A stretch of 48,549 nt of DNA from Brachybacterium nesterenkovii. Its GTDB lineage: Bacteria > Actinomycetota > Actinomycetes > Actinomycetales > Dermabacteraceae. Position 1 is the first letter of the stretch; every line of letters begins with the position of its first letter. Below are positions 1 to 48,549 of the stretch, one piece after another. The stretch spans positions 1 through 48,549 of the forward strand of contig NZ_FWFG01000010.1 of NCBI RefSeq assembly GCF_900163655.1, written 5' to 3'. The position numbers were made by a program, and so were the translations under genes. The notes beneath the pieces were generated by a model that saw only the letters and a program-made list of their open reading frames with translations, was not told where the DNA came from and ran no database searches.

Positions 1-58
1 CAGCACCAACCCTGCCAGCCAGCCCCGGGCCGGCCACCACGAACACTTACAGGCGGAT

Positions 59-1471
59 TCAGTCGAGGGGCCGGTAGGCGATCCCGAGGGCGTCGAGCCG
101 ATCCAGATGCGCCTCGAGGCGCTCTCGGAACTCGTCGAAGGACTGCTCGGGGCTGCCCCAGGCGCGCTCGGCGAGAGCGCACAGCCGCGGGAAGGCCATG
201 TACTGCAGGTGGGCGGCGTCGGCGATGTGCTCGGTCCACAGCTGGGCCTGGAACCCGAGCACGAGGGCGCGCTGCTCCTCGGTGAGGGAGGCGGGCAGCA
301 GGTCGGCGGTGTAGACGTCCTCGAGGCTGCTGACGTGGTCGGTGATCGCGAGGGGCTCGTCCGCGGACGACGACTGCGGGTGGTCGAAGTACAGGACGTC
401 CGAGGTCGCCACGACGGTGCGGAAGCCGCGGGAGGTGGCCTCCGCGATGCCGGCGGGGCCGCGCCAGTTCATGACCACGGTGGTGTCGGGCAGGTGGGTC
501 TCGAGGACCTCGTCCCAGGCCACGGGCGTCTTGCCCTTGTCGCTCAGCACTTCCGCGGCGTGCTCGATGAAGCGTCCCTGGATCTCGGAGACCCGCGTGA
601 AGCCCCACTCGTTCATCCGCTCCCGGGCGGCGGGCGAGCGCTCCCACTCGGTGCGCGGGCACTCGTCGCCGCCGATGTGCAGGAACGGGGCGGGGAAGAT
701 GTCGGCGACCTGGGAGAGGACGTCCCGCAGGAACGTGAAGACCTCGTCGGAGACGCCGAGCACGTGGTCGGAGACGCCCCAGACCTCGCGGACGCCGATC
801 TCGGCGCCGGCGACGTTGCCGAGCTCGGGGTAGGAGGCGATCGCGGCCTGCATGTGCCCGGGCAGGTCGATCTCGGGGACGATCATGACGCCGCGGCGGC
901 TCGCGTAGTCCACGAGGCCGCGCAGCTGGTCCTGGGTGTAGAAGCCGCCGTGGCGCTCGCCGTCGTAGACGCGATCGGCCCCATCCTCGGTGTAGCGGCC
1001 CACGAGGGTGCGGTCGCGGAACGCCCCGACCTCGGTCAGACGCGGGTAGCCCTTGATCTCGACGCGCCAGCCCTGATCATCGGTCAGGTGCAGGTGCAGG
1101 ATGTTCAGGCGGTGCAGCGCCATCGCGTCGATCATCGTCTCGAGGTCGGAGACGGGGAAGAAATGACGGGCGACGTCGATGTGCAGGCCGCGCCAGGCGT
1201 ACTTCGGGGAGTCGGAGATCGTGACGCACGGGATCGGCCCGTCGGTCCCGGCGATGATCTGCGCGAACGTGTTGCGGCCGTCCGCGAGCGCCGCCTCGCT
1301 GCCCGCGGTGAGGGAGGCGCCCGCCGGGGAGATCGACAGCGCGTACTCGGTGCGCGACAGGTCCGAGCTGATGCCGACCGACAGCTCGCTCCACGGATCC
1401 GGGCTCTCCCAGGTCCCGCTGGACCAGACGACGGACCGGGGGAGGGGGACGAGGCTGATGGGGTCGGACAT
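59..1471 (-). CDS. Glycoside hydrolase family 20 beta-N-acetylhexosaminidase
   Basis: This 470-aa protein should remove terminal beta-linked GlcNAc or GalNAc residues from chito-oligosaccharides or glycoconjugates. A short GH20b-like N-terminal domain (to about residue 85) precedes the barrel, which carries HLTDDQGW near 128, the PEIDLPGHM strand near 199 and the catalytic pair Asp269-Glu270 in HIGGDE. Later substrate-site pieces are VAWDE, MNWRG and LWTEHI. No signal peptide is visible, so it is probably cytoplasmic. The ATG at 1471 is preceded by GAGGAG at a short distance; the open frame runs much further upstream, but that part is low-complexity and has no homology I recognise. It seems monocistronic. 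Substrate is inferred from the family only. Confidence 0.93.
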   Translation of the reverse strand: MSDPISLVPLPRSVVWSSGTWESPDPWSELSVGISSDLSRTEYALSISPAGASLTAGSEAALADGRNTFAQIIAGTDGPIPCVTISDSPKYAWRGLHIDVARHFFPVSDLETMIDAMALHRLNILHLHLTDDQGWRVEIKGYPRLTEVGAFRDRTLVGRYTEDGADRVYDGERHGGFYTQDQLRGLVDYASRRGVMIVPEIDLPGHMQAAIASYPELGNVAGAEIGVREVWGVSDHVLGVSDEVFTFLRDVLSQVADIFPAPFLHIGGDECPRTEWERSPAARERMNEWGFTRVSEIQGRFIEHAAEVLSDKGKTPVAWDEVLETHLPDTTVVMNWRGPAGIAEATSRGFRTVVATSDVLYFDHPQSSSADEPLAITDHVSSLEDVYTADLLPASLTEEQRALVLGFQAQLWTEHIADAAHLQYMAFPRLCALAERAWGSPEQSFDEFRERLEAHLDRLDALGIAYRPLD

Positions 1472-1594
1472 GATGCTCCTCGGTGTCGGTGCGGTGACCC
1501 GTCCGTGCACGTCCGGCCCGGAGGGTGCTCGGCGATCAGTGTTCCACACGGGTACGACGGACGGAGCGAGCACGGCGGCTCGGGCCGGGCATGA

Positions 1595-1626
1595 CGGAGC
1601 CCGGTCGGCGGGCCGACCGGGCTCCG
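1595..1626 (-). terminator. Strong hairpin after the NlpC/P60 gene
   Basis: A perfect inverted repeat of about 15 bp with a GG loop (arms 1595-1609 and 1612-1626) lies 85 bp downstream of the NlpC/P60 stop codon. There is no U-tract, which is common for high-GC actinobacterial terminators. It would separate that gene from the hexosaminidase gene. Confidence 0.6.
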
Positions 1627-1710
1627 GGCGTCGCCCTGTCCCTTCCCTGTGACGGCGGTGACGTCGGACAGGCCGGCGCGTCCTGCGGGGCGCGTCCTGC
1701 GGGGCGCGAC

Positions 1711-2880
1711 TCAGCGGTACGTCACGAAGACGTGCGGTGCGCTCCAGATCGTGCGGGAGGTGACGACGCCGCGGGATCCCGAGGCGTCGATGATGCGGTT
1801 GCCGCCGGCGTAGATGCCGATGTGCCCGTAGTCCTCGTCGGTGAATGCGACGAGGTCGCCGGGCCGGGCCTCGGACTGCGGGATGACCCGTCCGCCGAGC
1901 GCCTGGGCCTTCGCGGTGCGCGGCAGCGTGATGCCGAGCGAGCTGTACACGTACCGGGTGAGCCCGGAGCAGTCGAAGCCGGTGCTCGGGGAGCTCTTGC
2001 CCCAGGCGTACGGCGCTCCGACCTGCGCCGCAGCGGCCGCGACGGCGGAGTCCCCGTCGATCGAGCGCCCGGTGGCCGCAGAGCCGCGGGACGTGCCCGA
2101 GCCGCCCTGCGCAGCGGTCGTCTCCGAGGCGGTGGGGACCGCGCTGCCCTGCGAGCCGTTCAGGGCCCGCCAGGTGCGAGCGCCGACGACGCCGTCCGCA
2201 CGGAGGCCGACGGAGCTCTGGAACGCACGGACCGCTCGGTCGGTGCGGTTGCCGAACACGCCGTCGGCCGTCATCGTCGCCCCGTGCTCGCGGAGCTTCT
2301 TCTGCAGGGTGCGGACGTCGTCGCCGCGTGCGCCGGAGCGCAGCACGGGGGTCCCGGTCGAGGAGCTGGGGGCCTCCCGGGCCGCGGGCGCGGTGACGAG
2401 CGCGCTCCACGTGCGCCGACCGGCCACGCCGTCGACGGCGAGACCGGAGGACGCCTGGAAGTCGCGGACGGCCTGGAGCGTGGCGGGGCCGTAGACGCCG
2501 TCGACGCGCAGGGACGCGCCGCGGTCGTTCAGAGCGCGCTGGAGGGTCCTGACGGAGTCGCCGCGCGCGCCGGAGCGCAGCGTGACGACGCTCGGCGCGG
2601 TGCGGAGGACGGGTGCTGTGCGGGTCGCCGGGGAGACGCTGCGGGTGGCGGGGGAGACCCCGACCACGGGCAGGGCGGCGGTGATCGTCGCGGGGCGGTG
2701 CGACGGAGCCGTGGGGGCCTGGGCGTGTGCGGCGCCGAGGCCCGAGATGGCCACGCCGGCGGTCACGGCGCCGATGGCGACGCCGGAGACCGAGCGTCCG
2801 ACCGGGGCGACGAGGCCGCGGTAGTCGATGACGGCGGGACCGGGTGCCCGGTGCGTGCCGCGGGGAGGGGTGGGGACCAT
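1711..2880 (-). CDS. Secreted NlpC/P60 peptidoglycan endopeptidase with two PG-binding domains
   Basis: A 389-aa cell-wall hydrolase that should cleave stem peptides in peptidoglycan. The order is: N-terminal secretion signal with a hydrophobic stretch at about 31-52 and an AHA cleavage site near residue 53; two PG_binding_1 repeats (about 101-162 and 180-241, both starting L-R-S-G-A-R-G-D); a Ser/Thr/Gly linker; and a C-terminal NlpC/P60 domain. The catalytic Cys304 sits in DCSG and His353 in GHIGIY. The third polar position appears to be Asp365, comparable to the acidic residue of RipA. The ATG at 2880 has AAGGAG ten bases upstream; earlier in-frame ATGs lack this. The upstream gap contains a palindrome (3148-3164) that may take part in its control. 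Confidence 0.93.
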   Translation of the reverse strand: MVPTPPRGTHRAPGPAVIDYRGLVAPVGRSVSGVAIGAVTAGVAISGLGAAHAQAPTAPSHRPATITAALPVVGVSPATRSVSPATRTAPVLRTAPSVVTLRSGARGDSVRTLQRALNDRGASLRVDGVYGPATLQAVRDFQASSGLAVDGVAGRRTWSALVTAPAAREAPSSSTGTPVLRSGARGDDVRTLQKKLREHGATMTADGVFGNRTDRAVRAFQSSVGLRADGVVGARTWRALNGSQGSAVPTASETTAAQGGSGTSRGSAATGRSIDGDSAVAAAAAQVGAPYAWGKSSPSTGFDCSGLTRYVYSSLGITLPRTAKAQALGGRVIPQSEARPGDLVAFTDEDYGHIGIYAGGNRIIDASGSRGVVTSRTIWSAPHVFVTYR

Positions 2881-3323
2881 AGGGGTGACGCTCCTTCGCG
2901 CCGCCGCGTGCTCCGCTCGACGGCCGGGCCGTGTCGCGATGCCGCCCGTCGAGGAGAGAGGAAGCGCTCCGCGGGGACGGGGACGGCGGCCCGCGGATGC
3001 GATGCCCCGATCTGGCGGCACGGGCACACAGTACGGCCGTGCTCGCGGCCGCGACGAGGAGGCTTGAGGTGATCGTGGGGTCGTCTTTGTCGCGATTTTG
3101 CCGAAACCTCCACGGAAAGGCGTGTCGACATGCGTGAGCGGTGGCCGGGTGTGGTAATCACACCGCTGTCATGTGGCGGGCGGCGATTCCTCCACATCTC
3201 GTGGTTCTCCACAGGGCCGTCGCGAGGGCTGACGGCGACGGCGGGGACGGGAAGGCTGTCCCCAGGCCGCAGGAGCGGTGAGGGAGAGCGGCGCGGATGC
3301 CGACGCGGAGACGAGGCGATGAC
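2881..3323. other. Gene-free divergent intergenic region
   Basis: This 443-bp stretch separates the divergent NlpC/P60 and WXG100-like genes. Besides their ribosome-binding sites it holds a GTGTG/CACAC palindrome at 3148-3164 and a locally AT-richer patch near 3085-3110. Small open frames here have no recognisable protein character. I looked for the c-di-AMP (ydaO) riboswitch often found before such hydrolase genes and did not see its conserved core. Confidence 0.5.
3148..3164. promoter_or_regulatory. Candidate operator palindrome
   Basis: Arms GGTGTG (3148-3153) and CACACC (3159-3164) flank a 5-bp centre, GTAAT, forming a clear dyad between two divergent genes. It resembles a dimeric-regulator site, but I cannot assign a family. 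Confidence 0.35.
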
Positions 3324-3959
3324 ATGACGGACCACGGGTTCCACGGAGCCGACACGGCGGCGATGGCCGACCTGTCGGGACTGATCGACAACGGTGCCCA
3401 GGCGCTGGACGCGGTGCTCGATACCGTCGACGGCGTGCTGCGCCGCATCGAGGGCGGGTGCTGGATCGGACCCGACGCCGACGCGTTCACGGCCTCGGCG
3501 CAGCAGGCTGGGGCGGTGCTCGCGCACGTGCGGCACGAGGTCGCCGCGCGGGGCGAGGAGGTGGCCGAGCACGGCCGCGAGCAGGAGGAGGCGTCGGCGC
3601 CGGATGCGGATGGGGGCGGAGCCGGGGTCGTGAGGGCCTCGAGCGCTGCAGGCGCCTCATCGGGCGTACTGGCGGCCTCCAGCGCGGCGGGCTCCGCCGG
3701 TGTGCAGGGCGCGACAGGATCTCAGGGCGCGACGGGCTCACCAGGTGCGCCGAGCGCTGCAGACGCGCACGCTGGGGCCGGCTCGGCGGGGAGGTCGGGC
3801 TCTCCGGCCGACTCGGGGGCACCGCAGATGATGGTGATGGATGACGGGACGAGGCGTCGCCTCAACGATCTCCTGCGGGGCGCGGGTCTGCCGCAGATGC
3901 CGACGTCGCCGACGCCGTCGAGCCGCGAGGAGCGTCTCCGGGAGGCCGTGCGGCTCTGA
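3324..3959 (+). CDS. WXG100-like protein with long Ala/Gly/Ser-rich tail
   Basis: A 211-aa protein of uncertain role. The first ~90 residues look like a helical hairpin of the WXG100/ESAT-6 type: an amphipathic helix (LSGLIDNGAQALDAVLDTV), a turn with W-I-G (CWIGPDADAF), then a second helix (TASAQQAGAVLAHVRHEVAA). The rest is Ala/Gly/Ser-rich with repeated AAG and GATGS-like segments and a short charged C-terminal end. No signal peptide and no ESX secretion genes are nearby. I chose the ATG at 3324 (GAGG seven bases upstream); an in-frame ATG at 3297, with AGGGAG ten bases upstream, would add nine residues and is equally possible. Assignment as a type VII substrate is inference. Confidence 0.6.
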   Translation: MTDHGFHGADTAAMADLSGLIDNGAQALDAVLDTVDGVLRRIEGGCWIGPDADAFTASAQQAGAVLAHVRHEVAARGEEVAEHGREQEEASAPDADGGGAGVVRASSAAGASSGVLAASSAAGSAGVQGATGSQGATGSPGAPSAADAHAGAGSAGRSGSPADSGAPQMMVMDDGTRRRLNDLLRGAGLPQMPTSPTPSSREERLREAVRL

Positions 3960-3984
3960 CGTGCTGACGCGCGCCTCGGAGACG

Positions 3985-4017
3985 ACGTGAGGGCCGCTCG
4001 ATGAGCGGCCCTCACGT
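3985..4017. terminator. Bidirectional hairpin terminator
   Basis: A perfect 15-bp stem (3985-3999 with 4003-4017) and a GAT loop sits between the convergent WXG100-like gene and tRNA-Pro. It can end transcription from both sides. Confidence 0.75.
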
Positions 4018-4028
4018 GCAGTCCAGCA

Positions 4029-4105
<77 letters not shown>

Positions 4106-4229
4106 ATGATGACTGCGGATCCGATGGCCGATCAGTGCGCGTGGCCGTCTGCTCTGCGCGGACAGCTCGGTGCGACTGCTGGTCACCGACAGGACACGAT
4201 ACCAAGCCCGCGCGGGTGCTCGCGACCGC

Positions 4230-5243
4230 TCAGACCGGGCGGGGGAGCAACGTGAGCAACGTCGCCTCGGGAGGGTTGGCCAGGCGCATGTCGGAGAACG
4301 GGCTCGCGCCCAGTCCGCCGCTCACGTGCAGGGGCACCCCGCGCCAGGCGGAGAGGCCCTTGGCCTGGGAGCGGGGGAGGTCGCAGTTGGTGACGAGGGC
4401 CCCGATGCCCGGGAGGCACAGCTGTCCGCCGTGCGTGTGACCGGCGAGGATCAGGTCGCAGCCGTCGTCCACGAGGGCGTCGAGGACGCGGCGATACGGC
4501 GCATGCGCCACCCCGATCCGCAGGGCGGGCCGCGCCTGCTGTGCCTGGGCCGTCGACTCCGCCGCGCCCTCGGCCCTCAGTTCCGCCGCGGCCCCGGCCC
4601 CCGACTCCTCTGCGGCCGCGCGAGTCCCGTCCGGGGCGGGCATGCGGTCCCGCTCCAGGTGCGGATCATCGACCCCCACCCACTCGATCACGAGGTCGCC
4701 CGCTCGGGAGGCGTCGCGGCGATTGGTCAGATCGCGCCAGCCGTGCTCCGCGAGCCGCGTCCGCAGCTCCTGAACGGGCATGTCCACGGGGCGGTCGGGG
4801 GCGGAGAATCCCGCGGTGCGGGCATCCGGCAGGAGGTAGCGCGCGGGATTCTTGCGGACGGGAGCGAACAGGTCGTTGCTGCCCATCACGAAGGCGCCGG
4901 GGATGCGGAGCAGCGGTCCGATCGCCTCGATGAGAGGCCCCACCGACTGCGGCGAGGAGATGTTGTCGCCGGTGTCGACTACGACGTCCGCCTCGAGCTC
5001 GGCCAGGCTCCGCAGGAAGGCGAGCTTGCGATCGTTCTCGGGCATCAGGTGGATGTCGGAGATGTGCAGCAGGCGCACCGGTGCACTGCCCGCCGGGAGC
5101 ACGGGCACGGTCGCGCGGCGCAGGGTGTAGCGGTGGATCTCGATGTGGCGAGCCCAGATGTGCGCGCCCGCCGCGACCGCGAACGCCGCCGCCCCGAGGC
5201 AGCCGAGCGCCAGGGCGCGGCGACCGCGGGGCACGGAGATCAC
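4230..5243 (-). CDS. Membrane-anchored calcineurin-like metallophosphoesterase
   Basis: A 337-aa phosphoesterase of the YaeI/YkoQ type, related to the protein next to ponA2 in mycobacteria. It has one N-terminal membrane helix (about residues 8-28), then the metal-binding motifs DIH, GDN, GSND (the usual GNHE variant), a His in GVAHAP and GHTHGG. A low-complexity Ala/Glu-rich insert separates the fourth motif from the earlier ones. The GTG start at 5243 overlaps the PBP stop codon in a GTGA, so it is translationally coupled to the PBP gene. The substrate is unknown; location and pairing suggest a role at the cell envelope. Confidence 0.9.
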   Translation of the reverse strand: MISVPRGRRALALGCLGAAAFAVAAGAHIWARHIEIHRYTLRRATVPVLPAGSAPVRLLHISDIHLMPENDRKLAFLRSLAELEADVVVDTGDNISSPQSVGPLIEAIGPLLRIPGAFVMGSNDLFAPVRKNPARYLLPDARTAGFSAPDRPVDMPVQELRTRLAEHGWRDLTNRRDASRAGDLVIEWVGVDDPHLERDRMPAPDGTRAAAEESGAGAAAELRAEGAAESTAQAQQARPALRIGVAHAPYRRVLDALVDDGCDLILAGHTHGGQLCLPGIGALVTNCDLPRSQAKGLSAWRGVPLHVSGGLGASPFSDMRLANPPEATLLTLLPRPV

Positions 5244-7666
5244 GAGCCGGCCGAGCGGACGATCGTGACCGGGCCGCCCGGCGCGAGCGTGGTGCCCGCC
5301 TCGGGCTCGGTGCCGATGACCTGGCCCTCGGGGACGTCGGTGGACGTGCCGTCGCGGACGCTGACGACGTAGCCGGCCTTCTCCAGCGTCTTCTGCGCCT
5401 CCTCGACGGACTTCCCCGCGACGTCGGGCACCTTGTCGCCGCCGTCGGCCACGGTCGAGCCGTTGCCCACGAGGGAGCCATGCGGCGGCTGGCCCGGGAA
5501 GGGGATGTTGGGCATGTCCTTCGAGACCTCGGTCATGTACTCCTGCCACGTGGGCAGGGAGACCGTGTTGCCGTAGACGTCGCCGGTCAGGCGCTGGCCG
5601 TCGACCACGGTGCCCTGCGGGCGCTTGTTGCCCTGGGGGCTCCCGTACCAGACGGCCGTCGACAGCTGCTTGGTGAAGCCGACGTACCAGGTGTGGAACA
5701 TGCGGCTCGACGTGCCGGTCTTGCCGCCCGCGTCATGGCCGGGGATCACGCGTCCCTTGCCGGTCGCGGCCGGGTCCGAGAGGTCCTGCTGGAGCACCCA
5801 GGTGACGGCGTCGGCCACCTTCTGGTCGAGGACCTGGCTGCACTGGGAGCCGGAGGTGGGCAACGCGTTCCCGTCGCGGCCCGTGACCGACTCGATCGGG
5901 TTGGGCACGCAGTACACGCCGCCGGCGGGGAAGGTCGCGTAGGCCGCGGCCATGTCGAGCGCGGAGATGTTCTGCTCGCCGAGCACGAGGGCGGCGGGGG
6001 CCAGGGCCGAGCCGTAGATGTCCTCGATCGGTGTCGTGGCCGCATCGTCCGAGAGCTTGTTGTAGCTGGCAGGCACGGCGCCCATGGACCGTGCGCGGGA
6101 GCCGATGTCGCACAGGTCGATGCGCTGGGCGATATGCGCGTACGAGGTGTTGACCGAGAACTTGGTCGCATCGAGCACGGTCTGGTTCGCCGGGAGGGCG
6201 ATGCCCACGGCGTTGTCGGGGTCCCAGCCCGACTTCTCGTACCAGCGCCCCCTGTTCAGGCAGCGGGCCGTGAAGGTGGTCATGACCCCACGGGCCGTGG
6301 GGACCGTGTCGTAGATCGAGTGCCCGGTCTCGAGGTACTGCGTGAGCACGAACGGCTTGTACGTCGAGCCGACCGGGAAGCCGTTGCCGCCGCCGTACTG
6401 CTTGGGCACGTTGTAGTTCAGCGCCGTCTCCCCGGGGCCCGCGTCCTCGAAGGGGTTGAAGGTGCGGTTCTGCGCCATCACCAGGATCTTGCCGGTGCCC
6501 GGCTCCACCGTGACGATCGAGTGCCCGAAGCCGCTCTTGGCGTCCGGCTTCACCTTGCGGTTGAGGATGTCCTCGGCGGCCTTCTGCTTGGCCGGGTCGA
6601 GGGTCGTGCGGATGGTGAGGCCGCCGCCGTACAGCAGCTGGCGCCGCTCCTTGGCGGTCGCGCCGAACTTGGGGTCGCTCACCAGCACGCGCGAGACGTA
6701 GTCGCAGAAGAACCCGCTGCCGCCGGCGTCGGCGCAGCCCGCGCGCACGTTCTGCACGTGGAGCATGTCGCCGACGGGCTGCTGGGAGTACTGGTCGAAC
6801 TCGGCCTGGGTGATGTAGCCCTCGGCGAGCATGCGCGACAGCACCGTGTTGCGCCGGTCCTGGGCTCGCTCCGGGTGCTTGACCGGGTCGAACTGGTTGG
6901 GCCCGTTCGTGATCGCGGCCAGCATGGCGGCCTCACCCGGGTTCAGGTCCTTGGCGTCCTTGGAGAAGTAGTGCAGCGAGGCCGTCTGCACGCCGTACTG
7001 GGACGGCCCGAACTGGGCGAGGTTCAGATATCCGTTGAGGATCTGGTCCTTGCTCCAGGTCTTCTCGAGGGAGATCGCGAGCTTCGCCTCGCGCAGCTTG
7101 CGGCTGTACGTCTGCGCGGTGGCCGCCTTGATGTCCTCCTCGTCGCCGCGCTGGACGGCGTCCATGAGCAGGGCGTTCTTCACGTACTGCTGGGTGAGCG
7201 TCGAGCCGCCCTGCGTGGAGGAGCTCAGCGAGTTGGTGACGAGGGCGCGCAGGGTGCCCTGGATGTCGACCGCGCCGTGGTCGTAGAAGCGCTTGTCCTC
7301 GACGGCGATCACCGCGTGCTGCATGTACGGGGAGATCTGGTCGAGGGGCACCATGATCCGGTTCTCGGTGTAGAACGTCGCCAGCAGCGAGCCGTCGGCC
7401 GCCTCGATGCGGCTCTGCTCGTTCAGCGGCGCGACCTTCAGCTCGTCCGGGTAGGACTCGAAGAGCTCGACGCCGCTCTCCGCGGCCTTGGACGCGAACG
7501 CCACGGACGGCAGGAAGAACGCGGCCATCAGCACGCCGCCGAGCGCGCACACGGCGAGCAGCCCCGCCAGGAGCATGAGCGTCTGCGTGGCCGCGGCGGG
7601 CATGGAGCGGTGCGATCCGCCCCCGTCAGCGGCGGACAGGTCGCGCGAGTCGTCGGAAGGTGCCAT
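5240..7666 (-). CDS. ponA2: Class A penicillin-binding protein with C-terminal PASTA domain (PonA2-like)
   Basis: An 808-aa bifunctional peptidoglycan synthase anchored by one N-terminal helix (about 27-55). The GT51 transglycosylase has catalytic Glu123 in EDKRFYDHG and the GGSTLTQQ motif near 153. The transpeptidase carries Ser434-x-x-Lys437 (STYK), SVN at 504 and KTG at 649. A single PASTA repeat (about 745-805) ends the protein. The neighbours (metallophosphoesterase downstream, divergent whiB) match the mycobacterial ponA2 locus. Two ATGs are possible, 7672 and 7666. TACTGT abuts the first and lies six bases before the second, which fits a leaderless transcript starting at 7666; no Shine-Dalgarno sequence is seen. 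Confidence 0.95.
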   Translation of the reverse strand: MAPSDDSRDLSAADGGGSHRSMPAAATQTLMLLAGLLAVCALGGVLMAAFFLPSVAFASKAAESGVELFESYPDELKVAPLNEQSRIEAADGSLLATFYTENRIMVPLDQISPYMQHAVIAVEDKRFYDHGAVDIQGTLRALVTNSLSSSTQGGSTLTQQYVKNALLMDAVQRGDEEDIKAATAQTYSRKLREAKLAISLEKTWSKDQILNGYLNLAQFGPSQYGVQTASLHYFSKDAKDLNPGEAAMLAAITNGPNQFDPVKHPERAQDRRNTVLSRMLAEGYITQAEFDQYSQQPVGDMLHVQNVRAGCADAGGSGFFCDYVSRVLVSDPKFGATAKERRQLLYGGGLTIRTTLDPAKQKAAEDILNRKVKPDAKSGFGHSIVTVEPGTGKILVMAQNRTFNPFEDAGPGETALNYNVPKQYGGGNGFPVGSTYKPFVLTQYLETGHSIYDTVPTARGVMTTFTARCLNRGRWYEKSGWDPDNAVGIALPANQTVLDATKFSVNTSYAHIAQRIDLCDIGSRARSMGAVPASYNKLSDDAATTPIEDIYGSALAPAALVLGEQNISALDMAAAYATFPAGGVYCVPNPIESVTGRDGNALPTSGSQCSQVLDQKVADAVTWVLQQDLSDPAATGKGRVIPGHDAGGKTGTSSRMFHTWYVGFTKQLSTAVWYGSPQGNKRPQGTVVDGQRLTGDVYGNTVSLPTWQEYMTEVSKDMPNIPFPGQPPHGSLVGNGSTVADGGDKVPDVAGKSVEEAQKTLEKAGYVVSVRDGTSTDVPEGQVIGTEPEAGTTLAPGGPVTIVRSAGS

Positions 7667-7672
7667 GCCCAT

Positions 7673-7678
7673 ACAGTA
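7673..7678 (-). promoter_or_regulatory. Leaderless -10 for the PBP gene
   Basis: TACTGT on the minus strand fits the TANNNT -10 consensus and lies six bases before the ATG at 7666. No clear -35 is visible. Confidence 0.5.
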
Positions 7679-7842
7679 GGCGGAGGGGCCGACGAACGAG
7701 GGGATCAGGAGCCTCGCGGCGGCGTGGGGATGCGCACCGGAGTGTGAAGATCCTGTGAGCGCACCCGGCCTCCCACCTGATCCCGACCCGCTCCCGACGC
7801 GCTCCCGACCCGCCTCCGGGAGACGCCAGGGCAAAGCCTGGC

Positions 7843-7871
7843 TTGGCACGACCAGGGATCCTCCCTACGAT
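7843..7871 (+). promoter_or_regulatory. Promoter of the whiB gene
   Basis: TTGGCA (7843-7848), a 17-bp spacer and TACGAT (7866-7871) form a good housekeeping-type promoter. It predicts a leader of about 40 nt before the GTG at 7916. Confidence 0.65.
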
Positions 7872-7915
7872 GGCTGAGTGCCATACGGGTCGACGTGGAT
7901 TCGGGAGGACCGCAG

Positions 7916-8224
7916 GTGACGATGCTCGACAGGACCGCCGCGGCGGACGGGAGCTGGGCCGCGCAGGGGCGGTGCCGCGAACTCGACCCGGACGGGTTCT
8001 TCGTCCAGGGGGCCCATCAGCAGAAGGTCAAGACGCTGTGCGCCGCATGCTCGGTGCGTCTCGAGTGCCTGGCCGATGCCCTCGACAACCGGATCGAGTT
8101 CGGCGTCTGGGGAGGCATGACCGAGCGCGAGCGCCGTCGCCTGCTGCGCGAGCACCCCGGCGTCTCCGACTGGTACGAGGCCCTCGAGCGGGCGCGCACG
8201 CGCTCCGAATGCCGGACCGGCTGA
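7916..8224 (+). CDS. whiB4: WhiB-family iron-sulfur transcriptional regulator (WhiB4-like)
   Basis: A 102-aa Wbl protein. Cys20, Cys42, Cys45 and Cys51 give the C-x21-C-x2-C-x5-C ligands of a 4Fe-4S cluster. They are followed by the G-V-W-G-G turn and a basic region (ERERRRLL) that in this family binds DNA or sigma factor. The divergent ponA2-type gene and the downstream MBL-crp genes match the whiB4 context of mycobacteria, where WhiB4 is a redox sensor; the paralogue name rests on that synteny. The GTG start has GGGAGG seven bases upstream; an ATG two codons later is an alternative. Confidence 0.93.
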   Translation: MTMLDRTAAADGSWAAQGRCRELDPDGFFVQGAHQQKVKTLCAACSVRLECLADALDNRIEFGVWGGMTERERRRLLREHPGVSDWYEALERARTRSECRTG

Positions 8225-8238
8225 GGAGCCGCGGACGC

Positions 8239-8244
8239 TAGGCT
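8239..8244 (+). promoter_or_regulatory. Leaderless -10 for the DUF4177-like gene
   Basis: TAGGCT ends seven bases before the ATG at 8252, so transcription should start at or next to the start codon. No ribosome-binding site is seen. Confidence 0.5.
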
Positions 8245-8251
8245 CGTCCCC

Positions 8252-8416
8252 ATGAATGCGACCCGCTGGGAGTACCTGACCGTTCCGCTGCTGATCCACG
8301 CGACCAAGCAGATCCTCGACAACTACGGCTCCGAGGGCTGGGAGCTCGTGCAGGTGGTCCCGGGCCCCAACCCGGAGAACCTCGTGGCCTACCTCAAGCG
8401 CCCGCTGGACGCGTGA
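8252..8416 (+). CDS. Small DUF4177-like protein (54 aa)
   Basis: A short conserved protein beginning M-N-A-T-R-W-E-Y-L-T-V-P and ending K-R-P-L-D-A. Its pattern of W-E-Y then a helix (ATKQILDNYGSEGWELVQV) resembles the DUF4177 family. A comparably small protein lies between whiB4 and the MBL hydrolase gene in mycobacteria, as I recall. It starts 27 nt after whiB, apparently from its own leaderless promoter, and ends 10 nt before the MBL gene, so the two are probably co-transcribed. No function is known to me. Confidence 0.85.
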   Translation: MNATRWEYLTVPLLIHATKQILDNYGSEGWELVQVVPGPNPENLVAYLKRPLDA

Positions 8417-8426
8417 CCGGCCGCTC

Positions 8427-9248
8427 ATGACGGAGCAGCCGCTGCGAGCGGCGGGGGCGCCGGCCCCGGAGATCACCTGCCTCGTGGCCCCGAACCCGGG
8501 GCCGCTCACCCTCCAGGGCACGTGCACCTACATCGTCCGCGACGGCGACCAGGTGTGGATCGTCGATCCCGGCCCCCGCGATGCGGCCCACCTCGAGGCG
8601 ATCCTCGACGCCGCTCTCATGGCCCGGGGCGCCCGCGCCGCGGGGATCCTCCTGACCCACCGGCACGACGACCACGCCGCCGGTGCCGGCACGCTGCGCC
8701 GACGCCTGTCGGGCACCGCCCGCCGGGACGTGCCGCTGTGGGCGGTCGACACCGCCGCCGTCCCCGGTGCGATCCGGCCGCCGGGGCGCCTGCTGGGCGA
8801 TCGCGGGACGATGGGCCACGTCATCCATCTGCCGGGCCATACCGCGGACTCCGTGGCGCTGCTCGTCGAGGGCGGGCGGCTCCTCGTCGGCGACACCCTG
8901 CTGGGCGGCTCCTCGACCGTCATCGTCCCGCCCGACGGCGACCTGACCGCCTATCTGCAGTCCCTGCAGGTCCTCCGTGCGCTCTGCCTCGACGGTCGGA
9001 TCTCCGCGATCCTCCCCGGCCACGGGGAGCCCTTCGAGGATCCGGCCGCGGCGCTCGCCGCCGTCGAGGACGCGATCTCCCACCGCCTGGCCCGGATCGA
9101 CGCCGTGCGCGAGGCCCGCGCCCGCGGCGTGCTGACGATGCCGCGGCTGCTGCGAGAGATCTACGGCCCCGACCTCCCGGCGGAGCTCGAGGAGGGCGCG
9201 ACGTGGAACATCCTCGCGGCCACCGAGCACATCCGCCGCACCGGCTGA
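8427..9248 (+). CDS. Metallo-beta-lactamase-fold hydrolase
   Basis: A 273-aa hydrolase of the LACTB2/glyoxalase II-like group. The metal-binding motif THRHDDH (about 77-83) is followed by LPGHT, a bridging Asp in VGDTLLG, and LPGHGEP, which complete a two-zinc site. The C-terminal part (about 210-273) is helical, with a winged-helix-like region typical of this subgroup. It lies 10 nt behind the DUF4177-like gene and converges on crp, exactly as in mycobacteria, where the homologue is Rv3677c. The substrate is not known; homologues outside actinobacteria act on RNA or thioesters. Confidence 0.9.
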   Translation: MTEQPLRAAGAPAPEITCLVAPNPGPLTLQGTCTYIVRDGDQVWIVDPGPRDAAHLEAILDAALMARGARAAGILLTHRHDDHAAGAGTLRRRLSGTARRDVPLWAVDTAAVPGAIRPPGRLLGDRGTMGHVIHLPGHTADSVALLVEGGRLLVGDTLLGGSSTVIVPPDGDLTAYLQSLQVLRALCLDGRISAILPGHGEPFEDPAAALAAVEDAISHRLARIDAVREARARGVLTMPRLLREIYGPDLPAELEEGATWNILAATEHIRRTG

Positions 9249-9320
9249 GCCGCGGGGCACGACGGGCGGCCTCGGACAGCCTCGGCCCGTCGGCCGGTGC
9301 AGCAGCCCGCGCACGCGATG

Positions 9321-9352
9321 ACGGTCCGGTCCCTGCGCAGGGACCGGGCCGT
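9321..9352. terminator. Hairpin between MBL and crp
   Basis: A 15-bp stem with one G-U pair (9321-9335 with 9338-9352) lies 72 bp after the MBL stop codon and can serve the convergent crp gene as well. Confidence 0.65.
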
Positions 9353-9370
9353 CGTGATGTGCGGGGCACC

Positions 9371-9414
9371 GCCGGCTCAGCGATGGCAGCTCGGCAATGC
9401 CGGCTCAGCGATGG
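9371..9414. repeat. Short direct repeat, 16 bp twice
   Basis: GCCGGCTCAGCGATGG occurs at 9371-9386 and again at 9399-9414, a 28-bp period, in the gap between the MBL and crp genes. No function is apparent. Confidence 0.6.
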
Positions 9415-9476
9415 ATGCCAGATCGGCGATCGAGCGCCGAGCCGCCTCGGCCCGATGGCCGGGACCGAAGCGAGCG

Positions 9477-10154
9477 TCAGCGGGCGCGGCGGTTCAGGCG
9501 CTCGATGTCCTGCAGCAGCACGGCGCGCGCCTCGAGGCGGATCCAGCCGCGGGACGCGAAGTCGGCGAGGGCCTTGTTGACGGTCTCGCGGGAGGCGCCG
9601 ACCAGCTGGGCCAGCTCCTCCTGGGTGAGGCCGTGGGCGACCATCACGCCGTCGTCGGTCTGGCGGCCGAAGCGCTGGGCGAGGTCCAGCAGGTTCTTGG
9701 CCACGCGGCCGGGGACGTCGGCGAAGACGAGGTCCGCGAGGGACTCGTTGGTCTTGCGCAGGCGACGGGCGAGGCTCGCCAGCAGGTGGCGGGCCACCTC
9801 CGGGCGCTGGGCCAGCACACGGTAGAGATCCTGCTGCGTCAGCGAGTACAGGACGGTCTCGGCGACCGCGGTGGCCGTCGCGTTGCGCGGCGCCGGATCG
9901 AACAGGGAGAGCTCGCCGAGGGTCTCGCCCGGGCCGAGGACGGCCAGCAGGTTCTCGCGGCCGTCGCCGGAGGCGTGGCCGACCTTCACCTTGCCGGTGG
10001 CGATGATGAACAGGCGATCGCCCTGATCGCCCTCGCGGAAGATCACCGCGCCGCGGTGGAAGTCCTCCTGCGTCATCGACGCGAGCACGGCCTGCTTGCC
10101 GTCGTCGTCGAGAGCGGCGAACAGCGGTGACGAACGTACGATGTTCTCGTCCAC
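9477..10154 (-). CDS. crp: Crp/Fnr-family transcriptional regulator (cAMP receptor protein)
   Basis: A 225-aa global regulator, the same size as mycobacterial Crp (Rv3676). The N-terminal cyclic-nucleotide domain has the phosphate-binding cassette GETLGELSLFD-P-A-P-R-N-A-T (about 78-95). A long dimer helix follows, then a helix-turn-helix with the recognition helix ASRETVNKALADF, which resembles the mycobacterial protein very closely. The GTG start at 10154 is preceded by AGGAGG four bases away; the next upstream ATG (10199) lacks a site. It is divergent from nth. A half-conserved TGTGA-N6-TGCGA at 10210-10225 could allow autoregulation. Confidence 0.96.
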   Translation of the reverse strand: MDENIVRSSPLFAALDDDGKQAVLASMTQEDFHRGAVIFREGDQGDRLFIIATGKVKVGHASGDGRENLLAVLGPGETLGELSLFDPAPRNATATAVAETVLYSLTQQDLYRVLAQRPEVARHLLASLARRLRKTNESLADLVFADVPGRVAKNLLDLAQRFGRQTDDGVMVAHGLTQEELAQLVGASRETVNKALADFASRGWIRLEARAVLLQDIERLNRRAR

Positions 10155-10209
10155 GGAACCTCCTGGATATGGGTGCCCCGCGAGATCGGGGCATGGCATT
10201 CGGCTCCAT

Positions 10210-10225
10210 TGTGACGCACGTGCGA
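10210..10225. promoter_or_regulatory. Possible Crp site upstream of crp
   Basis: TGTGA-N6-TGCGA matches one half of the TGTGA-N6-TCACA Crp consensus fully and the other half three of five. It contains a perfect CGCACGTGCG palindrome (10215-10224). It sits about 55 bp upstream of the crp start. This is a tentative call. Confidence 0.3.
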
Positions 10226-10386
10226 ACCGGATGCGTGGGTGCCATCACAGTATCCCGCGTCTCTGGCCCGCGTCGGGCCCCGGCGCGGATCGTGCGGCCG
10301 CTGCGCGACGAGCGTCGTCCGCCCGCGGCGCACGGCGACGGGAGCCGATCCGAGAGAGCGGCGGTGAGCGGAGGATGAGCTGGCCC

Positions 10387-11151
10387 ATGACCGGACGAAC
10401 AGCCGGACGCGCAGCCGGACCCACGCCCGGAGCCACGCCCGGAGCCACAGTCGGACGCACAGCGCGCGGCGGCCCGGCCCCCGCCCCGTCGCCCCAGGGG
10501 GCGCCGGCCCCGCTGCGCGCCGTCGCCGAGCGCCTCGCCGTCGAGCACCCCGAGGCCCGCACGGTACTGGTCCACACCAGCGCGTTCGAGCTGCTCGTGG
10601 CCACCGCCCTCTCCGCGCAGACCACGGACGTGCGGGTCAACGCCGCCACCGCGGTGCTGTTCGAGCGCTGGCCCGATGCGGCCGCGCTCGCCGCCGCCGA
10701 CCCCGCCGCGGTCGAGGACGTGATCCGCCCCGTCGGCATGGCGCCCACGAAGTCGCGGCGGATCATCGCGCTGGCCGCCGCGCTCCTCGAGCACCACGGC
10801 GGCGAGGTCCCCTCCGAGCAGTCCGCGCTCGAGGCGCTGCCCGGCGTCGGCCGCAAGACCGCCCTGGTGGTGCGCGGGGTCTGGTTCGGGCAGGACGCCC
10901 TGGCGGTCGACACCCACGTGGGCCGCCTCGCGCGACGCCTCGGCTGGAGCGCCGCGACCGACCCGGCGCGGATCGAGGCCGATGTCGTCGCCCTCGCCGA
11001 GACGGAGACGCCCGCCCGTCCTCCCGTCGACCTCACGGCCCTGTCGCTGCGTCTGATCCTCCACGGGCGCGCCACCTGCACCGCCCGGCGCCCCGCGTGC
11101 GGACGCTGCGCTCTCGCCGACCTCTGCCCCTCGGCGGGGGAGGCCGCATGA
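10387..11151 (+). CDS. nth: Endonuclease III (DNA glycosylase/AP lyase)
   Basis: A 254-aa base-excision-repair enzyme for oxidised pyrimidines. The helix-hairpin-helix LPGVGRKTA carries the catalytic Lys, VDTHV the catalytic Asp, and the C-terminus has the C-x6-C-x2-C-x5-C ligands of the 4Fe-4S cluster. The first 35-40 residues are a Gly/Ala/Pro/Thr-rich repeat not seen in shorter family members. Start choice is uncertain: an ATG at 10375 directly abuts GGAGG, while 10387 has the same GGAGG 12 bases upstream. The gene overlaps the Nudix gene by ATGA and is divergent from crp, as in mycobacteria. Confidence 0.94.
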   Translation: MTGRTAGRAAGPTPGATPGATVGRTARGGPAPAPSPQGAPAPLRAVAERLAVEHPEARTVLVHTSAFELLVATALSAQTTDVRVNAATAVLFERWPDAAALAAADPAAVEDVIRPVGMAPTKSRRIIALAAALLEHHGGEVPSEQSALEALPGVGRKTALVVRGVWFGQDALAVDTHVGRLARRLGWSAATDPARIEADVVALAETETPARPPVDLTALSLRLILHGRATCTARRPACGRCALADLCPSAGEAA

Positions 11152-11867
11152 GCGCCGCCCATCCGGCATGGACGACGCCCGCCGCACTGCCGTCGTTCCT
11201 CAGACCCCTGGCGCGGCACGCGGCCGTCGGCGATGCCGTCCTCGGTCGCGCGCTGCAGGAGGCGCCTCGTGATTGGACCCCGCGTCGCAGCGCGGTGCTC
11301 GTACTCATCGCGGGGCAGGAAGTCGAGGACGCGCAGATCCTGCTCGAGGAGCGCTCGCACACGATGCGCTCCCAGCCCGCGCAGTTCGCGCTGCCGGGCG
11401 GCCGTGCCGAGCCCGAGGACGCCGACGACGCGGCGACCGCGTTGCGCGAGGCCCGCGAGGAGACCGGCCTGGACCCCGCCGACGTGCACGTCCTCGGGGC
11501 CTTCGCCCCGATCCTGATGCCCTTCCGCGACGCGACGGTGAGCCCCGTCCTCGCCTGGGCGCCGCGCCCGCCCGCCCTCGGGCCGACGGATCCGGCGGAG
11601 GTGGAGAGCCTGCTGTGGGCGCCGCTGGCCGGGGCCCGGTCCCTCACCGATCCGGCGATCCACCGCATCGGCGTGCTCGACGGGCGCGCAACGGGGGTGG
11701 CCTTCGACCTGCCCGGCGACGCCTTCGTGTGGGGCTTCACCGCGATGATCCTGGACGCCGTGCTGGGCGGCCTCGAGCTGCCCGGCATGCCGGTGGCCGC
11801 CGCGGACGCGCCGCGGGTGGAGGTCCCCGCGGTGCGTCGCCGCCCGGGTCCCGGGGCCCGCCGCTGA
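11148..11867 (+). CDS. Nudix hydrolase, CoA pyrophosphatase type
   Basis: A 239-aa Nudix protein. The core contains the CoA-type signature ERS-x3-MRSQ-x-A-Q-F-A-L-P-G-G followed by the Nudix helix REAREETGL. In this subfamily the enzyme cleaves coenzyme A or its oxidised forms to 4'-phosphopantetheine and 3',5'-ADP. The ATG overlaps the nth stop (ATGA) and has GGGGGAGG just upstream. It corresponds to Rv3672c in the conserved block. The protease gene marP, which follows in mycobacteria, is absent here. Confidence 0.88.
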   Translation: MSAAHPAWTTPAALPSFLRPLARHAAVGDAVLGRALQEAPRDWTPRRSAVLVLIAGQEVEDAQILLEERSHTMRSQPAQFALPGGRAEPEDADDAATALREAREETGLDPADVHVLGAFAPILMPFRDATVSPVLAWAPRPPALGPTDPAEVESLLWAPLAGARSLTDPAIHRIGVLDGRATGVAFDLPGDAFVWGFTAMILDAVLGGLELPGMPVAAADAPRVEVPAVRRRPGPGARR

Positions 11868-12063
11868 GCACGGTCGGAGCGGGCGGTCCCTGTACCATGG
11901 AGCGATGCGCCAGGGCGCTCGCCCGGCGCGTCCCACAGCATTCCTGCCCCGCGCATCCTCGCGACGCGCGTGCGGCAGACAACCAGGAGAAGAGCCGGCT
12001 CCCGTGTCCCGGGCGCCGCACAGCAGCAGCGCGCGCCGGTGGCGCGCAGAGACGGGGATCGAC
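11868..12063 (+). promoter_or_regulatory. Promoter and long leader of the cold-shock gene
   Basis: TACCAT (11893-11898) looks like a -10 element and would place the transcript start near 11905, giving a leader of about 160 nt before the GTG at 12064. Long leaders are common for cold-shock genes. An ATG exactly at 11905 and a GTG at 12004 are in frame with the protein, so longer forms cannot be excluded. Confidence 0.45.
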
Positions 12064-12447
12064 GTGCCACGTGGCAAGGTGAAGTTCTATGACGCCGACA
12101 AGGGCTTCGGTTTCATCACGGACGAGGACGGCGGGAGCGTGCACGTGCACGCCTCCGTCCTGCCCGAGGGGATGACGAGCCTGCGTCCCGGCACCCGCGT
12201 CGAGTTCGACGTGGCCGACGGCCGCCGCGGCCCCTCCGCGCTGTCGGTGCGCCTGGTGGACCCGGCGCCGTCCGTGCTGCGGGCGCGCCGCAAGAAGCCC
12301 GAGGACATGGCGGTGCTGGTCGAGGACCTCATCCGCCTGCTCGACTCCGTCTCCAACGGCCTGCGCCGCGGCCGGTACCCCGACCGCGGGCACTCCGAGA
12401 AGATCGCGACCGTGCTGCGCGCCGTCGCCGACGACTTCGAGGCCTGA
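12064..12447 (+). CDS. cspB: CspB-type cold-shock domain protein
   Basis: A 127-aa single-stranded nucleic-acid-binding protein. The cold-shock domain fills residues 1-65, with RNP1 KGFGFI and RNP2 as VHVHAS rather than the usual VFVHFS. The C-terminal extension (RARRKKPEDMA to the end, about 60 residues, helical) is the form seen in mycobacterial Rv0871. The start GTG at 12064 aligns with the conserved family N-terminus (P-R-G-K-V-K-F-Y-D), with only a weak GGGGA before it. It lies four bases before the DUF3027 gene, so the two form an operon. Confidence 0.92.
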   Translation: MPRGKVKFYDADKGFGFITDEDGGSVHVHASVLPEGMTSLRPGTRVEFDVADGRRGPSALSVRLVDPAPSVLRARRKKPEDMAVLVEDLIRLLDSVSNGLRRGRYPDRGHSEKIATVLRAVADDFEA

Positions 12448-12451
12448 GGCC

Positions 12452-13372
12452 ATGGCCCGCACCGCGACCCCGCGCCTGGACGCCGTCTCCGCCAACGCGA
12501 TCGAGCTGGCCCGCCAGTCCCTGCTGGAGGTCACCGAGCCCGGCCAGGTCGGCGAGCACCTGCGCGTCGAGGCCTCGGCCGAGCGCCTGGTCACGCACGT
12601 CTTCGACTGCACGATGCCCGGCTACCGCGGCTGGTCCTGGGTGGTCGTGCTGGCCCGCGCCCCGCGCGCGAAGGCCCCGACCGTCTCCGAGACCGCGCTG
12701 CTGCCCGGCTCCGACGCCCTGCTGGCGCCGGAGTGGGAGCCGTGGTCGGAGCGCCTGAAGCCCTCGGACGTGGGCGCCGACGACCTCCTGCCCTTCCGCG
12801 AGTACGATCCGCGGCTGGAGCAGGGCTACGAGCAGACCGATGATGCCGAGGCCGACCGCGTGGCCCAGTGGGAGCTTGGCCTGGGCCGTGCCCGCGTGCT
12901 CTCGCAGGAGGGGCGCGAGGAGGCCGCCGAGCGCTGGGTCTCCGGCGAGTTCGGCCCCCGGGAGACGAGCGGCCGCCGCCGCAAAGGGACCGTGGACGCG
13001 CACTGCGCCTCGTGCGGCTTCCTGTCCTTGCTGTCGGGGTCGCTGCGCCAGGAGTTCGGCATCTGCACCAATGAGTGGTCGCCCGCCGACGGCCGCGTGG
13101 TCTCCCTGCGCTACGGCTGCGGCTCGCACTCGGAGACCGGGCAGGACGACGCCCCGCGCGAGGACCCGAGCGAGCACATCGTGATCGACGAGTACCGGAT
13201 CGATGCGGAGCCCGTGGCCGAGGCGAGCGAGCCCGACCAGCCCGCCGTCGCCGAGCCTGACCAGCCCGCCGTCGCCGAGTCCGATGAGCCTGCTGCCGAG
13301 CCCGAGCCCCTCGTCGAGGCCGACGCTCCCGACTCCCAGACGGCGCCCGAGGAGCCCGTCAGCGAGAGCTGA
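12452..13372 (+). CDS. DUF3027 family protein
   Basis: A 306-aa actinobacterial protein of unknown function. The N-terminal ~110 residues contain the family pattern H-V-F-D-C-x-M-P-G-Y-R-G-W-x-W-V-V. A central Cys-containing part (HCASCGF near 187 and later GIC and YGCGSHSE) looks like a zinc-binding knuckle. The last ~70 residues are acidic and Pro/Ala-rich with two exact EPDQPAVA repeats. It is translationally close to cspB, a pairing I recall from other actinobacteria, which hints at an RNA- or stress-linked role, though this is only inference. Its 3' end overlaps the convergent holB by 14 bp. Confidence 0.85.
   Translation: MARTATPRLDAVSANAIELARQSLLEVTEPGQVGEHLRVEASAERLVTHVFDCTMPGYRGWSWVVVLARAPRAKAPTVSETALLPGSDALLAPEWEPWSERLKPSDVGADDLLPFREYDPRLEQGYEQTDDAEADRVAQWELGLGRARVLSQEGREEAAERWVSGEFGPRETSGRRRKGTVDAHCASCGFLSLLSGSLRQEFGICTNEWSPADGRVVSLRYGCGSHSETGQDDAPREDPSEHIVIDEYRIDAEPVAEASEPDQPAVAEPDQPAVAESDEPAAEPEPLVEADAPDSQTAPEEPVSES
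13229..13276 (+). repeat. Coding tandem repeat, 24 bp twice
   Basis: Two 24-bp units (13229-13252 and 13253-13276, one base different) encode EPDQPAVA twice, and a degenerate third unit follows. The array lies in the acidic tail of the DUF3027 protein and may vary in copy number between strains. Confidence 0.75.
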
Positions 13373-14552
13373 CGGCCACCTGCGACAGCAGGGCCTCGAG
13401 CGCGAGCAGCGGCGGCACGTTCCCGGCGATGCGCGCACGCGCCGTGCCGACCGCGTCCAGCAGCCGGAGCGTGACGCGGGCATTGCCCTCCTGCGCCGCC
13501 TGCTCGAGGGCATCCAGCACGCCCGGGTTCACCAGCTCCGACCCGCTGCCCAGCTGCAGCGTGAGCACATCCCGCAGCACCGAGTGGGCATCCAGCAGGT
13601 AGCGGTCCAGGACGTCCCGCACCAGGCGGGTGCGGCGCCTCTTGGCGTCCTCCTCGAGCTGGCGCAGCTGACCGCGCAGGGCGGGCGGCACGGGGCCATC
13701 ATCGATGCCCGCCGAGTGCAGGAAGCGCTCGCGCTCGGCCGCGGAGACCTCATCGGCGTGGGCGGCGGCCTCCGCGGTCGCCTGGTCCACGAGCGACTGC
13801 GCGGCGAGCACCGCGGCCCCCGTCGACCGCAGCGACAGCAGCGTGCGGGCGGCCGTCTCGCGGGAGGCGAGCGCCCCCTCCTGCGTCGCGTACCGCAGGG
13901 CCAGGCCGATGTGCCCCTGCGCCGCGCGCGCCGAGCGCTCGGCGGTGTCCGCGTCGACGCCGTCGCGCCGCACGAGCAGCTCGGCGACCACGTCGGGGCG
14001 CGGCACCGTCAGCGTCACCACGCGGCAGCGGGAGCGGATCGTGGGGGCGAGATCCTCGGCCGACGGCGCGCACAGCATCCACACCGTCAGCGGCGGCGGC
14101 TCCTCGATCGACTTCAGCAGCACGTTGAACGTGCCGGCGCTCATGCGGTCGGCGTCCTCGATGATCACCACGCGGTGGCGACCGGTGGCGGGGGAGCGCT
14201 GGGCCGTCAGGACCAGCGAGCGGACCTCGTCCTTGGAGATCGACAGCTTGTCGGTCGCGACGACGGTGACGTCCGGGTGGGTGCCCGCGAGCACCGTGCG
14301 GCAGGCGGTGCAGGTGCCGCAGCCCTCGCCGGTGGCGCACTGCAGGGTCGCGGCGAAGGCCCGGGCCGCCGTGGAGCGGCCGGAGCCGGGCGGGCCCGTG
14401 ACCAGCCACGCCTGGGCGAGGGAGCCCTCGGGGGAGGCGGCGCGGCGGAACTGCGCGACCGCGGACTCCTGTCCCACGACGTCCGCCCACACGCCGGTGA
14501 GCGATGCGGGGTCGGTCGAGGCGGTCTCCGTCTGCGGCATCGGGGCGCTCAT
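13359..14552 (-). CDS. holB: DNA polymerase III subunit delta'
   Basis: A 397-aa AAA+ clamp-loader subunit. Walker A is GPPGSGRST (about residues 53-61). The zinc knuckle C-x5-C-x2-C-x2-C (ending GCGTCTAC) follows near 70-84. The Walker B region reads VVIIEDADRM, and the SRC sensor motif is present (near 172). It acts with DnaX and the delta subunit to load the beta clamp. The start overlaps the tmk stop as ATGA, so it is the third gene of the operon gfo-tmk-holB. Confidence 0.95.
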   Translation of the reverse strand: MSAPMPQTETASTDPASLTGVWADVVGQESAVAQFRRAASPEGSLAQAWLVTGPPGSGRSTAARAFAATLQCATGEGCGTCTACRTVLAGTHPDVTVVATDKLSISKDEVRSLVLTAQRSPATGRHRVVIIEDADRMSAGTFNVLLKSIEEPPPLTVWMLCAPSAEDLAPTIRSRCRVVTLTVPRPDVVAELLVRRDGVDADTAERSARAAQGHIGLALRYATQEGALASRETAARTLLSLRSTGAAVLAAQSLVDQATAEAAAHADEVSAAERERFLHSAGIDDGPVPPALRGQLRQLEEDAKRRRTRLVRDVLDRYLLDAHSVLRDVLTLQLGSGSELVNPGVLDALEQAAQEGNARVTLRLLDAVGTARARIAGNVPPLLALEALLSQVAVSSR

Positions 14553-15289
14553 GCCCTCGCCCCCGCCGCGGCGGCCGGATCCGCCGGGGACTCATCGGTG
14601 CCCGCGAGCGCGTCGAGGTCCGCCTCCAGCGCAGCGAGGATCTGCGCATGGACCTGCTCGCGCGTGCCCGCGCCGTCGATCACGCGCCAGCGCTGCGGAT
14701 CGGCGGCGGCCAGGGCGAGGAACTGCTCGCGCACCGCCTCGTGGAACGCCGAGCCCGCGCGCTCGAGACGGTCCAGCGACCCGGCGCTGCGGCGCCGCGC
14801 GATGACGGAGGGATCGATGTCCAGCAGCAGCGTCCGGTGGGGCAGCAGCCCGTCCGTCGCCCACAGGGACAGCGCCCCCACCTGCGCGGGATCGAGGGCG
14901 CGGCCGGCCCCCTGGTATGCGATCGACGAGTCGAGGTAGCGGTCCCCGAGCACCACGCCGCCCGCGGCCAGGTGCGGGCGCACGAGCGTCTCGATGTGGT
15001 GGGCGCGATCGGCCGCGTACAGCAGGGCCTCGGCGCGCGGAGCGACGTGATCGCCGTGCATCACCAGGCGCCGCAGCTCGACGCCCAGCTCGGTGCCGCC
15101 CGGCTCCCGGGTGGTCAGCACCGCCTCGGGGGACAGGCCTCGCCGCTGCAGCAGATGCTCGCGCAGCAGGCGGATCTGCGTGGACTTGCCCGCGCTGTCC
15201 CCGCCCTCGAACGTGATGAACAGGCCCGTCGGCGAGGGCCCGGGCGCCGGGGCCCGCAGCACCGTCTGCGGCAGGGCCTCCTGGCTCAT
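14549..15289 (-). CDS. tmk: Thymidylate kinase
   Basis: A 246-aa enzyme that converts dTMP to dTDP. It shows the P-loop FEGGDSAGKST (about 26-36), TREPGGT with the dTMP-binding Arg (60-66), DRYLDSSIAYQG (about 116-127) and a LID-type Arg-rich segment RRRSAGSLDR. The C-terminal 20 residues are Ala-rich. Its start overlaps the gfo stop (ATGA) and its stop overlaps holB. In many actinobacteria tmk-holB directly follows topA; here a dehydrogenase gene and a sugar importer lie in between. Confidence 0.96.
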   Translation of the reverse strand: MSQEALPQTVLRAPAPGPSPTGLFITFEGGDSAGKSTQIRLLREHLLQRRGLSPEAVLTTREPGGTELGVELRRLVMHGDHVAPRAEALLYAADRAHHIETLVRPHLAAGGVVLGDRYLDSSIAYQGAGRALDPAQVGALSLWATDGLLPHRTLLLDIDPSVIARRRSAGSLDRLERAGSAFHEAVREQFLALAAADPQRWRVIDGAGTREQVHAQILAALEADLDALAGTDESPADPAAAAGARA

Positions 15290-16383
15290 CGGGCGCCCTC
15301 GCCGCCGCCGAGGCCCTCACCGGGGTAGACGACGCCCAGCTCGGCGCGGATCGCGTCCATCGTCCGCATCACCGACAGCGTGGCCGCCCACGGCATCGAC
15401 GGCGCCTCCCGCAGACCGTCCGCGACGCAGCGCGCGACCTCCGCGGCCTCATAGGCCATCGCCAGCTCCGGATCCCCGGGATGCGTGAACGACGCCGTGG
15501 CCCCATCGAGGCGCCGCACCGTCAGCGTCGTGGGCCGGTAGAACGCGCCGTCCATCGTGATCGACCCCTCCGTGCCGCCGATCCAGGCCTGGGTGGGCGT
15601 GCGCGAGGACAACGTCGAGTGCAGCACCGCGCGGCCGCCGCGGGCGCCCGAGGCGATCACCGCGAGCTCCGCATCCACGCCGGTGGCCGTGAGCGAGCCC
15701 TGCACGGCGAGATCCGAGAGATCCCCGAGCACCGCCTGCGCGAAGGAGACCGGGTAGACGCCCAGGTCCAGGAGGGCGCCGCCGCCCAGCTCCGGCGCAT
15801 ACAGCCGGTGGAAGGGATCGAGGGGGAAGGCCTGGCCGTGATCGGCCGACAGCGCCACGACATCGCCGATGAGCCCTGCGTCGATGGTGCGGCGCAGCAC
15901 GTCCATCTGCGGCAGGAAGCGCGTCCACATCGCCTCCGCGCACAGCACGCCCCGCTGCGCCGCCAGATCCAGCAGATCCTGCGCCTGCTCGGCATCGAGC
16001 GTGAACGCCTTCTCCACCAGCACCGGCACCTGGGCCTCGAGGACGGGCCGGGTGAGGGCGTGGTGCTGGGCGTGCGGCGAGGCGATGTACACCGCGTCCA
16101 GGCCTCCCGCCGCGAGCATCGCCCCGAGGTCCTCATACGCCGTGATCGGATGCTCCGCGTCGGCGTGCTCGGCGGCGAAGGCCTCCGCCCGATCGAACGA
16201 GCGCGAGCAGACCGCGACCACGCGCGAGGCCGTGCCGCCGTGCAGCGCGCGGGTGAAGGTGCGCGCGATGCCGCCCGGGGACACGACGCCCCAGCGCAGC
16301 GCCGGGGCGGTGCGGGGGTCGGGCACGGTCGACGCGGGCAGCGCGAGGGCGTCGGCGGTCGCGGGGGCAGAGGTGTCGCTCAT
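15286..16383 (-). CDS. Gfo/Idh/MocA family oxidoreductase
   Basis: A 365-aa NAD(P)-dependent dehydrogenase. The Rossmann fold begins at about residue 30 (WGVVSPGGIARTF). The family Lys is in VLVEKAFTL (about residue 130). The C-terminal half has DLGVYPVSFA and ends in the usual beta-sheet domain. The sequence is closest to my memory of dihydrodiol or sugar dehydrogenases; the substrate cannot be read from the sequence. Transcription seems leaderless, with TAGATT six bases before the ATG. As first gene of gfo-tmk-holB it supplies the only visible promoter for two essential genes. Confidence 0.9.
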   Translation of the reverse strand: MSDTSAPATADALALPASTVPDPRTAPALRWGVVSPGGIARTFTRALHGGTASRVVAVCSRSFDRAEAFAAEHADAEHPITAYEDLGAMLAAGGLDAVYIASPHAQHHALTRPVLEAQVPVLVEKAFTLDAEQAQDLLDLAAQRGVLCAEAMWTRFLPQMDVLRRTIDAGLIGDVVALSADHGQAFPLDPFHRLYAPELGGGALLDLGVYPVSFAQAVLGDLSDLAVQGSLTATGVDAELAVIASGARGGRAVLHSTLSSRTPTQAWIGGTEGSITMDGAFYRPTTLTVRRLDGATASFTHPGDPELAMAYEAAEVARCVADGLREAPSMPWAATLSVMRTMDAIRAELGVVYPGEGLGGGEGAR

Positions 16384-16389
16384 GCCCCC

Positions 16390-16395
16390 AATCTA
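16390..16395 (-). promoter_or_regulatory. Leaderless -10 for gfo-tmk-holB
   Basis: TAGATT on the minus strand, six bases before the ATG at 16383, fits the TANNNT plus 6-7 nt leaderless arrangement seen at several genes in this window. Confidence 0.55.
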
Positions 16396-16433
16396 TCGGC
16401 GCTGGCCGACGGACGAAGAGCCCGGGCATGGGC

Positions 16434-16469
16434 GAGCGCCCGCCCCCGACGGATCGGGGACGGGCGCTC
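16434..16469 (-). terminator. Terminator after the sugar-importer operon
   Basis: A long hairpin with outer arms GAGCGCCC/GGGCGCTC and inner arms CCCCGA/TCGGGG around a CGGA loop lies beyond the 89-bp repeats. It isolates the importer operon from the gfo promoter. Confidence 0.7.
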
Positions 16470-16481
16470 ATGAGTGGGAGA

Positions 16482-16720
16482 GTCGGCCTTCGCCGGTGGC
16501 TCGTTCCTCGCCGCCGGCTCCGACCTCCGAGTTCGTCGATCAGTGATGCTGTCTGGCTGATCTCCTCCCCGTCGGCCTTCGCCGGTGGCTCGTTCCTCGC
16601 CGCCGGCTCCGACCTCCGAGTTCGTCGATCAGTGATGCTGTCTGGCTGATCTCCTCCCCGTCGGCCTTCGCCGGTGGCTCGTTCCTCGCCGCCGGCTCCG
16701 ACCTCCGAGTTCGTCGATCA
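16482..16720. repeat. 89-bp tandem repeat, about 2.7 copies
   Basis: Units start at 16482, 16571 and 16660 with an exact 89-bp period, and I see no differences between copies. The third copy is cut at 16720, where its last bases are the TGA stop codon of the permease gene. Each unit contains an imperfect 9-bp hairpin (GCCGGTGGC/GCCGCCGGC) and a GATCAG/CTGATC dyad in the part that links units. With the terminator, this fills the 334-bp gap between the permease and gfo. No protein is coded here. Function is unknown; a dispersed or REP-like element is possible. Confidence 0.9.
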
Positions 16721-17572
16721 GCCCTTGACAGCGCCCGAGGTCATGCCGCGCACCAGGAAGCGCTGGAGCCCGAAGAACACGAGCATCGGGATGATCATCG
16801 TGAGGAATGCGCCCGCGGTCAGGATCTCCTGGCCCTGGCCCTGCGTGCCGAGCATCTGCTGCTGGGCCACGATGACGGTGCGGTTGGCACCGCCGCCGAG
16901 GAACAGCTTGGCGATGAGCAGGTCGTTCCACACCCACAGGAACTGCAGGGTGGCGAACGCCGCGATCGCCGGCGAGGACATCGGCGCCACGAGCTTCCAG
17001 AACGTCTGGAAGTGGCTCGCGCCGTCGATCTTCGCGCTCTCCACGACCGACGCCGGGAGCGTGGCCATGTAGTTGCGCAGCGTGTAGATCGCCAGCGGCA
17101 TGCCGAAGCCGGTGTGCAGCAGCCACACCGCGACGAACTGGCCGTTGATGCCCAGACCGCGCGGGCCCAGGAGGTCCAGCATCGGCGCGAACGCCACCTG
17201 GATCGGGACCACCATCACCGCGACGATCGCGATGAACAGGATGTCCTTGCCGCGGAACTCCATGAACGTGAACGCGTAGGCCGCGAAGGCCGCGAACATG
17301 ATCGGGAGGATCGTCGCGGGGACCGCGACGATGATCGAGTTCAGCAGCGGCTTGCCCATCGTCCCGTCCGTCAGGAGGGTCGCGTAGTTGTCGAGCGTCC
17401 AGCCGCCCTTCCACAGCGCGGTCCACCAGCCGGAGGTGTCCGCGGCGATCTTCGTGCGGAAGCTCGTCACGAGCAGGCCGATCGTGGGGATGCACCACAG
17501 GATCACCAGCAGCGGCATCACGATCATCGCGAGCGGGCTGCGACGGCGCCCGTCCTTCATCGTTCCACTCAT
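16718..17572 (-). CDS. Sugar ABC transporter permease (MalG/AglG-like)
   Basis: A 284-aa inner-membrane permease with about six helices, the first at residues 12-35. The ATPase-contact EAA loop reads ESAKIDGAS (about 190) followed by FWKLVAP. It should pair with the MalF-like permease next to it. The ATG at 17572 overlaps the upstream permease stop (ATGA). The gene ends exactly at the edge of the 89-bp repeat array. An alpha-glucoside-type substrate is suggested by the binding protein. Confidence 0.93.
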   Translation of the reverse strand: MSGTMKDGRRRSPLAMIVMPLLVILWCIPTIGLLVTSFRTKIAADTSGWWTALWKGGWTLDNYATLLTDGTMGKPLLNSIIVAVPATILPIMFAAFAAYAFTFMEFRGKDILFIAIVAVMVVPIQVAFAPMLDLLGPRGLGINGQFVAVWLLHTGFGMPLAIYTLRNYMATLPASVVESAKIDGASHFQTFWKLVAPMSSPAIAAFATLQFLWVWNDLLIAKLFLGGGANRTVIVAQQQMLGTQGQGQEILTAGAFLTMIIPMLVFFGLQRFLVRGMTSGAVKG

Positions 17573-18798
17573 CGGTTCGCCTCCTGCTGGCGGAAGACCC
17601 GCACCTGGTAGATGAGGATCGGGACGACCAGGATCAGGAGCACGACGACGACCGCCGAGGCCTGGCCGGCCTGCTGGCTCACGAAGAGCTTGCGGAAGAA
17701 CATGTTCGCGATGACGTCGGTCTTGTTCAGGCCGTTCGTGGTGACGTACACGAGATCGAAGATCTTCAGCACCATGATCAGCACCGTGATGAACACCGAG
17801 ACCAGCGTGGGCCACACCTGCGGGAACACGATCTGCCAGAAGATACGGGTCTCGCTGGCGCCGTCCATGCGGCCGGCCTCGATCGTGTCCTCCGGGACCG
17901 CCTTGATCGCGGACGACAGCAGCACCATCGCGAAGCCCGCCTGCAGCCAGATGAGGATCACCATGAGCAGCAGCGAGTTCAGGCGCGCCGTCTCGATCTG
18001 GTACCAGGGCTGGGGATCCCCGCCGAGTGCCGTGATGATGGCGTTGAGCAGACCCGTCTGGGCGGAGCCCGGCGAATCGTACGCGTAGATCAGGCCCCAC
18101 ACCGTGGCCGCACCGACGAAGCTGATGGCCATCGGGAGGAAGATGCCGGACTTGGCGAGCTTCTCCCCGGTGGGACCGAGCTTGTCGGCGAGCACCGCGA
18201 CGGCGAGGCCGATGGCCACCGTCACCGCGGGCACGATCGCGATCCACAGGAAGTTGTTCAGCAGCGCCTGCCAGAACGCCGGATCGCCGAAGATCGCTTG
18301 GTAGTTCTCGAACTTGACCCACTGCGTCGAGTCATCGTTGGCGAACGAGTACACGATCGTCTGGATGGTCGGGTACAGCAGGAAGATGCCGATCAGGCTG
18401 AACCCGGGCAGCAGGAACGCATAGGGGATCAGGCCCTCGGCCAGGCGCGAGGGGAAGCCCTCGATGCACAGGTTCAGGAACCAGAAGAACAGCATCGACC
18501 CGCCGATCCCGATCACGAGACCGAGAACGCCGATGAGGATGCTGGAGTTGAGGAACCGCCCCGGGTAGTAGGCGAGCGCCAGGAAGGCGTTGCACACGAA
18601 CCAGGCGGTGATCACCATGCCTGCGGCGCCGAGCAGCATCCGCGCGGGACGCGCGGGAGAGCCGGCCTTCTCAGGCGTCGCAGGGCGCTGGCGATGCGGT
18701 CGCGGGTCCTTGCCGTCGTAGTCGCCTGTCGCATCGCCCGGCGGGATGAGCGAGGCCGTCGGCCCGCTCGATCCGGGATTCGGGATCGCTGTGCTCAT
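17569..18798 (-). CDS. Sugar ABC transporter permease (MalF/AglF-like)
   Basis: A 409-aa permease. After a hydrophilic ~50-residue tail it has extra N-terminal helices (about 53-110) before the canonical core that starts at AFLLPGFSLIGIF. The EAA loop reads EAGRMDGAS followed by FWQIVFPQ. The extra N-terminal helices make it longer than the usual ~300 aa. The ATG at 18798 shares one base with the binding-protein stop; a GTG at 18801 in a GTGA overlap is an alternative. The operon has no ATPase gene, so a shared MsiK-type ATPase elsewhere is expected. Confidence 0.92.
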   Translation of the reverse strand: MSTAIPNPGSSGPTASLIPPGDATGDYDGKDPRPHRQRPATPEKAGSPARPARMLLGAAGMVITAWFVCNAFLALAYYPGRFLNSSILIGVLGLVIGIGGSMLFFWFLNLCIEGFPSRLAEGLIPYAFLLPGFSLIGIFLLYPTIQTIVYSFANDDSTQWVKFENYQAIFGDPAFWQALLNNFLWIAIVPAVTVAIGLAVAVLADKLGPTGEKLAKSGIFLPMAISFVGAATVWGLIYAYDSPGSAQTGLLNAIITALGGDPQPWYQIETARLNSLLLMVILIWLQAGFAMVLLSSAIKAVPEDTIEAGRMDGASETRIFWQIVFPQVWPTLVSVFITVLIMVLKIFDLVYVTTNGLNKTDVIANMFFRKLFVSQQAGQASAVVVVLLILVVPILIYQVRVFRQQEANR

Positions 18799-20147
18799 CA
18801 CTTGGGCCAGCTCGCTTCGATGTCATCGCAGACCTGCTGGGAGGTCTTGGAGCCCTGCAGCCACTCGACCATGCCGGTCCAGAAGGTGCCGCCGCCGACG
18901 GCGTTGGGCATCACGTCCGAGCCGTCGTAGCGGAACACCTTGGCCTCGGCCGCGATCTGGGCGATCCGGCGCGTGGTCTCATCGGCGTAGTGGCTCTGGT
19001 CGAAGGTCTTGTGCGGCGACAGCCAGCCGCCGGCCTTGGCCCACTCGGCGCCGAACTGGTCGGAGGTCAGGAACTCCATGACCTTGACGGTGTCGTCGTT
19101 CAGGGTGAACAGCGCCGCGAGGTCGCCGCCGCCGAGGATCGGCTGGCCCTCGTAGCCGTCGGCGAAGGTCGGCATCGGGTAGACGCCCACCTGGGTGTCG
19201 ATGTTCTTGAGCACCTCGGGCGGGAAGAAGCCCGTCACGAAGTTGCCCTGGCGCACGAGCATCGCACGCGCCGGGTTCTCGAACAGCGGCAGCGGGGCCT
19301 CGGAGAACGCGGTGTTCAGGATGGTGCTCGTGCCGCCGAGGACGTTGCCCTCGGTCTTGAGCAGCTCGCCCACCTTGTCGAGCGCCGCGACGACCTGGGG
19401 GTCGTTGAACGGGATACGGTGGTAGATCCAATCGTCGTACACCTCGGGCCCGTACAGGCGGAGCATGAACTCCTCGAGCCAGTCGGTGCCGACCCAGCCG
19501 GTGGCCTGGTCGGACTCCCACGCGTCGGACCATGGGGTGATCCCCATCTGCTGCTTGATCTGATCGGCGATGCCGTACAGGTCCTCCATGGTCGCGGGCT
19601 CCTCGGAGTACCCGCCGGCCGTGTAGGCCTCCTTCGGGTACCAGATGAGGGACTTGCAGGCCATGCGCATCGGGGCGCCGAACACGCGGCCCTGCATGCG
19701 GGCGGAGTCCAGGAAGCCCGGGATCAGCGTCGAGTTCAGCTTGTCGTAGTCCAGGAACACGTCGATCGGGACGATCGCGTCCTTCTTGGCGAGGTCGAAC
19801 AGGCCGCCCGGCTGGGGGAACAGGGCGATGTCCGGGGCGTCGCCGGAGCCGACGCGCTGCTGGATCGTGGTGGTGAAGTCCTGATCCGGCGTGTACTGGA
19901 TGGTGATGCCGGAGGACTTCTGGAACTCCTCGAGGGAGGCCAGGAAGGCCGTCTGCTCCTGACCGCCGAAGGCGCCCAGGATGGAGACGGTCCCGTTACC
20001 CTTGGTGGTCCCGAGCTCATAGCGCTGAGCGCCGGAGGAGCCGGAGCTCCCGGAATCGGGGTTCTGCAGGCAACCGGTCAGGCCGATGGCGGCGGCTGTC
20101 GCCGCACCTCCGGCCATCACCGCGCGCCTCGTGGGGTGAGAGCTCAT
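18798..20147 (-). CDS. Sugar ABC transporter substrate-binding lipoprotein (AglE-like)
   Basis: A 449-aa extracellular binding protein. The signal has twin arginines (RR at 7-8) and a lipobox LTGC with the lipidated Cys26, so it is probably a Tat-exported lipoprotein. The mature part resembles alpha-glucoside binding proteins: TVSILGAFGGQEQTAF near 53, PDIALFPQPG near 105, and GWVGTDWLEE with YGPEVYDDW around 220-240. AAGGAG stands six bases before the ATG. It is first in the operon with two permeases. A LacI-type palindrome lies about 110 bp upstream (20255-20268). The sugar specificity is inferred. Confidence 0.93.
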   Translation of the reverse strand: MSSHPTRRAVMAGGAATAAAIGLTGCLQNPDSGSSGSSGAQRYELGTTKGNGTVSILGAFGGQEQTAFLASLEEFQKSSGITIQYTPDQDFTTTIQQRVGSGDAPDIALFPQPGGLFDLAKKDAIVPIDVFLDYDKLNSTLIPGFLDSARMQGRVFGAPMRMACKSLIWYPKEAYTAGGYSEEPATMEDLYGIADQIKQQMGITPWSDAWESDQATGWVGTDWLEEFMLRLYGPEVYDDWIYHRIPFNDPQVVAALDKVGELLKTEGNVLGGTSTILNTAFSEAPLPLFENPARAMLVRQGNFVTGFFPPEVLKNIDTQVGVYPMPTFADGYEGQPILGGGDLAALFTLNDDTVKVMEFLTSDQFGAEWAKAGGWLSPHKTFDQSHYADETTRRIAQIAAEAKVFRYDGSDVMPNAVGGGTFWTGMVEWLQGSKTSQQVCDDIEASWPK

Positions 20148-20254
20148 CGTCGCTCCTTCATCGTTGAGGGATGGCTGCCCCTACTGTAGGAGCCTGCAGG
20201 CCGCACAGGATCGACGATCGGTCCTCGGACACGGGCGCGTCCGGCCGATCGTGG

Positions 20255-20268
20255 TCGAAACGTTGCGA
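20255..20268. promoter_or_regulatory. LacI-family-type operator
   Basis: TCGAAACGTTGCGA is a 14-bp near-perfect palindrome with the central AACGTT typical of LacI-family sites. It lies in the 262-bp gap before the sugar-binding-protein gene, and TACAGT (20183-20188, minus strand) downstream of it may be the -10. No lacI-like gene is in the window. Confidence 0.55.
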
Positions 20269-20377
20269 ACAGCGTCCGAAAGCGACCGGATTCCCCCGAT
20301 TCGAGGCAGGGACGAGCGCGGGAACGGACGGAGCTCCGGGGCGTCCGCGAGGATGCTCCCGAGGCTCCGAGCGACCG

Positions 20378-20396
20378 CGCGGTCCGTACGACCGCG
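20378..20396 (-). terminator. Hairpin after topA
   Basis: CGCGGTC/GACCGCG arms with a 5-base loop lie 14 bp downstream of the topA stop codon. This is a modest, U-less candidate terminator. Confidence 0.4.
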
Positions 20397-20409
20397 CCGA
20401 CGATTGCTG

Positions 20410-23139
20410 CTACTTCTTCGGCGCGGCCTTCGAGCTCGTCTTCTTCGCCGGCGCCCTGCGCGTGGTGGTCCTGCGCGCGGCCGGCTTCTTGGCCGGGCCC
20501 TTCGCGCGCTTCTCCGCGAGGCGCTCGACGGCCATCTCGTGGGTGAGCGTCTCCAGCGAATCGTCCTTGCGCAGGGTCACGTTGGTGGTGCCGTCGGTGA
20601 TGTACGCGCCGAAGCGACCGTCCTTGACCACGATCGGCTTCTCGCTCGTGGGGTCTGTGCCCAGCTCCTTGAGCGGCGGCTTGGCGGCGGCGCGCCCGCG
20701 CTGCTTGGGCTGGGCGTAGATCGCCAGGGCCTCGTCGAGGGTGATGGTGAACATCTGCTCCTCGGTCTCCAGCGAGCGCGAGTCCGTGCCCTTCTTGAGG
20801 TAGGGGCCGTAGCGGCCGTTCTGCGCCGTGATCTCGGTGCCCTCGGCGTCCGTCCCGATCACCCGCGGCAGGCTCAGCAGCTTCAGCGCGTCCTCGAGGG
20901 TGACCGTCGCCAGATCCATCGTCTTCAGCAGCGAGGCCGTGCGGGGCTTCGGGCGCTTGGACTTGGGCGTCTTGTCCTCGGGATCCTCGGGGATCACCTC
21001 GGTGACGTAGGGGCCGTAGCGCCCGTCCTTGGCGATGATCTCGCGGCCCGTGTCCGGGTCCGTGCCCAGCACGCGCCCGTCGTCCTTCTGCCGCTCGAGC
21101 AGCTCGGTGGCCTTCTCCACGGTCAGCTCGTCGGGGGCGATCTCGTCGGGCACGGAGGCGCGCACCGGGTCCGCGCTCTCGAGCACCTCCCCGTCCTCAC
21201 CGCGCGCCGGGCGCTCGACGAAGGCGCCGTAGCGGCCCACGCGCAGCGTGATCCCCTCGCCGATCGGGATCGAGTTGATCTCCCGGGCGTCGATGTCGCC
21301 CAGGGACTCGACGGTCGCGCGCAGGCCCAGGTGGCCCACCTCGCCCGTGCCGTCGCCGTCGTAGAAGCGGTGCAGGTAGTCCGGGCGGGACAGCTCGCCG
21401 CGGGCGATGCGGTCCAGATCCGCTTCCATCGCGGCCGTGAAGTCGTAGTCGACCAGCGAGCCGAAGTGCTCCTCCAGCAGGCGCACCACGGAGAACGCGA
21501 TCCAGCTGGGGGCGAGCGCGCTGCCGCGGCGCACCACGTAGCCGCGGTCCTGGATGGTCGAGATCGTCGACGCGTACGTCGACGGACGCCCGATCCCGCG
21601 CTCCTCGAGCGCCCGCACCAGCGAGGCCTCCGTGTAGCGCGGGGGCGGCGTGGTCTGGTGGCCGTCGGGCACCAGCTCGCGGACGTCGGGGAGCTGGCCC
21701 TCGGTCATTTGCGGCAGGCGCTTGTCAGAGCCCGCTGCGCCCCCGGCATCATCGGCGTAGCGGGCGGCGTCGCGGCCCTCCTCGTAGGCGGCCATGAAGC
21801 CGCGGAAGGTGATCACGGTGCCCGAGGCGCCGAAGGTCGCGGTGCGGCCGCCGCCGGTGACGGTCAGCTGGGCCGACGTCGTCGAGCCGCGCGCATCGGC
21901 CATCTGCGAGGCCACGGTGCGCTTCCAGATCAGCTCGTACAGGCGGAACTGCTCGCCCGAGAGCTCCCCGGCCACCTGCGCGGGAGTCCGGAACGTCGAT
22001 CCCGCGGGACGGATCGCCTCGTGGGCCTCCTGCGCGTTCGCCGCCTTGCCGGAGTACACGCGCGGCTTGTCGGGCACGTACTCGGCGCCGTACAGCTCGG
22101 TCGCCTGAGCGCGGGCGGCACGGATCGCCTCGCCCGACAGCGCGACCGAGTCCGTACGCATATAGGTGATGTAGCCGTTCTCGTACAGACCCTGGGCCAC
22201 GCGCATCGTCTCGCGCGCGCCGAGGCGGAGCTTGCGCCCGGCCTCCTGCTGCAGCGACGAGGTGGTGAACGGCGCCGCCGGGCGGCGCGTATACGGCTTG
22301 GACTCGACCGAGGTGACGGTCGCGGGCGCACCCTGAAGCGCCGCGATCAGCGCGGCCGCGGACTCCTCGGTGAGGACGGTCGCGCCCTTCGTCTTCAGCG
22401 TGCCGTCGTCGCGGAAGTCGCGGCCCGAGGCCACGCGGGAGCCGTCGACGGTGCGGATGCCCGCGGTGAACGCGGGTGCGGCGTCATCGTCCTGCGCGGC
22501 GAAGGTTCCGGTCACGTCCCAGTAGCCGGCGGCGACGAACGCCATGCGCTCGCGCTCGCGCTCGACCACCAGGCGGGTGGCGACGGACTGCACGCGGCCC
22601 GCGCTCGTGCCCTGCTTGACCTTGCGCCACAGCACGGGGGAGACCTCGTAGCCGTAGAGCCGGTCGAGGATGCGGCGCGTCTCCTGCGCGTCCACGAGCG
22701 GCATGTCGATCTCGCGCGTGGACTCCAGCGCGTTCTCGATCGCCTCACGGGTGATCTCGTGGAACACCATGCGGTGGACCGGCATGGACTTCGCGGGCTT
22801 GAGGGCCTGCAGCAGGTGCCAGGCAATCGCCTCCCCCTCGCGGTCCTCATCGGTGGCGAGGTAGAGGGTGTCGGCGTCCTTCATCAGCCGCTTGAGCTCG
22901 GCGACCTTCTTCTTCTTGTCGGGGTCGACCACGTAGTACGGCTCGAAGTCGTTCTCGACGTCGACGGCGAAGCGGCCGAACGGCCCCTTCTTCATGTCGG
23001 CGGGCAGGTCCTTGGGCTGGGGGAGATCGCGGATGTGCCCCACGGAGGCCTCGACGGTGTAGTCGTCCCCGAGGTATCGGCCGATGGTCCTCGCCTTGGC
23101 GGGGGACTCGACGATCACGAGATGGCGACCAGTGGCCAC
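20410..23139 (-). CDS. topA: DNA topoisomerase I
   Basis: A 909-aa type IA topoisomerase that relaxes negative supercoils. The TOPRIM domain has IVESPAKA (Glu11) and the acidic triad in ATDEDREGE (Asp97, Asp99, Glu101). The active-site Tyr326 is in ITYMRTDS. In place of zinc fingers, the C-terminal third has three actinobacterial repeats of the G-T-D-x-x-T ... D-G-R-(Y/F)-G-x-Y type, then a Lys/Arg/Ala tail. The GTG at 23139 has a GGAAGGAAG-like site upstream. It lies 86 bp behind the PAP2 gene. In related genomes tmk and holB usually follow directly; here the importer and gfo intervene. Confidence 0.97.
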   Translation of the reverse strand: MATGRHLVIVESPAKARTIGRYLGDDYTVEASVGHIRDLPQPKDLPADMKKGPFGRFAVDVENDFEPYYVVDPDKKKKVAELKRLMKDADTLYLATDEDREGEAIAWHLLQALKPAKSMPVHRMVFHEITREAIENALESTREIDMPLVDAQETRRILDRLYGYEVSPVLWRKVKQGTSAGRVQSVATRLVVERERERMAFVAAGYWDVTGTFAAQDDDAAPAFTAGIRTVDGSRVASGRDFRDDGTLKTKGATVLTEESAAALIAALQGAPATVTSVESKPYTRRPAAPFTTSSLQQEAGRKLRLGARETMRVAQGLYENGYITYMRTDSVALSGEAIRAARAQATELYGAEYVPDKPRVYSGKAANAQEAHEAIRPAGSTFRTPAQVAGELSGEQFRLYELIWKRTVASQMADARGSTTSAQLTVTGGGRTATFGASGTVITFRGFMAAYEEGRDAARYADDAGGAAGSDKRLPQMTEGQLPDVRELVPDGHQTTPPPRYTEASLVRALEERGIGRPSTYASTISTIQDRGYVVRRGSALAPSWIAFSVVRLLEEHFGSLVDYDFTAAMEADLDRIARGELSRPDYLHRFYDGDGTGEVGHLGLRATVESLGDIDAREINSIPIGEGITLRVGRYGAFVERPARGEDGEVLESADPVRASVPDEIAPDELTVEKATELLERQKDDGRVLGTDPDTGREIIAKDGRYGPYVTEVIPEDPEDKTPKSKRPKPRTASLLKTMDLATVTLEDALKLLSLPRVIGTDAEGTEITAQNGRYGPYLKKGTDSRSLETEEQMFTITLDEALAIYAQPKQRGRAAAKPPLKELGTDPTSEKPIVVKDGRFGAYITDGTTNVTLRKDDSLETLTHEMAVERLAEKRAKGPAKKPAARRTTTRRAPAKKTSSKAAPKK

Positions 23140-23225
23140 AGGGCACTTCCTTCCGGTTCCTCAACCGCTGCGCAGGGACGCAGCGGGGCGACGGCGGTCT
23201 CGGGCCGAGCCGCGGTCACGGGGCC

Positions 23226-24329
23226 TCACCGTACACGCACAGGATCGGCGCTCGACGAGGGCAAGGCGGGCACGTGGACGAGCAGCGTGACGGCGAACAG
23301 CGCCGCCGTCGCGCCGCCGACGATGCCGATCGTCGCCGCGTACGCCCGGGCCTGCGCGGAGGCGGAGGCGAGATCCAGCGGCGTGGGCACCGTCGCCAGC
23401 AGCACGGCCCCGACGATGACGCCCAGCACGGACCCGACGCTCAGGAGGGCCGCGGCGACCCGGCCGTTGGAGTGGACGGGCAGCAGCGAGCGCGCACGTC
23501 GACGACGGTCCCGGCGGGGGCGGGCGGCCGCGCCCTCGTGCGCGGGGGCGCTGTGGCCCGCGACCCACATCTGCGCCTCCTCGTCCCAGACGGGGTCGGG
23601 ATCGTCCCAGGTCGCGGGCCTGGGCGGCTCCGCCGTGCCGTCGCGCCCGAGGTCATCGTCGTGCCCGTCGTGCGGGTGGTCCTCGGCGTCGGGCTCGGGC
23701 GCTCGGGCGCGGATCATCGCGAGCACCGCGTCCACCGCCAGGACCAGGAACGTCCAGGCCCCGACCACCAGCAGGGCGCCCAGGACGTCGCTGGGCCGGT
23801 GCCAACCGCCCGCGATCGTGCCGATCCCCGCGACCGCTGTCCACGCGGCGCCGAGCAGGGCCACGAGGGAGCGGATGTGGCGCGGGCTCGCGAGCATGAG
23901 CGCGATCGCCACGGCCGCCGCGAGCGTCGTGTGCCCCGAGGGGAAGGAGTTGGGTGTCACATCCAGGCCCGGGGCCAGGGCGGTGCGGTCGATCACCAGG
24001 TGTTTGACCACTTGCGTGGTCGCCGCGGCGCCCGCGACGAGCACCACCAGGTGCACCACCATCGACGCACGGCGCTGGAGCAGGGCCAGGACGACGGCGA
24101 CCAGGATGGCAGCGACGATCACAGGCACCGTGACCGTGTTCAGGACCGGGAAGACGATGCGGGTCATGGGCCCGGTGTCGTTCTGCGCCGCGGTCAGCAC
24201 CAGCTGATCCAGGCGCTGGCCCCTCGCCGTGTGCACGGCGGCCTTGGCGAGCGCCCAGCAGGCGGCGATGCTCGCGGCGCTCGCGAGCAGGGCGCCCAGC
24301 AGGCGCAGCGCGATCGCCCCGCGGGTCAT
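23226..24329 (-). CDS. PAP2-family membrane phosphatase
   Basis: A 367-aa integral membrane lipid-phosphatase-like protein with about six helices. The active-site motifs are K-H-L-V-I-D-R (first motif, shortened spacing), FPSGHTT and GWHRPSD. A hydrophilic acidic and Arg-rich insert (about residues 225-300) separates the core from two further C-terminal helices. Likely substrates are phosphatidic acid, undecaprenyl or other lipid phosphates, which is a family-level inference. The ATG overlaps the methyltransferase stop (ATGA). Confidence 0.88.
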   Translation of the reverse strand: MTRGAIALRLLGALLASAASIAACWALAKAAVHTARGQRLDQLVLTAAQNDTGPMTRIVFPVLNTVTVPVIVAAILVAVVLALLQRRASMVVHLVVLVAGAAATTQVVKHLVIDRTALAPGLDVTPNSFPSGHTTLAAAVAIALMLASPRHIRSLVALLGAAWTAVAGIGTIAGGWHRPSDVLGALLVVGAWTFLVLAVDAVLAMIRARAPEPDAEDHPHDGHDDDLGRDGTAEPPRPATWDDPDPVWDEEAQMWVAGHSAPAHEGAAARPRRDRRRRARSLLPVHSNGRVAAALLSVGSVLGVIVGAVLLATVPTPLDLASASAQARAYAATIGIVGGATAALFAVTLLVHVPALPSSSADPVRVR

Positions 24330-25993
24330 GCCGGGACTCCCTCTGCCGGGACGGGGCCAGGGGCAGGGTCGGAGCCAGGGCCGGGCCCGTCCGGGGCCGG
24401 GGCTGCGAGATCGAGCATCCCGCCCGCGATCAGGCGGCGCAGCTCGCCGACGAGGCCGGCGGCAGCGTCCTGCGGATCGGTGTCCGTGAGCGCGCAGACG
24501 GCGCCGATGATCTGCCCCAGGGTGAGCTCCCCGTCGCAGGCCCCGACCGTGGCCGCGAGCAGCTGATCGGCGCGGACGATGCGGCCCAGGCCCGCACCCT
24601 GGACCAGCTCGATGAGCATAGGATCCCACGCCCCGGGTGTCAGGTGGCGCCGCTCGATGACATCCGCGGCGCGGACGGCGCGGTGCTCGAGCAGGGCCTC
24701 GTCGTCGAGGGCGGCGAGCGCGCGACGGGCCGCGAAGGCGCGCGCCAGGTGCGCCCCGAGGGAGCCGGAGCCCGTGGTCGCGACCTCCTCGAGGTCCAGC
24801 AGCGGCGCGGTCCGGGGCGCCTCGGAGCCGGGGGTGACGGGCCGGTGCGCCAGCACGTAGCCGAAGCCGATCCCGGCCACGTCGCGCGAGGCGAAGTCGT
24901 CGAGCCAGGCGCTCAGCATCGCGGGCCAGGCCTCGTCGCGGTCGGTGACGCCGCCGTCGCGCGCCCACGTCTCGGCGTACTGCGCGGGAGCCTCGCGGGC
25001 GCGCTGGATCACCCAGACGTCGAGGCCCGTCTGCTCGAACCAGCACCGGGGGTGCGCGGTCCAGTCCTCGCCATCGGAGGCATCGGCGGCGGTGTCGTCG
25101 CCCTCAACTTGCGAGGCCGCGGCGATCTCCCAGTTCGCGAGCATGACGGCGCTGCCGCCCGGTGCCAGGTGCGCGGGCAGCCCCCGGGCGATGTCGGCGA
25201 GCAGCTCGTCGCCGCCGCGGCCGCCGTCCCGGTACGTCCACTCGGCGATGCCGGCGTCGCGCGGGGTGATGACGAACGGCGGGTTGGAGACGATGAGGTC
25301 GAACTCCTCGCCCGCGACCGGCTCGAACAGCGATCCCGTGCGCAGATCCAGGTCGATCCCGTTGAGCGCCGCGGTGAAGGTCGCGAAGGCGATCGCGCGC
25401 TCGGACAGGTCGGTGGCGACCACCCGATCGGCGTGGCGGGAGGCGTGCAGGGCCTGGATGCCGCAGCCGCAGCCCATATCGAGCGCCGTGCCCACGCGCT
25501 CGCGCGGCGTGATCGACGCGAGGGTGAGCGATGCCCCGCCGACCCCGAGCACGTGCTCGGGGTGCAGGGGCGCGCCGGTGGCGAGCTCGGAGAGGTCCGA
25601 GGCGATCCACCAGCGGATCGCGCCCAGATCGTCCTGCGCCGCGTAGGGGGCGAGGTCGATGAGCGCGCGGACGCGCGCGCCGTCGAGGGCGACGATGCCC
25701 AGCTCGCGCGCGCCGTCGGCACCGGTGGCCGGGAGCGCGGCGTCCAGCACACGGGCATCGAGCTGGTGCCCGAGGGTGAACAGCTCGAACAGGCGCGCGG
25801 CCGGGTCGTCGATGTCGGCGAGGGCGCGCAGCGCCGGCACCGCCTGCTCGCGGCGGAGCGCGGCGGCGGCCATCGGGCCCAGCAGATCCTCGACGCGCTC
25901 GCTCGTGTACTCGGCCCGCTCGAGGTCCTCGCGCAGGGCGGCGATGCGGGCGGGGACGACGCGAGGGGGAGCGCAGGGCGCGGCAGCTGGCAT
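24326..25993 (-). CDS. DUF7059-type class I methyltransferase
   Basis: A 555-aa SAM-dependent methyltransferase. The N-terminal ~165 residues are a helical domain (DUF7059-like). The catalytic domain shows the SAM motif ALDMGCGCGIQAL, an acidic loop VATDLSE and NPP(F) in VSNPPFV. The NPP motif is typical of enzymes that methylate a nitrogen of glutamine, adenine or guanine. A C-terminal domain of about 190 residues follows. It is divergent from the helicase gene and leads a minus-strand group with PAP2 and topA. The target is unknown. CACAAT seven bases before the ATG may be a leaderless -10. Confidence 0.88.
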   Translation of the reverse strand: MPAAAPCAPPRVVPARIAALREDLERAEYTSERVEDLLGPMAAAALRREQAVPALRALADIDDPAARLFELFTLGHQLDARVLDAALPATGADGARELGIVALDGARVRALIDLAPYAAQDDLGAIRWWIASDLSELATGAPLHPEHVLGVGGASLTLASITPRERVGTALDMGCGCGIQALHASRHADRVVATDLSERAIAFATFTAALNGIDLDLRTGSLFEPVAGEEFDLIVSNPPFVITPRDAGIAEWTYRDGGRGGDELLADIARGLPAHLAPGGSAVMLANWEIAAASQVEGDDTAADASDGEDWTAHPRCWFEQTGLDVWVIQRAREAPAQYAETWARDGGVTDRDEAWPAMLSAWLDDFASRDVAGIGFGYVLAHRPVTPGSEAPRTAPLLDLEEVATTGSGSLGAHLARAFAARRALAALDDEALLEHRAVRAADVIERRHLTPGAWDPMLIELVQGAGLGRIVRADQLLAATVGACDGELTLGQIIGAVCALTDTDPQDAAAGLVGELRRLIAGGMLDLAAPAPDGPGPGSDPAPGPVPAEGVPA

Positions 25994-26075
25994 GACTACG
26001 ATTGTGCAGCAGTCGCCCGGACGCGCCCCGTGAGGTGCGGGGGCGGCATCTGACAGAGCTCCGGAAGGCGGTCGC

Positions 26076-28691
26076 GTGCGCGCAGGCAGAGCCCAGGACC
26101 TCCTGGCGGACCTCACCGAGCCGCTCACGCGACGCACCTGCCTCACCCACGTCGAGACGCTCCCGCGGCGCGACGGCCGCACCGGCGACTGGCCGGCATG
26201 GGCCGACCCGCGCCTGCTCGAGCACCTGCGCGCTCGCGGCGTCGAGCGGCCGTGGATCCACCAGGAGCGGGCCGCGGAGCTCGCCCATGCCGGGCGCCAT
26301 ACGGTGCTCGCGACGGCGACCGCCTCGGGCAAGTCGCTCGCGTACCTGCTGCCGGCGCTCACGGCGATCGGCGCCCGCAGCCTCGATCCCGCCGAGCGGC
26401 GCGCGACGGTGCTCTACGTCTCGCCCACCAAGGCGCTGGCCGCCGACCAGCTCACCAACATCGACGCGATGGCCCGCGGCGCCGGGATCGCGGATGCCCG
26501 GGTGGCGGTGTTCGACGGCGACACCCCCGCCGAGCAGCGCCGCTGGATCCGCCGTCACGGCACCTTCGTCCTCACCAACCCCGACATGCTGCACTTCGGG
26601 ATCCTCCCGGGTCACGAGCAGTGGGCGAGCTTCTTCCACGCGCTGCGCTACGTGGTGATCGACGAGTGCCACAGCTACCGCGGCGTGTTCGGCAGCCACG
26701 TGGCCCTCGTGCTGCGGCGCCTGCGCCGGATCGCCGCGCACTACCGGTCGGAGCCGACGTTCATCCTCGCCTCGGCGACGACCGCGAACCCCGAGGTCTC
26801 CGCGTCGCGCCTGGTCGGGGCCGAGGTCGAGGCGATCACCGAGGACGGTTCCCCGCGGACGGGCCTCACCTTCGCCCTGTGGGAGCCCGGCACGCGCGCC
26901 CGCATCGACGGGCGGCCCGGGAGCACAGGGCCCGGCGGCACGGGGGCCGACGGCACAGGGTTTGGCGGCGCAGGGTTTGGCGGCGCGGGGTCCGACGTTG
27001 CGGCCTCGGGTGCCGCGGGGGCGCAGGCCGGCGCGCCGCCGACAGACGCCGCCGACCGCCTCGACGCCCTCGCCGCCGCCGACGGGGGAACCGTCGAGGA
27101 CGAGGGACGCGGCGGCGCGGCGGAGGAGCCGCAGCGCCGCTCGGCCACGAGCGAGGCCGCGGCGATCCTGGCCGACCTCGTCGAGCGCGACGTGCAGACC
27201 CTCGTCTTCGCCCGCTCGCGGCGCGGTGCCGAGCTGGTCGCCTCCGGTGCGCGGCGCCTGCTGACCGAGAAGGCCGAGCAGGCCGGTCACGGGGGAGGGG
27301 CGGGCGCTCTCATGGACGCCGCCCACCGCGTGGCCGCGTACCGGGGCGGGTACCTGGCCGAGGAGCGGCGGGCGCTCGAGGACGCCCTGCGCTCGGGCGA
27401 GCTGCGGGCCCTGGCCTCGACCAACGCCCTCGAGCTCGGCATCGACATCGCGGGTCTGGACGCCGTGGTGATCGCCGGCTGGCCCGGGACCCGCGCCTCG
27501 CTGTGGCAGCAGGCCGGTCGAGCCGGGCGGCGTCACGCAGGAGGCGGTCCGGCAGGAGGCGGCGGCTCCGGCGCGGGTGGCACCGGGGCCCTCGCGCTCT
27601 TCGTCGCCCGGGAGGATCCGCTCGACACCTTCGTGGTCCACCACCCGGAGTCGGTGTTCGGCGCGAGCGTCGAGGCGGCCGTGTTCGACCCTGCGAATCC
27701 GTACGTCATGACCCCGCACCTGTGCGCGGCCGCCGCCGAGCTGCCGATCCGGGACGGCGAGGAGCAGATCTTCGGGCCGACCGCGACGGAGCTGCTGGGC
27801 ACCCTCACGGCGCGCGGGGCCCTGCGGCGCCGCCCCACCGGCTGGTACTGGACGCTGCCGCAGAGCGCGCACGACCTCACCGACCTGCGGGGCAGCGGCG
27901 GCGAGCCCGTGCGGATCGTCGAGCAGGGCTCGGGGGCGCTGCTGGGGACCGTGGACGCGGGCAGCGCCCACACCCAGGTGCACGACGGCGCCGTCTACCT
28001 CCACCAGGGCCGCAGCTATGTGGTCGACCACCTCGACGTCGAGCGGGCCGTGGCCCTCGTGCACCGCGAGGACCCCCTGCACTCGACGCACCCGCAGACC
28101 GCCTCGACCATCCGCGTGCGCCAGGTGGAGCGGACACGGCCGTGGCGCGACGGCGTGACCCTGTGCTTCGGCACCGTCGACGTGACCGACCAGGTGACCG
28201 GCTACCAGGTGCGGGACGTGTTCACCCAGGCCGTGCTGGGTCAGCACACCCTCGACCTGCCCCCGAGGACGCTGACGACCAAGGCCGTCTGGTGGGAGAT
28301 CCCCGCCGCGCTCACCGAGCGCGCCGGCATCGACGACGAGGCGCTGCCCGGGGCCCTGCACGCCGCTGAGCATGCCGCGATCTCGATGCTCCCGCTGCTG
28401 GCCACGTGCGACCGCTGGGACATCGGCGGCGTGTCCACGGCCCTCCACGAGGACACCGGCATGCCGACGATCTTCGTGTACGACGGCGCCCCCGGCGGTG
28501 CGGGCTTCGCCGAGCGCGGGGCCGAGGGCGCGAGCGCCTGGCTGCGCTCGACCGCCGACATGATCGACGAGTGCCCCTGCACCGACGGCTGCCCGGCCTG
28601 CGTGGTCTCGCCCAAATGCGGCAACGGCAACGAGCCGCTGTCCAAGGCCGGCGCGGCGAGCCTCCTGGCCGTCCTGGCACCGGAGGGCTGA
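26076..28691 (+). CDS. DEAD/DEAH-box helicase with DUF1998 (MrfA/YprA-like)
   Basis: An 871-aa superfamily 2 helicase. Motif I is ATASGKS (about 82-90), motif II DECH, motif III SATT and motif VI QQAGRAGRR. The C-terminal DUF1998 domain has the four-Cys cluster C-P-C-T-D-G-C-P-A-C then KCGN-G-N. In Bacillus the relative MrfA acts in repair of mitomycin C lesions; Rv3649 is the mycobacterial counterpart. Two Gly-rich inserts are unusual: about 280-320 between the helicase lobes and about 490-505 just after motif VI. The GTG start has GGAAGG eight bases upstream. The last 450 bp are overlapped on the other strand by the TadG-like frame. Confidence 0.92.
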   Translation: MRAGRAQDLLADLTEPLTRRTCLTHVETLPRRDGRTGDWPAWADPRLLEHLRARGVERPWIHQERAAELAHAGRHTVLATATASGKSLAYLLPALTAIGARSLDPAERRATVLYVSPTKALAADQLTNIDAMARGAGIADARVAVFDGDTPAEQRRWIRRHGTFVLTNPDMLHFGILPGHEQWASFFHALRYVVIDECHSYRGVFGSHVALVLRRLRRIAAHYRSEPTFILASATTANPEVSASRLVGAEVEAITEDGSPRTGLTFALWEPGTRARIDGRPGSTGPGGTGADGTGFGGAGFGGAGSDVAASGAAGAQAGAPPTDAADRLDALAAADGGTVEDEGRGGAAEEPQRRSATSEAAAILADLVERDVQTLVFARSRRGAELVASGARRLLTEKAEQAGHGGGAGALMDAAHRVAAYRGGYLAEERRALEDALRSGELRALASTNALELGIDIAGLDAVVIAGWPGTRASLWQQAGRAGRRHAGGGPAGGGGSGAGGTGALALFVAREDPLDTFVVHHPESVFGASVEAAVFDPANPYVMTPHLCAAAAELPIRDGEEQIFGPTATELLGTLTARGALRRRPTGWYWTLPQSAHDLTDLRGSGGEPVRIVEQGSGALLGTVDAGSAHTQVHDGAVYLHQGRSYVVDHLDVERAVALVHREDPLHSTHPQTASTIRVRQVERTRPWRDGVTLCFGTVDVTDQVTGYQVRDVFTQAVLGQHTLDLPPRTLTTKAVWWEIPAALTERAGIDDEALPGALHAAEHAAISMLPLLATCDRWDIGGVSTALHEDTGMPTIFVYDGAPGGAGFAERGAEGASAWLRSTADMIDECPCTDGCPACVVSPKCGNGNEPLSKAGAASLLAVLAPEG

Positions 28692-29059
28692 GGCGACGCG
28701 GCTCCCGGGGCGGGCCCTGGACCCGCCCGCGCCGACACCTGCACGCTGCCCAGCAGCGGGATCTCGATCCGGGCCGTGACCAGCACATCCTGTCCGTCGA
28801 CGGTGCAGGCCGTGAGGGTCGCCCGGTTGAGCTCTGCGGTCTCGGAGGCGCGGGCGCAGGCATCCGCGCCGACGGCCAGGGCGTCGGCGCCCGCGAGCGC
28901 CGCGAGGTCCGCGGCGGTCGCCGCGCGCGCCTGGGCGGAGGCTCCCTGGGCGAGCAGACCGATCGCCCCGAGCATCACCACAGTGACCGCGATCCAGGCG
29001 AGCACGCCCGCGGGGGCGGAGCCGCGCTCGCGGCGCAGCTCGGTGCGCGCGCTCCTCAC
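28241..29059 (-). CDS. TadG-like pilus-assembly protein with antisense-overlapping C-terminal extension
   Basis: The first ~111 residues are family-like: a short basic start with G-S at 13-14, one membrane helix (about 18-40), then a DLAALAGADAL segment as in small secretion/TadE-G-like proteins (Rv3654c type). After residue 111 no stop codon occurs for 480 nt, and the frame continues through residues 123-272 antisense to the helicase C-terminus. That part is Pro/Ser/Ala-rich with no recognisable domain. Either the native stop has been lost or the real product is longer than its relatives. The GTG at 29059 overlaps the TadE stop (GTGA). It is the last gene of the tad operon. Confidence 0.6.
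   Translation of the reverse strand: MRSARTELRRERGSAPAGVLAWIAVTVVMLGAIGLLAQGASAQARAATAADLAALAGADALAVGADACARASETAELNRATLTACTVDGQDVLVTARIEIPLLGSVQVSARAGPGPAPGAASPQPSGARTARRLAAPALDSGSLPLPHLGETTQAGQPSVQGHSSIMSAVERSQALAPSAPRSAKPAPPGAPSYTKIVGMPVSSWRAVDTPPMSQRSHVASSGSIEIAACSAACRAPGSASSSMPARSVSAAGISHQTALVVSVLGGRSRVC
28708..28728 (+). terminator. Hairpin after the helicase gene
   Basis: GGGCGGG/CCCGCCC arms with a 7-base loop lie 16 bp after the helicase stop codon. The same bases are coding on the minus strand if the TadG-like frame is used in full. Confidence 0.45.
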
Positions 29060-29463
29060 GGCGATGCCCCCGCTGCGGCCACGAGCTGCGGCTCGAGCCG
29101 GGCGACCGCGCGCCCGGTGACCTCGACCTCGAGCCCCGCGAGCATCCCCTGCGCGGCGGGGCGCAGGGTGCGCGTGACCTCGACGTGCACCCACGGGCCG
29201 TCGCGCGAGACGGAGACGTCCACGGCTGAGCCCGCGGCCTGTCGCGCGGCCTCCACCGCGGCCGCCTCGTCCTCGCCGCGGGCCAGTTCCCGCGCGGCGG
29301 CACGGGCCGAGGCGTCGACCCGCACCTGCTGAGCCCCGGCCAGGCCCACGAACGCGAGGACCACGGCGAGCACGACGATCACCGGGAGCACGACGGCGGT
29401 CTCCGCGGTGACCGAGCCCCGGTCGCCCCGCAGGCGGGGCGACCGGGTCGGCACCGGGGTCAT
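29056..29463 (-). CDS. tadE: TadE-family pseudopilin
   Basis: A 135-aa minor pilin-like protein. The basic start is followed by G-S-V-T-A-E-T (Gly16, Glu21), a prepilin-peptidase-like site with Glu at +5, then one hydrophobic helix (about 22-43). The rest is a periplasmic domain. Both ends overlap neighbours by 4 nt. It belongs to the tad operon 28241-33434. Confidence 0.85.
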   Translation of the reverse strand: MTPVPTRSPRLRGDRGSVTAETAVVLPVIVVLAVVLAFVGLAGAQQVRVDASARAAARELARGEDEAAAVEAARQAAGSAVDVSVSRDGPWVHVEVTRTLRPAAQGMLAGLEVEVTGRAVARLEPQLVAAAGASP

Positions 29464-29729
29464 GACCCCAGCGAGAGCGCGGCGGTGATGATCCCCATGA
29501 GGAGATCGCGCACCTCCCCGGACTTCAGCAGGACCACCAGGACGGCCGCGAATCCGCAGGCCGCGAGCGTGGTGATGGCGTACTCCGCGGTCGTGGCCCC
29601 GGTGTCATCGGACAGGCGCTCGACCGCGCCGGGGAGGGCGCCCGCATCCGGGACGGGGGCGGGAGCGTCCCCTTCCGCGGCAGGGGCGGTGATCCCCGGT
29701 CCGGGGAGCGTGCAGGGTGTGTGGGACAT
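29460..29729 (-). CDS. Flp-like pilin precursor (DUF4244)
   Basis: An 89-aa small pilin. After a Pro/Ala-rich ~40-residue leader comes G-A-T-T-A-E-Y (cleavage expected after Gly44; Glu49-Tyr50 at +5/+6 as in Flp pilins), then a hydrophobic helix to about residue 70. The long leader is typical of the actinobacterial DUF4244 type. It has AAGGAG six bases before its ATG and a 140-bp gap to the upstream secretion gene, which may allow stronger expression of the pilin. No prepilin peptidase gene is in the window. Confidence 0.85.
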   Translation of the reverse strand: MSHTPCTLPGPGITAPAAEGDAPAPVPDAGALPGAVERLSDDTGATTAEYAITTLAACGFAAVLVVLLKSGEVRDLLMGIITAALSLGS

Positions 29730-29869
29730 GGTGTTCTCCTTCCGTGCCGCGGCTGCGGCACGTCTGCGGCGCCGACGCGGAGGCGCGACGCCCACCGGGA
29801 CGGCCCCGGCGGTCTGGGGAGGGACCGGGCCGCGCAGCGGAGCGCTCCGGTCCGGGCGCGCGGGGCGGC

Positions 29870-31012
29870 TCATCCGAGCACCCCGGCGAAGGAGCCGTCG
29901 AGCAGGGACGCGACGGTCGGGATGATGCCCAGCAGGACGAAGGCGGGCAGCAGGGCGATCCCGGTGGGCAGGACGAGGCGGACCGCCAGGCGCGCGGCGG
30001 CGGCCTCGGCGGCGCGGGCCCGGCCGCGCCGGGCGTCCCGTGCGCCGGAGCGCAGCAGGCCCACGAGGTCGGCCCCGGTGGCGTGGGAGACGAGCGCGGC
30101 ATCCCGCAGCGGCGCGAGCGACGCAGGGAGGGGAGACAGGGCCGTGCGGACCCCGACGCCCGCGGCCAGGGCGCGGGCCGTGCGCTCGAGCGGCGCGGCC
30201 AGGGGGTCGCTCGCGAGGGCGGGGCCGCTCGCAAGTGCCTGGCCGACGGTCGCGAGCGCGTGGGCCAGGGGAGATCCTGCCGCCAGCGGACCGGCGACGA
30301 GATCCAGGACGAGCGAGGGGTCCACGCCGGGCGACTCGTCGCGGGCGGCGCGCAGCAGGCGGTGCATCCACCACCAGCCGCCGAGCGTGCACGCCGTGCC
30401 GGAGGCGAGCAGCCACAGCCCGTCGCCGTGCAGGAGCAGCCCGAGGGGGTCGGCGCCGAGCAGGAGCCCCAGACCGATGCCGACGAGCGGCAGGGCCAGG
30501 AGGATCCGCGCCGTCGCGAGCGGTCCCGCGAAGGCGCTGCGCCGCGCGAGGGCCGCATCGGCCACATCCCGCAGCCCGTCGGCGAGGGTGAGGAGCACCG
30601 GGCCGAGCGGCGCGCCGGTGCGCTCGCACACCTCGAGCGCGGCGCTCAGGGCCGCGATCTCGGGCGACCCCGTGAGGGTTCCGGCGGCACGGGAGGGATC
30701 GGCACCGGCGCCGACGGCCCGGGCGAGGTCCTGCAGGGGGCCGGGCGCGGTGGCATCCGCGGCGGCGCTCCACGCGGTCCGCGGGGCCGTCCCGGAGGCG
30801 ATGATCGTCGCGAGGCGCTCGACGAGGCGGGCGATGTCGAGCGGGGTGGGCCGGGGGTGCCGCGCCGTCCCCGGCAGCGCGCGCGGAGACGCGGTCGCGG
30901 GCGTGCGCGGTGCCCGCGGCGCCCCGGCGATCACGGCGAGCAGCGCGACCGCGCAGGCCAGCAGGGCGGGCGCGGGAGCCGGGATCTGCGCGATGCCGTC
31001 CGCCGGGGTCAC
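29870..31012 (-). CDS. Type II secretion F-family protein, TadB-TadC fusion
   Basis: A 380-aa membrane platform protein. Residues about 60-215 form one T2SSF-like unit (cytoplasmic helices, then the helix pair LATARILLALPLVGIGLGLLLGA and a further segment near 190-210). Residues about 225-380 form a second unit ending with the hydrophobic pair LPTGIALLPAFVLLGIIPTV. In mycobacteria these two parts are separate genes (TadB-like Rv3658c and TadC-like Rv3657c). The GTG at 31012 overlaps the ATPase stop (GTGA). The two-domain reading rests on internal pattern only. Confidence 0.8.
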   Translation of the reverse strand: MTPADGIAQIPAPAPALLACAVALLAVIAGAPRAPRTPATASPRALPGTARHPRPTPLDIARLVERLATIIASGTAPRTAWSAAADATAPGPLQDLARAVGAGADPSRAAGTLTGSPEIAALSAALEVCERTGAPLGPVLLTLADGLRDVADAALARRSAFAGPLATARILLALPLVGIGLGLLLGADPLGLLLHGDGLWLLASGTACTLGGWWWMHRLLRAARDESPGVDPSLVLDLVAGPLAAGSPLAHALATVGQALASGPALASDPLAAPLERTARALAAGVGVRTALSPLPASLAPLRDAALVSHATGADLVGLLRSGARDARRGRARAAEAAAARLAVRLVLPTGIALLPAFVLLGIIPTVASLLDGSFAGVLG

Positions 31013-32235
31013 GGCGCGCCGCCGATCTCGCCGCCCGCGTCGAGGTCGGCGCGCATGCCGATCTCCGCGGGTGCCAGCCCGAGTCGAGCGCACAGTCGCT
31101 CCGCTGCCGGTCCCGGGACGGGGGACGGGCCGGTGAGGTCGAGGGCGAGGGACACCTGCAGTGCGCCAGCCCGATCCCGCCCCAGGACGCCCACCTGGGT
31201 GAGGGAGCGCCGCGGGCCGCGCCGGCTGAGATGCAGGACGATGTCGAGCGCACTCGCCGCCTGCGAGGCGAGGGCCTCGGGGCCCAGGCCGCCGAGCGCG
31301 CCGAGCGCTTCGAGGCGGGCGGGGACGTCCAGCGCGGTGTTCGCGTGCAGGGTCCCGCAGCCGCCCTCATGGCCCGTGTTCAGGGCCTGCAGCAGCTCGC
31401 GGACCTCGGCGCCGCGGCACTCGCCGACCACCACCCGGTCGGGCCGCATGCGCAGGCACTGCCGCACCAGGTGCGCGAGGTCCACGCCGCCGGCGCCGTC
31501 CGCGTTGGCGTGACGGGCCTGCAGGTGCACGGTGTGCGGATGATCGGGCTCGAGCTCGCGGGCGTCCTCGACGATCACGATCCGCTCGGAGGGATCGGCG
31601 GCCGACAGCATCGCCCCCAGCAGGGTCGTCTTGCCGGTCCCGGTGCCGCCCGAGATCACGAACGCCGAGCGCGAGGCGATCACGGCCTGGGCCACGCGGC
31701 GCCCGAGGGGGCTCAGCGTGCCGGCGCGCTCGAGCTCGGCCAGGCCGAAGCGCTTGGCCGACGGGCGACGCAGCGAGATGAGGGTGCCGCCGCCGGTCAG
31801 GGCCGGCAGCACGGCGTGCAGGCGGGTGCCGTCGGGCAGGTGGGCATCGGCGCACGGCGAGGCGTCGTCCAGGCGGCGTCCCCCGGCGGTCGCCAGGCGC
31901 ACCGCGAGCTCCCGGGCCTCGACGGGCGCGAGGTGCTGACGCGTCCGGCGCAGCCCGTGGGCGTCGTCCACCCAGACGGAGCCGTCGGCATTGACCAGGA
32001 TGTCCGTGACCCCGGGCCGTGCGAGATCCTGCAGCGGCCCGAGCCCGGTGACCTCGTCGCGCAGGCGGGCGGTCATCCGCAGCAGCTCGGCCGCCCCGAC
32101 CATCCGCCCTTGCGCACGCAGCACCCGGGCCACGCGCGGGACGTCCACCGGCCCCGGCGAGGCGACGAGATCCTCGCGCAGCGCCGCCAGGGTCGCGCGG
32201 GCGGGATCGGCCTCCCGGATCGGGGCGGCGGTCAT
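31009..32235 (-). CDS. tadA: Pilus-assembly ATPase (TadA/CpaF family)
   Basis: A 408-aa secretion ATPase. After an N-terminal helical part comes the conserved TDILVNADGSVWVD, then Walker A GGTGTGKTT, the Asp box IVIVEDARELE, Walker B MRPDRVVVGECRG and the GHEGGCGTLHAN motif. It should hexamerise and power pilus assembly with the TadB-TadC protein. The ATG overlaps the CpaE-like stop (ATGA). Confidence 0.94.
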   Translation of the reverse strand: MTAAPIREADPARATLAALREDLVASPGPVDVPRVARVLRAQGRMVGAAELLRMTARLRDEVTGLGPLQDLARPGVTDILVNADGSVWVDDAHGLRRTRQHLAPVEARELAVRLATAGGRRLDDASPCADAHLPDGTRLHAVLPALTGGGTLISLRRPSAKRFGLAELERAGTLSPLGRRVAQAVIASRSAFVISGGTGTGKTTLLGAMLSAADPSERIVIVEDARELEPDHPHTVHLQARHANADGAGGVDLAHLVRQCLRMRPDRVVVGECRGAEVRELLQALNTGHEGGCGTLHANTALDVPARLEALGALGGLGPEALASQAASALDIVLHLSRRGPRRSLTQVGVLGRDRAGALQVSLALDLTGPSPVPGPAAERLCARLGLAPAEIGMRADLDAGGEIGGAP

Positions 32236-33434
32236 GACGGGGCTCCCTCGGCCAGCAGCTCGGCCGCGAGGCGCGAGCACAGGCGGTCGGCTCCGCCGCG
32301 GCGCCGATCCAGCAGGGGCACCGCCGTGCGGGGATGATCGCGGAAGGACCCCAGGAGCTCGCCCCCGAGATCCTCGGCCGCGTCCCGGGCCGACCAGGCC
32401 CCGCCGCCCCGCACGATGATCCCGACGCCTCCGTGCGGACGGGGCCAGGCATCGAGCCGACGCGCTGCGGACCGCACCCCATGGTCGGTGGGGCGGATGA
32501 TGAGGAGGAGACGGTCGGCCGCTTCCAGCACCGCTGCGGCCAGCTCGGTGCCGATATCGACGATCACCCGGGCGTCGGTCCCCGCGAGCGCGGTCAGGGC
32601 AGATCGTGCGAGGTCGGGCGTCGGGGTGGGACCGTCCTGCGCGGCGAGCAGGCGCACCCCGTCGATCTCGGGCAGGCCCTCGCGCAGGGCGGGGCCGTCC
32701 TCGGGCCCCAGCAGGCCGATGTCGGACCATCGGATCCCGCCCGGGGCGGCGGCCTCGACCAGCTCGTCGAGGCCGCCGCCGAGGGGATCGGCATCGACCA
32801 GGACCGTGCCGTCCTCGCCCCGAGAGCGCCGCGCGAGAGCACCGGCGAGGCGGGCGGCGGTGCTCGACGCCCCCGCGCCTCCGCTCCCACCGGCGACGGC
32901 GACGATGAGCCCGCGCGTGCTCGGGCGTTTGAGCGCCGTGAGGGCGCCCAGCAGGTCCTCGGAGTCGCGGGGGAGACGCAGCAGGTGCCGGGCCCCGGCC
33001 GCGAGGCATCGTCGCCAGGCATCCTCGGTGACCTCCCCGTCCTCGGCGACGATCAGCAGAGGCGCCCTCCCGGCCTCCCCGAGCCCGTGCGCATGCTCAT
33101 GGCGGCCGGGACCCGCGAGCGCCGCCGGATCGCACACCTCGGCACGGACGGGGACCCCGGGCAGGGGAGCATCCGCATCGGCCAGGACGGCCCCGACGGC
33201 ATCCGCGTGATCGGCCACCTGCGCGCGCAGGGCGGGGGAGAGGCCGCTCCACAGCACCTGCGCGGCAGCGCCGTGTGCCTCGATCGACCGCGGACGCGGG
33301 GCGTCGAGCACGGGGAAGACGGAAGGACCGCGCCGACGGGCGGGAGGATCGGCGATGGCTGACGGGTCGGCGACGTTCGGCGGGTCCGCGGCCGGGGGCG
33401 GCGGGGCGAGGGCGAGTGCGTTCATGCCCCGCAT
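32232..33434 (-). CDS. CpaE/Ssd-like MinD-family protein
   Basis: A 400-aa protein at the head of the tad operon. A receiver-like N-terminal half (VPVRAEV to LLRLPRDSEDLL) precedes a MinD/ParA-type domain. The deviant Walker A is GGSGGAGASS, which lacks both lysines of the normal KGGxxK(S/T); this is typical of the actinobacterial Ssd/Rv3660c group as I recall. LVDADPLGGGLDEL follows. Such proteins help to position the Tad machinery. ATGs at 33434 and 33425 are both possible, and neither has a strong Shine-Dalgarno sequence. Confidence 0.85.
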   Translation of the reverse strand: MRGMNALALAPPPPAADPPNVADPSAIADPPARRRGPSVFPVLDAPRPRSIEAHGAAAQVLWSGLSPALRAQVADHADAVGAVLADADAPLPGVPVRAEVCDPAALAGPGRHEHAHGLGEAGRAPLLIVAEDGEVTEDAWRRCLAAGARHLLRLPRDSEDLLGALTALKRPSTRGLIVAVAGGSGGAGASSTAARLAGALARRSRGEDGTVLVDADPLGGGLDELVEAAAPGGIRWSDIGLLGPEDGPALREGLPEIDGVRLLAAQDGPTPTPDLARSALTALAGTDARVIVDIGTELAAAVLEAADRLLLIIRPTDHGVRSAARRLDAWPRPHGGVGIIVRGGGAWSARDAAEDLGGELLGSFRDHPRTAVPLLDRRRGGADRLCSRLAAELLAEGAPS

Positions 33435-33769
33435 CGTCCGGCGCGGAGGCGCCCGTGCGGCAGGGCCGGCCCGCGAATGGGGATGACCACGACCTGGGGA
33501 GGAACCGCGGACAGGGCATCCGCGGCGAGGCGACGGAACCGGATCCGCCCGCGGCTCTTGCGGTGCGCCGCGGCACAGGAGTATGGTCTAGATCACAACG
33601 ACGAACAAGGGATTCGGAACCCACGTGCGAGTGGTCTCCGCAAAGGACCGGCTTCCCGGGTGCCGACAGCACCTCGGCAGCCATCGCAAGGCACGCCTGA
33701 TCCCGTCTCCTGGATCGTCGCAGACGGCGTCGCGGTCACCCGCGGCGCCGTCGCTCTGCGCCCGAGCCC
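33435..33769. other. Gene-free stretch with an orphan promoter
   Basis: This 335-bp gap lies between the first tad gene and the 3' end of xth. It must hold the tad promoter (not identified). It also contains a rightward promoter with a DasR-like site (33558-33595). Downstream of that, a GTG at 33625 opens a frame that soon runs antisense into xth and has no protein-like character. A lost gene or a small RNA is possible. Confidence 0.45.
33558..33595 (+). promoter_or_regulatory. Promoter overlapped by a DasR dre-like operator
   Basis: TTGCGG (33558-33563), an 18-bp spacer and TATGGT (33582-33587) form a promoter towards the plus strand. TGGTCTAGATCA (33584-33595) differs by one base from the DasR dre core TGGTCTAGACCA and overlaps the -10. 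No convincing gene follows. Confidence 0.45.
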
Positions 33770-34570
33770 TCAGAGCTCCAGATCCACGATCACCGGTGCG
33801 TGATCCGAGGCGCCCTTACCCTTGCGCTCGTCGCGGTCGATCCGCGCATCGACCACGGCGCGCTGCACCGCCGGGGAGCCGAGCGCGAAGTCGATGCGCA
33901 TGCCCTCCTTCTTGGGGAAGCGCAGCGCCTGGTAGTCCCAGTACGTGTAGACGCCGGGCCCGGGCGCATACGGGCGCACCAGGTCCGCATAGCCCGCGTC
34001 GACGATCGCCCGGAACGCCGCCCGTTCGGGCTCGGTCACGTGGGTCGCGCCCTCGAAGGCCGCCATGTCCCACACGTCCTCGTCCAGCGGCGCCACGTTG
34101 AAGTCGCCCGCGAAGACGGTCCGCGTCTCGGGGTCTGCGGCCAGGGCCCGCTCGCCCTCGGCGCGCACGGCGTCCAGCCAGCGCAGCTTGTAGGCGTAAT
34201 GCGGGTGGTCGATCTCCCGGCCGTTGGGCACGTACAGCGACCACAGGCGCAGCCCGTCCCCGACGATGCCCGAGATCATGCGCGCCTCGAGCACGCCGGT
34301 CTCGTCCTCGGGATAGGTCGGGAGCGCCTCGACCTCGGTGCGCACGTCCTCCAGGCCGACGCGGGAGAGGATCCCCACCCCGTTCCACTGGTTCAGCCCG
34401 TGCATCGCGCACGCGTACCCGGCCGCCTCGAAGGCGGACAGGTCCAGCTGCTCGGGACGGGCCTTGAGCTCCTGCAGCGCCAGCACGTCGACGTCACGCC
34501 GCTCGAGGAAGGCGACGACCCGCTCGGTGCGGGCGCGCAGGGAGTTGATGTTCCAGGTGGCGATGCGCAT
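33770..34570 (-). CDS. xth: Exodeoxyribonuclease III
   Basis: A 266-aa AP endonuclease and 3' exonuclease of the ExoA/XthA family. It shows ATWNINSLRAR at the start, LQELK, YVPNGRE, FAGDFNVAP, RIDFALGS and the terminal SDHAPV, which include the metal-binding and catalytic Asp, Asn and His residues. TAGTAT seven bases before the ATG indicates a leaderless transcript. The longer upstream frame is a low-complexity repeat and is not used. Confidence 0.95.
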   Translation of the reverse strand: MRIATWNINSLRARTERVVAFLERRDVDVLALQELKARPEQLDLSAFEAAGYACAMHGLNQWNGVGILSRVGLEDVRTEVEALPTYPEDETGVLEARMISGIVGDGLRLWSLYVPNGREIDHPHYAYKLRWLDAVRAEGERALAADPETRTVFAGDFNVAPLDEDVWDMAAFEGATHVTEPERAAFRAIVDAGYADLVRPYAPGPGVYTYWDYQALRFPKKEGMRIDFALGSPAVQRAVVDARIDRDERKGKGASDHAPVIVDLEL

Positions 34571-34577
34571 GGAAGCG

Positions 34578-34583
34578 ATACTA
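34578..34583 (-). promoter_or_regulatory. Leaderless -10 for xth
   Basis: TAGTAT on the minus strand is seven bases upstream of the ATG at 34570. It is close to the TATAAT consensus. Confidence 0.6.
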
Positions 34584-34590
34584 GGCGGCG

Positions 34591-34629
34591 CCCCTCCGAG
34601 CCGCCCCTCCGAGCCGCCCCTCCGAGGCG
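34591..34629. repeat. 13-bp tandem repeat, three copies
   Basis: CCCCTCCGAGCCG occurs at 34591-34603 and 34604-34616, with a third copy at 34617-34629 differing by one base. It lies between the two leaderless divergent promoters of xth and the SDR gene. Confidence 0.8.
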
Positions 34630-34647
34630 CTGCTCCGCCGGAGGACC

Positions 34648-34653
34648 TAGGAT
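34648..34653 (+). promoter_or_regulatory. Leaderless -10 for the SDR gene
   Basis: TAGGAT is six bases before the ATG at 34660; no Shine-Dalgarno sequence is present. Confidence 0.55.
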
Positions 34654-34659
34654 TCGGCC

Positions 34660-35526
34660 ATGGCGCGCGCACTGGTCACCGGGTCCACCAGCGGACTGGG
34701 CCTCGAGTTCGCCTGGCAGCTCGCCGGCACGGGCCACGACCTGGTGCTCGTGGCCCGCGACGCCGACCGCCTGCCCGTGATCGCCCGGCAGATCGCCCAC
34801 GTGCACGACGTGCGCATCGAGACCCTCGTGGCGGACGTCGCGGACCGCCGCCAGCTCGAGAAGGTCGCCACCCGCCTGACCGATCCCGTCGATCCCGTGG
34901 ACCTGCTGGTCAACTCCACCGGCTGCACACTGCGCGGCGCCTTCCTGGAGTTCCCGATCGAGGAGCACGAGCGCCAGGCCGAGATCCTCGTGCGCGCCGT
35001 CCTCGTGCTCTCCCACGCCGCCGCCCGGACGATGGCCCAGCGCCGCCGCGGCGCGATCATCAACGTCTCCTCGCTCGCCGGGTTCACTGCCGGGGGCGCG
35101 CTCGCCGCCTCCAAGAGTTGGGTCACCGTGTTCACCGAGTCCCTCGCGGCCGAGCTCGAGGGCACGGGCGTGACCGCGACGGCCCTGCTGCCGGGTCTGG
35201 TCCAGTCCGCCGGCGCCGGCGGGGCGGCCGTGACCTGCGAGGGCGTCCCGCGGGTGACCTGGCAGAAGGCGCCGTACATCGTCGAGCAGGGCCTTCGGGA
35301 CGCGGCCCGCGGCCTCGCGCTGTCGATCCCCTCGGTGCGGGTGGGCGAGGACGGGGCGAGCGCCGGCACCGTCCGCGGCGCCCGCTGGGCACTCCTCGCG
35401 ATCACCCCGCGCCGCGTCGGCCTGCGGATCATCGAGCGCCGCCTGGCCACGGCCCGGCGCCGCGCCTCGCGTCGCCGCCTGCACGCCCCCTGGGCCCGCG
35501 ACGACGACTCCTCCGCCCGCTCCTGA
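34660..35526 (+). CDS. Short-chain dehydrogenase-like protein lacking the catalytic Tyr
   Basis: A 288-aa protein with the classical SDR fold. The nucleotide-binding motif TGSTSGLG is at 7-14, a variant of the NNAG motif (LVNSTG) near 83-88, and the catalytic-type Ser in INVSS near 137-138. The active-site YxxxK is altered: Lys152 is kept, but the position four before it is Leu148 (GALAASK), not Tyr. It may therefore be a non-catalytic or altered-mechanism member. The C-terminal ~60 residues are Arg-rich. It lies between xth and pyrE and seems transcribed from its own leaderless promoter. Confidence 0.85.
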   Translation: MARALVTGSTSGLGLEFAWQLAGTGHDLVLVARDADRLPVIARQIAHVHDVRIETLVADVADRRQLEKVATRLTDPVDPVDLLVNSTGCTLRGAFLEFPIEEHERQAEILVRAVLVLSHAAARTMAQRRRGAIINVSSLAGFTAGGALAASKSWVTVFTESLAAELEGTGVTATALLPGLVQSAGAGGAAVTCEGVPRVTWQKAPYIVEQGLRDAARGLALSIPSVRVGEDGASAGTVRGARWALLAITPRRVGLRIIERRLATARRRASRRRLHAPWARDDDSSARS

Positions 35527-35614
35527 CGCCCCCGAGCACGATCCCCGCGCCCGCGCCCGCGCCCGCGTCCACGTCCTCGCCCGCGCTCGCGGCGCCGCCC
35601 GACATGCCGCCCGG

Positions 35615-35620
35615 TACCCT
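35615..35620 (+). promoter_or_regulatory. Leaderless -10 for pyrE
   Basis: TACCCT is six bases before the ATG at 35627. A short CCGCGC-rich repeat lies about 50-70 bp further upstream. Confidence 0.55.
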
Positions 35621-35626
35621 GGCGCC

Positions 35627-36223
35627 ATGACCACCCCGAGCACCCCGCGCACCGACGCCGACCGCGCCGCGGACCGCGCCCGCCTCCTGCAGCTGATCGA
35701 CTCCCTCGCCGTCGTGCAGGGCCGCGTCGTCCTCTCCTCCGGCACGGAGGCCGACTACTACGTGGACCTGCGCCGCGTGACCCTCCACCACGAGGCCGCG
35801 CCGCTCGTGGGCCGCGTCCTGCTCGACGTGCTCGAGGCCGAGGGCGTGCTTGACGGCGTCGACGCCGTCGGCGGGCTCACGCTCGGGGCCGATCCGGTCG
35901 CGACCGCGCTGCTGCACGCCGCGGCCGCGGACGCCGGTGCGCCCGACCTCGACGCCTTCGTGGTGCGCAAGGCCGCCAAGGCCCACGGCATGCAGCGCCG
36001 CATCGAGGGGCCGTCGATCCAGGGCCGCACGGTCATCGCCGTCGAGGACACGTCCACCACCGGCGGCAGCGTCCTCGAGGCCTGCGAGGCCATCGCCGAT
36101 GACGGCGCGGACATCCGCGCGGTCGCCGTGATCATGGACCGCGGCACCGGCGCCCGCGAGGCCATCGAGGCCGCCGGTCACCGGTACGTGCACATCTTCT
36201 CCGTCGACGAGCTCGACGTCTGA
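35627..36223 (+). CDS. pyrE: Orotate phosphoribosyltransferase
   Basis: A 198-aa pyrimidine-biosynthesis enzyme that makes OMP from orotate and PRPP. The N-terminal part has LSSGTEADYYVDLR, the middle VGGLTLGADP and VVRKAAKAHG (catalytic Lys region), and the PRPP loop reads VIAVEDTSTTGGS. The length is normal for the family. Transcription appears leaderless. The order pyrE, then DedA, TrmH-family and fba genes nearby, recalls the mycobacterial Rv0382c-Rv0363c region. Confidence 0.96.
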   Translation: MTTPSTPRTDADRAADRARLLQLIDSLAVVQGRVVLSSGTEADYYVDLRRVTLHHEAAPLVGRVLLDVLEAEGVLDGVDAVGGLTLGADPVATALLHAAAADAGAPDLDAFVVRKAAKAHGMQRRIEGPSIQGRTVIAVEDTSTTGGSVLEACEAIADDGADIRAVAVIMDRGTGAREAIEAAGHRYVHIFSVDELDV

Positions 36224-36237
36224 GCCCACCCCGGCGA

Positions 36238-36278
36238 CGCGAGAGGGCGGCACCCCACCGGGGTGCCGCCCTCTCGCG
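36238..36278. terminator. Very strong bidirectional terminator hairpin
   Basis: A perfect 19-bp stem (36238-36256 with 36260-36278) and a 3-base loop separates convergent pyrE and the metalloprotease gene. Confidence 0.85.
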
Positions 36279-36311
36279 CGATGGGACCGTGCTCGTCCGG
36301 ATCCCGGCGGA

Positions 36312-37220
36312 TCAGACCTGCGCGGTCTCGAAGGTGTTGCAGGACTTCGGGTCGCCCGAGCCGTAGCCCTGGGTGAACCAGGCGCGGCGCGCCTCCGAGG
36401 AGCCGTGGGTCCAGGTCTCGGGGTTGACCTGGCCGCCGGCGACCTCGCCCTGGATGTGGTCGTCACCCACCGCGGTCGCGGCCGAGAGCGCCGAGTTGAT
36501 GTCGTCGGAGGTCAGCGGCTGCAGGAAGGGCTGGTCCTGGGAGTCCGTCGAGCTCGTGGCGTGGTTGGCCCACACGCCCGCGTAGCAGTCGGCCTGCAGC
36601 TCCAGGCGCACCGAGTCGGAGCCGGGGCCCGTCTGCGAGTGGTCGATCCGGTCCATCCGGCCCTCGAGGTTCTGGATGTGGTGGCCGTACTCGTGGGCGA
36701 TCACGTACTCCTTGGCCAGGTTGCCGCCGTCGGCGCCGAAGCGGGTGGTGAGCTCCTGGTAGAAGGAGGTGTCGATGTAGATGCCGTGGTCGGCCGGGCA
36801 GTAGAACGGGCCCACGGCCGCCGAGGCCATGCCACAGCCGGTGTTGACCTGGCCGGAGAAGATCACGGCCTGGGGCTCGGCGAAGGGGATCCCGGCCTCC
36901 GGCGCGAGGGCGCCCCACACGGAGTCCGCGGACTCGACGGTGGCCTGGACGAGGCAGTCGTCGTTCGCGTTGGCGTCGGCGCCGGTCGCGCACTGCTGGT
37001 CCATGGGCTGGACCTGGGACTGATCCTGCGTGGTGCCCATCTGGCCGCCGAGGATCGCCATGGGGTCCCCGCCCATGAGAGCCACGATGAGGGCGACGAC
37101 GACGAGGAGGCACCCGCCGCCACCGCCGACCGCGATGCCGCCGCGGCCCATGCCGCCTCCACCGCCGCCGGCACGGGACACGTTGCCGGACGAGATGTCG
37201 GCGTTGGGATTGAACGTCAT
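36312..37220 (-). CDS. Neutral zinc metallopeptidase (YpfJ family)
   Basis: A 302-aa membrane-anchored protein. A Gly-rich cytoplasmic start is followed by one membrane helix (about 37-50). The external domain has the zinc-binding HEYGHH (176-181), a downstream LQADCYAG motif with the likely third ligand, and several Cys residues that could form disulfides. It fits Pfam Zn_peptidase (PF04228). Physiological substrates are unknown. TACTGT six bases before the ATG points to leaderless transcription. It is divergent from the DedA gene. Confidence 0.93.
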   Translation of the reverse strand: MTFNPNADISSGNVSRAGGGGGGMGRGGIAVGGGGGCLLVVVALIVALMGGDPMAILGGQMGTTQDQSQVQPMDQQCATGADANANDDCLVQATVESADSVWGALAPEAGIPFAEPQAVIFSGQVNTGCGMASAAVGPFYCPADHGIYIDTSFYQELTTRFGADGGNLAKEYVIAHEYGHHIQNLEGRMDRIDHSQTGPGSDSVRLELQADCYAGVWANHATSSTDSQDQPFLQPLTSDDINSALSAATAVGDDHIQGEVAGGQVNPETWTHGSSEARRAWFTQGYGSGDPKSCNTFETAQV

Positions 37221-37226
37221 GGACAC

Positions 37227-37232
37227 ACAGTA
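37227..37232 (-). promoter_or_regulatory. Leaderless -10 for the metallopeptidase gene
   Basis: TACTGT on the minus strand is six bases before the ATG at 37220. Confidence 0.5.
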
Positions 37233-37315
37233 GGCGCCCGCCTCCCGCACAGGAAGCGTTCATAGCCTGGGCACGCCCCGACATCACCTGCCGAGGAACC
37301 GAGGAGAACCGCCCC

Positions 37316-37999
37316 GTGAACATCGTCGAATGGGCCGTCGCCCTGATCGACCGCTTCGGAGGGCCCGGCGTGGCCTTCCTCATCGCTCTGGAGAGCGTCT
37401 TCCCGCCCATCCCGTCCGAGGTCATCCTGCCGCTGGCGGGCGTCTCGGCCGCGGGGGAGGGGCATGCGCTCGCGGGCATGTACCTGTGGACTCTGCTGGG
37501 CTCGGTGACCGGGGCGCTGATCCTGTACGGGCTGGGTCGGGCGCTGGGCCGGGAGCGGCTGCGCCGGGCGATCATCCTCATGCCGCTGCTCAGCGTCGAG
37601 GACTTCGACCGCTCGGTCACATGGATGGATCGTCACGGCACGAAGGGGATCTTCTGGGGCCGCATGGTGCCGGGCGTCCGCTCGCTGGTGTCGATCCCGG
37701 CGGGCATCTACCGCATGGGACTGGGCCGCTTCGTGCTGCTGACGGCCGCGGGCAGCGCCCTGTGGAACGCCCTGTTCGTCGGCCTCGGGTACCGCTTGGG
37801 CGAGAACTGGCACGTCATCGAGCCCTACACCGATGCGGCCTCGACCGTCATCTACGCGATCGTCGCCGCGCTGGTGCTGTGGTCACTGTGGCGCCTCATC
37901 CGGCGGGAGCGCCGTCGCCGCGAGCTGGGACTGCCCGACCCGGACGAGGCCGCGATGGCCGAGCTGGATGCCGAGTCCGAGCGCGCGGATGCCCAGTGA
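37316..37999 (+). CDS. DedA-family membrane protein
   Basis: A 227-aa polytopic membrane protein. It keeps the family motifs E-S-V-F-P-P-I-P-S-E (about 27-36) and GRMVPGVRSLVSIPAG (about 115-130), with the essential acidic and Arg residues. Family members act as proton-dependent lipid (undecaprenyl phosphate or phospholipid) translocases. The GTG start has GAGGAG nine bases upstream. The stop codon shares one base with the start of the methyltransferase gene (TGATG). Confidence 0.92.
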   Translation: MNIVEWAVALIDRFGGPGVAFLIALESVFPPIPSEVILPLAGVSAAGEGHALAGMYLWTLLGSVTGALILYGLGRALGRERLRRAIILMPLLSVEDFDRSVTWMDRHGTKGIFWGRMVPGVRSLVSIPAGIYRMGLGRFVLLTAAGSALWNALFVGLGYRLGENWHVIEPYTDAASTVIYAIVAALVLWSLWRLIRRERRRRELGLPDPDEAAMAELDAESERADAQ

Positions 38000-38691
38000 T
38001 GGACGACGGGACCGCTGACGAGAGGGTGATCGGCGTCGGCCCCCATGCGCGCCCGTGGCCCGAGGACGATCGGTACGACCCCGAGCTGCTCGAGCACGGG
38101 GACCGCCGCAACGTCGCCGACCGTTTCCGCTACTGGCGGCGCGAGGCGATCGTCGCGGAGCTCGACCGCAGTCGCCACGCCTTCCACGTCGCGATCGAGA
38201 ACGTCGAGGATGACCGCAACATCGGCTCGATCGTGCGGACCGCCAACGCGATGGGCGCGGGCGCCTTCCACATCATGGGGCGCCGCCGCTGGAACCGCCG
38301 CGGGGCGATGGTCACCGACCGCTACCAGCACGAGCACCACCATGCGGACATGGCCGCGCTCGCGGCGTGGGCCCGGGAGCACGGGTACGCGCTGTTCGCG
38401 ATCGACAACGTGACGGGCGCCGAGCCGCTCGAGGCCGCGCGGCTGCCCGAGCGCTGCGTCCTCGTGCTCGGCCAGGAGGGGCCGGGGCTCTCCGCAGACG
38501 CACTGGCCGTCTGCGAGCGCGTGCTCGCGATCACCCAGTACGGGTCGACGCGCTCGATGAACGTGGCCGCGGCCGGGGCGATCGCGATGCACGCATGGGT
38601 GCTCGAGCACGCCTGGGGACGCGGCCCGATACGCCAGGGCGCCGTGTCCGGATCGCCCGAACGTCCTGGGGCGGATCGCCCCGTTCCGTGA
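37999..38691 (+). CDS. TrmH/SpoU-family RNA 2'-O-methyltransferase
   Basis: A 230-aa SPOUT enzyme. An N-terminal extension of ~60 residues (to RREAIVAEL) precedes the domain with motif 1 ENVEDDRNIGSIVRTANAMG, motif 2 LVLGQEGPGLS and motif 3 STRSMNVAAAGAIAMH, which form the knotted SAM site. It methylates a ribose in tRNA or rRNA; the exact nucleotide is not deducible. It is coupled to DedA by a TGATG junction. Rv0380c is the mycobacterial counterpart by context. Confidence 0.93.
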   Translation: MDDGTADERVIGVGPHARPWPEDDRYDPELLEHGDRRNVADRFRYWRREAIVAELDRSRHAFHVAIENVEDDRNIGSIVRTANAMGAGAFHIMGRRRWNRRGAMVTDRYQHEHHHADMAALAAWAREHGYALFAIDNVTGAEPLEAARLPERCVLVLGQEGPGLSADALAVCERVLAITQYGSTRSMNVAAAGAIAMHAWVLEHAWGRGPIRQGAVSGSPERPGADRPVP

Positions 38692-38754
38692 GAGGATCGA
38701 GGCACCGGGTGCCCTCGCGCCCGAGAACGACGAGCAACCCGTGGAGGAGCTGCC

Positions 38755-39786
<1,032 letters not shown>

Positions 39787-39830
39787 TCAGCACCGCCTGA
39801 GCAGTGCGAGAGGGCTGAGGCCCGATCGCC

Positions 39831-39868
39831 GAGGAGGCCCGTCCCGCTTCTGCGGGACGGGCCTCCTC
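39831..39868 (+). terminator. fba terminator
   Basis: A perfect 17-bp stem (39831-39847 with 39852-39868) and a TTCT loop, 44 bp after the fba stop codon. It also lies in the path of the convergent DUF2516 gene. Confidence 0.85.
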
Positions 39869-39947
39869 ATGTCTCGGGGGGGGGCGGATTAGCGGGGACG
39901 GCGCCGACGCGGCCGGGAGCGGCCGAGTGCCCGCGTCGTCGCGGTGC

Positions 39948-40283
39948 TCACCGCCGCCGGGGACCGCGGCCGCGGCCGTAGCTCCCCTGGGCATTGCCCA
40001 TTACGGCGCGCAGCGCGGGCAGGACGTCGGCCAGGAACACGCCCGCCATGACGATCCCGATGATCGCGAAGAAGACGCCCAGTATCCCCAGCAGGGACAG
40101 CAGGCCGATCACGACGGCGCCGAAGGTCATGGCCGCCCAGAACGGCTTGGTGCGCTTGCCGGCGGCCGTGTAGGCGTCGGGGCGGAAGCGCAGGGCGCTC
40201 ACGAGGGCCCACACCTCGATGCCGAGCAGGGCGACGGACAGGCCCAGCATGATCCAGCGCTCGATGAGGAAGATGGTCGACAT
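39948..40283 (-). CDS. DUF2516 family membrane protein
   Basis: A 111-aa protein with three predicted helices (about 10-30, 48-68 and 70-88) and a short Gly/Arg-rich tail. DUF2516 proteins occur near fba in other actinobacteria; no function is known to me. TAGCAT seven bases before the ATG suggests a leaderless transcript. It is divergent from the MerR gene. Confidence 0.88.
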   Translation of the reverse strand: MSTIFLIERWIMLGLSVALLGIEVWALVSALRFRPDAYTAAGKRTKPFWAAMTFGAVVIGLLSLLGILGVFFAIIGIVMAGVFLADVLPALRAVMGNAQGSYGRGRGPRRR

Positions 40284-40340
40284 GAGGGCGATGCTACCGG
40301 CGGGCCCTGCGGCGTCCTGGCATCCCCTCCGGCGCGGCTG

Positions 40341-40360
40341 TTGACTGCGACGTCACGTCA
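40341..40360 (+). promoter_or_regulatory. MerR-type promoter/operator
   Basis: TTGACT (40341-40346) is a good -35. A TGAC-N11-GTCA dyad (40342-40360) overlaps it, and GACTGT (40367-40372) could be a -10 at a 20-bp spacing, the long spacing typical of MerR-controlled promoters. It lies just before the regulator start. Confidence 0.45.
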
Positions 40361-40377
40361 CATGCTCGACTGTGCCC

Positions 40378-41256
40378 ATGAGGATCTCGGAATGCGCGGA
40401 GCTCACCGGCACCACGGTGCGCACCATCCGCTACTACCACCAGATCGGCCTGCTGCCCATTCCCGGGCATCGTGGCGGGCGGCGGGACTACGGGCTCGAC
40501 CATGTCGCCCGGATCCTGCGCATCCGCTGGCTCGCCGACGCGGGCGTGCCCCTCGACGCGGTCGCGCAGATCCTGGCGTCGGACGAGGCGACGGAGACGG
40601 ATGGGGGCGGCGAGCGCACCCTGCGCGAGCTGCGCGCGACCGCACGCACCCTCGACGAGCGCCTGGCCGAGCTCACGGAGCAGCGTGAGCGCATCGACGC
40701 CCTCATGACGATGGCCGAGGAGGGGCGGGAGTTCTCGCCGCTGCCCCCGTCGTTCTCGGCGTTCTACGACCGGGTCACGGCCCGCCTCACCGACCCCGAC
40801 GCCATCGCGGCCCTCGACAAGGAGCGGCGCATCGGGGAGATGTTCGCCCAGCGCGGCATGCTCGCCTCTCCGGCGCAGCTGGCTCCGGTGATGGAGCGCC
40901 TGACCGAGCACGACGTGGACCGCGTCGTCGAGTTCTACACGGCCTATGCACGGATCCCGCGCGAGGATCCCGAGACGGCCGACGGGCTCGTCACAGAGCT
41001 GCGGGAGCTGATCCGTCGCTGGTCCCGCGAGAACCCGGCGCTGACCGCCGACACCGTCGCGCTGCTGCCCGCCTGGGCGCTGCGCTCGCGCACCGGGGCG
41101 CGCATCCTGCAGGGCTTCATGACGCTCGTCGCTGGGGACGCCCGCCAGGCCCGCCTGCTGCGGGGCGTGCTCGACGACCTCCTCGGCCCCGCGTCCTCGT
41201 CCGCGAACCCCGCCACCGACACCGCCACCGACACCGATTCCGGGAGCCTGTCATGA
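40378..41256 (+). CDS. MerR-family transcriptional regulator
   Basis: A 292-aa regulator. The N-terminal winged HTH has RISECAELTGTTVRTIRYYHQIGLLP and the wing RDYGLDHVARILRIRWL. A dimerisation helix follows (about 80-115). The C-terminal ~170 residues are a helical ligand-sensing region (SAFYDRVTARLTDPDAIAAL and on), TipAS-like in general style. It overlaps the ABC ATPase gene by ATGA, so it should control its own exporter operon. The ATG at 40378 is chosen; a GTG at 40372 would add two residues. Confidence 0.92.
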   Translation: MRISECAELTGTTVRTIRYYHQIGLLPIPGHRGGRRDYGLDHVARILRIRWLADAGVPLDAVAQILASDEATETDGGGERTLRELRATARTLDERLAELTEQRERIDALMTMAEEGREFSPLPPSFSAFYDRVTARLTDPDAIAALDKERRIGEMFAQRGMLASPAQLAPVMERLTEHDVDRVVEFYTAYARIPREDPETADGLVTELRELIRRWSRENPALTADTVALLPAWALRSRTGARILQGFMTLVAGDARQARLLRGVLDDLLGPASSSANPATDTATDTDSGSLS

Positions 41257-42179
41257 CCGACCTGCCGATCATCCGCGCCGAGCGCCTCGTCAAGCGCTTC
41301 GGCCGCGCCATCGCCCTCGACGGCGCCGATCTCACCGTCGAACGCGGCCAGGTCCACGGCTTCCTCGGCCCCAACGGGGCGGGCAAGTCCACCACGATCC
41401 GCGCGATCCTGGGCCAGATCTCCCTCACCTCCGGCGAGCTCGAGGTGCTGGGCATGGACCCGCGGCGCGACGCGGTCGCCATCCACCACCGCCTCGCCTA
41501 CGTGCCCGGCGACGTCTCGCTGTGGCCCTCGCTCACGGGCGGCCAGTGCCTGGACCTCCTCGCGGGCTTCCATGGCCGCGAGGACCGCGCCCGGCGCGAC
41601 CGCCTCGTCGAGGCCTTCGACCTGGACCTGTCCAAGAGGGCCCGCACCTACTCCAAGGGCAACCGCCAGAAGGTCGCCCTCGTCGCGGCCCTGGCGCTGG
41701 ATGTGGACCTGTACGTCTTCGACGAGCCCACCTCGGGCCTGGACCCGCTCATGGAGGTCACGTTCCAGCAGGCCGTGCGGGAGCTCGCCGACCGCGGCGC
41801 CACGGTGCTGCTGTCCAGCCACATCCTCGATGAGGTCGAGTCGCTGTGCTCGCACGTGACGATCCTGCGGTCCGGCCGCACCATCTCCGCGGGCTCCCTC
41901 GAGGACCTGCGCCGCGCCACCACCACGACGATCAGCGCGACGTTCGCCGACGAGGAGGCGGTCCGGGCGCTGGTCGAGCGGATCGACGGGGCCGAGGCCG
42001 TCGCCGATGCCAGCGGCATCCACCTGACCGCGAAGGTCGAGCGCGAGCGGGTGGCCGCCGCCGTCGGCGCGGTCGCCGCCGCCGACCCGCTGTCCCTCGT
42101 GGTGCGCCCGCCCTCGCTGGATGAGCTGTTCCTCGAGCACTACGCGGGAGCCGCGGCGGACGACGGGGCTGCGCGATGA
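41253..42179 (+). CDS. ABC exporter ATP-binding protein
   Basis: A 308-aa ABC-2-type ATPase of the drug-resistance (DrrA-like) group. Walker A is GPNGAGKST, the signature is degenerate (YSKGNRQKV in place of LSGGQ), Walker B is LYVFDEPTSGLD and the switch His is in LLSSHI. The C-terminal ~90 residues are the usual extension of this group. It overlaps the MerR gene and the permease gene by 4 nt each, so the three are strictly coupled. Confidence 0.95.
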   Translation: MTDLPIIRAERLVKRFGRAIALDGADLTVERGQVHGFLGPNGAGKSTTIRAILGQISLTSGELEVLGMDPRRDAVAIHHRLAYVPGDVSLWPSLTGGQCLDLLAGFHGREDRARRDRLVEAFDLDLSKRARTYSKGNRQKVALVAALALDVDLYVFDEPTSGLDPLMEVTFQQAVRELADRGATVLLSSHILDEVESLCSHVTILRSGRTISAGSLEDLRRATTTTISATFADEEAVRALVERIDGAEAVADASGIHLTAKVERERVAAAVGAVAAADPLSLVVRPPSLDELFLEHYAGAAADDGAAR

Positions 42180-43822
42180 CGGGCACCCTGCGCTGCGCCC
42201 TGGCGCTCGCCCGCAGCGGGCGGATGCGCCTGCTGGCCTGGCCGCTGGCGATGGCGGCGCTCGCGGTGATGACGGCCGTCTCGATCGACGAGTTCTACGC
42301 GGAGCCCGCCTCCCGCGCCGCCTACGCCGCGGCGCTGGAGATGGCCGATGTGATGACCGCGCTCGGCGGCGCCTCCGGCGGGCTCGCCCAGCTCGGCGGG
42401 ATGATCGCCAACGAGCTCGCGATCATGGTGCTGCCGGCCGTGGCGATCGCCGGGGTGATGCTCGCGGTCGCCTCGACGCGCGCCGAGGAGGACGCCGGGC
42501 GCACGGAGCTGGTGACGGCCCGCCCCGTCGCCCACCGCGCCCCGCTGCTCGGCGCGTTCGCCCCGGTCACCGCCTCGCTCCTGCTGCTCGCAGCCCTCGT
42601 CGTCGGCGCGATGACCCTCGTCGGCGTGCCGCTCATCGGCGCGGAGGACGGCATCGCGGGCCCCGCCGACGGCGGTGCGCTCGGCTACGGGCTCGCGCTC
42701 GCCGCCTACGGACTGCTGTTTTCGGGCGTCGGCTTCGTCGTCGCGGAGCTCGCGCGGGACGCCCGCTCGGCCCGCATGACCGGCCTGGCCGTCGTCGCGC
42801 TCGCCTACCTGGTGCGGGTGGGCGTCAACGGCGCCGGCCGCGGCGTGACCGCGGGCGATGACGCCGTGGGGCTCAGCTGGATCACCCCCGTCGGCTGGTT
42901 CGATGCCGTCGCCCCGTTCGCGCACATGCGCTGGGCCCCGCTGCTGGTGCTCGCCGCCGCGGCCCTGGGCCTGCACCTGCTCGCGGTCGTCCTCCGCGGG
43001 CGCCGGGATCTGGGCGCCGGGCTCATCGCCGCGCGCCCCGGCCCCGTCTCCGCTCCCCGCCGCCTCGGGACCCCGCTCGGCCTGGCCTGGCGCCTGGCTC
43101 GCGGGTCGCTGCTGGGCTGGCTGCTCGGCGTCGTCGCCCTGGCCGCGCTGATGGGCTCGCAGCTGCCGGCGTGGATCGGCGCCCTCCAGCAGTCCGAGGC
43201 GATGCTGGAGCTCATGGGGATGGAGGCCGACGCGTCGGCCGTCACGAACATGACGATGGCCTTCAGCGCCCTCCTGGCGGCCTCGGCCGGCATCGGCCGC
43301 ATCGGGGCGCTCGCCGAGGAGGAGGACTCCGAGCGCCTGGCCCTCACGCTCTCCCGGCCCGTCGGACGGGTGAGGCTGTGGTCGGCCTCGGTGGGCGTGG
43401 CCCTCGCCGGTGCCGCAGGGATCCTGATCGCCGCGGGACTCGTGTACGCGGCGACCGGCTGGGGCGCCCTGCAGGGGGATGCGGGCAAGCTCGACGCCTT
43501 CTCGGTCCCGGACACGATCCTGGCCACGGCCGTGCTGCTGGCCCCGACGCTGCTGCTGGTCGCGCTCGCGGCCGCGTGGACGGGCGCGACGGGGGGCTCG
43601 CCGTGGCCGGCGTGGGCCCTGCTCGGCGCCTCCGCCGCGATCCTGTTCCTGGGCCCGGGCCTGGACCTTCCCGATGTCCTCATCGACACGGCGCCGCTGA
43701 GCGCGGTCGGGACGGTCCCGGTGGACGACCCGGTCTGGGGTGCGGTCGCGCTCGAGGCGGTGCTGGCCGCGGCGGCCGTCGTGCTCGGCGCCCTCCGCTT
43801 CGCCCGGCGCGACGTGCCCTGA
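42176..43822 (+). CDS. ABC exporter permease (ABC-2 type, two-half protein)
   Basis: A 548-aa integral membrane protein with about 12 helices in two similar halves (about 1-290 and 300-548), each starting LALARSGRMRLLAW or LAWRLARGSLLGW and carrying an EE-R (AEED) segment. This layout is that of the mycobacterial multidrug exporter permease Rv1217c. The substrate is unknown; regulator type and operon suggest export of a hydrophobic drug or metabolite. Confidence 0.9.
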   Translation: MTGTLRCALALARSGRMRLLAWPLAMAALAVMTAVSIDEFYAEPASRAAYAAALEMADVMTALGGASGGLAQLGGMIANELAIMVLPAVAIAGVMLAVASTRAEEDAGRTELVTARPVAHRAPLLGAFAPVTASLLLLAALVVGAMTLVGVPLIGAEDGIAGPADGGALGYGLALAAYGLLFSGVGFVVAELARDARSARMTGLAVVALAYLVRVGVNGAGRGVTAGDDAVGLSWITPVGWFDAVAPFAHMRWAPLLVLAAAALGLHLLAVVLRGRRDLGAGLIAARPGPVSAPRRLGTPLGLAWRLARGSLLGWLLGVVALAALMGSQLPAWIGALQQSEAMLELMGMEADASAVTNMTMAFSALLAASAGIGRIGALAEEEDSERLALTLSRPVGRVRLWSASVGVALAGAAGILIAAGLVYAATGWGALQGDAGKLDAFSVPDTILATAVLLAPTLLLVALAAAWTGATGGSPWPAWALLGASAAILFLGPGLDLPDVLIDTAPLSAVGTVPVDDPVWGAVALEAVLAAAAVVLGALRFARRDVP

Positions 43823-43885
43823 GCTGAGAGGCCCGTACCGCCCGCACCGCCTGCACGGCCCGCCGGGCCGACCCTGGGGACGTGG

Positions 43886-45172
43886 TCAGCCCCGGCGGTC
43901 GGGGTCGGTGCGGTCGACGATGAGCATCTCGAGGGCCTCGGTGGTCGCGGGCGGCTCGAGCGCCTGCATCTCCCGCGTCACGGGGCGGGGGCCGATTACG
44001 TCGCCGTCACCCGCCACCAGCAGGCTCGGCAGGAATCGCTGGGCCTCGTCGTACTCCAGCCCGGTGGCCTGCAGCAGGTCGATCGCGAGCGAGCGCAGCT
44101 GGATCACGAGGGTGACCCCCTGGAAGTGGGCGCTGCGGCCGGGCGCGGTCCCATCGGCGGTCACCAGCAGCGTCTCGGGAGTGAGGTAGCCGCAGAAGCG
44201 GCGCAGCAGGCGCCGTGCCGCGGTGAAGTCGACGTCGTCGTCCATCGCTGCGGCGTGCAGGGCGGCCACGGCCTCCTGCCCGGCGATGAGGGCATCGGCG
44301 AGGGAGGGGTAGGTGACGCCGGGGGAGGCGCCGAGGAAGTGGATCAGGTTGCGCGCCAGCACGCGGGCGTTGCGCATGGCGCGGTCGGAGCCCACGAGCA
44401 GGCGCTCGAGGCGCCCGACGGAGTCGGCGTGCCGGAGCCCGCGCGGCGAGTAGGTGGCGACCTCGTCGGCGGCGTCGTTGGCCAGCGCCCACTGGTCGGT
44501 GAGGCGCTGGGAGGAGTGGCGCAGGTCCTTCAGCGCCGCGCGCGCGACCTCGCGGTCCCCGGAGCGGGCGGCCAGGGCGAGCGCTCCGAGGGCGTCCTCG
44601 AGCTCGGTGAAGAAGCGGTCGGCGGCGCGTCGCTGCGGCTTGCGCGGGTCGCCGGACAGCAGGAGGTAGACGCCGATGCCGACGGCCACGCCCGTGACCG
44701 CGTCGACGAAGCGGGTGCCCGGGGACATCATCGGGGAGGCGGGCATGACCATGACCAGCATCGACTGGATGCCGCACTGCATGGCGAACATGACGCCGGA
44801 GTCGATGAAGCGGGCGATCATCGCGGCGGTGAAGATGACCACGGCCACCTGCCAGACGCCGCTGCCGATGGTGATGCGCGCGAGCTCGCCGAGGAGGACG
44901 CCGATGAGCACTCCCGCCGACATCTCGAACATCTTGCGCATCTTCTTCTCGACGGTGAAGCCGACGACCACGTAGGCGGCGATCGCCGAGAAGAAGGGGA
45001 ACTGGTGGCCCCACGCGTAGTGGGAGATGCCGTAGGCCAGGGCGGCGGAGGCGGCGACGCGCGCGATCGCGATGGTCCCGGACCGAGAGCGCGCGTACCC
45101 GGTGCGGATGCGGTCGCGGGCCAGCGCCCGGGCGCGCTGGACGCGGTGGGAGTCGTGGGCGGCGAGGCTCAT
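43886..45172 (-). CDS. FUSC-family membrane protein
   Basis: A 428-aa protein of the aromatic-acid-exporter/FUSC type. It has about five or six N-terminal helices (to residue ~170; HQFPFFSAIAAYVVVGFTVEKK is characteristic) and a long cytoplasmic helical C-terminal domain. The start overlaps the upstream hypothetical gene (ATGA). It converges on the exporter operon across a 63-bp gap. The transported compound is unknown. Confidence 0.85.
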   Translation of the reverse strand: MSLAAHDSHRVQRARALARDRIRTGYARSRSGTIAIARVAASAALAYGISHYAWGHQFPFFSAIAAYVVVGFTVEKKMRKMFEMSAGVLIGVLLGELARITIGSGVWQVAVVIFTAAMIARFIDSGVMFAMQCGIQSMLVMVMPASPMMSPGTRFVDAVTGVAVGIGVYLLLSGDPRKPQRRAADRFFTELEDALGALALAARSGDREVARAALKDLRHSSQRLTDQWALANDAADEVATYSPRGLRHADSVGRLERLLVGSDRAMRNARVLARNLIHFLGASPGVTYPSLADALIAGQEAVAALHAAAMDDDVDFTAARRLLRRFCGYLTPETLLVTADGTAPGRSAHFQGVTLVIQLRSLAIDLLQATGLEYDEAQRFLPSLLVAGDGDVIGPRPVTREMQALEPPATTEALEMLIVDRTDPDRRG

Positions 45173-45603
45173 GGCGCCACCGGGTCCGCGAGCCGCATCT
45201 CCAGCAGCTCGCGCAGGTCGAAGGTCTCGCCGTCACGGGCCCCGCGGCCCACCACGAGCGGGGCCTCGGAGGGCTCCGGGTCGGCGCCCCGCAGGCGCGC
45301 GCCGAGGCCTCCGGGCACGCGCATGACGTAGAAGCGGGCGTCGGTGTCGATCGCGATGGTGCGGTCCTTCTTCAGGTACCAGCCCGTCAGCGAGGTGCGG
45401 ACGGTGCCGCGTCCGGTGTCGGGGCGGGCGCGCAGCGGCACGGGCTCGATGCCCGCGGCATAGAAGCCGTCGACCGCCTCGCGCAGGATCGCGGTCGCCT
45501 TCTCGTGCTCGGCCCGGCGGGCGGCCTCGAGGGCCTCCTGCTGGGCCCGCACCACCTCGGCGCGCTGGACGCGCCAGGCCTGCTCGGATCCGCTGTCGCT
45601 CAT
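45169..45603 (-). CDS. Conserved hypothetical protein
   Basis: A 144-aa soluble protein that I do not recognise. Residues about 8-50 form a charged, Ala-rich helix (coiled-coil-like, EVVRAQQEALEAARRAEHEK). A compact beta-rich part follows (TSLTGWYLKKDRTIAIDTDARFYVM), and the C-terminus is charged. It is translationally coupled to the FUSC gene. GATGAT six bases before the ATG may be a weak leaderless -10. Confidence 0.75.
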   Translation of the reverse strand: MSDSGSEQAWRVQRAEVVRAQQEALEAARRAEHEKATAILREAVDGFYAAGIEPVPLRARPDTGRGTVRTSLTGWYLKKDRTIAIDTDARFYVMRVPGGLGARLRGADPEPSEAPLVVGRGARDGETFDLRELLEMRLADPVAP

Positions 45604-45646
45604 GGGTCCATCATCCCCCAGGCGGATGAGGGTGGGGGGGAGTCGC

Positions 45647-46807
45647 CTACAGTCGCGCCGTCGGCGGCCGCTGGCCGTGGTCGCGCGCCACGACGATCGG
45701 CTCCTGCGCGGCGATGACCTCGACGGTCGCCGCCTCTGCGGTCTCCGTCTCGGCCTGGTCGTCCCCGCCGCCGAGCGGCACGGCGACGGCCAGCTCGGCA
45801 TCCAGCGGCACGGCCCGCTTGACCATCGCCAGCGCGATCGGTCCCAGGTCCGCGTGCACCGCGCCGGTGGTCACGACGCCCACGTCCTTGGCCCCCAGGA
45901 GCACCCGCGCGCCCGCCGTCGCGGCGACGTCCTGCGAGCCGTCGAGGTGCAGCATCACCATGCGCCGCGGCGGCTGGCCCAGGTTCAGCACCTTGGCCAC
46001 GGTCTCCTGGCCGCGGTAGCAGCCCTTGGCGGTGTGCACCGCGGTGCGCAGCAGGTCCACCTCGTGGGGGATGGTGCGCTCGTCGATCTCGAGCACCTGG
46101 CGCACGCGGTGCGAGGCCACGCGCAGCGCCTCCGCGGCGAGCATGCCCGCGAGGTGCTCGGGCCGCCACGCGAGCGCCTCGAGCGCGGGCGCCTCGCAGA
46201 CGGCGAGGGTCCAGGGGGTGGGATCCTCGGGGTCGGGCCCATAGGCGACGCCACCGGGCATGACCGTGGGGTGGTGCTCGGTCCAGACGGCCACGGGGGC
46301 GGGCAGCAGCAGCCCGGCGTCGGCCAGCACTCCTGCGGCCGGGGCCACGGCACCGAGAACCCGCAGGTCGTCACGATCGACCAGCTCCACCCGGGCGGCG
46401 AAACGCATGCGCTCGAGGTACCCGCGCAGTCCCGCGCGCGTCCCGGGGTCGCAGATCAGCAGCAGCGAGCCGTCGGCGGGCACGGCCACGGCGGCCAGAT
46501 GCTCCACCCGGCCCTGCGGGGACAGCACCGCGAGCGCGCTCGAGTCCCCGGGCGCCAGGGCGTCGAGCACCTGCGAGGTCACCGTGGTCATCCACGAGCG
46601 GTGGTCGGCGCCGGAGACCTGCAGGATCTCCAGCTGGCCCATATCGACGACGGAGCGTCCGGCCATAAGGCGCCGCTGCTCGCGCAGCAGCGCCCCGTAG
46701 TGCGCGGGCACGGCGGCGTCGGGGCCGGGCAGGTGGACGGCGTCGGTGCGCAGCAGCGGGCTCACAGCACGGGCGGCATCGCTCTCAGGCGCGCTGTTCT
46801 CAGGCAC
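45647..46807 (-). CDS. ygfZ: YgfZ-family folate-binding protein
   Basis: A 386-aa GcvT-like protein involved in iron-sulfur cluster maintenance. The diagnostic K-G-C-Y-R-G-Q-E motif with its Cys lies near residue 263, preceded by EIDERTIPHEVDLL. The C-terminal ~100 residues hold the beta-barrel. The start is a GTG at 46807, inside the FABP stop region (8-nt overlap), so the two are coupled. The pair YgfZ and FABP-like heme protein also occurs in mycobacteria (Rv0811c, Rv0813c). Confidence 0.93.
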   Translation of the reverse strand: MPENSAPESDAARAVSPLLRTDAVHLPGPDAAVPAHYGALLREQRRLMAGRSVVDMGQLEILQVSGADHRSWMTTVTSQVLDALAPGDSSALAVLSPQGRVEHLAAVAVPADGSLLLICDPGTRAGLRGYLERMRFAARVELVDRDDLRVLGAVAPAAGVLADAGLLLPAPVAVWTEHHPTVMPGGVAYGPDPEDPTPWTLAVCEAPALEALAWRPEHLAGMLAAEALRVASHRVRQVLEIDERTIPHEVDLLRTAVHTAKGCYRGQETVAKVLNLGQPPRRMVMLHLDGSQDVAATAGARVLLGAKDVGVVTTGAVHADLGPIALAMVKRAVPLDAELAVAVPLGGGDDQAETETAEAATVEVIAAQEPIVVARDHGQRPPTARL

Positions 46808-47459
46808 GGTCGAGCTCCGCGGACATCCATGTCGTCAGCGGCTCACCCTCGGCGGCGCGGTCGATGAGCCACATGAGGCGACCGCCGACGAGACCGAACA
46901 TGCGCGTGGTGCGCTCGTGGCCCGGATGGGGACCGGTCCGGCCCACATGGTCCGCGGCGAGCTGGATGCGCGGTCCGCGCACCTCACCGGCGAAGACCTC
47001 GACGGTGCCCCGGTCGTCCTCGATGCGCGCCTCGAGCTGATAGGAGACGATCGCGGCGGGGGAGCCGGGCTTCGCGGCCGCGGCCGCCTCGAGGTCCTGG
47101 CCGGGCACGGGGCCCAGCACGCGCCACGTGCCCTTCTCGGAGATCAGCAGGCGGCGCTCGAGCGCGGCGTCATCGGCGCTCCGATCCGCGGCGTCCTCCG
47201 CCTCCGGATCGGCCGGGCCGTTCGCGAACACGGAGGTGGGCGGCAGCGGCGGGGGAGCGTCCAGCACCCAGGTGCGCATGGACCATGCGAGCGTGCCGTC
47301 CCCGGCGTCGCGGGCGCTCAGCTCCTGCTCGATGCGGCGGCCCTGCCCCTCGCCGTCCTCGGCGGACAGCTGCACGGCGCCGGTGCCGCGCCAGGAGCCC
47401 ACGAGCCAGGCGAGCGGGTACAGGGAGGGGTGGAGGTCCGCGTCCAGCGTGATCGGCAT
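46800..47459 (-). CDS. FABP/nitrobindin-like heme-binding protein (DUF1794)
   Basis: A 219-aa beta-barrel protein of the nitrobindin family. The N-terminal signature W-L-V-G-S-W-R-G-T-G (about 18-27) is present. The proximal heme His is expected in the C-terminal region (ERTTRMFGLVGGRLMW area). An acidic insert near residues 80-100 is longer than usual. In the family such barrels bind heme and isomerise peroxynitrite. It lies between the 34-aa membrane protein and ygfZ in one operon. Confidence 0.88.
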   Translation of the reverse strand: MPITLDADLHPSLYPLAWLVGSWRGTGAVQLSAEDGEGQGRRIEQELSARDAGDGTLAWSMRTWVLDAPPPLPPTSVFANGPADPEAEDAADRSADDAALERRLLISEKGTWRVLGPVPGQDLEAAAAAKPGSPAAIVSYQLEARIEDDRGTVEVFAGEVRGPRIQLAADHVGRTGPHPGHERTTRMFGLVGGRLMWLIDRAAEGEPLTTWMSAELDRA

Positions 47460-47462
47460 GGA

Positions 47463-47567
47463 TCAGCCCCGGGTGAACAGGCGGGAGATGACCAGGACGG
47501 CGAAGGCGGCGGTGCCCAGGCCCACGAGGGCGACGAGGACGAGGAAGAAGATCGACATGGCGCTCAT
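47463..47567 (-). CDS. 34-aa single-pass membrane protein
   Basis: A very small protein: M-S-A-M-S, a hydrophobic helix of about 24 residues (IFFLVLVALVGLGTAAFAVL), then V-I-S-R-L-F-T-R-G. The start fits a leaderless transcript, with TAGGAT seven bases upstream. The gene ends 3 nt before the FABP start, so it leads the operon 34-aa protein, FABP, YgfZ. It may be a helper of an envelope process; no family is known to me. Confidence 0.7.
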   Translation of the reverse strand: MSAMSIFFLVLVALVGLGTAAFAVLVISRLFTRG

Positions 47568-47574
47568 GGCCCCG

Positions 47575-47580
47575 ATCCTA
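47575..47580 (-). promoter_or_regulatory. Leaderless -10 for the 34-aa protein operon
   Basis: TAGGAT on the minus strand, seven bases before the ATG at 47567. Confidence 0.5.
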
Positions 47581-47592
47581 ACCGGCGCGGCC

Positions 47593-48378
47593 TCAGCCCA
47601 ACAGGTGCGCGACCACCCGCAGCGCCAGCAGGACGATCACCCCGGCGGTCGCGACGGGGGCCGCTCCCACCGCGAGGGAGGGCACGCTGCGGCGGGCCGC
47701 GAGCGCAGACCCCAGCAGCGCGTGGGAGCTCGCGGCGCCGACGCCGATCGCGGCCCCGACGAGCAGGGCCGGCACCGGGCCGAGCGGGCCGGCGCCGGGG
47801 ACGACGGCGGGCATCGCCGCGGAGACCGCGGCGCAGGTGGCCGCGGAGGCGAGGATCGCGAGCGGAACCGTGACGGCTCCGCGCAGCGGCAGCGCGAGCA
47901 GCAGGAGCGCGACGGCCAGCCCCAGGGCGCCGGCCGTCACGAGCGACGGGCCCTCGCCGAGCCTCGTCGCGTCCATCTGCGCCCGCACCCAGCAGCCCGC
48001 GAGCGCCGTCAGCACGGAGCCGGCCACGGTGGCGGTGAGGGAGGCGGTGAGGCCGGTGCGGTCGCGGCGCAGCATCTGATGGGCGAAGGAGCCGACGATC
48101 CCGAGCGCGCAGGCCGCGGCGATCGACTCCGTCGAGGACAGCGCCCCGGGGGTGAGCAGTCCGAGCACCGCGCTTGCGGTGCCCGCGAGGATCATGACGA
48201 TCCGGGTCCCCAGCGGGGAGTCGAGCTCGAGCAGAGAGGGCCAGCCGATCGCGGTGAGCACCACGACCGCGAGGGTCGCGACGAGCATCGCCGACGGGGC
48301 GAGGGGGCCCACGAGCGACACGAGCGCGAGCACGAGCGCGAGGACGGCACCGAGGGGCGCCCGCACGGTGGGGGTCAT
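47593..48378 (-). CDS. Polytopic membrane protein of unknown function
   Basis: A 261-aa very hydrophobic protein with roughly eight membrane helices and short loops (the longest polar loop, LRRDRTG, is near the middle). It resembles permease-like hypothetical proteins, but I do not recognise the family. The ATG at 48378 has GGGAGG four bases upstream; the open frame continues upstream into low-complexity sequence. It is the last gene before the contig end. Confidence 0.75.
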   Translation of the reverse strand: MTPTVRAPLGAVLALVLALVSLVGPLAPSAMLVATLAVVVLTAIGWPSLLELDSPLGTRIVMILAGTASAVLGLLTPGALSSTESIAAACALGIVGSFAHQMLRRDRTGLTASLTATVAGSVLTALAGCWVRAQMDATRLGEGPSLVTAGALGLAVALLLLALPLRGAVTVPLAILASAATCAAVSAAMPAVVPGAGPLGPVPALLVGAAIGVGAASSHALLGSALAARRSVPSLAVGAAPVATAGVIVLLALRVVAHLLG

Positions 48379-48497
48379 CGGTCCTCCCTCGGTGCGGCGC
48401 GCGGACTCTCCGGGCTCCGGGGCCTCCGTGCGTCGGGTGCGCGGACGGCCACTAGAGTTGAAGTCTACGAGGCGAGGACGCCCCACCCCACCTGGAC

Positions 48498-48549
48498 CAG
48501 TCGCTTATACCCATCTCCGAGCCCACGAGACGCGTAGTAATCTCGTATG
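48498..48549 (+). other. Illumina Nextera adapter read-through (not genomic)
   Basis: 48498-48516 matches the 19-bp Tn5 mosaic end at 16 positions. 48517-48531 is exactly the Nextera sequence CCGAGCCCACGAGAC. 48532-48539 (GCGTAGTA) has the length and place of an i7 index. 48540-48549 is ATCTCGTATG, the beginning of the P7 part. The genomic insert therefore ends at about 48497 or slightly earlier. Confidence 0.96.

Follow-up and report, generated by a model that had tools for sequence, protein, structure and literature searches.

The window analysed here, 48,549 nucleotides in length, comprises the whole of one contig (C48) in an assembly of 3,021,972 bases and 119 contigs, and the question that it raises is whether its last 52 bases belong to the bacterial chromosome. 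Bases 48498–48549 correspond to the Nextera i7 arm in reverse complement, with the parts in order and without gaps. Excluding the sample index, 41 of the 44 fixed adapter positions match. On the forward strand, positions 48498–48516 hold the mosaic end as its reverse complement with three substitutions (16/19 matching), followed by the remainder of the read-2 primer sequence, also reverse-complemented, at 48517–48531 (15/15), the i7 sample index GCGTAGTA at 48532–48539, and the P7 part, again reverse-complemented and limited to its first 10 bases, ATCTCGTATG, at 48540–48549 (10/10). All three mismatches lie in the mosaic end, the other fixed positions being clean. The four parts that the original prediction had read in this order, mosaic end, read-2 primer, 8-base index and start of P7, are therefore all present. 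The index belongs to the known Nextera set: in the tabulated part of PMC7589761, GCGTAGTA appears among the Nextera XT v2 index adapters as N719-B, although N719 is coupled there to a different primer overhang and not to the Nextera read-2 primer.

The likeness is far beyond what genomic DNA would be expected to yield by accident. With up to three mismatches allowed, a 34-base pattern comprising the mosaic end and read-2 parts has a single match in the window, and none of 100 dinucleotide-preserving shuffles contains it. The binomial chance of 41 or more matches in 44 at one place is approximately 1e-21 with equal base frequencies, and approximately 1e-14 if every position is given the frequency of the window's commonest base. 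In PMC6969025, the same 34-base string is used for read clipping under another kit name, and a literature search counted 45 papers that contain it; a table footnote in PMC10898089 names adaptors among common contaminants. An Rfam search of positions 47000–48549 returned no match. We are as good as certain that the 52 terminal bases are leftover laboratory sequencing adapter carrying a sample barcode and are not bacterial DNA.

Adapter-bearing ends were sought throughout the assembly by pattern, allowing two mismatches in the mosaic end and three in either the i7 or the i5 arm. The mosaic end was matched at seven places, the i7 arm at seven and the i5 arm at four, and Nextera adapter is present at at least eight of the 238 contig ends. 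Eight is a lower bound, as a pattern search misses ends with more mismatches or with a short adapter stub. Four ends are of the i7 type (C48, C79, C2 and C17), and all four carry GCGTAGTA. Of the i5-type ends, C11 and C27 carry AGAGGATA, which we take to be the reverse complement of S503; C101 carries AGAGGAAA, differing from AGAGGATA by one base, and C63 ends before the index. Among 88 loci, an exact search for the read-2 part, any eight bases and ATCTCGTATG was positive in 6, each a piece of C48 itself, because C79, C2 and C17 are mismatched in this segment.

The adapter on C79 is the most complete, running through the whole P7 part and then 10 A and 55 G to the contig end, with one mismatch in 58 fixed positions. 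Its terminal G run is the sole run of 18 or more G in the assembly on either strand; poly-G is expected when a two-colour instrument reads beyond the end of the molecule. The last 119 bases of C2 and positions 1–119 of C17 form identical ends, each consisting of 50 bases of adapter and 69 other bases; over the last 3,000 bases compared, the two contigs share no further sequence. The identical end has the look of a residual assembly-graph overlap, and C2 and C17 were accordingly counted as one event. The sequences preceding the common 119 bases are unrelated, and an assembly mis-join may lie at one of the two junctions. Matches of the i7 arm with three mismatches in the interior of C21, C34 and C109, and one of the i5 arm, also with three mismatches and interior (C2:50895–50913), were dismissed as chance; a reversed control pattern in the i5-arm search likewise gave one match, which places interior matches with three mismatches at the level of chance.

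What follows base 48497 in the genome is indicated by another contig, C101, which was chosen through gene order in relatives. In the related genome G012, a long plus-strand frame that includes a GNAT-like protein follows a match to TAGAGTTGAAGTCTACGAGGC, and a similar start is found in G020. The G012 protein has a single match in our genome at E ≤ 1e-10, on the minus strand of C101 (23750–24622, 69% identity), and the C101 protein is mycothiol synthase MshD by the NCBIfam cut-off (242.6 versus 163.1 bits). The start of mshD lies 46 bases from the end of C101. In the direction of mshD, the first bases of C101 are ACCCCACCTGGAC, which agree at 13 of 13 positions with the last genomic bases of the window (48485–48497, plus strand); from 48498 on, C101 differs from the window. 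Since C101 departs exactly where the window becomes adapter, the boundary falls between 48497 and 48498, and the adapter start originally proposed at 48498 is exact to the base. The suspicion that the bases just before it might be of low quality is not borne out, given the agreement of all 13 with the end of C101.

The 13-mer ACCCCACCTGGAC occurs once in the window and has a chance of approximately 3e-8 at one given place on base composition, and a BLAST comparison of 250 by 400 bases gave E = 0.001 for the overlap. C101 was absent from the matches of a BLAST search with 48100–48549 because the overlap is merely 13 bases, and a 23-base pattern taken from 48443–48465 found the window as its sole match in the genome. 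We conclude that the genuine sequence beyond 48497 continues in another contig of the same assembly and that C48 and C101 are probably neighbours, overlapping by 13 bases across the mshD start. Whereas an independent assembly carrying the same 52 bases inside the chromosome would have told against the original prediction, C101 presents the opposite, though it comes from the same assembly and is not independent. A single Tn5 cut common to the ends of C48 and C101 would give an overlap of 9 bases and is not supported by the 13 found.

The DNA ahead of mshD is itself conserved. TAGAGTTGAAGTCTACGAGGC (48453–48473 of the window) is matched at 19 of 21 positions in G012 and, among the relatives compared, is conserved upstream of mshD in three (G012, G020 and G009); it may form part of the mshD promoter. 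Similarity to the window extends to 48471 in G020 and G009; in G019, among the matches listed, the alignment stops before the TAGAGTTGAAGTCTACGAGGC region. With the overlap joined, the computed distance from AGTCTACGAG to the mshD start is 69 bases here, compared with 63 in G020, 62 in G009 and 100 in G012.

Three other origins of the terminal 52 bases were weighed against a leftover adapter of this library. The mosaic end is derived from Tn5 ends, and its match at 16 of 19 bases might suggest that a real Tn5 or IS50 end, or a mini-transposon, had entered the chromosome here. Over the 19 positions of 48498–48516, however, the IS50 outside end has 6 differences and the inside end 7, compared with 3 for the synthetic mosaic end, so that neither natural end is found there. 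Moreover, this stretch leads directly into the read-2 primer, the sample index and the start of P7, and C101 runs on beyond 48497 with no mosaic end. We consider such an insertion extremely improbable. An adapter from another library, introduced by index hopping or cross-sample carry-over, would be compatible with the adapter string taken alone. It is nonetheless very improbable, since the same i7 index is present at all four i7-type ends, two of the three index-bearing i5-type ends have AGAGGATA with the third one base away, and the adapters are all attached to contigs of this assembly. For a chance similarity of genomic DNA we found no point in favour, and the shuffles, the binomial estimates and the recurrence of the string at other contig ends reduce its probability to a negligible level. 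The earlier attribution to assembly contamination is thus upheld by the shared GCGTAGTA, the i5 arm at four further ends, the listed index and the divergence of C101 at 48498.

As to how leftover adapter came to stand at the end of C48, the likely route is untrimmed read-through of a short insert. A Tn5-tagmented library fragment would have ended at base 48497, and the sequencer would have read beyond the short insert into the i7 arm, through mosaic end, read-2 primer, index N719 and P7. With the adapter left untrimmed, the assembler would then have carried the contig on along this read tail once real coverage gave out, a course of events that presupposes thin coverage here and failed trimming. 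The mismatches in the adapter tails may bear on the latter. Seven distinct tails (C48, C2, C11, C101, C27, C63 and C79; C17 was omitted, being identical to C2) have 20 mismatches to the reference, index included, of which 13 are T>A, an excess with a probability of approximately 2e-9 under a simple null of equal error rates, although errors within one assembly are perhaps not independent. The bias suggests read-tail errors, which may explain the missed trimming; yet C79, with one mismatch in 58, was also kept, and loss of trimming through error does not account for it. That a systematic read-tail error spared the adapter from trimming and so left it standing at contig ends is, to our mind, a tentative idea and rather doubtful. 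Two further points weigh against the explanation as a whole, namely that 3 of 19 mosaic-end bases differ and that the overlap with C101, a contig selected by gene order in relatives, spans merely 13 bases.

The practical consequences are a matter of data hygiene only: C48 is to be cut after 48497, and the seven other adapter-bearing contig ends call for a check. The open reading frames 47128–48537 and 48152–48547, both on the plus strand, run into the adapter and are spurious within 48498–48549, in keeping with the earlier advice that nothing be annotated there. The likely real genes nearby are all on the minus strand: 47593–48378, with a start of our choosing and no Pfam or NCBIfam family, 46800–47459, with a THAP4-like heme-binding domain, and 45647–46807, with an aminomethyltransferase folate-binding domain. 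At the other extremity, window positions 1–62 match C31:424–484 at 98%; a 23-base pattern from 38–60, with up to three mismatches, found the window only, perhaps owing to a one-base difference in length.

A leftover adapter at a contig end is an ordinary and well-known artefact, and no biology is left open in these 52 bases. Searched with the window's last 63 bases at E ≤ 1e-5, 50,697 phage records yielded 23 matching entries and 72,556 plasmid records yielded 3, and the spread of these matches over unrelated hosts fits a laboratory sequence. In Escherichia phage vB_EcoM_G4507 (MK327946.1, 76408–77064), an adapter-like match spans the gap between two coding sequences that are both named baseplate hub subunit and tail lysozyme; the two may be a single gene broken apart in the annotation by leftover adapter.

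Within the family, the i7 arm was found with up to three mismatches in 3 of 47 genomes, namely our own and two of the same genus, G006 and G014. In G014 (C3:1287600–1288000), the index slot holds CGAGGCTG and the arm lies in the contig interior, two bases before N; in G006 (C1:1–400), it lies near the contig start behind garbled sequence, and the index slot is garbled as well. The closest known counterpart of the C48 end is the Illumina Nextera XT v2 i7 adapter (N719), which it resembles in the order of its parts, in 41 of 44 fixed positions and in its listed index, and from which it differs in its three mosaic-end substitutions and in stopping 10 bases into the P7 part.
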